Shown here in pieces: positions 1 to 41,492 of a stretch of DNA of 41,492 nucleotides. The position numbers were made by a program, and so were the translations under genes. Under the pieces are notes generated by a model. It searched no databases, had not been told where the DNA came from, and worked only from the letters and a program-made list of their open reading frames with translations. The stretch is from an uncultured Clostridia bacterium (GTDB lineage: Bacteria > Bacillota > Clostridia > Oscillospirales > JAAYOS01). The stretch's first letter is position 1, and the number at the start of each line of letters is the position of its first letter. The stretch is taken from positions 1 through 41,492 of the forward strand of contig CANRJS010000019.1 in the NCBI GenBank assembly GCA_947631015.1. The letters run 5' to 3'.

Positions 1-627
1 GCAAATGTCATCGCGGACGGCAAAGACCCAACAACAATCGACTCCACCGACTATGCAAACGCTATGGAGCCGCACCTTGCCACAGTTTCCGGCACGCTCA
101 CCAAGGGAAAATCCGCTCTTGAGGCAGCAATGGCTGTTACCGGAGAAAACGCACAGATTATAGTCGCCAAAAACGCCGACGGAACCGTCACCTGCAAGGT
201 TTATCCCCGTGATCTTGACCCGAGGGACCAGAGCGGCAGTGGAAACGAAGAGAAGAGCAACGCACCTACAACCGTCTCAACTTCCGCCACGGCTAACTTC
301 AACGCAGGAACTATTAATTCTAACGCAGGAGACGGCGTGATAGCTCTTAATCCGGACGGTTCCGTATTGATTCAATTTAATAGTTCTACTATCCCAAATA
401 AGCAGAAGGTTACAAAAATCAGCGTCAACGGAACGGATTATGCTGTCACAACTTCATCAGTTCCACTTGAAAACGGATATATTGATTTGATCTTTGGCTA
501 TAAGGCGTCCTCTTTGAAGGTCATTGGCGGTTCTCAGACGAACGTTTCTGAAAACATAACAATTGTTCTTACTGCTGGTACGGAGACATACACATTGAGG
601 TTTACGCTCTGGACTATTTCGGAATGA
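1..627 (+). CDS. 3' end of an unrecognised, possibly pilin-like or secreted protein (partial)
   Basis: The reading frame is open from base 1, so the gene starts before the window; the first internal ATG is at 64. What is visible is about 208 residues. The first ~75 residues, ending near KVYPRDLDPRD, are mixed alpha/beta. A polar Ser/Gly/Glu/Thr-rich linker follows, then a ~110-residue beta-rich, Asn/Thr/Ser-rich domain that could be an immunoglobulin-like sandwich. The last half (about 300-627) is clearly more AT-rich than the genes downstream. The first part loosely resembles the C-terminal part of type II/IV pilin-like proteins of Clostridia, but the N-terminal signal is missing, so this is only a suggestion. 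A weak 6-bp hairpin (650-667) follows the stop. Function not recognised. Confidence 0.7.
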   Translation, partial: ANVIADGKDPTTIDSTDYANAMEPHLATVSGTLTKGKSALEAAMAVTGENAQIIVAKNADGTVTCKVYPRDLDPRDQSGSGNEEKSNAPTTVSTSATANFNAGTINSNAGDGVIALNPDGSVLIQFNSSTIPNKQKVTKISVNGTDYAVTTSSVPLENGYIDLIFGYKASSLKVIGGSQTNVSENITIVLTAGTETYTLRFTLWTISE

Positions 628-672
628 CTAAAATGGTACGCCAATATTGCGGCAAGTAAAGTTGCCGTGTGT

Positions 673-693
673 ACAAGGGGACGGTTCTTTTGT
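673..693 (+). repeat. 21-bp hairpin-forming repeat, copy 1
   Basis: This copy is identical over 21 bases to 1095-1115 and in the same orientation. The core contains GGGGACGGTTC. It can fold as one hairpin using G-T (G-U) pairs: ACAA pairs with TTGT, and GGGGAC pairs with GTTCTT. The flanking bases T672 and A694 extend the stem. It lies between the partial first gene and the DUF5658-type gene. Confidence 0.75.
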
Positions 694-751
694 ATCATTG
701 AGCGCAATTAAAACCGTTCCAGCACCGATGTTGATTTGAGGAGGCAGTTTA

Positions 752-1090
752 GTGGAAAGCTCTTTGCCTCGTTCGCGGCGGCTCTACCTCATTCTTGCCG
801 TAGGTACGCAGATTTTGAGCCTCGTCGATTTCGCTTACACGCTTTTCGGCATAGGCCGCATCCCGGGTATGAGAGAGGGCAATCCCTTCTTCGCGGCATT
901 GCTGGGTTCGCCGTGGATGGCGGCGGCGTACAAGCTTGTCGTCATACCCGCGGCGCTTTGGGCGATGTATAAGTTTCGCTCGCATCCGCTCGCGCGGTTC
1001 GGGCTGTGGCTCTGCTTTGCAGTGTTTGCGTACCTCGGCGCAAAAGCCGCGTATATGCTCGTCGTTTACCGGCAATATCTGTTCGTATAG
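752..1090 (+). CDS. DUF5658-type small membrane protein
   Basis: A 112-residue protein starting at GTG 752, chosen because GAGGAGG at 738-744 sits 7 nt upstream. It begins with a short basic N-terminus and has about three hydrophobic segments (roughly residues 12-32, 50-72 and 82-105). The central NPFFAALLGSPW...YKL stretch matches what I recall of the DUF5658 family of small integral membrane proteins; no function is established for that family. The gene stands alone and is flanked on both sides by the same 21-bp repeat. It converges with uvrA across a strong hairpin. Assignment rests on motif memory only. Confidence 0.7.
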   Translation: MESSLPRSRRLYLILAVGTQILSLVDFAYTLFGIGRIPGMREGNPFFAALLGSPWMAAAYKLVVIPAALWAMYKFRSHPLARFGLWLCFAVFAYLGAKAAYMLVVYRQYLFV

Positions 1091-1094
1091 GGAG

Positions 1095-1115
1095 ACAAGG
1101 GGACGGTTCTTTTGT
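1095..1115 (+). repeat. 21-bp hairpin-forming repeat, copy 2
   Basis: The second identical copy starts 4 nt after the DUF5658 stop codon. The bases next to the core are G1094 and C1116, so the outer pair is G-C here and T-A in copy 1. That is a compensatory change preserving the stem. Together the copies bracket a single gene. Confidence 0.75.
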
Positions 1116-1172
1116 CCCTCCGTACTCCACTCACAAATCACCTACCCCCCGATCCACTCCATCGGAAAGAGA

Positions 1173-1202
1173 TCCGCCGCGAAACCTCGGTTTCGCGGCG
1201 GA
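1173..1202. terminator. Bidirectional terminator between DUF5658 gene and uvrA
   Basis: A perfect stem with 14-bp arms 1173-1186 and 1189-1202 lies between convergent genes. T-rich tracts follow on both strands (CTCTTTATTA on plus, TCTCTTT on minus). Its inner 12-nt arms are identical to those of the hairpin at 19601-19628. Confidence 0.75.
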
Positions 1203-1279
1203 CCTCTTTATTATGCGTCTGTGCGCGCGGACTGTCCGTCAGCTCGGAGCAAAGTCTGCCCGCGCGGTTGCACGCGGCT

Positions 1280-4099
1280 CTATTCCGCAAGATACTTTTT
1301 CAGGAACTGCCCGGTGTAGCTCTTCTCGCACGCGGCGACCTCCTCGGGCGTGCCGCAGACGACGACTTCGCCGCCGAGGTCTCCGCCCTCCGGGCCAAGG
1401 TCGATGATGTAGTCCGCGACCTTTATTACGTCGAGGTTGTGCTCAATCACGACGACGGTACTCCCCGCGTCGACAAACTTCTGGAGGACGCTTATCAGCC
1501 GGTGGACGTCCGCCATGTGCAGCCCCGTCGTCGGCTCGTCGAGGATGTATATGGTCTTCTCGTTCGAGCGGCGGGAGAGGTAGGTCGCGAGCTTGACGCG
1601 CTGCGCCTCGCCGCCGGAGAGCGTCGTCGACGGCTGGCCGAGCTTGATGTAGCCGAGACCGACCTCGTAGAGCGTCTGCACCTTCGCCTTGAGGCGGGGC
1701 AGGCTGTCAAAGAAGTCAAGCGCCTCCTCGACCGTCATATCGAGCACGTCCGCTATGCTCTTGCCCTTGTACTTCACCTCGAGAGTTTCGCGGTTGTAGC
1801 GCTTGCCGTGGCAGACCGAGCAGGGCACGAACACATCGGGCAGGAAGTGCATCTCTATCTTGACGAGTCCGTCGCCCGCGCACGCCTCGCAGCGTCCGCC
1901 GCGAGTGTTGAAGCTGAACCGCCCCGGCCCGTAGCCGCGCACCTTCGCGTCCTGCGTGGAGGCAAAGAGGTTCCGGATGTCGTCGAAAAGGCCGGTGTAG
2001 GTCGCGGGGTTCGAGCGCGGCGTCCGCCCTATCGGGGACTGGTCAACGCTTATGACCTTGTCGAGGTTTTCAAGACCTTCGATGCGGTCGTGGCGCCCGA
2101 AGGTCGTGTGTGCGCCGTTGAGGTCGCGCGCGAGGCGCTTGTAAAGTATCTCGTTTATGAGCGAGCTCTTGCCGCTGCCCGAGACGCCGGTGACGACCGT
2201 GAAGGTCCCGAGCGGTATCTCCACGTCGATGTCTTTCAGGTTGTTCTGCTTTGCGCCGCGAATGGTGAGCTTCTTCCCGCTGCCGGGACGGCGCTTCTCG
2301 GGGAGGGCTATTTTCCGCTTGCCGGAGAGGTACTGCCCGGTGAGCGAGCGCGGGTTAGCGACGATGTCCTCAAGGCTCCCCGCCGCGATTATCTCACCGC
2401 CGTGGACGCCCGCGCCGGGGCCGACGTCGACGATGTAGTCGGCGGCGCGCATGGTGTCCTCATCGTGCTCGACGACTATCAGCGTGTTGCCGAGGTCGCG
2501 GAGCTCCCTCAGCGTCGCGAGCAGCTTGTTGTTGTCCCGCTGATGGAGTCCTATCGACGGCTCGTCGAGGACGTACAGCACGCCCGCGAGCGACGAGCCT
2601 ATCTGCGTCGCGAGGCGTATCCGCTGAGCCTCGCCGCCGGAGAGCGTACCTGCGGCGCGGCTGAGCGTCAGATACTCGAGGCCGACCGAGCGCAGGAACC
2701 CGAGCCGCGACTTCAGCTCCTTGATTATCTCCCGCGTGACTATCTGCTCCGACTCGCTGAAGCGGAGCGTGTCGATAAACTCGAGCGCCTTCACCACCGA
2801 GAAGTCGCAGTAGTCCGCTATGGACATTCCGCCGACGGTGACGGCGAGCGTCTCCTTGCGGAGGCGCTTGCCCTTGCAGTCCGGGCAGGGGTGCTCGCTC
2901 ATGTACTGCTCGATGTCCGCGCGCGACCAGTCGCTCTGCGTCTCCTGATAGCGGCGCTCGAGGTTCGGGATGATGCCCTCGAACGCGTGCATATACGTAC
3001 CGGCGCGGCCGTCCTTGCCGTACTGCATCCTGAGCTTCTTCGTCGTGCCGTGGAGGAGGGCGTGCATCGCCTCCTCCGAGAGCTCGGAGAGCGGCGTGTC
3101 GAGCGTGAAGCCGTACTCCTCGCCGAGGGCGCGGTAGTTCATCTCCGCCATAGTTCCCGCCGTGGGCTTGCCCCACGCGCGGACGGCTCCCTCGCGGAGC
3201 GAGAGCGACATATCCGGGATTATCTTCTCCGGGTCGAGCTCGAGCTTGAAGCCGAGGCCGCCGCAGGTCGGGCAGGCTCCGTAGGGCGTGTTGAAGGAAA
3301 ACATGCGCGGCGACAGCTCCTCTATCGAGATGCCGCAGTCCTCGCAGGCGTAGTTCTGGCTGAACATTATCTCGCGCTTCTCGTCCGGTATGTCGATGAG
3401 CACCAGTCCGCCCGCGAGAGCGGACGCGGTCTCCACCGAGTCGGTGACGCGCCGCGCGCCGTCCGCGCGGATGACGAGGCGGTCAATGACTATCTCGATG
3501 TTGTGCTTCTTCTGCTTGTCAAGCTTTATCTCCTCGTCAAGCGAGTAGGTGACGCCGTCGACGCGCGCGCGGGCGTAGCCGTTGTGCCGCGCGTCCTCAA
3601 AGACGTTCTTGTACTCGCCCTTCCTGCGCCGGACGACCGGCGCGAGCACCTGTATCCTCGTGCCCTCTCCGAGCGCGAGGATCTGGTCGACTATCTGATC
3701 TATAGTCTGCTGCTTTATCTCCTTGCCGCACTTCGGGCAGTGCGGGATGCCCGCGCGCGCCCAGAGCAGACGGAGATAGTCGTATATCTCGGTGACCGTT
3801 CCGACGGTCGAGCGCGGGTTCTTCGAGGTGGTCTTCTGGTCTATCGAAATGGCGGGGCTAAGTCCCTCAATGTAGTCCACGTCCGGCTTGTCCATCTGCC
3901 CGAGGAACTGGCGCGCGTAGCTCGACAGGCTCTCGACGTAGCGGCGCTGTCCCTCGGCGTATATCGTGTCGAACGCGAGCGAGCTCTTGCCGCTGCCGGA
4001 TATGCCGGTCATGACTATCAGCTTGTCGCGCGGCAGCTCGAGCGAGACGTTCTTGAGATTGTTGACCCTCGCGCCCTGTATTATCAGCTTATTTTGCAT
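1280..4099 (-). CDS. uvrA: UvrABC excinuclease subunit A
   Basis: Full-length 939-residue UvrA, the dimeric damage-recognition ATPase of nucleotide excision repair that loads UvrB on lesions. Visible features in order: first Walker [10 protein letters not shown] (32-40), several CxxC zinc-module pairs (CPKCG near 120, [19 protein letters not shown]), ABC signature LSGGEAQR and Walker [11 protein letters not shown] (about 485-515), second Walker [10 protein letters not shown] (near 640), CEACAGDG and CSVCHGKR zinc residues, then a second LSGGEAQR and [10 protein letters not shown]. The start overlaps the uvrB stop by 11 nt, so the two are translationally coupled and share the LexA-type promoter upstream of uvrB. 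Nothing is missing. Confidence 0.98.
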
Positions 4100-6149
4100 A
4101 TCCTTTTCTACCCCGTTTCCTTCCGTCCGACGCGGGTTTTGTCCCGCCCGCCGGCTTCCTCTTAGGCGCGGCGGACGGCGTGCCGCTCCCGCCGCCCCGC
4201 AGCTTTATTATCCTGTCCCTGAGGATGGCCGCATACTCGAATTCGAGCATCCGGCTCGCCTCGCGCATCTGCTTTTCGAGCTGCGCGATGAGCTCGGCGC
4301 GCTCGCCCGAGGTCATGCGCATCTCGCCCTCGTCGCGCTCCTCCTCCGCGGCCTTCGCTATGTCGATAAGCTCGCGGACGTCCTTGCGTATCGTCTTCGG
4401 GACGATGCCGTGCTCCTCGTTGAACTTCATCTGTATCTCGCGGCGGCGGTTCGTCTCGGTGATGGCGCGGTGCATCGAGTCGGTGACGGTGTCCGCGTAC
4501 ATTATCACCTTGCCCTCCGCGTTCCGCGCCGCGCGGCCTATCGTCTGGATGAGCGAGGTCTCGTTTCGCAGGAAGCCCTCCTTGTCCGCGTCAAGTATCG
4601 CGACAAGCGACACCTCCGGGATGTCCAGCCCTTCGCGCAGGAGGTTTATTCCCACGAGAACGTCGAACTCGCCCGCGCGGAGGTCGCGGATTATCTCGGC
4701 GCGCTCGAGCGTCTCCACCGCGTGGTGCATGTACCGCACGCGGATGCCCACGCCGCGAAGATGGGTCGTGAGGTCCTCCGCCATTTTCTTTGTGAGCGTC
4801 GTGACAAGCACGCGCTCGTTCTTCTCCGCGCGCTCGTTTATCTCGCCTATGAGGTCGTCTATCTGCCCGTCGACCGGGCGCACCTCCACCTCCGGGTCGA
4901 CAAGTCCAGTGGGACGTATGACCTGCTCGACTATCTGCCCCGACCGCTCGCGCTCGTACTGCGAGGGCGTCGCGGAGACGTATATCACCTGATTCAGCTT
5001 CTCGCGGAACTCGTCGAAGTTCAGCGGACGGTTGTCGAGCGCGGACGGCAGGCGGAAGCCGTACTCCACGAGCGAGGTCTTCCGCGCGCGGTCGCCGTTG
5101 AACATCCCGCGCACCTGCGGGAGCGTGACGTGGCTCTCGTCCACAAAGAGCAGGAAGTCCTTGGGGAAGTAGTCGAGCAGCGTCGTCGGCGTGGAGCCGG
5201 GCGCGCGCCGCGCGAGCACGCGGGAGTAGTTCTCCACACCCGAGCAGAAGCCGAGCTCGCGGAGCATTTCGACGTCGTACTCGGTGCGCTGGCGTATCCT
5301 CTGCGCCTCGAGAAGCTTGTCCTGCGACTCGAACCACTTCACCCGCTCCTCCATCTCGTCCTCGATGTCCTTTATCGCGTCGTTCAGCTTGTCGAGCGAC
5401 GTGACGTAGTGGGAGTTTGGGTAGAACGCGACGTAGTTCACGTCCGCTATTCTCTCGCCGGTGACGAGCTTTATCTCGCTTATCCTCTCCACCTCGTCGC
5501 CGAAGAACTCGACGCGGTAGCTCTCGTCCGCAAAGCTCGGCGGCACTATCTCGACTATGTCGCCGCGCACGCGGAAGGTTCCGCGCTCCTGCGCCATGTC
5601 GTTTCGCGCGTAGTGGTTATCGACGAGGCGGCGGAGGAACACGTCTCGGTCGAGGTTCTGTCCCACGCGAACGCCGGTGACCTGCGCCGCGTACTCCTCC
5701 GGGTCGCCGAGGGTGTAGATACAGCTCACCGAGGCGACGATTATCACGTCCCGCCGCTCAAAGAGCGCGCTCGTCGCCGAGTGGCGCAGGCGCTCTATCT
5801 CGGAGTTTATCGACATGTCCTTCTCGATATACGTGTCGGTATGGGGAATATACGCCTCCGGCTGGTAGTAGTCGTAGTAGCTGACGAAGTACTCGACCGC
5901 GTTTTTCGGAAAGAACTCGCGGAACTCGCTTGCGAGCTGCGCCGCGAGGGTCTTGTTGTGCGCGAGCACAAGCGTCGGCCGTTGCACGCGCTCTATCACC
6001 TTCGCCATCGTGAAGGTCTTGCCCGAGCCGGTAACGCCGAGCAACGTCTGCTCGTCGAGACCGTTCTCGACGCCCTCCGCGAGGGCTTCTATCGCCTGCG
6101 GCTGATCCCCCGCCGGCTCGTATTTGCTCACGACCTCAAACTTTGCCAC
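4089..6149 (-). CDS. uvrB: UvrABC excinuclease subunit B
   Basis: 686-residue UvrB, the helicase-like core of nucleotide excision repair that receives damaged DNA from UvrA and recruits UvrC. It shows Walker A GVTGSGKT (38-45), the beta-hairpin region starting [12 protein letters not shown] (about 91), the DES-type Walker B in [11 protein letters not shown], helicase motif [11 protein letters not shown], and a C-terminal UVR coiled-coil domain (about 615-650) that contacts UvrC, followed by a basic tail. The start is GTG at 6149 with an AGGGGAGG-type ribosome site just upstream. It is first in the uvrBA operon. The main promoter with its SOS box is 154 nt upstream; another TATAAT-like box lies at 6188-6193. 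Confidence 0.98.
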
Positions 6150-6302
6150 CGCGTCTGCCTCCCCTCGCGTGCGCTTTCCACACCGCTATTATAGCGCTCC
6201 TTTGAGCGCGAGAATGTCACAATTATCGGAAAAATGTCACTTTTCTTTGTTCCGTTTCGGCGCGGCGCGGACTTCCCCGCCGCGCGCCTCCACGGCATAA
6301 AC

Positions 6303-6331
6303 ATTATAGCAGAACATACGTTCAAAATCAA
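6303..6331 (-). promoter_or_regulatory. SOS promoter of uvrBA with LexA box
   Basis: Read on the minus strand, a -35 box TTGATT (6326-6331) and a -10 box TATAAT (6303-6308) are 17 nt apart. Inside the spacer lies GAACGTATGTTC (6312-6323), which fits the Gram-positive LexA/DinR consensus GAAC-RNRY-GTTC. A repressor here would block polymerase directly, so uvrBA should be DNA-damage inducible. Confidence 0.85.
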
Positions 6332-6416
6332 CCCCGAACGCCGGGCAATTTTGCCGAAAATGTATCTCTCGCAGTCCGAAGCGTTGGCGTCCGTGTCGAA
6401 AAATTCGGCGTGACTC

Positions 6417-6448
6417 TTGACAATTTCACAAAACACGGTTAATATAAT
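6417..6448 (+). promoter_or_regulatory. Promoter for the 6499 membrane-protein gene
   Basis: A perfect TTGACA (6417-6422) is followed by TAATAT at 17-nt spacing or TATAAT (6443-6448) at 20-nt spacing. It is oriented toward the 6499 gene, with a short hairpin (6451-6457 with 6465-6471) in the leader. The spacing ambiguity lowers certainty. Confidence 0.6.
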
Positions 6449-6498
6449 AGCGGGTATATGGGTAATACCCGGAGTTCTATTTTGTGGGAGGAATCGGA

Positions 6499-6864
6499 AT
6501 GGATAACAATAATCAATATCAGCCCCAGTACCAGCCGCAGCCGCCGGTAGTTCCGGGCAAGAGCAATGCTACCTGCGCGCTCGTCTGCGGTATCATCTCG
6601 CTGGTGTTCGGCGCGTGGCTCGGCTTCGTTACCCTCGGCATCGGCTCGATAGTCGCTCTGGTGCTCGGCATCGTCGCGTGCATCCAGGCCTCTAAGGCGA
6701 AGAAGCTCCTGCCTCAGGGTCAGACCGGCGCCGCCACCGCAGGCCTCGTCTGCGGCATTATCGGCATCGTTCTCTCGGCCATAGGCACCATCTGCGGCAT
6801 AGCCACGGCTATCACAGCCTGCGCCATTACAAGCTCTGGCGCTCTCTCCGGCTTCGACTGGTAA
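6499..6864 (+). CDS. Small DUF4190-like membrane protein with Gln/Pro-rich N-tail
   Basis: A 121-residue protein; ATG 6499 is preferred because GGGAGGA (6486-6492) lies 6 nt upstream. The N-terminal ~22 residues are a hydrophilic Asn/Gln/Tyr/Pro tail (NNNQYQPQYQPQPP). Two long hydrophobic hairpins follow, each opening with a similar CGII motif (ALVCGIISLVFG and GLVCGIIGIVLS), and the C-terminus is short. This two-repeat layout with a soluble proline-rich tail is typical of DUF4190-type envelope proteins, whose function is unknown. It is followed by a hairpin and then lgt, so it may be the first gene of a partly attenuated lgt-pepD transcript. Confidence 0.8.
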   Translation: MDNNNQYQPQYQPQPPVVPGKSNATCALVCGIISLVFGAWLGFVTLGIGSIVALVLGIVACIQASKAKKLLPQGQTGAATAGLVCGIIGIVLSAIGTICGIATAITACAITSSGALSGFDW

Positions 6865-6884
6865 GTTTCGCAAAGCATTTCAAA

Positions 6885-6913
6885 ACAAAGAGCCGCCGTG
6901 CGCGGCTCTTTGT
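6885..6913 (+). terminator. Hairpin between the DUF4190-like gene and lgt
   Basis: Perfect 12-bp arms 6885-6896 and 6902-6913 with a 5-nt loop. The 3' arm ends in CTCTTTGT but no long T-tract follows, and the lgt ribosome site begins 6 nt later. It could be a partial terminator or attenuator. Confidence 0.65.
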
Positions 6914-6930
6914 CGTATAAGGAGAAGTCC

Positions 6931-7722
6931 ATGCATCCCTACTTCCGAATCTTCGGATATGATATCCCGGCCTACGGCACGATGGCGCTCGCGGGCGCGG
7001 TCATCGCCGCGCTGTTTGCGGTATTCCACAACCGCCGCAGCCGCTATATCGCACAGCGCGACCTCGGCCTCGCCGGAGCCTACGCCCTCGCGGGTATGCT
7101 CATCGGTGCAAAGGCGCTCGCGCTCATCACCGAGATACCGCTCTTTATAGCGAACGCCGAGGAGATATTTGCGTCGGTGGAGAGTGGAGTCGCCGCGTTC
7201 ATGAACGGCTGGGTGTTCTACGGCGGGCTCATCGGCGGCATAGTCGGAGTATATATGTACTGCCGCAGCTTCAGGGAGGACTTTCGCGGCATGGCCGCCG
7301 CCGCAACGCCGTCGATACCGCTCTTTCACGTCTTCGGGCGGATAGGCTGTTTCCTCGGCGGGTGCTGTTACGGCGTTCCGTGGGAGCGCGGCGTGGTATT
7401 TAGCGACTCGCTCTCCGCGCCGAACGGCGTTCCGCTTTTTCCCGTTCAGCTCGTGGAGGCGTGCACGGAGGCGCTTATCTTCATCGCTCTGCTCATCATA
7501 CAGCATCGGGCACGGGAGAAGTGGATAGTCCTCCCCGCCTACCTGCTGATGTACGCGCCCGCGCGCTTTATCATCGAGTTCTGGCGCGGGGACGCCATTC
7601 GCGGCGTGTTCCTGCTCTCCACGAGCCAGTGGATAAGCATAGCTCTCGTTATAGTGACCTCGGTAATGCTTTTCCGGTATTTCAGGCAGAAAACGGCGGC
7701 GGACGCCGCCGGTGTGCAATAA
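6931..7722 (+). CDS. lgt: Lgt-like prolipoprotein diacylglyceryl transferase family protein
   Basis: A 263-residue multi-spanning membrane protein of the Lgt family, which moves diacylglyceryl from phosphatidylglycerol to the lipobox cysteine of prelipoproteins. ATG 6931 follows AAGGAG at 6-nt spacing; an upstream in-frame GTG would fall inside the hairpin. Recognisable blocks are FYGGLIGG (96-103), GRIGCFLGGCCYG (136-148), FPVQLVE (170-176) and ARFIIEFWRG (211-220). In the classical enzyme these read HGGL, GRxGNFxNxE and HPxQLYE, so the His, Asn and Glu positions are changed while the key arginines remain. Cys-rich versions of this kind are common in Clostridia and usually annotated as Lgt, but the reaction may differ. 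pepD begins 24 nt downstream. Confidence 0.8.
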   Translation: MHPYFRIFGYDIPAYGTMALAGAVIAALFAVFHNRRSRYIAQRDLGLAGAYALAGMLIGAKALALITEIPLFIANAEEIFASVESGVAAFMNGWVFYGGLIGGIVGVYMYCRSFREDFRGMAAAATPSIPLFHVFGRIGCFLGGCCYGVPWERGVVFSDSLSAPNGVPLFPVQLVEACTEALIFIALLIIQHRAREKWIVLPAYLLMYAPARFIIEFWRGDAIRGVFLLSTSQWISIALVIVTSVMLFRYFRQKTAADAAGVQ

Positions 7723-7746
7723 CTTTCAGGTAAAGGAGCTGTTTTT

Positions 7747-9177
7747 ATGGAATATGTGACCGCCGGGCGCGAGCCCGCAAAGGCTCTCTGGTTCTTCGAG
7801 GAGATATGCCGCATCCCGCACCCCTCCGGGAACGAGGAGAAGATCGCGGACTACCTCGAGGCGTTCGCGAAGGAACGCGGCCTCGAGTGTCTGCGGGACG
7901 CGTCAAACAACGTCGTCATCAAGCGCCCGGGCAAGGGCGCGCCGGTGATACTTCAGGGCCACACCGACATGGTGAGCGCCGTCGCGCCGGAGAAGGGCGT
8001 TTCGGACGCGAAGGCGTACCTCGCCGAGCACGGCGTGACGCCTATCCTCGACGGCGACTGGCTGCACGCGGACGGCACGACTCTCGGCGCGGACGACGGC
8101 GTCGCCGTCGCGCTGATGCTCGCCCTGCTCGACAGTCCCGAGATAGAGACGCCCGCGCTCGAGTGCGTCTTCACCGTCTCCGAGGAGGTCGGTCTTGACG
8201 GCGCGAAGGCGCTCGACCCGTCGTGGCTCCAGGGCCGCAGAATGATAAATCTCGACAGCGAGTCGATGGGCTCGCTCACCGTGAGCTGTGCCGGCGGATG
8301 CCGTATGAAGCTCGAGCGCGAGTTCCGTCCCGCGCCCTACGAGCCGAAATACGCCCTCCGCGTGGACATATCCAACCTCAAGGGCGGCCACTCCGGCGGC
8401 GCGATAGACAAACCTCACACGAACGCGATATGGCTCGCGGGACGGATAGCGGGTCTTCTCCGCATAGGCGGAAGTCTCGCGTGGATACGCGGCGGCGAGG
8501 CGGACAATGCCATCCCGCGCAGCGCCTCCGCGCTCGTCTGCTACCCGAACGAAGCGCTCATGCTCGCCGCCGAGAAGCGCTTCATGGATCTGCTCCCCCT
8601 CAAGGTCGAGGGCGAGCCGACGGCGGAGGTCAGCGTCACCCGCGCCGAGCCCGAGCCGTCCTACGCGGACACCGAGGATCTGTTCGAGCTCATCGCGAAC
8701 GTCCCACGCGGGGTACAGTCGAAGAACGAGCAGCAGGGCTTCGTCGTGACGAGCCTCAACTGCGGCGTGATAAAGAGCGAGGGCGGCAAGGTGACGCTCA
8801 CCTTCGCGCTCCGCTCGTCGATAGCGGCCGAGCTCGAGGCTCTGAAGGATAAGGTCGCGTCCTGTGCCGAAAGCTACGGCTTCTCCGCCGAGCCCGGCGC
8901 GCAGTATCCCGGCTGGGCGTATGCCGAGGTCTCTCCGCTCCGCGACACGGTCTGCGAGGTCTGGCACGAGATGACCGGCGGCACGATGACCGTCTTCAGC
9001 ATCCACGGCGGCCTCGAGTGCGGCATCTTCTGCGACAGGCTGCCGGGGCTCGACGTCGTCGCCCTCGGGCCGACGACGCGCGGCGCGCACACCCCGGAGG
9101 AGCGTCTGTACCTCCCGAGCTACGCGCAGACGTGGGAGCTCATAGTGAAGGTACTCGGAAGGCTCACCGACAAGTAA
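7747..9177 (+). CDS. pepD: Aminoacyl-histidine dipeptidase, PepD type (M20)
   Basis: A 476-residue cytosolic zinc dipeptidase of the M20 PepD group, which cleaves Xaa-His and other dipeptides. Metal-ligand motifs are visible in order: GHTDMV (His72), GADDGVA (Asp116/117), SEEVGLDG (Glu146 catalytic base, Glu147), NLDSE (Asp170) and a C-terminal HGGLECGIF (His about 420). The M20 lid domain lies between about 180 and 390. An AAAGGAG site precedes ATG 7747. It follows lgt by 24 nt without a terminator, so co-transcription is likely. Length fits the family. Confidence 0.92.
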   Translation: MEYVTAGREPAKALWFFEEICRIPHPSGNEEKIADYLEAFAKERGLECLRDASNNVVIKRPGKGAPVILQGHTDMVSAVAPEKGVSDAKAYLAEHGVTPILDGDWLHADGTTLGADDGVAVALMLALLDSPEIETPALECVFTVSEEVGLDGAKALDPSWLQGRRMINLDSESMGSLTVSCAGGCRMKLEREFRPAPYEPKYALRVDISNLKGGHSGGAIDKPHTNAIWLAGRIAGLLRIGGSLAWIRGGEADNAIPRSASALVCYPNEALMLAAEKRFMDLLPLKVEGEPTAEVSVTRAEPEPSYADTEDLFELIANVPRGVQSKNEQQGFVVTSLNCGVIKSEGGKVTLTFALRSSIAAELEALKDKVASCAESYGFSAEPGAQYPGWAYAEVSPLRDTVCEVWHEMTGGTMTVFSIHGGLECGIFCDRLPGLDVVALGPTTRGAHTPEERLYLPSYAQTWELIVKVLGRLTDK

Positions 9178-9228
9178 AATGCCGTCCTTTACGCGGAGTG
9201 CCCCGCTCCGCAGACGCAGGACAGAAAT

Positions 9229-9267
9229 AAAAGTCATCCGCGCGGCAGAGTCGTGCGGATGACTTTT
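9229..9267. terminator. Bidirectional terminator between pepD and the HAD gene
   Basis: 13-nt arms 9229-9241 and 9255-9267 with a 13-nt loop. The plus strand runs into TTTTT and the minus strand into TTTTATTT. The genes on both sides converge here. Confidence 0.8.
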
Positions 9268-9304
9268 TGTCGAATATTGAAATGTTATAACGCTATGTAG
9301 ACGA

Positions 9305-9949
9305 TCAGAGCCCGCGCGTGAGATAGTCCGTGAGTTCGGCGGGCGTCTCGACCGTCGCGACGGCTCCGGCCGACATCAGCTCCTCGCGCGTCCCGAAGCC
9401 CCAGAGCACGCCGAGGGTCTTGACGCCCGCGGCCGCCGCGCCCTCCACGTCGTAGAGGCGGTCGCCTATCATCAGCGCGTCCTCCGGCGCGGAACCCAGC
9501 GCCTCGAGCGCGTACCGCACGACCTCCGACTTCTCCGAGCGACGTCCCTCCGCCTCTCCGGCGACGAGGTCGAAAAGCGGGAGCAGTCCGAAGCGGTCGA
9601 GCAAACTGACGGCGCTCGACTCGCGCTTGGTCGTCGCTACGGCGAGGCGGAAGCCGCTCTCCCGCAATGTACGCAGGGTGCCTTCTATACCGTCGAACGG
9701 CTTGTCAAGGTAAGCGAATTTCGCGTGATACTCGCGGTAAATAGCTATCGCTTCCTCGCATTCCCTCTCGCCGAGGCCGAAGAAATGCGAAAAGGAGTAT
9801 TGGAGCGGCGGGCCGATGCACTTCCGCATATCCTCGAGGGCAAGATTCTCGAAGCCGTACCGCTTCAGCGTCTCGAGAAACGCTCCTCCCACCGAGGGAA
9901 GCGAGTTACCGATAGTTCCGTCGAAGTCAAAGAGAAGAGTTCCGTACAT
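9305..9949 (-). CDS. HAD-superfamily phosphatase, phosphoglycolate-phosphatase-like
   Basis: A 214-residue HAD hydrolase with all four motifs: DFDGT (nucleophile Asp8, acid/base Asp10), Thr107 in VATTK, Lys140, and GDRLYD (Asp163, Asp167). A helical C1-type cap spans about residues 15-85, as in the Gph/PgmB subgroup, so a small phosphorylated metabolite is the expected substrate; the exact one cannot be read from sequence. AAAGGAG precedes ATG 9949. It is monocistronic, converging with pepD and divergent from the esterase gene at 10148. Confidence 0.88.
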   Translation of the reverse strand: MYGTLLFDFDGTIGNSLPSVGGAFLETLKRYGFENLALEDMRKCIGPPLQYSFSHFFGLGERECEEAIAIYREYHAKFAYLDKPFDGIEGTLRTLRESGFRLAVATTKRESSAVSLLDRFGLLPLFDLVAGEAEGRRSEKSEVVRYALEALGSAPEDALMIGDRLYDVEGAAAAGVKTLGVLWGFGTREELMSAGAVATVETPAELTDYLTRGL

Positions 9950-10024
9950 TCAAAGCTCCTTTCGCCGGGCGCACGGCGCTCCGGCAAGTCGCGGCCGGCA
10001 GGAAGACCCGCCGGTTTCCATATT

Positions 10025-10053
10025 ATTATAGCCCGCCGCCGCGCGAAAAGCAA
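10025..10053 (-). promoter_or_regulatory. Possible promoter of the HAD gene
   Basis: The minus strand has a perfect TATAAT (10025-10030) and, 17 nt upstream, the weak -35 TTGCTT (10048-10053). The position suits the minus-strand gene starting at 9949. Confidence 0.4.
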
Positions 10054-10075
10054 TCCGCGCTCCGCACAAAAGCGA

Positions 10076-10104
10076 TTGACTGCACGGGCGTTTGGGTGTA
10101 TGAT
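10076..10104 (+). promoter_or_regulatory. Sigma-A-type promoter of the esterase gene
   Basis: TTGACT (10076-10081), 17-nt spacer, TATGAT (10099-10104). Both boxes match the consensus at five of six positions, about 45 nt before the start codon. Confidence 0.75.
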
Positions 10105-10147
10105 ATTTTCAGCAGGGAAGCCCCCTCGGAAAGGATGGAAAGAAGAT

Positions 10148-10930
10148 ATGGCACGTTTCACCTGTAACTTTATCTCCTACACGCTCTCGCGCGCGGTAGA
10201 CATCACCGTTGTCGTCCCGACCCCCACCATACCGGACAGCATGATGGCCGCACAGCAGGGCACGAAACTCTCGCACACGCCGGAGCATCCGTACCCCGTG
10301 CTCTACCTCCTGCACGGCTTTGGCAACAACCATGCTACATGGGCGGGATATGCCCGCGTCGAGCTGTTCGCGGAGGAGCACCAGATAGCGGTAGTTATGC
10401 TCTCCGCCGAGAACAAGGGCTACATCAACCAGCCGAACGGCGGCGACAAGCACTATGACTTCCTCGCAAAGGAGCTGCCGGACTTCGTCGGCGGGATGTT
10501 CCCGATATCCAAGCGTCCGGAGGACACCTATATCGCCGGACTTTCGATGGGCGGCTACGGCACCCTCGTTCACGGACTCAGCCACCCCGAGCGCTTCGCC
10601 GCCATCTGCCCGCTCTCGGCGGCGGTCTCGATGCGCCGCGACGGGGATTCGGACGTCTCGCTCGACTACGACCCGCCCACGCTCGCCGAGCGTATCGCGA
10701 AGAACGGCGGGAAGTTCCCGAAGTTCTACATAGCCTGCGGCAAGCAGGACTTCCTCTATGACGCGAACGTCGCCTTCCGTGACAGGCTCCGCAGCCTCGG
10801 CGCGGACGTGACGTGGGACGAGACCGAGGAGCACGGCCACGAGTGGCGCTTCTGGGACCTCGAACTCGAGCGGCTGCTTGAGTGGCTCCCGCGCACCGAC
10901 TTCTACGCGGGGAAGAAGCGCAAGGTCTAA
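10148..10930 (+). CDS. Putative serine esterase (esterase D / tributyrin-esterase family)
   Basis: A 260-residue alpha/beta-hydrolase without a signal peptide. The oxyanion segment LLHGFGNN (about 54-61), nucleophile elbow GLSMGGYG (Ser133), acid residue in CGKQD (Asp201) and HGHEW (His231) form the expected triad of the PF00756-type esterases that act on acetylated or feruloylated sugars or short-chain esters. The substrate cannot be told. The start is ATG 10148 with a modest purine-rich GGAAAGAAG upstream. It has its own promoter and a strong terminator, so it is a single-gene unit. Confidence 0.88.
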   Translation: MARFTCNFISYTLSRAVDITVVVPTPTIPDSMMAAQQGTKLSHTPEHPYPVLYLLHGFGNNHATWAGYARVELFAEEHQIAVVMLSAENKGYINQPNGGDKHYDFLAKELPDFVGGMFPISKRPEDTYIAGLSMGGYGTLVHGLSHPERFAAICPLSAAVSMRRDGDSDVSLDYDPPTLAERIAKNGGKFPKFYIACGKQDFLYDANVAFRDRLRSLGADVTWDETEEHGHEWRFWDLELERLLEWLPRTDFYAGKKRKV

Positions 10931-10950
10931 AAACAACTTTTTCAAACAGC

Positions 10951-10978
10951 AAAGCGGCACGGAAATCCGTGCCGCTTT
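10951..10978 (+). terminator. Terminator of the esterase gene
   Basis: 13-bp perfect arms 10951-10963 and 10966-10978, rich in GC, ending in CTTTTG. It lies 20 nt after the stop codon. Confidence 0.85.
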
Positions 10979-11008
10979 TGTGTGCTTCGGGTCAATTTTT
11001 CCTCTATG

Positions 11009-11037
11009 TGGACAAATTGCCATTTGGGGGTTATAAT
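11009..11037 (+). promoter_or_regulatory. Promoter of the rhomboid-like gene
   Basis: TGGACA (11009-11014), 17-nt spacer, perfect TATAAT (11032-11037). The start codon of the next gene is 39 nt downstream. Confidence 0.85.
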
Positions 11038-11075
11038 ATCGATAGAGTCCGATACCCGCACCTACGGAGGAAATC

Positions 11076-11915
11076 ATGAAATACAACCGTTTTGAACGCT
11101 TCTGCGCGCGTCACGAGAGATGGGGCGTGCCGAATCTGATGCTGTTTGTCATCGCCGCAAACGTCGTGCTGTTTCTGCTGAACAGCACGGTGTACGGAGC
11201 GGCGTTCGTCTACCGGTGGCTGACGTTCATACCGTCCGAGATAGCGCGCGGACAGATCTGGCGCGTCATCACGTTCGTGCTTATCCCGAACGTGGGCGAC
11301 ATATTCTCGCTTGCTATCTCCTCGCTCTTTTACTTCTTTGTGGGCAGAGCGCTCGAAAACGAGTGGGGACGCCTCAAGTTCACTATATTCTACTTCACCG
11401 GCGTACTGCTCCAGGCGGCGTTCGCGGGCGTCATGAGTATATGGTACGGCAACAACGTTGCAAGCTACACGCTCACCGGCGCGCATTACCTCAACATGTC
11501 GCTCTTCCTCGCGTATGCCGTTCTGAACCCGGACGGCATGGTGCGCCTCTACTTGCTCATCCCGATAAAGATGAAGTGGCTCGCGCTCATAGACCTCGCG
11601 TACATCCTTGTGGGCGTCATAGCGAACCCGTTCCCCGAGAATATGTTCCCGCTCGTGGCGATACTCAACGTCGCGATATTCTTCGCGGGCAAGGCGTATC
11701 ACACGCTTAGGCGGAAGAACTTCGAGCATTCGAACAAGATGGAATTTGAGAAGAAGACGAAGGAGATAAAGAAGCGCGGCTACACTCACCGCTGCATCGT
11801 CTGCGGCAAGACCGACGTCTCGAACCCCGAGGAGGAGTTCCGCTACTGCTCACAGTGCAAGGGCTACGCCTGCTACTGCTCGGAGCATATAAATAACCAC
11901 ACGCACATAAAATAG
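11076..11915 (+). CDS. Rhomboid-like membrane protein lacking the catalytic serine, with C-terminal zinc-binding tail
   Basis: A 279-residue protein; GGAGGAAAT precedes ATG 11076. About six hydrophobic segments lie between residues 20 and 205. The ENEWGRLKFTIFYF block (about 94-107) looks like the rhomboid L1 region, but where an active rhomboid protease has GxSG this protein reads TGAHYLNMS (134-142), so the nucleophile is absent. After a charged linker, a tail carries C240-x2-C243, C258-x2-C261 and further Cys/His (C266, C268, H271, H275), a probable one- or two-zinc module facing the cytoplasm. It is best viewed as a pseudoprotease of the rhomboid/derlin-like type; its role is unknown. Confidence 0.8.
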   Translation: MKYNRFERFCARHERWGVPNLMLFVIAANVVLFLLNSTVYGAAFVYRWLTFIPSEIARGQIWRVITFVLIPNVGDIFSLAISSLFYFFVGRALENEWGRLKFTIFYFTGVLLQAAFAGVMSIWYGNNVASYTLTGAHYLNMSLFLAYAVLNPDGMVRLYLLIPIKMKWLALIDLAYILVGVIANPFPENMFPLVAILNVAIFFAGKAYHTLRRKNFEHSNKMEFEKKTKEIKKRGYTHRCIVCGKTDVSNPEEEFRYCSQCKGYACYCSEHINNHTHIK

Positions 11916-12321
11916 TTCGCGGAAAATCGCAGGAGCGGGCTTTGCCCGCTCCTTTACCAATTTTCCGCGAAGCTGTCGGATAGGGCAAAGCCCTACCGAC
12001 AGCGGCACTCCGCTACGCGCCGAGTTTTCCGCCTTCGGCGGAAAATCGACGCACGCTCCGCGAGAGGTGTTTTTTGCCACGTACACGCCGCGGCAAAAAC
12101 AGATTTAACTCTATTTCGCCGCTAAAGCGGCGAAACTCTGCGAGGCTTGGCTCACCGTCCGCGCCGGTTCGCGCGGTTGATGTTGCCGAAGGCAACATCG
12201 CGCAGCCGGAATTCATTTCCGGCGAGCATTTCAATCAAAGGGGTCCCCAAGCGGCGTGAAACGCCGCTTGGGGAAGCATTTCAATCGGAAGGGCTCCCAC
12301 GCGGTCGTCCGCCGCGTGGGA
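11916..12321. repeat. Chain of about ten perfect small hairpins in a 400-nt gene-free stretch
   Basis: No gene is supported here. Palindromes follow one another: 11916-11971 (nested; inner 11931-11953 may terminate the rhomboid-like gene), 11975-12000, 12001-12014, 12025-12045, 12071-12099, 12114-12135, 12179-12199, 12206-12222, 12245-12273 and 12295-12321. The stems all differ, but the last units share a linker, AGCATTTCAATC, at 12225-12236 and 12275-12286, exactly 50 nt apart. The final hairpins lie just past the mscS stop and may end that transcript. Confidence 0.8.
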
Positions 12322-12332
12322 ATTGCGGAGCG

Positions 12333-13160
12333 TCAGTCCTTCTTTCCGTCCTCGTGGGTGACGTAGACGTCGAGCTTGTTGTAAGGTATCTCGATGCCCG
12401 CGGCGTCGAGGCTGAGCTTTATCTTCTCGTTGAGGTCGAACTTGAGGGTGAGGTAGTCCGAGCCCTTGCACCACGGACGCGCGCCGATGATTATGGCGGA
12501 GTCGCCGTGCGCGTCGACGGTGACGGATGCTGCCGGAGCGTCCAGCACCATCGGGTTCTTCGCAAGCTCCGAGGAGATGACCCGCTTCGCCTCGGCGATG
12601 TCGGCGGTGTATGCCACCGAGAAGGTGAGGTCGAGGCGGCGGATGTCCTCGCGGGAGTAGTTGACTATCGTCTTGTTTATGAGCTGTCCGTTCGGGATGA
12701 TTATCTGGCTGTTGTCCGGGGTGAGGAAGACGGTCGAGACAATATCTATCTTCTTGACGGTGCCGGTGCGTCCGTCCACCTCCACAAAGTCTCCGGTAAG
12801 TATCGGACGGGTTATCAGCAGGAACATCCCGCCCGCTATGTTCGCGAGGCTTGACTGCATGGCAAGCCCTATCGCCACGGCACAGCTCGCGAACGCCGTT
12901 ACGATGCTCGTCGTGGGTATGCCGAGCTGGGAAAGCGCGGTTATCGCCGCGAGGACGCTTATGCCTATTCTAAGCGCCGTCGCGATAAACGCGACAAACG
13001 ACGCATCGAGATGGCTCTTTGAGAGCACCCGCGTGACTAGGCGCGACGCCGCGTATGCGAGTAGTATCCCCGCGCCGAGTATCACGAGCGCGATAAGTAT
13101 GTTTATCCCGGTCGTTGTGAGCAAGGTCTGTATCATCGGCCAAAGTTCTTGATTATCCAT
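12333..13160 (-). CDS. mscS: Small-conductance mechanosensitive channel, MscS family
   Basis: A 275-residue MscS-type channel that opens on membrane tension and releases osmolytes on hypo-osmotic shock. There are three N-terminal hydrophobic segments (about 18-40, 58-82, 85-125). The third is the pore helix, Ala/Gly-rich (AFASCAVAIGLAMQSSLANIAGG), and leads into the conserved LLITRPILTGDFVEV and the beta domain with NSQIIIPNGQLI. The alpha/beta C-terminal domain follows. Size is close to the E. coli protein (286). ATG 13160 has only a distant GGAAAGG. It is a single gene with its own promoter, convergent with the rhomboid-like gene. Confidence 0.93.
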   Translation of the reverse strand: MDNQELWPMIQTLLTTTGINILIALVILGAGILLAYAASRLVTRVLSKSHLDASFVAFIATALRIGISVLAAITALSQLGIPTTSIVTAFASCAVAIGLAMQSSLANIAGGMFLLITRPILTGDFVEVDGRTGTVKKIDIVSTVFLTPDNSQIIIPNGQLINKTIVNYSREDIRRLDLTFSVAYTADIAEAKRVISSELAKNPMVLDAPAASVTVDAHGDSAIIIGARPWCKGSDYLTLKFDLNEKIKLSLDAAGIEIPYNKLDVYVTHEDGKKD

Positions 13161-13197
13161 ACAAAGAACGCCCTTTCCTCAGATATTTCGGTGGCTT

Positions 13198-13226
13198 ATT
13201 TTAACATACGGCGCGAAACTTGTCAA
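13198..13226 (-). promoter_or_regulatory. Promoter of mscS
   Basis: On the minus strand, perfect TTGACA (13221-13226), 17-nt spacer, TAAAAT (13198-13203). It is divergent from the promoter at 13257. Confidence 0.85.
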
Positions 13227-13256
13227 TATACGGCGCTCCCGCGCGGACGGCGTCTC

Positions 13257-13285
13257 TTGACAATCGCCTCGGAGCGGGGTAAAAT
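13257..13285 (+). promoter_or_regulatory. Promoter of the first MATE gene
   Basis: Perfect TTGACA (13257-13262), 17-nt spacer, TAAAAT (13280-13285), 35 nt before the start codon. Same box sequences and spacing as the divergent mscS promoter. Confidence 0.88.
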
Positions 13286-13320
13286 GTATACGTTTACGAA
13301 AGCATTCGGAGGGGATAGAA

Positions 13321-14694
13321 ATGGCGGTGCTGGTTCGGGACAGGTCGTTCTATAGGACGCTTGCGGCGCTGGCGGTACCGATAGCGCTGAAGAACCTCAT
13401 AACGCTGTCCGTAGGTCTTGCGGACAACGTGATGGTCGGGAGCCTCGGGGACGCGTCGCTCGGCGGCGTGTACATGGCAAATCAGCTCACGAACCTTCTC
13501 CAGACGATAGTCGCGGACGTCGCAACGGCGACGGCGATACTCTCCACGCAGTACTGGGGCAAGCGCGACGTCGAGCCGATCAAGCGGATAGTCGGAATAG
13601 GCCTGAAGATAGCGATGGTGCTGGGGCTCGCGGCGTTCGTGATGGGCTTCTTCTTTACCGAGACGACGCTCCGCCTCTACACGCCGGAGGAGGCGGTCAT
13701 AGCCGAGGGCATGAGATACCTGCCGGTGATAAGCGTCGGGTTCCTCTTTTTCTGCGCGACGGAGATGCTCGTCGCGAGTATGCGCTGCGTTGAGAGCGTC
13801 CGCATAGGGCTTATTCTCAGCATATCCACCTTTGTGATAAACGTCGGGCTCAACTGGGTGCTCATCTTCGGGCACCTCGGCGCGCCGGCGATGGGCGTGC
13901 GCGGCGCGGCCGTCGCGACGCTCACGGCGCGGATAAGCGAGTTCGTGATAATCTCGGTGTACGTCCGCTTCATAGATAAGAAGCTCCGGATGCGGCTCCG
14001 CGACCTCTTCAAACGTCCCGGCGTGTTGCTGCGCGACTACGCGCGCTACGGACTTCCGGTGATAGCCGGAGGGGTCATCTGGGGTCTCAACATGAACGTT
14101 CAGGGTGCGATAATCGGCCACCTCGGAAGCGAGGCGGCGATAAGCGCGATAAGCGTCGCGAACACCGTATTCTCGATACTCACGGTATTGGTGTTCGGCG
14201 TGAGCGCGGCGGCGGCGATAATTATCGGAAAGACCGTCGGCGAGGGAGACGTCGAGCGCGTAAAGCTCTACGCCAAGACCCTGCAGATAATCTTTCTGTG
14301 CATGGGCGCGGTGTCGAGTGCGCTTATCTTCGCGTCTCGGCAGGTCGTCGGGCTTATATGGAGCGGGCTCGACGCGGAGAGCATCGAGATGGTGAAGCTG
14401 TTCCTCCTCGTCCTCACGGTGACCGGCTTCGGCTCGAGCTATCAGGCGTGTACCCTCACCGGGATAGTCCGCGCGGGCGGCGCGACGCATTTTGTCTTCC
14501 TCAACGACACATTCTGGGTCTGGTGCGTGGTGATACCCTCCGCCTGCATTGCGGCGTTCGTGTTCCACGCGCACCCGGCGGTCGTGTTCGCGCTGCTGAA
14601 GGGCGACCAGATATACAAGTGCGCCGTCGCCTTTATAAAGACGAACCGCTTCAAGTGGATAAAACCGCTCACGCGCGAGAACGCGGCGGCGTAG
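13321..14694 (+). CDS. MATE-family efflux transporter
   Basis: A 457-residue multidrug and toxin extrusion protein with about twelve hydrophobic segments in two related halves. The N-terminal block (PIALKNLITLSVGLADNVMVG) and the second-half equivalent (GLPVIAGGVIWGLNMNVQGAIIG) are the duplicated TM1/TM7 signatures. MATE proteins export cationic drugs or metabolites by Na+ or H+ antiport; the substrate here is unknown. AGGGGATAGAA precedes ATG 13321. No local regulator adjoins it, in contrast to the second MATE gene at 17623. Confidence 0.93.
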   Translation: MAVLVRDRSFYRTLAALAVPIALKNLITLSVGLADNVMVGSLGDASLGGVYMANQLTNLLQTIVADVATATAILSTQYWGKRDVEPIKRIVGIGLKIAMVLGLAAFVMGFFFTETTLRLYTPEEAVIAEGMRYLPVISVGFLFFCATEMLVASMRCVESVRIGLILSISTFVINVGLNWVLIFGHLGAPAMGVRGAAVATLTARISEFVIISVYVRFIDKKLRMRLRDLFKRPGVLLRDYARYGLPVIAGGVIWGLNMNVQGAIIGHLGSEAAISAISVANTVFSILTVLVFGVSAAAAIIIGKTVGEGDVERVKLYAKTLQIIFLCMGAVSSALIFASRQVVGLIWSGLDAESIEMVKLFLLVLTVTGFGSSYQACTLTGIVRAGGATHFVFLNDTFWVWCVVIPSACIAAFVFHAHPAVVFALLKGDQIYKCAVAFIKTNRFKWIKPLTRENAAA

Positions 14695-14705
14695 ACGTCC
14701 CCCAC

Positions 14706-14734
14706 TTGTATCGCGCGGGGAAAAGATGTATAAT
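14706..14734 (+). promoter_or_regulatory. Possible promoter of the metal-binding protein / carboxylesterase pair
   Basis: Perfect TATAAT (14729-14734) with a weak TTGTAT (14706-14711) at 17-nt spacing, 45 nt before the metal-binding gene. Confidence 0.55.
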
Positions 14735-14778
14735 AAGTTCAGGTTCCAAATCAAACTTTATAAAGGAGGACTTATGCC

Positions 14779-14964
14779 ATGACTGTCAAGGTAAACGGAA
14801 TGCATTGCCCGCACTGCGAGATGCGCGTCGAGAAGGCCGTCCGTGCCGTCGAGGGCGTCACTATGGTGAAGGCGAGCCACGAGCGCGGCGAGGTCGTCTA
14901 CGAGGGCGGAAGCGACAGCGCCGTCCGCGCCGCGATAACCGCCGCCGGTTACGAGGTGAAGTAA
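14779..14964 (+). CDS. Heavy-metal-associated (HMA) domain protein, CopZ/MerP-like
   Basis: A 61-residue single HMA domain. The metal site GMHCPHC (8-14) supplies two cysteines for Cu(I) or a similar soft metal. The rest follows the beta-alpha-beta-beta-alpha-beta ferredoxin-like pattern (VKVNGM, VEKAVRAVEGV, GYEVK). AAGGAGGA lies 8 nt before ATG 14779. Such domains normally pass copper to a P-type ATPase, but none is present here; the next gene, abutting the stop codon, is a carboxylesterase. The very small size is normal for a free-standing copper chaperone. Confidence 0.9.
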   Translation: MTVKVNGMHCPHCEMRVEKAVRAVEGVTMVKASHERGEVVYEGGSDSAVRAAITAAGYEVK

Positions 14965-16506
14965 ATGCTGCCAAGGAAGATAAAGCGCACGGTCACCGTC
15001 GAACAGGGGACGTTCGAGGGGATACCGCAGGGCAACCCCGCCTACACCGTCTTTAAGGGCGTTCCTTACGCGAAGCCGCCGGTGGGCGAGTGGCGCTTCC
15101 GCTGGGCACAGCCGGCAGAGCCGTTCGAGGGCGTGCGGAAGTGTGACACGTTCCCGCCCACGGCGGTGCAGGACAAGGGCCGCGAGGCGGGCCTTTACAA
15201 CAAGGAGTTCTTCCCCGCCGAGGTCGAGCAGAGCGAGGACTGCCTGTATCTGAATATCTGGACGCCCTCCGTCGAGCCGGAGGAGCCGCTGCCGGTCATG
15301 TTCTGGATACACGGCGGCGCGTTCAGCGCGGGTTACAGCTACGAAATGGAGATGGACGGCGAGGCGATGAGCCGCCGCGGCGTCATACTCGTGACCGTGA
15401 CCTACCGTCTCGGCGCGCTCGGCTTCTTCGCGCACCCCGAGCTGTCGCGGCGCTGCCCGATAGGCGTCAGCGGCAACATGGCGGTAAGCGACTGCATCGA
15501 GGGTCTGAAGTGGGTACAGAAGAACATCTCCGCCTTCGGCGGCGACCCGGAAAACGTCACCGTCTTCGGACAGTCCGCCGGCGGCGCGATGGTCCAGGTG
15601 CTGCTCACCAGCCCCGCGAGCGAGGGACTGTTCCGCCGCGCGATAGTCCAGTCCGCCGGAGGGATAAACACCCTCGGCGGCGAGACGACGATGTCGGGCC
15701 TCGAGCGCGCGGGCGAGACAATATGCGAGGGGCTCGGAAAGACGATAGACGAGGTCATCGCGATGGACGCCTACGAGTTCAACAACCGCGCGCAGGCGAT
15801 ACTCGCGGAGAAGGGTATGTTCATGGGAATGGCTCCCTGTGTCGACGGCGTCCTGCTGAAGAAGGCTCCGGGCGCGGCGATAGCCGCAGGCGAGCATCAC
15901 AAGGTCGACATCATGACCGGCTCGGTATCGGGCGACGGCGCGCTCTTCGGCGGCTTCCCCGTAACCACCAGGGAGGAGCACGAGGCGCTCATCCGCCGCA
16001 CCTACGGCGCGGACGCCGAGCGCGTCCTTGAGCTGTTCGGCGTAAAGAGCGATGCGGACGTTCCTGCGGCAAACGAGGCGCGCGCCCGCGTCGGCGGCCG
16101 TGTCACTCCCTACGCGTGGGCGATAGCGGAGGAAAAGAACGGACGCAAGCCTCTGCATATCTACTACTTCGACCGGCACATGCCGGGTGGTGACGACCCC
16201 GGCGCGTTCCACTCGAGCGAGCTGTGGTATATTTTCGGCACGATCGACCGCTGCTGGCGCTCGCTCGAACCGGGCTTCGGGCCGGGCGACTACGTCCTCA
16301 GCCGCGCCATGACGGACTACTGGACGAACTTCGCAAAGACCGGCGACCCGAACGGCGCGGGACTTCCGCGCTGGGACGCGTTCACCGCCGCGAACCCGCA
16401 GACCATGTATCTCACCGAGAAGTCGGTGGAACAGCGCGACATGACGGGCGACAGAGTCGCCGACGGCCTTGCCGCCATTCAGGTCGAAAACGCACTCGGA
16501 AAGTAA
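14965..16506 (+). CDS. Type-B carboxylesterase
   Basis: A 513-residue alpha/beta-hydrolase of the carboxylesterase/para-nitrobenzyl-esterase family. It has the N-terminal GVPYAKPPVGEWRF motif (32-45), the type-B signature EDCLYLNIWTP (91-101), oxyanion HGG (116-118), nucleophile elbow FGQSAGGAM (Ser204), an acidic residue in the SGDGALFGG block and the late FHSSELWYIF histidine (about 414). There is no signal peptide, so it is probably cytosolic. ATG 14965 directly follows the TAA of the HMA gene, with GAGGTGAAG inside that gene as the ribosome site, so the two are co-translated. Substrate unknown. Confidence 0.92.
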   Translation: MLPRKIKRTVTVEQGTFEGIPQGNPAYTVFKGVPYAKPPVGEWRFRWAQPAEPFEGVRKCDTFPPTAVQDKGREAGLYNKEFFPAEVEQSEDCLYLNIWTPSVEPEEPLPVMFWIHGGAFSAGYSYEMEMDGEAMSRRGVILVTVTYRLGALGFFAHPELSRRCPIGVSGNMAVSDCIEGLKWVQKNISAFGGDPENVTVFGQSAGGAMVQVLLTSPASEGLFRRAIVQSAGGINTLGGETTMSGLERAGETICEGLGKTIDEVIAMDAYEFNNRAQAILAEKGMFMGMAPCVDGVLLKKAPGAAIAAGEHHKVDIMTGSVSGDGALFGGFPVTTREEHEALIRRTYGADAERVLELFGVKSDADVPAANEARARVGGRVTPYAWAIAEEKNGRKPLHIYYFDRHMPGGDDPGAFHSSELWYIFGTIDRCWRSLEPGFGPGDYVLSRAMTDYWTNFAKTGDPNGAGLPRWDAFTAANPQTMYLTEKSVEQRDMTGDRVADGLAAIQVENALGK

Positions 16507-16515
16507 ACGGAGCTC

Positions 16516-16546
16516 AAGCGGCGGCGCTTTGCGCCGCCGCTTTTTT
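16516..16546 (+). terminator. Terminator of the carboxylesterase operon
   Basis: 12-bp GC-rich arms 16516-16527 and 16531-16542 with a TTT loop, followed by a T-run to 16546. A textbook intrinsic terminator. Confidence 0.93.
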
Positions 16547-16574
16547 CAAATTACGGGTTGAGGTGATAAGGGGT

Positions 16575-16639
16575 CCCCGAACGGCGCGAAGCACCGTTTG
16601 GGGCAGAACGGGCGAGCGGTATTATCCGCTCGCCCTTTT
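16575..16639. repeat. Two further perfect hairpins after the carboxylesterase terminator
   Basis: Arms 16575-16584 / 16594-16603 (one G-T pair) and 16610-16619 / 16626-16635, the latter followed by TTTT. The lead-in AAGGGGTCCCC matches AAAGGGGTCCCC at 12237-12248, tying this site to the hairpin chain there. Confidence 0.7.
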
Positions 16640-17003
16640 GCTGCCTCGGCGCTGTCGGGGGACAGTCCGTGTTTCGGAACTTTTTCGCCCCGGCCTTGCC
16701 GACTGGCGCGCGCCGTGCCTCCAGAGCCCGGCCGCACACTTTGCGGTTACTCTATGCCTCCAGAGCATTTTCGCCGTCTTTACCGCGCCCTCGTCCGCAT
16801 CGCGCGGGCGGGACACCCTTGACGGTGACTCAGGTGACCATTCGGAGAGATGTTCTCCACCGGTCTGATTGCCGTTTCTTCACCGTCCGAGCATAGTATG
16901 ACCGCCTCCGCCGCAAATATCAGGGTTAAACTTTGCCTTCAAAGGAAAAAATTATATTGCCGTCCCGACGGACATATACATTATATCGAGATACCGAGAA
17001 GAC
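16640..17003. other. Gene-free stretch before the DUF2508 gene
   Basis: About 360 nt with no ORF having a ribosome site. A 12-nt direct repeat, TGCCTCCAGAGC, occurs at 16716-16727 and 16755-16766. A -10-like TATATT (16953-16958) lies 62 nt before the DUF2508 start, but I cannot place a matching -35; a sporulation sigma-factor promoter is possible. Confidence 0.4.
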
Positions 17004-17019
17004 AAAGGAGGTTGATTCC

Positions 17020-17268
17020 ATGGGTATATTCAAGTTGCGGCCGCCCGCCCCGGAGGAGGATGAGCGCCGGGAGCTGCTCGATGCGCTTGCCGACACCAAG
17101 CAGCGCCTCGAGACCGCGAGGAACTGCTTCGAGTACGTCTGCGAGCCGGAGCTGGTGGACGCGACGGCGTTTGAGATAAAGTCTCTCGAGGCGCGGTACA
17201 GCTATCTGCTGCGCCGCGTTCGCGAGGAAGGATACGACAACCGGCCGGCCTTCAAGCCGCTGAGATAG
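17020..17268 (+). CDS. DUF2508 (YaaL-like) protein
   Basis: An 82-residue soluble, highly charged helical protein; ATG 17020 follows AAAGGAGG (17004-17011) at 8-nt spacing. The sequence reads as two helices (about 14-40 and 50-72, the latter ESLEARYSYLLRR-like) with a conserved FEYVCEPELVDATAFEIKSLEARY core, as in DUF2508. In Bacillus subtilis the member YaaL is encoded just before bofA, and the same order is seen here, which supports both calls. Function unknown. The bofA-like gene starts 9 nt after its stop. Confidence 0.85.
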   Translation: MGIFKLRPPAPEEDERRELLDALADTKQRLETARNCFEYVCEPELVDATAFEIKSLEARYSYLLRRVREEGYDNRPAFKPLR

Positions 17269-17277
17269 GAGGGCGTA

Positions 17278-17550
17278 ATGGACAACGGACATATCTCCCG
17301 CGTCTCCCGCGCGGGCGGCCGCGCCGGGAGCGGCATAAGGAGCAGGCTGCGGCCGGAGCGACTTCCGGGGCTTGCGGCGCGGTTCATACTTCGGTCGGCA
17401 GGATGGGCGGCGGCGCTGCTCGCCTTCGACCTCGCCGCGCCGTACACCGGCGTGAGCGTCGCCGTAAACCCGCTCACCGCCGCCGCCTGCGGAGCGCTCG
17501 GGGTGCCGGGCTTCGGGCTCGTGCTGTGCGCCGCAGCGCTCTTTATGTAA
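17278..17550 (+). CDS. bofA: BofA-family pro-sigma-K processing inhibitor
   Basis: A 90-residue protein. The first ~33 residues are strongly basic (many Arg/Gly), then come two hydrophobic segments (about 34-52 and 64-90). The C-terminal VNPLTAAACGALGVPGFGLVLCAA block matches the conserved BofA end (N-x-LT...LGxPG). In Bacillus, BofA sits in the forespore outer membrane and holds the SpoIVFB protease inactive until the engulfment checkpoint. AGGAGGG precedes ATG 17278, and the upstream neighbour DUF2508 is the usual partner. The Arg-rich N-terminus is longer than I would expect. It implies a spore-forming lineage. Confidence 0.8.
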   Translation: MDNGHISRVSRAGGRAGSGIRSRLRPERLPGLAARFILRSAGWAAALLAFDLAAPYTGVSVAVNPLTAAACGALGVPGFGLVLCAAALFM

Positions 17551-17561
17551 TCGGTGCGCGA

Positions 17562-17591
17562 TTGACAAGGGAAGCGAAAATGTGGTATCAT
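17562..17591 (+). promoter_or_regulatory. Promoter of the MATE-MarR operon
   Basis: Perfect TTGACA (17562-17567), 18-nt spacer, TATCAT (17586-17591). Inverted 7-nt arms GGTATCA (17584-17590) and TGATACC (17614-17620) cover the -10 box and the ribosome-site region, so they could be an operator for the MarR protein encoded downstream. Confidence 0.7.
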
Positions 17592-17622
17592 AATTAAAAA
17601 ATCAGTGAAAGTGTGATACCCG

Positions 17623-19080
17623 ATGAGCTACTCCAAGCAGGAACGCCGCAGAACAATGATGCTCACGATGCCGATACCGTCGCTCGTGCCGCGTATGGCG
17701 GTCCCGACGATAGTTTCGATGCTCGTGACCAGTTTTTACAATATGGCGGACACCTTCTTTGTGTCCAAGCTCGGCGACGCGGCGACCGGCGCGGTCGGCG
17801 TGAATATGTCGCTTACGAGCATGATAAGCATGATAGGCATGGCCATAGCGGTCGGTGCTAACAGCTACATAGCGCGTCTTCTCGGCGCGAACCGGGACGA
17901 GCAGGCGCAGCAGACCCTCTCCACGTCGTTTTTCACGGCGTTCGGGATAGGACTTCTGCTGACGGCGGCGGGGCTCATTTTCATGGACCCGCTTGTGCGT
18001 CTGCTCGGAGCAAAGGACCCCACTCCGTTTCTCGGCGTCGATGCGGAGCAGTACGCACTCTACTCCGCGCTCGAGGGATACGCCAAGGACTACGCGAGCT
18101 TCATGCTCTTCGCCGCGCCCATCTACGCCTCGCAGTTCGTGATGAACCAATGTCTGCGGGCGGAGGGCAACGCCTTCTTCTCGATGGTGGGGCTCGTGAG
18201 CGGAGCGGTGCTGAATATCGCGCTCGACCCGCTGCTGATACACGTCTGCAAGCTCGGCGTCCGGGGCGCCGCGATAGCGACGGCTATATCCCAGCTCGTG
18301 AGCTTCTCGATACTTCTGTCGACATACCTCCGCGGCAAGTCGCTCCTGCGGATAAGCATACGCAAGGTACACTTCTCACGCGAGATAGTGGGCGAGGTCA
18401 CGAAGATGGGCAGTCCCGGCCTTTTCCGCAACGGACTCACGACGATAGCGACCATCATCACGAACAACATGGCGTCCGGCTTCTCCGTAGCGGCGCTCGC
18501 GGCCATCTCGATAGTCAACCGTATAATGATGTTCATAACCTCCGCCATACTCGGCTACGGACAGGGCTACCAGCCGGTGGCGGGCTTCAACTGGGGCGCG
18601 AAGCGCTACGACCGCGTGCTCGACGCGATGCACTTCATGCAGTGGACCGGCACCATCGCGATAAGCATACTTGCGCTGGCGGTGGGTATTTTCGCGCGGC
18701 CTATTATCGGCGTGTTCAGCACGAATGAGGAGACGATACGCGTCGGCGTGTTCTCGCTTGTCCTCCAGTGCGTCGCGCTGCCGATACACGCGTGGTGCAT
18801 CGTCACGAACATGACCTACGCCGCGCTCGGCAAGGCCGCCGGAGCGGCGGTCCTCAGCCTTTCGCGCCAGGGGATATTCTTCATCCCGGCGGTGGCGCTG
18901 CTGCCGCTCATATTCGATGTGTACGGTCTCGCGAGCGCTCAGGCCGTGGCGGACATACTCTCGTTTGCGCTGACGCTGCCGCTTGCAGTGCGCGTCAGCC
19001 GGGAGCTGAAGCAGAGAGCTGCAGAGGCGGGTCAGCCGGTGAACAGCTCGCTCTTCTTCATTGAACGGAAAGGAAAGTAA
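17623..19080 (+). CDS. MATE-family efflux transporter (MepA-like)
   Basis: A 485-residue twelve-segment MATE transporter. The N-terminal block (PRMAVPTIVSMLVTSFYNMADTFFVSKLG) and its repeat in the second half (PGLFRNGLTTIATIITNNMASG) are the family signatures, and the GYGQGYQPVAGFNWGAKRYDR segment is characteristic of the MepA/DinF-like branch. It likely exports cationic antimicrobials or metabolites. ATG 17623 has only a weak purine stretch upstream. The MarR gene starts 1 nt after its stop codon, so the pair is one operon with presumed autoregulation, as in the Staphylococcus mepRA system, though the gene order is reversed here. Confidence 0.92.
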   Translation: MSYSKQERRRTMMLTMPIPSLVPRMAVPTIVSMLVTSFYNMADTFFVSKLGDAATGAVGVNMSLTSMISMIGMAIAVGANSYIARLLGANRDEQAQQTLSTSFFTAFGIGLLLTAAGLIFMDPLVRLLGAKDPTPFLGVDAEQYALYSALEGYAKDYASFMLFAAPIYASQFVMNQCLRAEGNAFFSMVGLVSGAVLNIALDPLLIHVCKLGVRGAAIATAISQLVSFSILLSTYLRGKSLLRISIRKVHFSREIVGEVTKMGSPGLFRNGLTTIATIITNNMASGFSVAALAAISIVNRIMMFITSAILGYGQGYQPVAGFNWGAKRYDRVLDAMHFMQWTGTIAISILALAVGIFARPIIGVFSTNEETIRVGVFSLVLQCVALPIHAWCIVTNMTYAALGKAAGAAVLSLSRQGIFFIPAVALLPLIFDVYGLASAQAVADILSFALTLPLAVRVSRELKQRAAEAGQPVNSSLFFIERKGK

Positions 19081-19081
19081 A

Positions 19082-19531
19082 ATGGAAAGTGAGTTCTCGC
19101 ACGAGTTCGGAAGAATGATAAACAGGATACAGCGGCGGAAAAAGCGCTTCATGACGGCGCGGCTCGCGTCTAAGGGTCTCGGCGGGTCGCTGTATCACTA
19201 TATGCTCGCGATAAACCGCAACCCCGGCGCAAGTCAGGACTTTCTTGTCGGGTACTTCTGCGCGGACAAAGGAAACGTCGCGCGGGCGGTAAAGAAGCTC
19301 GAGGACGAGGGGTACATCCGCCGCGAGCCGGACAGCGCCGACCGTCGTCAGAACCGCATCTTTCTCACCGAGAAGGGTGAGGAGGGCATGAAGGAGATAT
19401 TCACGCACCTTGCGGACTGGAACCGTCTGCTCACCGTGGGATTCAGCGACGAGGAGCTTCGGAACGCGCACGAGGTTATAGCGCGTATGGAGAAGAACGT
19501 GGCGGACGCGCTCGAGGGAAAGCAGGGCTAG
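19082..19531 (+). CDS. MarR-family transcriptional regulator
   Basis: A 149-residue winged-helix regulator. ATG 19082 is chosen over an in-frame ATG at 19061 inside the transporter because GGAAAGGAAAG lies just before it. The winged helix spans about 45-105: a helix-turn-helix with DKGNVARAVKKLEDEGYIRRE as recognition helix, then the wing DSADRRQNRIFLTEKG, a near-exact match to the MarR DxRD...LT signature. Flanking helices form the dimer interface. Position directly after the MATE gene points to ligand-relieved repression of that pump. Confidence 0.93.
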   Translation: MESEFSHEFGRMINRIQRRKKRFMTARLASKGLGGSLYHYMLAINRNPGASQDFLVGYFCADKGNVARAVKKLEDEGYIRREPDSADRRQNRIFLTEKGEEGMKEIFTHLADWNRLLTVGFSDEELRNAHEVIARMEKNVADALEGKQG

Positions 19532-19598
19532 CCCGCCGCCGCTTTCGCCGTTCGACGTCATCGCCGCGCTCGTATCTTCACGGAACACGCACAAAACA

Positions 19599-19630
19599 GG
19601 CCGCCGCGAAACTTCCGTTTCGCGGCGGCC
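19599..19630. terminator. Bidirectional terminator between marR and the GH31 gene
   Basis: 14-bp arms 19599-19612 and 19617-19630, loop TTCC. The plus strand continues TTATTATCGTTTT and the minus strand CCTGTTTTGTG. The inner 12-nt arms equal those at 1174-1201. Confidence 0.88.
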
Positions 19631-19740
19631 TTATTATCGTTTTACAGTCGAAAACGGCAGAATGCAGGGTGCGGCGGAGCGCTCCGCTGCATCTTCGGCG
19701 AGCCGGAGCCATGACGCGGCTCCAGTGTCCTCCGTAATGT

Positions 19741-21681
19741 TCACTCCAGCTCATCCGCTATCGAGCGGAAGAATCCCGCGCTCCCTCCGTCCCTGCGGAA
19801 GAAGGCCGCCGGGTTCCCCGGCAGCGACTCCACGGTATGCGGCGCGCCGATGTAGTCTCCCCCGCTCATCAGGTGTACCCACGAGCCCTCTGGGAGTGCG
19901 ACCTCCACCGTTCCCTGCTCAATGTCGCACACCGGTGCGACGATGAGGTCGCGCCCGAGCATGAACTGGTTTGCCGGCACCCTGCCCTTCAGCTCCGGGT
20001 ATACCTCCTCGGTGCGGCGTATCGGCGGAAGCCCGCCGTCCACAAACTCGTTGATACAGACCGCGATATACGGCGCGAGGAGAACGTGCAGCCGCGCCAT
20101 GCTCCACACGAGCGCCATGTCGGACTGCTCGAGCGTCACAAGGTCGTCCCTCAGCGCCGGCAGACGGAAATGCGGCGTGAACGCGGCGAGTTCCGCCCAG
20201 CGCACAAGCTGCTTTGCCCGCAGTTCCTTCGGCGTGCGGTGGAACTGCGCGCCTGCGTCGCAGTAAGCGACGCCGACGCCCACGTCCGCGAGGCCGAGCA
20301 GTCCTCCGAGCACCGACCTCAGGCCGACGCCGAGCTCCCAGTCCGCGCCTATGCCGCTGACCTCGCCCGCATCCGCAAGGCCGAGGCCTGCCCCGCTCGA
20401 CGCAAACACCGCTCCGCCGGACTTCTCCGCCGCCTCGCGGCAGACCTCTATCCAGCGCGCGGCGCGGCGGTTGTGGAACAACGACGCTCTGCCCGCTATC
20501 GAGACCGCGCTTGCGGGCTCGACCTCCGCGCATTCCGCCTGCACCGCCGCAAAGCCGCGTCCGAACACACCGCGCCTCAGCTTCTCCGCCGCCCACGCCC
20601 TCGCCTCGGGATTCTCGAGGTCGAGGTGGGCGGTCATTCCTCCCCGGTCGCTCAACGCGGGCATGCCGTCGGCGCCGAGGAGCAGAAAGCCTCCGGCGGC
20701 GGCCTCCGCGTACCCCTCACCGTCCACCGACAGCAGCGGCGCCACGCGGGCTATGCCCTGTATCCCCCGCGCGCGGAGGCGCTCGAGTATCTCGCTCATA
20801 CGCGGATAGAGCGCGGCGGAGGGCGTGTAGTCCTCGAACACCGCGCCGTTCGATCTGAGACCGCTCCAGTCACGGATATACACCGCCGAGGGGCGCGCGC
20901 CGCCGCGCACCGCGCGGTCGAGCCGGAGAAGAAGCTCCTCCTCGCCTCCGACAACGCCGACCGTCACCCCTTCGATGCTCCATCTCGGAGGACGGCCGCG
21001 CTTCGCGCCGAGCAGAGCCGAGCGCCGGTATATCGCCTCCGCCGACTCCTCATATCCGAGGAAGATGCTCTCGGGAAGTCCCCAGAGCTCTATGTCGCGG
21101 CGGCCGCTCTTCGTCACCTCCACCGCGAGCCCGCCCGCGTGCTTTGCCGCGGCGAAGTACCCGTCCGAATCATGGAAAAGGGGCTGCGGCGCGGCGCTGC
21201 CGCTCTCGGAACGTCCCCGGCGCGAGCTGAGCGCTTCCCGAATGTTCACGCCGCCGTACCGTCCCGGATCCGCCGCCCAGAGCACGGTGCGCCGTCCGCG
21301 CAGACCGTCCGCAGCGGCGTCTCCGCCGCCGCGCACCTCCGCTTTTTCCGAGCCGTGCAGGTGCAGGACGACGCGCCCGAAGTCCTGCGAAGCGTCTTCC
21401 AGCCTGAGCTCCGCCGCACCGTCCCGCTCCGCGAGGACGAAACGCAGCCACCTTCTCGTGCTCGAGAAGGTGACGGTCGAGCGCTCCTCGTCCCACTCCG
21501 CGTGGGGCAGCGGCTTTGTGGGCAGTCCCCTGCTCCGGAACGACCGTCCGACCGTCGTGTCGCGCACCTCCGGCACGGAAATGCCCGTTGAGAACAGCGG
21601 CGCGGTCGGACTGTGCTCCGCTATCGTCCTGTCCCCCACGAGGATGCGCAGAGAGCGGCCCTCCGTCTCTACCCTTACCAT
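19741..21681 (-). CDS. Divergent glycoside hydrolase family 31 protein, sulfoquinovosidase-like branch, nucleophile Asp replaced by Glu
   Basis: A 646-residue GH31-like protein. It has an N-terminal beta-sandwich (about 1-225), a (beta/alpha)8 barrel with YIRDWSG (268-274), and an RWAELAAFTPHFR block (495-507) typical of the YihQ-like branch. The usual nucleophile motif (MADFGE in YihQ) appears as QAECAE (381-386), so the catalytic Asp is a Glu (383). The acid/base region reads GIGADWELGVGL, with one Asp (447). Activity is therefore uncertain. Start choice is open: ATG 21681 overlaps the stop of the upstream microprotein, giving likely coupling; ATG 21708 and GTG 21720 are in frame too. No transport genes adjoin it. 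Confidence 0.8.
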   Translation of the reverse strand: MVRVETEGRSLRILVGDRTIAEHSPTAPLFSTGISVPEVRDTTVGRSFRSRGLPTKPLPHAEWDEERSTVTFSSTRRWLRFVLAERDGAAELRLEDASQDFGRVVLHLHGSEKAEVRGGGDAAADGLRGRRTVLWAADPGRYGGVNIREALSSRRGRSESGSAAPQPLFHDSDGYFAAAKHAGGLAVEVTKSGRRDIELWGLPESIFLGYEESAEAIYRRSALLGAKRGRPPRWSIEGVTVGVVGGEEELLLRLDRAVRGGARPSAVYIRDWSGLRSNGAVFEDYTPSAALYPRMSEILERLRARGIQGIARVAPLLSVDGEGYAEAAAGGFLLLGADGMPALSDRGGMTAHLDLENPEARAWAAEKLRRGVFGRGFAAVQAECAEVEPASAVSIAGRASLFHNRRAARWIEVCREAAEKSGGAVFASSGAGLGLADAGEVSGIGADWELGVGLRSVLGGLLGLADVGVGVAYCDAGAQFHRTPKELRAKQLVRWAELAAFTPHFRLPALRDDLVTLEQSDMALVWSMARLHVLLAPYIAVCINEFVDGGLPPIRRTEEVYPELKGRVPANQFMLGRDLIVAPVCDIEQGTVEVALPEGSWVHLMSGGDYIGAPHTVESLPGNPAAFFRRDGGSAGFFRSIADELE

Positions 21682-21794
21682 ACGCCAATCATCGAGAAGA
21701 ACAGCCATGCCACAAAGCACAGCACCGCCGCCACGCCAATGAGCGCCGCCGCCCGCTTCCAGACAGGCGTCTTCCCGTCCTTTCTCTCGTTCAT
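21675..21794 (-). CDS. 39-residue single-span membrane microprotein
   Basis: An ATG at 21794 preceded by TAAGGAGAAATC (AAGGAG at 6-nt spacing) opens a 39-codon frame. The product starts with a charged segment (MNERKDGKTPVWKR), has one ~22-residue hydrophobic helix rich in Ala/Val/Leu/Phe, and ends SMIGVW. Positive residues before the helix predict the N-terminus in the cytoplasm. The TAA stop overlaps the region of the GH31 start codons, so it is probably translated with the glycosidase and could tether or regulate it. No family is recognised. The ribosome site is among the best here, which argues for a real gene. Confidence 0.6.
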   Translation of the reverse strand: MNERKDGKTPVWKRAAALIGVAAVLCFVAWLFFSMIGVW

Positions 21795-21819
21795 GATTTC
21801 TCCTTACGGTATAGGTATA

Positions 21820-21848
21820 GCAAAAGAACCCGAGCCGTGCCCGGGTTC
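21820..21848 (-). terminator. Terminator at the end of the ribosomal operon (after rplQ)
   Basis: On the minus strand, 7-bp arms GAACCCG/CGGGTTC (21842-21848 and 21826-21832) are followed by TTTTGC. It lies 19 nt after the rplQ stop and 26 nt before the microprotein start. Confidence 0.75.
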
Positions 21849-21866
21849 ACCTTGCCTGTCTTCCGT

Positions 21867-22253
21867 TTACTTCGCGTTCCTGTTGCGGCGGCCGGTATCC
21901 TGCTTGGGCAGCTCGTAGTTCACGAGCTCGAGGATGGCCATTTCCGCAGCGTCGCCACGGCGCGGACCGGTACGCATGATGCGCGTATAGCCGCCGTTGC
22001 GGTCGCTGAAGGACGGTGCGATCTCGCTGAACAGCTTCGTCACAACGTCCTCCTTGGTTATATAGCCGAGTGCACGGCGGCGCGCCGCCAATGTACCGGT
22101 CTTGCCGACGGTGATCATACGCTCGGCGAGCGGAGCGACTTCCTTGGCACGGGTGAACGTGGTCTGGATGCGACCGTGCTCGAAGAGGCTCGTCACCATT
22201 CCGCGCAGGTCGGCGCGACGGTGGGCGGTGGGACGCCCGAGCTTCCTTGCCAT
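21867..22253 (-). CDS. rplQ: 50S ribosomal protein L17
   Basis: 128 residues with the family start [36 protein letters not shown] and a C-terminal alpha/beta body ending [24 protein letters not shown]17 lies near the exit tunnel of the 50S subunit. It is the last gene of the operon, 139 nt after rpoA. That gap carries GC-rich inverted repeats (around 22288-22318), which may space or process the mRNA. A terminator follows. Confidence 0.98.
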
Positions 22254-22392
22254 ACTAAAAACCTCCTATCAGCTTCTGATCTCAGCCCGCGCGGCGGGAA
22301 GCTCTCCCGCGCGCCGCGCACCCTGCCGTCTGCCGGAGCGGACGGCGGTGCGCCGGGTGAAACTCTTGTCGGGAATTTTTCCCGGCGACACG

Positions 22393-23340
22393 TCAGTTGT
22401 CCTCGTGTGCAAGCGAGAGACCCATGTTCTCCAGCTTCTGAATAACCTCGTCAAGAGACTTCCTGCCGAGGTTGCGGACCTTCATCATATCCGACTCGGT
22501 GCGGTTGATGAGGTCCTGTACCGTGTTGATTCCCGCGCGCTTGAGGCAGTTGAACGAGCGCACCGAGAGGTCGAGCTCCTCGATGGTCATTTCAAGCACC
22601 TTGTCCTTGCGCGCCTCGGTCTTCTCAACGACGGTGGATGTTGCGCCTATCGACTCACTGAGGTCGGTGAACAGGCTGAGCAGGTCGCAGATTATCTTTG
22701 CGCCGAGCGACACCGCGTCGCGCGCGGAGATCGTGCCGTTCGTCCAGACCTCGAGAGTGAGCTTGTCGTAATCGGTCATTCCGCCGACGCGCGTGTTGTC
22801 GACCGTGTAGTTGACCTTGCGCACCGGAGAATAGAAGCTGTCCACCGGGATATCGCCGATTATAGTCTGAGCACCCTTGTTCTGCTCTGCGGGGACATAT
22901 CCGCGTCCCTGATTGAGCGTGAGCTCAAGGGAGAGGGAAGCGTTCTCGCCAAGCGTGGCAATACAATGCTCCGGATTCAGTATCTCCACCTCGCTCGAGC
23001 CCTTTATCGAGCCCGCCGTGACGACGCACGGCCCGACAGCGTCGATATAGACCTTGCGCGGCTCGGGAGAATGGAGCTTTGCGATAATGCCCTTGATGTT
23101 GAGCACTATCTCGGTCACGTCCTCCTTGACGCCGGGGATAGTGGAAAACTCATGCTGAACACCGGCTATCTTCAGATTGGTCGGCGCGGTACCGGGCAGA
23201 GAGGACAGCAGCACGCGGCGAAGGGAATTTCCCAGCGTTGTGCCGTAGCCACGCTCAAGCGGCTCGATCACGAATTTTCCGTAGCTCGGGTTTTCTTCGT
23301 CCGAAACGCACTCTATTCGCGGCTTTTCGATTTCTACCAT
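22393..23340 (-). CDS. rpoA: RNA polymerase alpha subunit
   Basis: 315 residues. The N-terminal dimerisation domain includes [31 protein letters not shown] (about 20-50). A flexible linker follows near 225-240, and the C-terminal domain (about 245-310) has the [19 protein letters not shown] and LGRKSLDEV helices that bind UP elements and activators. It assembles beta and beta-prime in the core enzyme. A 74-nt gap with a 7-bp GC hairpin (23362-23380) separates it from rpsD. Confidence 0.99.
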
Positions 23341-23414
23341 TGAAGACCCTCCTTGTCCTGTGCGGGGCGGCAGGCCCCGCCCTGTAAGCGTCCTGGGTCG
23401 AGGGTATCCGCCTA

Positions 23415-24020
23415 TTACTTGGAGTACAACTCGACGATGAAGTGCTCCTCGATCGGCAGGTCGATATCCTCACGCGCCGGAGCCTGTATAACGGTGCCGC
23501 GCAGCTGGTTCTTATCGCCCCTGTCAAGCCACTGGGGAGTAGTCACTATGATAGCGTCCTCGCCGACGAAGCGCTTGAACTTCGGCGACTGGCGGCTCTT
23601 CTCACAGACTTCGATGACGTCGCCGACCTTGACAAGGTAGGACGGGATGTTGACCCGCTTGCCGTTGACGGTGAAGTGACCGTGGGTGACTGCCTGACGC
23701 GCCTCGCGGCGGGTCATGGCGAAGCCGAGACGGTACACGACGTTGTCGAGACGGCGCTCTATCATGGTAAGCAGGATCTCTCCGGTGTTGCCGTGAGCGC
23801 GGGCGGCCTTCTCGTAGTAAGCACGGAACTGCTTCTCGAGTATGCCGTACACGAACTTGACCTTCTGCTTTTCGGCCATCTGCATCGCGTATTCGCTCTG
23901 CTTGCGGCGGGACTGCCCCTTCGGGTCGCGGGTCGTGGTCTTTTTAGCATAGCCCATTGTCGCGGGCGAGATGCCGAGCGCCTTGCAGCGCTTTGCGACA
24001 GGCTGCATGATCTTTGCCAT
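23415..24020 (-). CDS. rpsD: 30S ribosomal protein S4, Clostridium-type N-terminus
   Basis: 201 residues. S4 initiates 30S assembly on the 5' domain of 16S rRNA and often autoregulates alpha-operon translation. The S4 RNA-binding fold (about 90-155) has [32 protein letters not shown]. The N-terminus [19 protein letters not shown] has only one cysteine, so it is the zinc-free form seen in many Clostridia, unlike the YTGP-type Bacillus protein. 18 nt after rpsK. Confidence 0.98.
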
Positions 24021-24038
24021 TCTTCTATACCTCCTGTA

Positions 24039-24440
24039 TCAGACGCGGCGGCGCTTGGGCGGACGGCAGCCGTTGTGCGGGATCGGGGTAACATCCTTTA
24101 TCATGTTGACCTCGAGCCCTGCGGACTGCAACGCGCGGATAGCGGCCTCACGGCCGGCGCCGGGTCCCTTGACATAGACTTCAACGGTCTTAAGACCATG
24201 CTCCATCGCTGCCTTTGCTGCGGTCTCCGCCGCCGACTGAGCGGCAAACGGAGTGCTCTTGCGGTTGCCGCGGAAGCCGAGGCCGCCCGCGCTGGCCCAA
24301 GAGAGGGTATTGCCTTCGAGATCGGTGATAGTCACCATCGTGTTATTGAAGCTGGAATGGATGTGGACCGCTCCACGCTCAACATTTTTACGTTCGCGGC
24401 GGCGCTTTATGACCGCCTTACCTTTGCGTGCTGCTGGCAT
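24039..24440 (-). CDS. rpsK: 30S ribosomal protein S11
   Basis: 133 residues; it binds the 16S platform near the E site. It has the basic N-tail ([14 protein letters not shown]), then [15 protein letters not shown] and the C-terminal core [20 protein letters not shown]...[18 protein letters not shown], all family hallmarks. 14 nt after rpsM, with a normal ribosome site in the gap. Confidence 0.99.
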
Positions 24441-24454
24441 TTACATTCCCCTCC

Positions 24455-24823
24455 TTACTTCTTCTTGCCGGCGACCGTGCGCTTCGGACCCTTGCGGGTA
24501 CGGGCGTTGGTCTTGGTGCGCTGGCCGTGTACCGGGAGTCCGCGGCGATGGCGGACGCCGCGATAGCATCCGATCTCGGTGAGGCGCTTGATGTTCATCG
24601 CGACTTCGCGGCGGAGGTCGCCCTCGACCGTGTAGTGATGCTCGATGAACTCACGGAGCTGGGAAGCCTCGTCCTCGGTGAGGTCTTTTACGCGGGTGTC
24701 CGGATTGATACCGGTGGCCGCGAGCGCTTCGCTCGCGAACTTACGGCCGATGCCGTAGATATAAGTGAGACCTATCTCGATACGCTTATCGCGCGGAAGG
24801 TCTATGCCTGCTATACGAGCCAT
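24455..24823 (-). CDS. rpsM: 30S ribosomal protein S13
   Basis: 122 residues; S13 in the 30S head contacts P-site tRNA and forms bridges with L5. The helix-two-turn-helix part starts [25 protein letters not shown], and the basic tail carries [35 protein letters not shown]. First 30S gene of the alpha segment, 18 nt after rpmJ. Confidence 0.99.
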
Positions 24824-24841
24824 TTACTCAAGCACCTCCTG

Positions 24842-25190
<349 letters not shown>

Positions 25191-25193
25191 GAA

Positions 25194-25472
25194 TTACCCT
25201 CCTTCTTGCGCTTCACCCAGGAACTCTGCCATACCTTTCCGCAGCTCCGCCGAATGAACGGTCTCTCCCGCACGCAGCTTCATCGAAACCTTACAGTCGG
25301 GAGCGCCTATTCGGCGCAGATGCTTCAGCTTTTTACGCTTAGGTGCGCCCGCGCGCCGCATACGTCCGTCCGCGATGAACGCGTATCCGTTTTCAACTCC
25401 GAGCACGAAGAACATCCTACCCGAGTCGCGGCCCGCGAGCGATAACACTACATCGCCTGCTTTAGGTTCCAT
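25194..25472 (-). CDS. KOW-domain RNA-binding protein of the map-infA interval
   Basis: 92 residues. The start at 25472 is chosen because GAGGAG lies 7 nt upstream; a longer in-frame start at 25487 lies inside map. It opens with a KOW-like motif (KAGDVVLSLAGRDSGRMFFVLG, 4-25), as in L14e-type proteins, followed by a basic PKRKKLKHLRRIG stretch. Proteins of this size sit between map and infA in many Clostridia and are annotated as KOW-containing RNA-binding or ribosomal L14e-like; their role in the ribosome is not established. It overlaps nothing, 1 nt after map. Confidence 0.85.
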   Translation of the reverse strand: MEPKAGDVVLSLAGRDSGRMFFVLGVENGYAFIADGRMRRAGAPKRKKLKHLRRIGAPDCKVSMKLRAGETVHSAELRKGMAEFLGEAQEGG

Positions 25473-25473
25473 C

Positions 25474-26238
25474 TCAAAGCTCCTCATCGCCGACGGTGAG
25501 GATCTCCGGCTCGCCGCGCGTTATGAGGATCATGTTCTCATAATGCGCTGCGGGCAGTCCGTCCTCCGTTATCACGGTCCAGCCGTCCGGCAGCTGGCGG
25601 ATGAGGTGCGTGCCCATGTTGACCATGGGTTCGACGCATATCACCATCCCCGGCACGAGGCGCGGACCGTGACCCGGGCGTCCGTAATTCGGAACTTCCG
25701 GTTCCTCGTGCAGCTCGCGTCCTATGCCGTGACCGACGTAGGGGCGGACTACCGAGAATCCGTTCTTTTCAACGTGCGTCTGAACAGCGTGTGAGATGTC
25801 GCCTATCCGGTTCCCGGCGCGGCAGAACTTGAGTCCCTCATAGAAGCTCTCGCGCGTGACGCGCACAAGGCGCTGCTTCTGCTCCATATCGCGGCCGCCC
25901 TCGACGATGAAGGTGGCGGCGTTGTCGCCGTGAAAGCCCTTGTACTTCGCTCCCACGTCGAGCGACACAACGTCGCCCGGCTCAAGCCTGCGGTGTCCGG
26001 GGATGCCGTGGATCACCTCGTCGTTGACAGATATGCAGGCTCCGGCGGGAAACCCGTTGTAGCCCTTGAAGGAAGGGGTCGCTCCGTGTGAAGTGATGAA
26101 CCGCTCCACAACGGCGTTGACCTCCGCAGTGGTCGCACCGGCGCGGACGGCATGGCCGCCTGCTATGAGCGCGTTCTTGGAAATGCGCCCCGCCTCGCGC
26201 ATAAGCGCGATCTCCTGCTCGTTTTTTATACTGATCAT
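25474..26238 (-). CDS. map: Methionine aminopeptidase, type I
   Basis: 254 residues of the pita-bread fold that trims N-terminal Met from nascent proteins in the cytosol. The metal ligands can be read: VSLDVGAKYKGFHGDNAATF (two Asp about 97 and 108), GHGIGRELHEEPEVPN (His about 171), then MVICVEPMVN (Glu about 204) and the late ITEDG (Glu about 235). 2 nt after adk. The final codons GATGAGGAG double as the ribosome site of the next gene. Confidence 0.98.
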   Translation of the reverse strand: MISIKNEQEIALMREAGRISKNALIAGGHAVRAGATTAEVNAVVERFITSHGATPSFKGYNGFPAGACISVNDEVIHGIPGHRRLEPGDVVSLDVGAKYKGFHGDNAATFIVEGGRDMEQKQRLVRVTRESFYEGLKFCRAGNRIGDISHAVQTHVEKNGFSVVRPYVGHGIGRELHEEPEVPNYGRPGHGPRLVPGMVICVEPMVNMGTHLIRQLPDGWTVITEDGLPAAHYENMILITRGEPEILTVGDEEL

Positions 26239-26240
26239 TA

Positions 26241-26870
26241 TTAGCCCCTCAAAGCGGCGAATATCTCCGCCGCCGCCTTGTCGAGCTCCTGCGTGCCGTC
26301 AACGCTCTTCAGGATGCCGCGCCCCTTATAGAAATCCACGAGGGGCTCCGTCTGAGTGTGATATACGTGAAGACGCTCCCTGACGGTCTCGGGCTTGTCG
26401 TCATCACGCTGCACGAGCTTCTCGCCGCAGTTGTCGCAGATACCTTCGACCTTCGGCGGAATGTTGGTAACATGATAGGTGTGTCCGCATTTGGGGCAAA
26501 CGCGGCGGCCGGTCATACGTTCCATTATGACCTCGTCCGGCACGCCGAGAAGGAGCGCACAGTCGGGCGGCGCGACCTTCTCGAGCGCTTCGGCCTGCGG
26601 GATGGTGCGGGGGAACCCGTCAAGCAGGAACCCCTTCGCACAGTCCGGCTCGGCAAGCCGAACACCTATCATTTCAAGGATCAGATCGTCCGGGACGAGC
26701 TCTCCCCCGTCCATGAACGCCTTGGCTTTGCGACCCAGCTCATCCTCCGCGTGCAGATGCGCGCGGAGCATATCTCCGGTCGAGATGGCGGGAATGCCGA
26801 ATTCCTCGACTATCCTCGCCGCCTGCGTACCCTTGCCCGAGCCGGGCGCACCGAGCAACACTACTCTCAT
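26241..26870 (-). CDS. adk: Adenylate kinase with zinc-binding lid
   Basis: 209 residues catalysing ATP + AMP = 2 ADP. The P-loop GAPGSGKGTQA (7-17), AMP-binding STGDMLRA and DGFPRT are present. The long LID domain (about 122-160) has four cysteines, CPKC and CDNC, as in Gram-positive zinc-stabilised enzymes. It lies between secY and map, the usual order in Firmicutes, 14 nt after secY. Confidence 0.99.
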   Translation of the reverse strand: MRVVLLGAPGSGKGTQAARIVEEFGIPAISTGDMLRAHLHAEDELGRKAKAFMDGGELVPDDLILEMIGVRLAEPDCAKGFLLDGFPRTIPQAEALEKVAPPDCALLLGVPDEVIMERMTGRRVCPKCGHTYHVTNIPPKVEGICDNCGEKLVQRDDDKPETVRERLHVYHTQTEPLVDFYKGRGILKSVDGTQELDKAAAEIFAALRG

Positions 26871-26884
26871 GCTTCGTCTCCTTC

Positions 26885-28216
26885 TTATTCGAGGAAGCCC
26901 TTATAGTTGCGCATGAGCATCTGCGACTCCAGCTGCTGCACCGTCTCAAGCGCGACTCCGACGACTATCAGCAGCGAGGTACCGCCGAGCGCGAGGCCGT
27001 TTATCGAGACGAACTTATTGGCAATTATCGGGATTATCGCGATGATGCCGAGGAAAAACGCACCGAAGAGCGTCACTTTGTTAAGCACACGAGCAATGAA
27101 ATCCGCCGTAGGACGTCCCGCGCGGAAGCCAGGGATGAAGCCGCCGTTCTGGCGCAGGTTGTTCGCGATCTCTACGGGGTTGAACTGGATAGCTGCATAG
27201 AAATAGCTGAACGCCACGATGAGCACGAGCAGCACTATGGCGTAGACTATCGACTCGTTGGAGATTCCCTCCAGGAAGTTGTACCAGAAAGTCCCTTCCG
27301 CCGGCTGCGGGAAGAACGCCGCGATGGTCGCCGGGAAGGAGGCTATCGACTGGGCGAAGATTATCGGCATGACGCCGCTCATGTTGACCTTGATCGGAAT
27401 GTGCGACGACTGACCGCCGTACATCTTGCGGCCGACAACGCGCTTGGCGTACTGGACCGGTATCCTGCGCTCCGCCTGCGTGATGAATACGACGAACGCA
27501 ATCATCAGCACCATAACGATAAGGATTATCGGAATGGCGACGGGGTGGATCACCTGCACGCCCGAAGCTCTCAGCTCGTCGGTAAGCTCGACGTGGTTTG
27601 CCCAGTTCGAGACGCCGGAAGCAAAGCTGCCGATTATCGACGGGATGCGGGAGACTATCGACGCGAAAAGGATTATCGAAATGCCGTTGCCGATACCGAA
27701 CTCGGTTATCTGCTCACCGAGCCACATCACGAACGCGGAACCCGCGGTGAAGCTCAGGATTATCACTATCGCCGCCCAGACGCCCTCGTTTGCAAGCGCG
27801 CCGGCGTTGCGTATCATGGTGTAGTACGCGAAGCCGAGGAGCAGGCCGAGGAGGACCGTGACGTAGCGGGTCATCGAGGCTATCTTCTTCTGACCTTCCT
27901 CGCCGCCTTCCTTCTGCATACGCTCGAGGGCGGGGATGGCGATGGTCAGAAGCTGCATGATTATCGAGCTGTTGATATACGGCTGGATGCCGAGCGCGAA
28001 CAGCGTTGCAAGTGAGAACGCGCCGCCGCTCATCATGTTCATCATTCCGAAGAGCGTGTTGTCATACCGGCTGAAAGCCGTGCCGAGGACACTCGTATGA
28101 ATGTAGGGCACCGGTATTGCGGAACCGAGGCGGTATATCAGCAGTATGAAGAGGGTGAAGAGTATCTTCCGACGAAGGTCCTTCACCTTCCACGCATTCC
28201 GCATGGTAGTAAACAC
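26885..28216 (-). CDS. secY: Preprotein translocase subunit SecY
   Basis: 443 residues with ten transmembrane segments forming the protein-conducting channel of the Sec translocon, with SecE and SecG. Visible family features are the N-terminal MRNAWKVKDLRRKILFTLFILLIYRLGS, the plug region after GGAFSLATLFALGIQPYINSSIIMQLL, and the cytosolic loop FVVFITQAERRIPVQYAKRVVG (about 235-256) that contacts SecA and ribosomes. It starts directly at the rplO stop with no gap, implying coupled translation. Confidence 0.99.
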   Translation of the reverse strand: MFTTMRNAWKVKDLRRKILFTLFILLIYRLGSAIPVPYIHTSVLGTAFSRYDNTLFGMMNMMSGGAFSLATLFALGIQPYINSSIIMQLLTIAIPALERMQKEGGEEGQKKIASMTRYVTVLLGLLLGFAYYTMIRNAGALANEGVWAAIVIILSFTAGSAFVMWLGEQITEFGIGNGISIILFASIVSRIPSIIGSFASGVSNWANHVELTDELRASGVQVIHPVAIPIILIVMVLMIAFVVFITQAERRIPVQYAKRVVGRKMYGGQSSHIPIKVNMSGVMPIIFAQSIASFPATIAAFFPQPAEGTFWYNFLEGISNESIVYAIVLLVLIVAFSYFYAAIQFNPVEIANNLRQNGGFIPGFRAGRPTADFIARVLNKVTLFGAFFLGIIAIIPIIANKFVSINGLALGGTSLLIVVGVALETVQQLESQMLMRNYKGFLE

Positions 28217-28657
28217 TTAGACCACCTCTGCCTTTCCCCCGGCGGCTTCTATCTTCTGGCGAGCCGAGCCGGAGAAGGCAGCCGCATTGACGTTGAGCTT
28301 CTTCGTGAGCTCTCCGTCACCGAGTATTTTAACACCGTAGCGGCACTTGGAGATGATGCCGCGCTCAAGAAGAGTGTTTGCGTCAACGGTATCGCCGTTG
28401 TCAAACACCTCAAGGGAGGAGACGTTGACCGACTCCAGCGGGCGTGCGAATATATTGTTGAATCCGCGCTTCGGGAGGCGGCGCGCCATCGGGAGCTGAC
28501 CACCCTCGAAACCACGGCGGACACCGCCGCCGCTGCGGGCCCACTGGCCCTTGTGACCACGACCGGCGGTCTTGCCGTTGCCGGTGCCTATGCCGCGTCC
28601 TTTGCGCTTCGACTCCTGCGTCGAACCGGAGGCGGGTGCAAGATCGTGAAGTTTCAT
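28217..28657 (-). CDS. rplO: 50S ribosomal protein L15
   Basis: 146 residues. Start 28657 gives the family N-terminus [22 protein letters not shown]; the frame is open further upstream, but that part lies inside rpmD. The Gly/Arg-rich N-arm ([35 protein letters not shown]) reaches into 23S rRNA, and the C-terminal globular domain follows. 17 nt after rpmD. Confidence 0.98.
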
Positions 28658-28674
28658 TTTGCTTGCTCTCCTCC

Positions 28675-28872
28675 TTACTTTGTGACTTCCTCCACCTCGA
28701 GCATGTAGCCGATGAGGGCTACCTTGCCGAGAGTGGCGGCGTTCTTCGGCTGGCACACGGTGTCGCCGATATGCCTGAGTCCGAGCGACTCCGCAGTCGC
28801 CTGATGGTTCTTGAGGCGGCCGGACGTGCTCTTCTTCAGGGTGATTTTAAGAAGCGTTTCATTGTTAGCCAT
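28675..28872 (-). CDS. rpmD: 50S ribosomal protein L30
   Basis: 65 residues, [20 protein letters not shown], then the core [16 protein letters not shown] and [14 protein letters not shown], the standard bacterial L30. Start 28872 is chosen by family length and an AGGAG site in the 14-nt gap after rpsE; the longer frame would overlap rpsE. Confidence 0.97.
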
Positions 28873-28886
28873 TTCAGCGCTCCTCC

Positions 28887-29402
28887 TTAACCGAGTATCG
28901 AGGCGGCGGTCTTGCCGCGCGTCTGCGCGACTTCCTCCACGCTCTTCAGCCCCTTCAGACCCTCCATCGCCGCCGAGACGACGTTCTGGGGGTTGTTGGA
29001 GCGCAGGCACTTCGAGCGGATGTCATGGATCCCCGCCGCTTCAGCGACGGCACGGACGGCGCCGCCGGCGATAACGCCGGTACCGGGAGCCGCCGGCTTG
29101 AGGAGAACTTCACCCGCGCCGAACTTGCCGACTATCTCGTGCGGGATCGTGGTACCGTAGAGGTTCACGCGCACGAGGTTCTTCTTCGCGTCTTCGATGC
29201 CCTTGCGTATAGCGTCCGGCACCTCCGCCGCCTTACCGAGTCCGAAGCCCACGAGACCCGCGCCGTTTCCGACGACGACGAGCGCCGAGAACTTGATGAC
29301 GCGGCCGCCCTTGACCGTCTTGCTGACGCGGTTCAAAGAGACGACCTTCTCGGTCAGTTCGAGAGTGTCCGGGTCGAGCCCGAGCAGTCTGTTGTAAGCC
29401 AT
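28887..29402 (-). CDS. rpsE: 30S ribosomal protein S5
   Basis: 171 residues. The double-stranded RNA-binding-like N-domain has [36 protein letters not shown]. The C-terminal domain has [23 protein letters not shown] and [16 protein letters not shown]5 helps control decoding accuracy and lines the mRNA entry tunnel with S3 and S4. 15 nt after rplR. Confidence 0.99.
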
Positions 29403-29417
29403 AATGTCGTCCCTCCT

Positions 29418-29774
29418 TTAGAATTTGAGGCCGCCCTCACGGGCGCCGTCTGCGAGTTCCTGAACGCGGCCATGGTAGATATAGCCGCCGCGGTCGAACA
29501 CGACCGTCTCAACGCCCTTGGCACGGGCGCGCTCGGCTACGAGCTTTCCGACCTCGCGGCTGACTTCCTTCTTCGTGCCCTCGGCGTCCTTGATGTCAAG
29601 GCTCGAGGCGGCGGCGAGGGTCTTGCCGGCGACGTCGTCTATGACCTGCGCGTAGATGTGGTTAAGGCTGCGGAAAACGCACAGGCGCGGTGTCTCGGGC
29701 GTGCCCGAAATCTTACCGCGGACGCGCTTATGCCTCTTGAGGCGCGCGGCCTTTGTATTCGGTCTGTTAATCAT
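29418..29774 (-). CDS. rplR: 50S ribosomal protein L18
   Basis: 118 residues that bind 5S rRNA. It begins [22 protein letters not shown], continues [24 protein letters not shown] and ends [19 protein letters not shown], matching the family throughout. 16 nt after rplF. Confidence 0.99.
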
Positions 29775-29790
29775 CTAGGCACACCTTCCT

Positions 29791-30336
29791 TTACTTCTTC
29801 TTGCCGCCGGCCTTACCGGCCAGACGACGGACATGCTCGCCCGCATAGCGGATACCCTTGCCCTTGTACGGCTCGGGCGGACGCTTCTCGCGCACCTCGG
29901 CGGCAAACTGACCGACCTTCTGCTTGTCGATGCCGTTGATGATAACGCGGTTCGGGGCGGGAACGTCAATGGTTATCTCGTCGGTGTCCTCAAAGAACAC
30001 CTGATGCGAAAAGCCGAGGTTCATGACGAGCTTCTTGCCTTCCTTGGCGGCACGGTAGCCGGTGCCCTCGATCTGGAGCTCCTTGCTGTACCCCTCGGTC
30101 ACGCCGACGACCATGTTGTGTATGAGCGAGCGGGTGAGGCCGTGGAGCGCACGGTTCTCCTTCTCGTCATCGGGACGGGTGACGTGAATGACGCCTTCGT
30201 CCACCGTGATGCCCATGTTCGGGTCAAAGCTCTGTGAGAGAGTACCCTTCGGGCCCTTGACCGTGACGGTGTGTCCGTCGACCTTGACCTCGACGCCGGC
30301 CGGTACGGTGATGGGCGATCTGCCGATTCTAGACAT
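29791..30336 (-). CDS. rplF: 50S ribosomal protein L6
   Basis: 181 residues with two repeated domains. N-terminus MSRIGRSPITVPAGVEVKVDG; the C-terminal signature PEPYKGKGIRYAGE is intact. L6 lies near the sarcin-ricin loop at the factor-binding site. Ends in a lysine-rich tail (AGGKKK). 14 nt after rpsH. Confidence 0.99.
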   Translation of the reverse strand: MSRIGRSPITVPAGVEVKVDGHTVTVKGPKGTLSQSFDPNMGITVDEGVIHVTRPDDEKENRALHGLTRSLIHNMVVGVTEGYSKELQIEGTGYRAAKEGKKLVMNLGFSHQVFFEDTDEITIDVPAPNRVIINGIDKQKVGQFAAEVREKRPPEPYKGKGIRYAGEHVRRLAGKAGGKKK

Positions 30337-30350
30337 GGTTTTCTCCCTCC

Positions 30351-30746
30351 TTACCAGACGAACGCAAGGACTTCGCCGCCCACATGCTCGCTGCGAGCCT
30401 GCTTGTCGGTCATGATGCCCTTGGATGTCGAAATGATGGCTATGCCGAGGCCGCGAAGCACCTTCGGAAGCTCGTCGGTGCCGACGTAGATGCGGAGACC
30501 CGGCTTGGACACGCGGCGGATGCCGCTGATGGAATGGACCTTGTTGTTGTACTTGAGGGTTATGCGGATAACTCCCTGTCCTCCGTCCTCGATGAGCTGG
30601 TAAGCGGAGATATAGCCCTCATTTGCGAGTATTTCCGCGATCGACTTCTTCATCTTGGAAGCCGGCACGTCAACCGTCGCGTGCTTCGCGGAACCTGCGT
30701 TGCGAATACGGGTGAGCATATCCGCAATCGGGTCGGTGATATGCAT
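30351..30746 (-). CDS. rpsH: 30S ribosomal protein S8
   Basis: 131 residues. It has the conserved start [13 protein letters not shown] and the C-terminal [25 protein letters not shown]8 binds helix 21 of 16S rRNA and in many bacteria represses spc-operon translation by binding a similar mRNA site. 15 nt after the S14 gene. Confidence 0.99.
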
Positions 30747-30761
30747 AATTCTCTCCTCCTT

Positions 30762-30947
30762 TTACCAGCTTGCTTTACGGACTCCGGGTATCTGGCCCTT
30801 GTACGCCAGCTCCCGGAAGCAGATGCGGCAGATACCGTAGTCGCGCAGATACGCGTGCGGGCGGCCGCAGAGCTTGCAGCGGTTGTACTTGCGGGTCGAG
30901 AACTTCGGCTCGCGCTGCTGCTTAAGGATCATAGATTTCTTAGCCAT
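30762..30947 (-). CDS. rpsN: 30S ribosomal protein S14, zinc type
   Basis: The 61-residue zinc form with CKLCGRPH (C24, C27) and CRICF (C40, C43), basic throughout. It is the ancestral type-Z S14 of the 30S head. No zinc-independent paralogue is visible in the window. 15 nt after rplE. Confidence 0.98.
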
Positions 30948-30962
30948 TTGTCGCTGCCTCCC

Positions 30963-31505
30963 TTACGAGCGGGCGAACGGGGCGCCGATGAGCGAAAGGA
31001 GCTCGCGCGCTTCCTCGTCCGTCTTTGCGGTGGTGCATATAACGATGTCCATACCGCGTATCTTGTCGATCTTGTCGTACTCAATCTCCGGGAAGATGAG
31101 CTGTTCGGTAAGGCCGAAAGCGTAGTTGCCGCGCCCGTCAAAGGAGTTGGGGTTGATGCCGCGGAAGTCGCGGACACGCGGAAGCGCTACGTTGAAGAGC
31201 CTGTCGAGGAACTCCCACATCCTGTCGTGGCGGAGAGTGACCTTGACGCCTATCGGCATACCCTCACGGAGCTTGAAGTTTGCCACCGACTTCTTCGCGC
31301 GGGTGATGACGGCCTTCTGTCCGGAGATGGCGGTGACGTCGTTCACGACGGCCTCGAGACCCTTCGGGTTGTCGCGGCAGTCGCCGCAGCCGACGTTGAT
31401 AACGACCTTCTCGACCTTCGGGATCATCATGACGTTCGGATACTCGAACTTCTTCTGAAGGGCGGGGACTGCCTCGGCCTTATACTTATCGTTCAAACGT
31501 GCCAT
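30963..31505 (-). CDS. rplE: 50S ribosomal protein L5
   Basis: 180 residues that bind 5S rRNA and contact P-site tRNA. Recognisable stretches: [27 protein letters not shown]-like [32 protein letters not shown], and the C-terminal [22 protein letters not shown]. Complete; 19 nt after rplX. Confidence 0.99.
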
Positions 31506-31524
31506 AGCTTCGGTTCCTCCTCCC

Positions 31525-31842
31525 TCATATCTCCGCGCCGCATTTCTTGCAGACGCGGGTCTTGGTTCCGTCTTCCTTTATCTTGTGGGCAAGACGGGTG
31601 GGCTTATTGCACTTCGGGCAGACGCGCATCACCTTGGAGGCGTTGATGTAGCCCTCGCGCTCGATTATACCGCCGGTCTCGCCCTGACGGCGCGGCTTGG
31701 TGTGGCGGTGGACGATGTTGACGCCTTCGACAAGCACCATTCCGGTCTTCGGCTCGGTCGCGAGGACCTTGCCCTGCTTGCCGACATCCTTGCCGGAGAG
31801 CACGACGACGGTGTCGTCCTTGCGGACATGCAGGTTATTCAT
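31525..31842 (-). CDS. rplX: 50S ribosomal protein L24
   Basis: 105 residues with the KOW motif [19 protein letters not shown] near the start and [13 protein letters not shown] in the middle. The C-terminal segment has two CxxC pairs (CPKC and CKKC), a zinc-ribbon-like end frequent in Clostridia. L24 starts 50S assembly and lies near the exit tunnel. 14 nt after rplN. Confidence 0.98.
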
Positions 31843-31856
31843 TCCGTATACCCTCC

Positions 31857-32225
31857 TTATATAACTTCCGGAGCAAGCGACAGTATCCTCATGAACTCGT
31901 GCTCGCGAAGCTCGCGGGCGATCGGCCCAAAGATACGGGTGCCCCTCGGGTTCTTATCCTCACGGATGAGAACCGCGGCGTTGTCGTCAAAGCGGACGTA
32001 GCTGCCGTCCGCACGGCGGATCGGCTTGGCGGTGCGGACTATGACCGCACGGACGACTTCGCCCTTCTTGACGCCGCCGCCGGGGGTGACCTTGCGCACC
32101 GAGGCAACTATAACGTCGCCAATGCTGCCGTATTTACGGCCGGAACCGCCGAGTACACGGATGCACTTGAGTTCCTTTGCGCCGCTGTTATCGGCAACGC
32201 GCAGTCTTGTTTCCTGCTGTATCAC
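31857..32225 (-). CDS. rplN: 50S ribosomal protein L14
   Basis: 122 residues: [27 protein letters not shown] at the start and [20 protein letters not shown]-like signature near the end. L14 forms an intersubunit bridge and is the docking site of the silencing factor RsfS. 14 nt after rpsQ. Confidence 0.99.
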
Positions 32226-32239
32226 TTCGGTTCCCTCCC

Positions 32240-32497
32240 TTACTTAGCCTTTTCGATTATCTCAACGAGGCGCCAACGCTTATCCTTCGACAGCGGGCGG
32301 GTCTCCATGACCCGGACGCGGTCGCCGACGCCGCACTCGTTATTCTCGTCATGCGCCTTGAGCTTGTAGGTGCGCTTGACTATCTTGCCATACAGGGGGT
32401 GCTTTACGCGGTCCTCTATGGCAACGACTATCGTCTTGTCCATCTTGTCGGACGTGACCATACCTACCATGGTCTTTCGGAAAGCTCTCTCGCTCAT
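32240..32497 (-). CDS. rpsQ: 30S ribosomal protein S17
   Basis: 85 residues of an OB fold: [45 protein letters not shown] and [23 protein letters not shown], which is the standard S17 core. Primary 16S rRNA binder. 12 nt after rpmC. Confidence 0.99.
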
Positions 32498-32509
32498 GTC
32501 TTATCCTCC

Positions 32510-32707
32510 TTACGCGCCCGCGACGCGGTGCTCGCTGATGACGGTCTGGACCCTTGCGATGTCCTTCTTTATCGCGGCGATCCGCTGCGGATTATCGAGC
32601 TGATTCGTGGCGTGCTGGAGCCTGAGCTGAAAGAGGTCCTTCTTGAGGCTGCCGAGCTGCTCTTCGAGCTGCGCCGTGGTAAGGTTCCTTAACTCTTTAG
32701 CCTTCAT
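32510..32707 (-). CDS. rpmC: 50S ribosomal protein L29
   Basis: 65 residues of coiled two-helix protein at the exit-tunnel rim, near where SRP and trigger factor bind. ATG 32707 gives the usual MKAKELRNL start; GTG 32719 is in frame and also possible. It overlaps the rplP 3' end by 11 nt, so the two are translationally coupled. Confidence 0.96.
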
Positions 32708-33134
32708 TTTCGTCACCACCAGTCGAATCTTCCCGCTTGACTATCTTGCACTTGAGCGGGAGCTTGTGCGAAGCGAGACGGAGCGCCTCGCGCGCTATGT
32801 CGTCTCCGACGCCGGCGATCTCAAACATCACGCGGCCGGGCTTGACGACTGCGACCCAGTACTCGGGAGAGCCCTTGCCGGAGCCCATTCGGGTCTCGGC
32901 CGGCTTCTGAGTTACCGGCTTGTCCGGGAATATCTTTATCCAGACCTGACCGCCGCGGCGGGTGTAACGGGTCATTGCGACACGCGCCGCCTCTATCTGG
33001 CGGGAGGTGACCCATGCGGGCTCGACGGCCACGAGGCCGTAATCACCGTAGGTGACGGTGTTTCCGCGGGTAGCCTTGCCGGTCATGCGGCCGCGGTGTA
33101 CCCTGCGGTATTTGACGCGCTTAGGAAGCAGCAT
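32697..33134 (-). CDS. rplP: 50S ribosomal protein L16
   Basis: 145 residues: [24 protein letters not shown], then [34 protein letters not shown], the conserved region near the A site and peptidyl-transferase centre. Its ATG shares one base with the rpsC stop (TGATG), a tight coupling. Confidence 0.99.
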
Positions 33135-34000
33135 CAGCGCTCTCCTCCTTCCCTGTTGCCGCCCGGCGCCGCCGGACGCGAGCCGCCCTGACGGTTGTAG
33201 CCGCCCTGGCGATTATTGTTGTTGTAGCCACGGCGCTCGCCGCCGTTATTGCGGTCGCCGTTCCGACGGTCGCCGCCCCTGCGGTCTCCGTTCCGGCGGT
33301 CGCGGCGGTCACTGCGGCGGTCACTGCGCGGAGGACGCGGAGCCTCGAGCGAACGCGAGAGCTTGCGGCCGGTGGTCTGAAGCACTTCGCCCTTGTATAT
33401 CCACACCTTGATGCCGATCTTGCCGGAGGACTGCGCCTCGGCAAAGCCGTAGTCGATGTCGGCGCGGATGGTCTGGAGCGGAATGGTGCCCTCGTGATAG
33501 TGCTCGTAACGGGCTATCTCGGCGCCGCCGAGACGGCCGGAGGCCGCTATCTTGATGCCGCGCGCGCCCATGCGCATGGCACGGCCGATGGCCTGCTTCA
33601 TCGCGCGGCGGTAGCTGACGCGCTTCTCTATCTGAGCGGCGACGTTCTCGGCCACGAGCTGCGCGTTGAGGTCGGGGTTGCGTATCTCGATGATGTTGAG
33701 CGCGACCGGCTTCGAGATCATGTCCTCGAGCTTCTTGCGGAGGACCTCGATGTCGGCGCCACCCTTGCCGATGACCATGCCGGGACGTGCGCAGTGCAGG
33801 AACACGCGGACGCGTGCGCTGTCGCGCTCGATCTCGACCTTCGGAATGCCTGCGGCGTAGAGGCTGCCCTTGAGGTACTTGCGGATCTTGTTGTCCTCAA
33901 CGAGGAGGTCGCCGACCTTCTCGTTGGAGGCGTACCAGCGGCTGTCCCAGTCTTTGATGACGCCTACGCGCAGTCCGTGCGGATTAACTTTCTGTCCCAT
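33134..34000 (-). CDS. rpsC: 30S ribosomal protein S3 with long Arg/Gly/Asn-rich tail
   Basis: 288 residues, longer than the usual ~210-230. The KH domain (about 60-110; [18 protein letters not shown]) and the C-terminal S3 domain up to EVLQTTGRK (about 210) are normal. The last ~70 residues are low complexity: DRR/RRNGD repeats, then [14 protein letters not shown] and [13 protein letters not shown], very basic and disordered. S3 helps form the mRNA entry pore, where such a tail could bind RNA. The extension is in frame with no sign of a sequence error. 4 nt after rplV. Confidence 0.97.
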
Positions 34001-34004
34001 AGCC

Positions 34005-34340
34005 TTACTCCTTCTCCGAAAGCGTGATGGATATATGAGAGGTGCGCTTGTTTATCCTGTACGCCCTGCCGTGCGAGACCGGCTGGATACGCTTGAGTAT
34101 CGGGCCGGGGCCGACATGGATGTAGGAGACGTAAAGCTTCTCGGTATCCATTTCGTGATTATTTTCGGCGTTAGCGACCGCGCTGTCGAGGAGCTTTATG
34201 ACGCTCTCGCTCGCAGCCTTGGGGGTCTGCATGAGTATCGCGCGGGCGGTGGAGGCGTCCTTTCCCCGGATGAGGTCGCAGACGATCTGCGCCTTGCGCG
34301 GGGAGATGCGCAAATACTTAAGTGTTGCTTTCGCTTCCAT
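34005..34340 (-). CDS. rplV: 50S ribosomal protein L22
   Basis: 111 residues: [24 protein letters not shown] at the start; the long beta-hairpin that lines the exit tunnel contains [29 protein letters not shown]. Macrolide-resistance changes occur in that loop in other bacteria; nothing odd is seen here. 12 nt after rpsS. Confidence 0.99.
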
Positions 34341-34352
34341 GTTTATCCTCCC

Positions 34353-34625
34353 TCACTTCGTGGTCTTGCTGCCCGCGTGACCCCTGAAGGTGCGGGTCGG
34401 GGCAAACTCACCCAGCTTATGGCCGACCATATCCTCGGTGATATAAACCGGGACGTGCTTGCGTCCGTCATGGACGGCTATCGTGTGCCCGACGAACTGC
34501 GGGAAGATTGTGGAGGCACGCGACCAGGTACGAACGACCTTCTTGTCGCCGCTCTCGTTCATCTCCTCGATGCGCTTGAAGAGCTCGGGGGCAACGAAAG
34601 GCCCTTTCTTAATGCTTCTGCTCAT
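34353..34625 (-). CDS. rpsS: 30S ribosomal protein S19
   Basis: 90 residues: [62 protein letters not shown]19 forms a complex with S13 in the 30S head. Standard length; 19 nt after rplB. Confidence 0.99.
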
Positions 34626-34644
34626 AGCTTCTCAGTTACCTCCC

Positions 34645-35478
34645 TCACTTGGCGTTCCTGCGGCGAACGATAAACTTATCGGTCGGGTTCTTCTTCTTGC
34701 GGGTCTTGTAACCCAGAGTGGGCTTGCCCCACGGAGTGACAGGTCCGGGACGGCCGACCGGGCTCTTACCCTCGCCGCCGCCGTGCGGATGGTCGTTCGG
34801 GTTCATGACAGAACCGCGAACCGTGGGACGGACGCCCATGTGGCGCTTGCGGCCGGCCTTGCCGACCTGCACGTTCTCATGCTCGAGATTGCCGACCTGG
34901 CCTATTGTGGCCTTGCAGTTCATGGGGATCATGCGGACTTCGCCGGAGGGAAGGCGGACCTGGGCGAGCTTTCCTTCCTTTGCCATGAGCTGGGCGGCCG
35001 TGCCGGCGGTGCGGACGAGCTGAGCGCCCTTGCCGGGATGCATCTCGATGTTGTGGATAAAGGTGCCGAGCGGGATGTTCTCTATCGGCAGGCAGTTGCC
35101 GGGCTTGATGTCCGCAGAGGCGGAGCTGACGACGGTGTCGCCGACCGAGAGGCCGATGGGCGCGAGGATGTAGGCAAGGGTGCCGTCCTCATACTTTATC
35201 TTTGCGATGTGCGCCGAACGGTTGGGGTCGTACTCGAGCGTCTCGACGATGGCGGGCATATCGAGCTTGTTCCGCTTGAAGTCGATGATGCGGTACTTGC
35301 GCTTCTCGCCGCCGCCGTGGTGACGGACGGTGATGCGGCCGTAGCTGTTGCGTCCGGCGGTCTTCTTTATAGTGGCGATAAGGCTCTTCTCCGGCTTGAC
35401 CTTGGAAAGGCCGGAGTAGTCTATCACGGTCATGTGACGGCGCGACGGCGTCGTCGGCTTAAACGCTTTGATAGCCAT
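34645..35478 (-). CDS. rplB: 50S ribosomal protein L2
   Basis: 277 residues. Needed for subunit joining and near the peptidyl-transferase centre. It has [40 protein letters not shown] and, near the end, [32 protein letters not shown] with the conserved histidine. 15 nt after rplW. Confidence 0.99.
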
Positions 35479-35493
35479 TTCTTAACTCCTTCC

Positions 35494-35787
35494 TTAATAC
35501 ATGCCTTCGAAGAACTCTATCGGCTTGGAGTCGGGAGTGAGAGTGACGTAGGCCTTCTTCCAATTCGGACGGCGGCCCTGGGTGTAACCCTGCCTCTTGA
35601 GCTTGCCGGTGTAGTTCATTGTGTTGACCTTGGAGACCTTGACCCCGAAGACCTCTTCTACGGCCTTCTTTATCTCGATCTTGCCCGCGTCGCGCGCGAC
35701 CTCAAAGGCATAGCGCTTGTCGGCTGCGCCTTCCATGGATTGCTCGGTGACTATCGGGTGCTTGATGATATCGTAAGCAGTCTTCAT
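35494..35787 (-). CDS. rplW: 50S ribosomal protein L23
   Basis: 97 residues: AYDIIKHPIVTEQSMEGAADKRYAFEVARDAGKIEIKKAVEEVFGVKVSKVNTMN is the standard N-terminal half. L23 is the main docking site for SRP and trigger factor at the tunnel exit. It starts 1 nt after the rplD stop. Confidence 0.99.
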   Translation of the reverse strand: MKTAYDIIKHPIVTEQSMEGAADKRYAFEVARDAGKIEIKKAVEEVFGVKVSKVNTMNYTGKLKRQGYTQGRRPNWKKAYVTLTPDSKPIEFFEGMY

Positions 35788-35788
35788 T

Positions 35789-36412
35789 TTACGCGTAGAC
35801 CTCCTCTATGCAGGCAACGGCGGCGCGGTCAACGATGAGCTTGTCGCCGTTCAGCACGTCGTAGACGTTCAGCACGGGCGCTATCGTGGTGTAGACGCCG
35901 GGGATGTTGCGCGCGCTCTTTATCACGTTCTCCTTCGGCTCGGAGGTAACTACGAGAGCTCCGTTGGCGGCTCCGACCGCTCCGAGGAACTTCACAAAGC
36001 TCTTCGTCTTTATCTCGTCCATCTTCAGCTCGTCGATGACGATGAGCTCGCCCGCCGCGGCCTTGCTCGACAGCGCGCTCTTCAGCGCGAGCCTGCGGAG
36101 CTTCTTGTTGAGGGTGTAGCGGTAGGAGCGGGGCTTCGGTCCGAGCGCTATGCCGCCGTGAGTCCACTGCGGGGCGCGGATGCTGCCCTGACGGGCGCGG
36201 CCGGTGTCCTTCTGGCGCCACGGCTTGCGGCCGCCGCCGGAGACCTCGGTACGGGTGAGCGTGGACTGAGTGCCGTGACGGCGATTGGCCAGATGATTGA
36301 CGACCACCGCATGCATCGCCGGTACGTTCGGCTCGATGCCGAATATGCTCTCGGAAAGCTCGATCTCGCCGACCTGCTTGCCGGACATATCGTAAACAGT
36401 TGCTTTAGGCAT
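35789..36412 (-). CDS. rplD: 50S ribosomal protein L4
   Basis: 207 residues. The long loop GGRKPWRQKDTGRARQGSIRAPQWTHGG (about 65-92), which reaches into the exit tunnel, is intact. In gammaproteobacteria L4 also represses the S10 operon; whether that applies in Clostridia is unclear. 18 nt after rplC. Confidence 0.99.
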   Translation of the reverse strand: MPKATVYDMSGKQVGEIELSESIFGIEPNVPAMHAVVVNHLANRRHGTQSTLTRTEVSGGGRKPWRQKDTGRARQGSIRAPQWTHGGIALGPKPRSYRYTLNKKLRRLALKSALSSKAAAGELIVIDELKMDEIKTKSFVKFLGAVGAANGALVVTSEPKENVIKSARNIPGVYTTIAPVLNVYDVLNGDKLIVDRAAVACIEEVYA

Positions 36413-36430
36413 TTCTTGACTCTCCTTTCA

Positions 36431-37135
36431 TCAGCGACGCGCAGAGGCCTTCTGCGGGTTGATGCGCCTGGGCTGATTGGAAACGTTCTTCTCGCGGTGG
36501 GTCTTGACGGTGTTCTTGATATAGACGAGACCGCCCTTCGGGCCGGGGACCGCGCCGCGTATCGCGATGAGGTTCAGCTCGGGATCGACCTTGACGACTA
36601 CGAGATTCTGAGCCGTGACCTGCTCGGAGCCCATGTGACCCGGCATTTTCTTGCCCTTCATGATGCGGGACGGGGTGGAGTTAGCGCCCATCGAGCCCGC
36701 GTGACGGTGAACCGGGCCGCCGCCGTGAGAGGTGGGGGTGCGCTGGCCGTTCCAGCGCTTGATGGTGCCCTGGAATCCCTTGCCCTTCGAGGTTCCGGTG
36801 ACGTCGACGTACTCGCCCTCGCCGAACATATCGACCGTCAGGGTGTCGCCGATGTCGAGCATCGAGGTATCCTCGAGGCGGAACTCGTGCAGGTGGCGCT
36901 TGAGGGGCAGGTCGTTCTTCTTGAGATGACCCGCTTCCGGCTTCGAGAGCTTCTTCTCGCTGGCGTCCTCAAAACCGAGCTGCACCGCCTGATAGCCGTC
37001 CTGCTCCGTGGTGAGGAGCTTCGTGACTACGCAGGGGCCGGCCTCGATAACGGTGACGGGGACTACCTTGCCGCTCTCGTCGAAGATCTGCGTCATGCCG
37101 ACCTTCTTGCCGATGATTGCTTTCTGAAGATTCAC
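36431..37135 (-). CDS. rplC: 50S ribosomal protein L3
   Basis: 234 residues. [29 protein letters not shown] at the start; the extension near the peptidyl-transferase centre has [37 protein letters not shown]. Longer than the usual ~210 by a basic C-terminal tail ([16 protein letters not shown]). The 94-nt gap after rpsJ holds a 7-bp hairpin (37187-37193 with 37208-37214). Confidence 0.98.
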
Positions 37136-37229
37136 TTCGATCTTCCTCCTTAAAGGTTATTGGTTGACTCTTCGCCAACTTGACCCGCTGCGGCGTACCC
37201 TTCGGCCCCGCAGCAAGGGACATACTGAT

Positions 37230-37538
37230 TTACAGCCTTATCTCTATCGCGACGCCCGCCGGGAGCTCGAGAGAGGTCAGAGCCTCGAGAGCCTTCTGGG
37301 ACGGGTTCAGGATGTCGATGAGGCGCTTGTGCGTCCTGCGCTCGAACTGCTCGCGGCTGTCCTTGTCGACATGCGGCGAACGCAGGATGGTGACTATCTC
37401 ACGCTTGGTCGGCAGCGGTACCGGGCCGCTGACGCGCGCCCCCGTGCGGGTCGCCGTTTCAACGATGCGCTCGGCCGCCTGGTCGATAAGCTGATGGTCG
37501 TAAGCCTTGAGCCTGATACGAATGATGTCCTTCGCCAT
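37230..37538 (-). CDS. rpsJ: 30S ribosomal protein S10 (NusE)
   Basis: 102 residues: [71 protein letters not shown] is the conserved core, including the loop that enters the 30S head. As NusE it also couples transcription and translation with NusG. First gene of the operon; GGAGGAAG precedes ATG 37538. About 300 nt of leader separate it from the promoter. Confidence 0.99.
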
Positions 37539-37845
37539 TTGTTTCTTCCTCCATTATGCAGATTTTTGTGGCTTTGGATTTTTTGGTGGATACTGACAAA
37601 TCCGTCCGCATACGGGAGGGAAAATCCGTACACCTTGCCGTGTGTTTCTCGTCCTTTGCAGAAATAAAGCCGGCCCGGTGAGCCGGCAACACGCACGCAA
37701 TACTGCTACGGTCTCCGCTCCGCCCGATTATCGGACATACTCCGCAGAAGTGACCCGCCTCCTCCGATTTTCGGCGAATACCGCTGAATTATCGGTATAT
37801 GGCGGCAATCTCCCGCTTCATCGCATAGTGCGCCCCGTCAGGCGC
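37539..37845 (-). promoter_or_regulatory. Long structured leader of the S10 operon
   Basis: Minus-strand RNA of about 300 nt between the promoter and rpsJ has no ORF I can support. A GC-rich hairpin of GCCGGC arms (37682-37687 with 37669-37674) is followed by TTTATTTC, which could be an attenuator. Another stem pairs ATACCG with CGGTAT around 37776-37796. Ribosomal-protein leaders binding their own product are known before rpsJ in several phyla. Confidence 0.5.
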
Positions 37846-37851
37846 TCTACT

Positions 37852-37880
37852 AGAATATCACACCGTCCCGTGCGTGTCAA
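37852..37880 (-). promoter_or_regulatory. Main promoter of the ribosomal operon
   Basis: On the minus strand: perfect TTGACA (37875-37880), 17-nt spacer, TATTCT (37852-37857) preceded by TGA, that is an extended -10 (TGATATTCT). Oriented to rpsJ. Confidence 0.8.
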
Positions 37881-38160
37881 GTGTATTTTTGGAATTTTGA
37901 AAAAATTTTTTCCCGAGAAAATCACCGTGCGGAGTCGGACGTACTTGTAATTTTCGCCCGATAGTGGTAGTATATAAGGTACCCCGTTTGATTTGAGCCG
38001 CCGTCCCGGCACGCCGTTTCCCGAGGCGAAGGCCGGTCGCTTTTGACTTATATTCGCCTTGTCCGGACGCTGCGGCGTATCCCGCGCGCCGGATATACAT
38101 TATAATATATGTTTGCCGTCCGGTCAATACCCGTCCGGAGGGCTGAGAGGGTCAGGTCGA

Positions 38161-39579
38161 GTGGTCTTTTCCAGCTTCACATTTCTGTTTCTTTTTCTTC
38201 CGGCAGCGCTTGCGCTGTATTTTCTTGCGCCCGGAATTACCGCGAAAAACGTCGTACTCACCCTCCTCTCGCTCTTTTTCTACGCCTGGGGCGAACCTGT
38301 GTGGGTCGCGCTGCTCGCGCTCAGCGCCGTAATAGCCTACCTCTGCGGCCTTGCCGTAAACCGCTTCCGCGGAAGGTGGTTCGGGACGTTCGCGTTCGTG
38401 CTCGCGCTCGTGGTAGACCTCGGGATACTCGCGGGCTTCAAGTACCTCAACTTCTTTATCGGCAACATCAACCTGCTTTTCGGGCTTTCCGTACCGAAAA
38501 GTCCGCTTGCCCTGCCGATAGGCATATCGTTCTACACATTCCAGACCCTCTCCTATGTAATAGACGTCCGGCGCGGACGGGTGGAGGTACAGCGCTCCTT
38601 TCTCCGCTTCCTGCTCTTCGTGTCTCTTTTCCCGCAGCTGATAGCGGGGCCGATAGTCCGGTACAGCGAGGTAGCGCCGCAGCTTGAGGACAGGCACACG
38701 TCGCTCCGCGACTTCTCGCAGGGCGCCGTCCGCTTCGCGTGCGGGCTTGCAAAGAAGGTCCTCATCGCAAACTACGCCGGCTCCGCCGCGTCGTCGCTCC
38801 TCGAGGGCACCGTCACCGGCGGAACGGCGGTGAGCGGCTGGCTCGGGATACTTCTCTACGCCTTCCAGATATACTTCGACTTCTCGGGTTACAGCGACAT
38901 GGCGATAGGGCTCGGGCGCATATTCGGCTTCCGATACGCCGAGAACTTTGACCACCCCTACGTCTCGCTGAGCATCACCGAGTTCTGGCGTAGGTGGCAC
39001 ATGACGCTCGGTTCCTTCTTCCGCGACTACGTATATATCCCGCTCGGCGGCAACCGCAAGGGGCTGCCGCGTCAGCTTCTCAATATGCTCGTCGTCTGGG
39101 CGCTCACCGGCTTCTGGCACGGCGCGAGCTGGAACTTCGTGCTGTGGGGACTGTGGTTCTTCGTGTTTCTCTCTGTCGAGAAGCTTATCGGTCTCAAGCG
39201 GCTCGAGGTCATACCCTCGCCGATACGCCTTGCCTGCACCTTCTTCCTCGTTCTGCTCGGGTGGGTGCTGTTCTACTTCACCGACCTCGGCTCGGCGTGG
39301 GAGTGTGTCAGAGATATGTTCGGCGCGAACGGCTTCATCAACGGCGAGGCGCGGCTTGCGCTGATACAGAACCTTCCGCTCCTCGCGCTCTGTGCCGTCG
39401 GGGCAACGCCGCTCGCGTCGCTCTGCGGAAGGGCTCTGCAAAACTCCGCCGAGCGCGGCGCGCTCCCCTTCGGGCTGTACGCCGTACCCGCGATGTTATT
39501 TATCGCGGCCATTCTCTCGGCGTGCGCCGTGAGCCTTGCGGGTTCGAGCTTCAATCCCTTCATCTACTGGAACTTTTAA
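38161..39579 (+). CDS. MBOAT-family O-acyltransferase (AlgI/PatA-like)
   Basis: 472 residues from GTG 38161, chosen because it gives the family start (M)VFSSFTFLFLFLP; the frame stays open upstream to ATG 38059 but that part lacks hydrophobic sense. About eleven membrane segments. The MBOAT core has GISFYTFQTLSYVIDV, FWRRWHMTLGSFFRDYVYIPLGGNRKG (His280) and the catalytic LTGFWHGASWNFVLWG (His320). Such proteins bring acyl groups across the membrane to acetylate alginate, peptidoglycan or other polymers. The next gene, 12 nt downstream, encodes the extracellular partner. A TATAAT box at 38101-38106 lacks a clear -35. Confidence 0.93.
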   Translation: MVFSSFTFLFLFLPAALALYFLAPGITAKNVVLTLLSLFFYAWGEPVWVALLALSAVIAYLCGLAVNRFRGRWFGTFAFVLALVVDLGILAGFKYLNFFIGNINLLFGLSVPKSPLALPIGISFYTFQTLSYVIDVRRGRVEVQRSFLRFLLFVSLFPQLIAGPIVRYSEVAPQLEDRHTSLRDFSQGAVRFACGLAKKVLIANYAGSAASSLLEGTVTGGTAVSGWLGILLYAFQIYFDFSGYSDMAIGLGRIFGFRYAENFDHPYVSLSITEFWRRWHMTLGSFFRDYVYIPLGGNRKGLPRQLLNMLVVWALTGFWHGASWNFVLWGLWFFVFLSVEKLIGLKRLEVIPSPIRLACTFFLVLLGWVLFYFTDLGSAWECVRDMFGANGFINGEARLALIQNLPLLALCAVGATPLASLCGRALQNSAERGALPFGLYAVPAMLFIAAILSACAVSLAGSSFNPFIYWNF

Positions 39580-39591
39580 GGAGGCGGCAAT

Positions 39592-41058
39592 ATGCCAAAA
39601 CACGTATACCGGGGCAGAAAGCGCCACACCGGATGGTATATAGCTATAATAGCCGTTTTCGCCCTGCCGCTTATCGCGGTAGGAGTGTACTCCCTTGTCG
39701 ACAAGGACCCGACAGGCAGCGAGAGCGAGCGGCGCGACTTTGAGAGCCCGCCTCCACTCACCGCCGAGAGCTGGCTTTCCGGCGAGTGGGCAAAGGCGTT
39801 CGACAAGTACTATGCGGACACCTTCCCCCAGCGCGAGAGCCTGCTCGAGGTGAACCGTGAGCTGAACCGCTTCTACTACTTCACGCCGTCCGGCGTGAAC
39901 AAGGGTAACGGCGACGAGGTCATACTTTTCGTGCCCGGCATCGACCACGAGAACGACACCGGCGAGGGCGCGACGCCCCCGCCCTCCGACTTGACGGCGG
40001 AGCCGTCCGCGCCGACGATGCTCGCCTCGCCCTCTCCCTCGACGAGCGCGCTTCCGAGCGCCGAACCGAGCGAGGAACCGACGCCGACTCCGACTCCCAC
40101 GCCCGAGCTCCCCGACCTTGCGGATAACGAGCTCGACGTCAAGACCTCGAGCGGCATAATAATCGCCGGCGGGCGCGCGATGGAGCTCTGCGCGAGCTTG
40201 GAGGCCTCTACCGCGAAGTATGCGGACGCCGTAAACCTCTACGCCGAGACCTTCCCGGATTCGCGCGTGATAAACATCGTCGTCCCGAACGCCGGCGGCT
40301 TCTACGCGCCGGAGGAGTACCGCACCGGGGCATACGACCAGCAGGCGGCGATCGCGACAATGCAGTCCAAGCTCAGCGAGTCGGTCGTGGCGGTAAACGG
40401 CTACGACGCGCTCCGTCCCCACACCGACGAATACATCTACTTCCGGAGCGACCACCATTGGACGCAGCTCGGCGCCTACTACGCCTACCGCGCGGTGATG
40501 GACGCTGTAGGCGAGACGCCCTATGAGCTCGACGACTTCGAGCAGGGTGAGGTGAACGGCGACTTTCTCGGAACGCTCTACAACTGGTCGGCAAGCTACC
40601 CGCAGTCCTCGGTGATAGCGGAAAATCCGGACAAGGTGTACTTCTGGCGTCCCGTCCGCGACTTTACGACGCGGATATACTCCGACCTCACGATGAACGA
40701 GGCGACTGCGTGGAACGGCTACGCGATAAGCTCCACCGTCCAGGGCATAGCGAACAAGTACATGGCGTTTATGTCGGGCGACCAACCGTTGATACACGTC
40801 TCCACCGACGTCGGAAACGGAAAGAGCGTCCTCGTCCTCAAGGAGAGCTACGGCAACGCCTTCTGCCCCTACCTGATAAATCACTACGAGAACGTCTATA
40901 TCGTCGACCCGCGCAAGTACAACGGCGACGGACTGCCCTCCGGAGACCTTGTGAGTTTCATCACGGAGCACCCGATAGACGACATCATAATTATCGACAA
41001 CCCGTTCCCGATGAACACCTCGAGCTATATCCGCCAACTGAACGACCTTATAAGCTGA
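39592..41058 (+). CDS. DHHW-motif / AlgX-like acyltransferase partner protein
   Basis: 488 residues. AAGGAGG lies before ATG 39592. A single N-terminal anchor (about 13-36) follows a basic start, so the rest is outside the cell. The SGNH/AlgX-like domain carries the name-giving SDHHWTQLGAYYAY (Asp287, His288, His289, Trp290), and a late KESYGNAFCPYL block holds the serine region. Between the N-terminal part and the rest is a Pro/Ser/Thr/Glu linker (about 125-175) with TPTPTPTP, likely a flexible or glycosylated spacer interrupting the domain. With the MBOAT protein upstream it should transfer acyl groups to an exported polysaccharide or wall polymer. Confidence 0.92.
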   Translation: MPKHVYRGRKRHTGWYIAIIAVFALPLIAVGVYSLVDKDPTGSESERRDFESPPPLTAESWLSGEWAKAFDKYYADTFPQRESLLEVNRELNRFYYFTPSGVNKGNGDEVILFVPGIDHENDTGEGATPPPSDLTAEPSAPTMLASPSPSTSALPSAEPSEEPTPTPTPTPELPDLADNELDVKTSSGIIIAGGRAMELCASLEASTAKYADAVNLYAETFPDSRVINIVVPNAGGFYAPEEYRTGAYDQQAAIATMQSKLSESVVAVNGYDALRPHTDEYIYFRSDHHWTQLGAYYAYRAVMDAVGETPYELDDFEQGEVNGDFLGTLYNWSASYPQSSVIAENPDKVYFWRPVRDFTTRIYSDLTMNEATAWNGYAISSTVQGIANKYMAFMSGDQPLIHVSTDVGNGKSVLVLKESYGNAFCPYLINHYENVYIVDPRKYNGDGLPSGDLVSFITEHPIDDIIIIDNPFPMNTSSYIRQLNDLIS

Positions 41059-41132
41059 CGCCATCTGCGGACGAAGCCCGCAACCGCTTCACGTGTAAGG
41101 CGAAGCCTCACCACCGCTTTGCAGGCTGTGCC

Positions 41133-41218
41133 GCCCCACTCCCATCTAGCGGGGAAGCCCCGCGAGCATTTGCGGGGCGAGACCCCGCATCCCTAAGTGA
41201 GGCAGAGCCTCACCGGCA
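41133..41218. repeat. 86-bp repeat unit, copy 1
   Basis: 84 of 86 bases equal 41233-41318, at exactly 100-bp offset. The unit contains three hairpins: 41149-41163, 41171-41189 and 41197-41213. Confidence 0.88.
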
Positions 41219-41232
41219 GATGTGGGGCTTGC

Positions 41233-41318
41233 GCCCCACTCCCATCCAGCGGGGAAGCCCCGCGAGCATTCGCGGGGCGAGACCCCGCATCCCTAAGTGA
41301 GGCAGAGCCTCACCGGCA
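41233..41318. repeat. 86-bp repeat unit, copy 2
   Basis: Same three hairpins as copy 1; the two differences lie outside the core stems (41248 and 41271). A further hairpin (41222-41239) joins the two copies, and two more (41322-41342, 41349-41368) follow. Confidence 0.88.
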
Positions 41319-41376
41319 CCTTGCGGGGGCGCTGCCCCCGCACCCCCGGCGGGGCTGTGCCGCCCCGCACCCCTGC

Positions 41377-41430
41377 GCTACTTTTTGCACGCGCAAAAAG
41401 TAGCCAAAAGTAGCCAAAAGTAGCCAAAAA
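41377..41430. repeat. 12-bp hairpin followed by three 10-bp tandem repeats
   Basis: Perfect arms 41377-41388 and 41393-41404 with loop ACGC; then TAGCCAAAAG three times (41401-41430, last base changed), the first repeat overlapping the 3' arm. Confidence 0.85.
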
Positions 41431-41436
41431 GCGCGC

Positions 41437-41467
41437 TTAAGGGAGAGGGCTTCGCCCTCTCCCTTAA
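41437..41467. terminator. 14-bp palindrome, possible terminator
   Basis: Arms 41437-41450 and 41454-41467 pair perfectly around a TTC loop. AT-rich ends but no long T-run; it may end the MBOAT-DHHW transcript or belong to a gene beyond the window. Confidence 0.5.
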
Positions 41468-41492
41468 TAATCCCTCTCCTGAATACGACACA

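Follow-up and report, generated by a model that had tools for sequence, protein, structure and literature searches.

Two dispersed hairpin repeats between convergent genes of an uncultured Clostridia bacterium and the cassette-like behaviour of hairpins in one of them

The window analysed in this study is a stretch of 41,492 nucleotides from an uncultured Clostridia bacterium. Its positions 11916-12321 form the exact gap between two convergent genes, a forward-strand gene ending at 11915 and a reverse-strand gene ending at 12333, which we take, by eye, to encode a rhomboid-like and an MscS-like protein, respectively. An earlier note on this DNA had described the gap as a mosaic chain of about ten perfect hairpins with unrelated stems, joined by reused phrases. 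The chain itself is real: the MFE fold of the gap comprises about ten (nine or ten) hairpins at -221.3 kcal/mol, compared with -158.0 ± 6.5 kcal/mol for dinucleotide shuffles (z = -9.8; 0/100 as good), and a count of perfect stems (minimum 7 bp, loops of 2-7 nt) gave seven. The phrases also recur, as AGCATTTCAATC is found at 12225 and 12275 (spacing 50 nt) and AAGGGGTCCCC has a second occurrence at ~16568, and further groups of hairpins do occur at 16516-16639 and at the window end. The stems are indeed unrelated to each other, but hairpin order and linkers are fixed and common to dozens of copies. The gap is thus not an ad hoc chain, and its reading as a set of 'unrelated' hairpins is ruled out by the occurrence of the family at dispersed loci and in isolates; it consists of two adjacent copies of dispersed, protein-free modular hairpin repeats, module A followed by module B (Table 1).

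Table 1. Repeat modules, hairpins and neighbouring features in the window
Feature	Position	Strand	Remarks
Module A, complete 231-nt copy of a dispersed structured repeat	11916..12146	+	Directly abuts (0 nt) the TAG stop of the upstream gene
A hairpin P1	11916..11971	+	Arms 11916-11927 / 11960-11971, enclosing P2 (11931-11953)
A hairpin P3	11972..12003	+	Bulged A and 3-nt loop
A hairpin P5	12025..12045	+	One of about six stem alleles
A hairpin P6	12069..12101	+	Around the conserved CGTACACGCCG loop; in covariance model R1
A hairpin P7	12114..12135	+	
A conserved 3' end AAACTCTGCGAGGC	12133..12146	+	Identical in 8/9 orthologous pairs; common to families across the order
Module B, second dispersed hairpin repeat	12155..12330 (about)	+ (as printed)	
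Ordinary, probable intrinsic terminator of the upstream gene	16516..16542	+	12-bp stem, then T6
GGGGTCCCC hairpin	16568..16604	+	Candidate remnant of the B terminal unit

An alignment of 29 full copies of A (A1) revealed a pattern in which conserved linkers, the P6 loop CGTACACGCCG and the 3' end AAACTCTGCGAGGC alternate with the variable-stem hairpins P1 (often with P2), P3, P5, P6 and P7. The unit is 200-235 nt long and contains about five hairpins, of which P1 is the most variable and occurs once or twice per copy elsewhere. Across families, the core of A shows a possible three-way junction with conserved unpaired motifs.

The hairpins of module B lie at 12179-12199, 12205-12223, 12244-12274 and 12295-12321, and its linker (G)AGCATTTCAATC at 12224 and 12275 belongs to tandem copies of the terminal unit of B. 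A CRISPR-like reading of GCATTTCAATC was dropped, as this sequence is a conserved linker of the module. About 60 matches to B, a few of them by chance, were found in the stretches read of the window's genome (G000). Elsewhere, A and B occur apart, in either order or nested, and the number of B terminal units and P1 units varies between copies. We do not claim that B inserted into A and duplicated P5, because the two flanking P5 hairpins are different alleles. The hairpin following the terminator in Table 1 is a probable remnant of the B terminal unit; at its site, an array of several hundred nt with the order B-C-A-B is present in the closely related genome G001. The third module, C (about 110 nt, GTCGGGACGTCGGCGC...GGGCGCATT), was observed in G000 and G001 (e.g. 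L033, L035), where it sits within some A copies at the P6 loop, sometimes between two GTACA. We considered GTACA as a short target duplication of C in this loop and rejected it: several copies have it, but the left arm of P6 is often missing and the other junctions vary. The hairpin group at the window end (41132-41467) represents a separate dispersed repeat family that has further members on contigs C2 and C3; because the contig stops where the window does, the assembly probably broke at this repeat. Furthermore, an S10-Clostridia ribosomal protein leader was detected on the reverse strand at 37720-37829, above the Rfam gathering score.

Module A is found at about 61 loci in 1.05 Mb of the 1.89-Mb G000 genome, of which about 56% was read (about 42% for G001). 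Among five genomes of the window's genus (G000-G004), four are rich in A; at the window's locus, G003 has none. Using a covariance model of the core of A (R1), we obtained a match in 40 of 295 genomes of the order, spread over 7 families; A thus occurs in Oscillospiraceae and in related Clostridia. The distribution is patchy and often multi-copy, with at least 15 copies in many genomes (15 being the maximum scored per genome), and the R1 search returned no A in G003 or in the other examined genera of the window's family. The complete isolate replicon of Vescimonas fastidiosa MM35 (NZ_AP023416.1) harbours 35 A copies in 861 kb, and an exact-pattern scan gave matches in Flavonifractor, Pseudoflavonifractor, Candidatus Enterenecus, Pelethomonas, Avoscillospira and uncultured Oscillospiraceae, several isolates included. 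As the family is present at dispersed loci and in isolate genomes, an assembly artefact, which the earlier note had named as a way in which its observation could fail, is excluded as a general explanation. Within G001, the first 240 kb of contig C2 (C2:1-240000; L097-L108) were very sparse in A copies compared to contigs C1, C3 and C4. The exact-pattern scan of viral contigs gave 0 matches to A; in a phage collection, there were four partial matches, all on human-faecal scaffolds named 'Bacteriophage sp.', including L312 (MT835961.1, a record marked unverified), which could reflect phage carriage or bacterial contamination. Searches against Rfam 15 at gathering and E-value thresholds returned no relevant family for A or B, the sub-threshold match on module B being sbcD (21.9 bits vs a gathering score of 40). 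The literature searched contained no description of the A family, which apparently is a previously undescribed kind of bacterial repeat element.

Copies of A are positioned with respect to genes. In G000 and G001, the gene upstream lies on the same strand for 48 of 58 copies (29/36 in G000 alone), counting orthologous copies in both genomes and relying on a simple codon-usage gene finder that is crude in MAGs. Of these 48 copies, 33 start 0-10 nt after the stop codon, a count that leaves out three copies overlapping a predicted gene end. Other copies start just past a terminator, a tRNA gene with a hairpin or a TATAAT box. With the PGAP genes of the Vescimonas replicon, 19 of 27 compared copies showed a same-strand upstream gene, the core starting 93-178 nt past its stop; the core genes tuf, era, rny and proS are among the neighbours.

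Pairing is kept while the stems vary. The RNAalifold consensus of the 29 copies contains 55 pairs, 28 of which show double changes, and over 41 stem pairs within the genus 97.5% (1143/1172) of the cells are Watson-Crick. Of the remaining cells, 9 are G-U on the given strand, 12 correspond to G-U on the opposite strand and 8 are other mismatches; wobbles therefore favour neither strand within the genus. Among 88 matches from different genera (84 distinct sequences), pairing reached 94.9% compared with 79.1% in shuffled and at most 56.5% in slid structures, and covariation reached 0.450 compared with 0.184 (shuffled) and at most 0.108 (slid); fitting of the underlying alignment to the model works in favour of the structure, yet both controls remained far lower. 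Top-strand G-U is common across genera at three core pairs (34, 36 and 38 cells). On this ground, the top strand may be the folded one; the states, however, follow lineages.

The variation itself is organised by hairpin. In the 29 copies, each hairpin has few discrete stem types, and left and right arms are strongly linked, with an NMI of 0.89-1.0 in P1, P3, P5 and P6 and of 0.56 in P7 (all p = 0.0002). Linkage for P3/P5, P5/P6 and P6/P7 is at the shuffled level (p 0.26-0.77), though they are only 17-30 columns apart; a weak link exists between P1 and P3 (p about 0.01). These copies are few and related, and the null ignores relatedness. We also compared nine orthologous A copies of G000 and G001, a small and related sample with flanks that are ~95% identical. 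Here, stem differences reach 20% or more of the positions in 26 of 45 hairpins, the others mostly show 0-2 differences, there are few intermediates, and the 3' end is identical in all but one pair. For 16 of the 26 replaced hairpins, at least one version was found exactly elsewhere in the stretches read. Linked arms, mostly independent neighbours and wholesale replacement together indicate that each hairpin behaves as a cassette.

Comparison of close relatives, which the earlier note had suggested as a test for compensatory changes and for gain or loss of single hairpin units, points in the same direction. At the window's locus, G001 has the same P1 and P3, P6 arms resembling two different alleles and an ordinary terminator after A; G004 carries one more P1-type hairpin, together with a different P5; the hairpin set of G002 differs; and in G003, of the same genus, the element is absent and there is a terminator only. 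Single units are thus gained or lost, as with the extra P1-type hairpin, and P1, P5 and P7 are swapped elsewhere. Pairing is maintained across copies, but mostly by block replacement of whole hairpins and not by base-by-base compensation. Selection for structure or a copying process that builds palindromes, the two readings offered in the earlier note, are partly supported, and cassette shuffling fits better than point compensation or palindromes arising de novo. From these sequence comparisons, we infer that dispersed copies recombine, exchanging at points in the linkers, together with a constraint by which mismatched hairpins are removed or avoided; the data do not separate these two components. 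At one further locus of G001 (C2:80435-81945, L101), orthologous to G000 C7:47217, everything in A beyond P1 has given way to about 1.4 kb of sequence with a gene whose product, by eye, begins like what we take to be a T5orf172/GIY-YIG protein.

In Vescimonas, the terminator hairpin of the host gene is often present on both sides of A (e.g. CCCCGACCCGCGAAAACGCGGGTCGGGG at 534659). A direct-repeat test between the flanks (score of at least 16) identified 9 of 31 Vescimonas copies and 5 of 57 copies from other genera (14/88), compared with 0/88 in a control that paired flanks of different copies. No such repeats were found in the 53 copies of G000 and G001. Outside the window's genus, these duplications span whole terminator hairpins of about 25-38 nt. 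At L176 (around 4850-5330), the duplicated sequence is a gene end: about 70 nt from the 3' end of the gene flank the element on both sides. The duplicated terminators and gene ends suggest insertion, and they are our best evidence for it. Within the window's genus, we found no empty site that could be matched cleanly to a filled one with a defined target duplication; most sites are common to G000 and G001, and orthologous sites lacking A mostly carry remnants or B. A close relative of Vescimonas was sought as a source of empty sites, but the best DNA match (74%) was too distant. A right-end T3+..GACA pattern together with a left TGTC/TGGC hairpin was observed in 9 of 32 Vescimonas copies, and the right-end pattern occurs in 5 of 67 copies of G000 and G001. 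This is suggestive of terminal inverted repeats in Vescimonas only, with none that are convincing in the window's genus.

We favour, with a probability of roughly 0.55, the explanation that A is a non-autonomous mobile mosaic element that inserts at gene ends and is then remodelled, hairpin cassette by hairpin cassette, by recombination between copies. Insertion would take place where transcription units end and would sometimes duplicate a whole terminator hairpin, perhaps through attack at an extruded cruciform (the terminator) followed by fill-in. Dispersed copies of A would later recombine with exchange points in their conserved linkers, and stems would stay paired because the machinery recognises the single strand (RNA or ssDNA) in its folded form. 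A more speculative proposal, which we make tentatively and regard as rather doubtful, is an undescribed class of mobile elements in which the hairpin is the unit of copying: a putative enzyme would act on extruded palindromes, insert the element at terminators or gene ends while duplicating the complete terminator hairpin, and swap single hairpins among dispersed copies, all without a RAYT or reverse transcriptase.

The orientation of A in sense beside stop codons counts against mobility, as it also fits a function in the 3'-UTR of the host. A could be a host-beneficial RNA element of this kind, protecting mRNA or binding a protein and maintained by selection, with spread and swapping as secondary gene conversion. 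The starts within 0-10 nt of stops, with the sense orientation reproduced using PGAP genes in the isolate, the conserved unpaired motifs and possible three-way-junction core across families, the frequent top-strand G-U at three core positions and the location next to tuf, era, rny and proS all agree with such a role. It is harder to reconcile with wobbles lacking a strand bias within the genus (9 vs 12), with several copies that lie past a terminator or beside tRNAs and are maybe not co-transcribed with the gene, with stem sequences that turn over faster than the flanking DNA, and with the lack of A in G003 and the other examined genera of the window's family. We consider this explanation possible, although less than probable.

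The perfect Watson-Crick stems with few wobble intermediates could also stem from mutational palindrome building, i.e. template-switch correction of quasi-palindromes without any mobility. This process predicts locus-specific stems, which are not the general pattern: stem alleles are common to non-orthologous copies and genomes. Linkers and architecture are also conserved across families, and we consider this process very improbable. A SINE-like retroelement, an RNA that is reverse-transcribed and whose cDNA insertion yields the 3' end, the orientation and the duplications, would account for the conserved 3' end with its variable 5' part, the sense orientation and the long flanking duplications of some copies. 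It is contradicted, unless the reverse transcriptase went unrecognised, by the lack of PF00078 in the five genomes of the genus (four of them A-rich), G267 and G113, and is very improbable. A known REP/BIME/REPIN system moved by a Y1 (RAYT) transposase is hardly credible either: A is palindromic and intergenic, with tens of copies per genome, often near gene ends and in mosaic arrays, but PF01797 was not detected in G000, G001, G002 and G004 (the enzyme search was limited to PF01797 and PF00078), and the 200-235 nt unit with about five hairpins and no foot tag contradicts this reading. Ordinary intrinsic terminators of two convergent genes, which the convergent gap, its hairpins and the ordinary terminator after A in G001 might bring to mind, can practically be discounted. 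Most A and B stems have no following T-run, true terminators lie beside A, and the conserved 231-nt architecture recurs at dozens of loci, including non-convergent ones.

The A family is widespread in common gut Clostridia, including Flavonifractor, Pseudoflavonifractor, Vescimonas and many uncultured genera, and lies at the 3' ends of many genes, housekeeping ones included. It provides a natural system in which pairing is kept while stems are swapped as blocks faster than the neighbouring DNA diverges, and it makes the spread and remodelling of palindromic repeats testable in cultured strains.

Compared to known systems, A behaves like REP, BOX and MITE elements, with the greatest resemblance to mosaic palindromic repeats of bacteria (BOX, BIME) and to the shuffling yeast mitochondrial GC clusters, and it lacks the defining features of REP/RAYT systems, retroelements and known Rfam families. 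With REP/BIME/REPIN sequences (PMC3116915, PMC3733652) it shares palindromic extragenic repeats in mosaic clusters near gene ends. REPs are defined by a 20-40 bp palindrome with a conserved GTAG or CGTC foot tag (PMC3733652), whereas A has no such tag in its conserved motifs CGTACACGCCG and AAACTCTGCGAGGC, is several times longer, does not conserve its stem sequence and occurs without RAYT in the four genomes named above. BOX elements of Streptococcus pneumoniae, thought to be mobile and often co-transcribed, are likewise modular, dispersed intergenic repeats with a variable number of structured units (PMC3049150). BOX modules are, however, defined by sequence, while the stems of A are free and whole hairpins are swapped between fixed linkers; A is also strongly anchored at stop codons in the sense orientation, and it has no known related IS. 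Bacterial MITEs (reviewed in PMC10969869) are short, protein-free, dispersed and highly base-paired like A. A differs by having no convincing terminal inverted repeats in the window's genus and, elsewhere, duplications that comprise whole terminator hairpins. The double-hairpin elements of mitochondria are palindromic and merge and shuffle, as GC clusters do. The closest in behaviour are the GC clusters of yeast mitochondria (PMC4478555), palindromic elements that merge and shuffle; these are mitochondrial, 42 nt long in the best-studied case and associated with short direct repeats at the target, whereas A is a bacterial, five-hairpin element anchored at gene ends.
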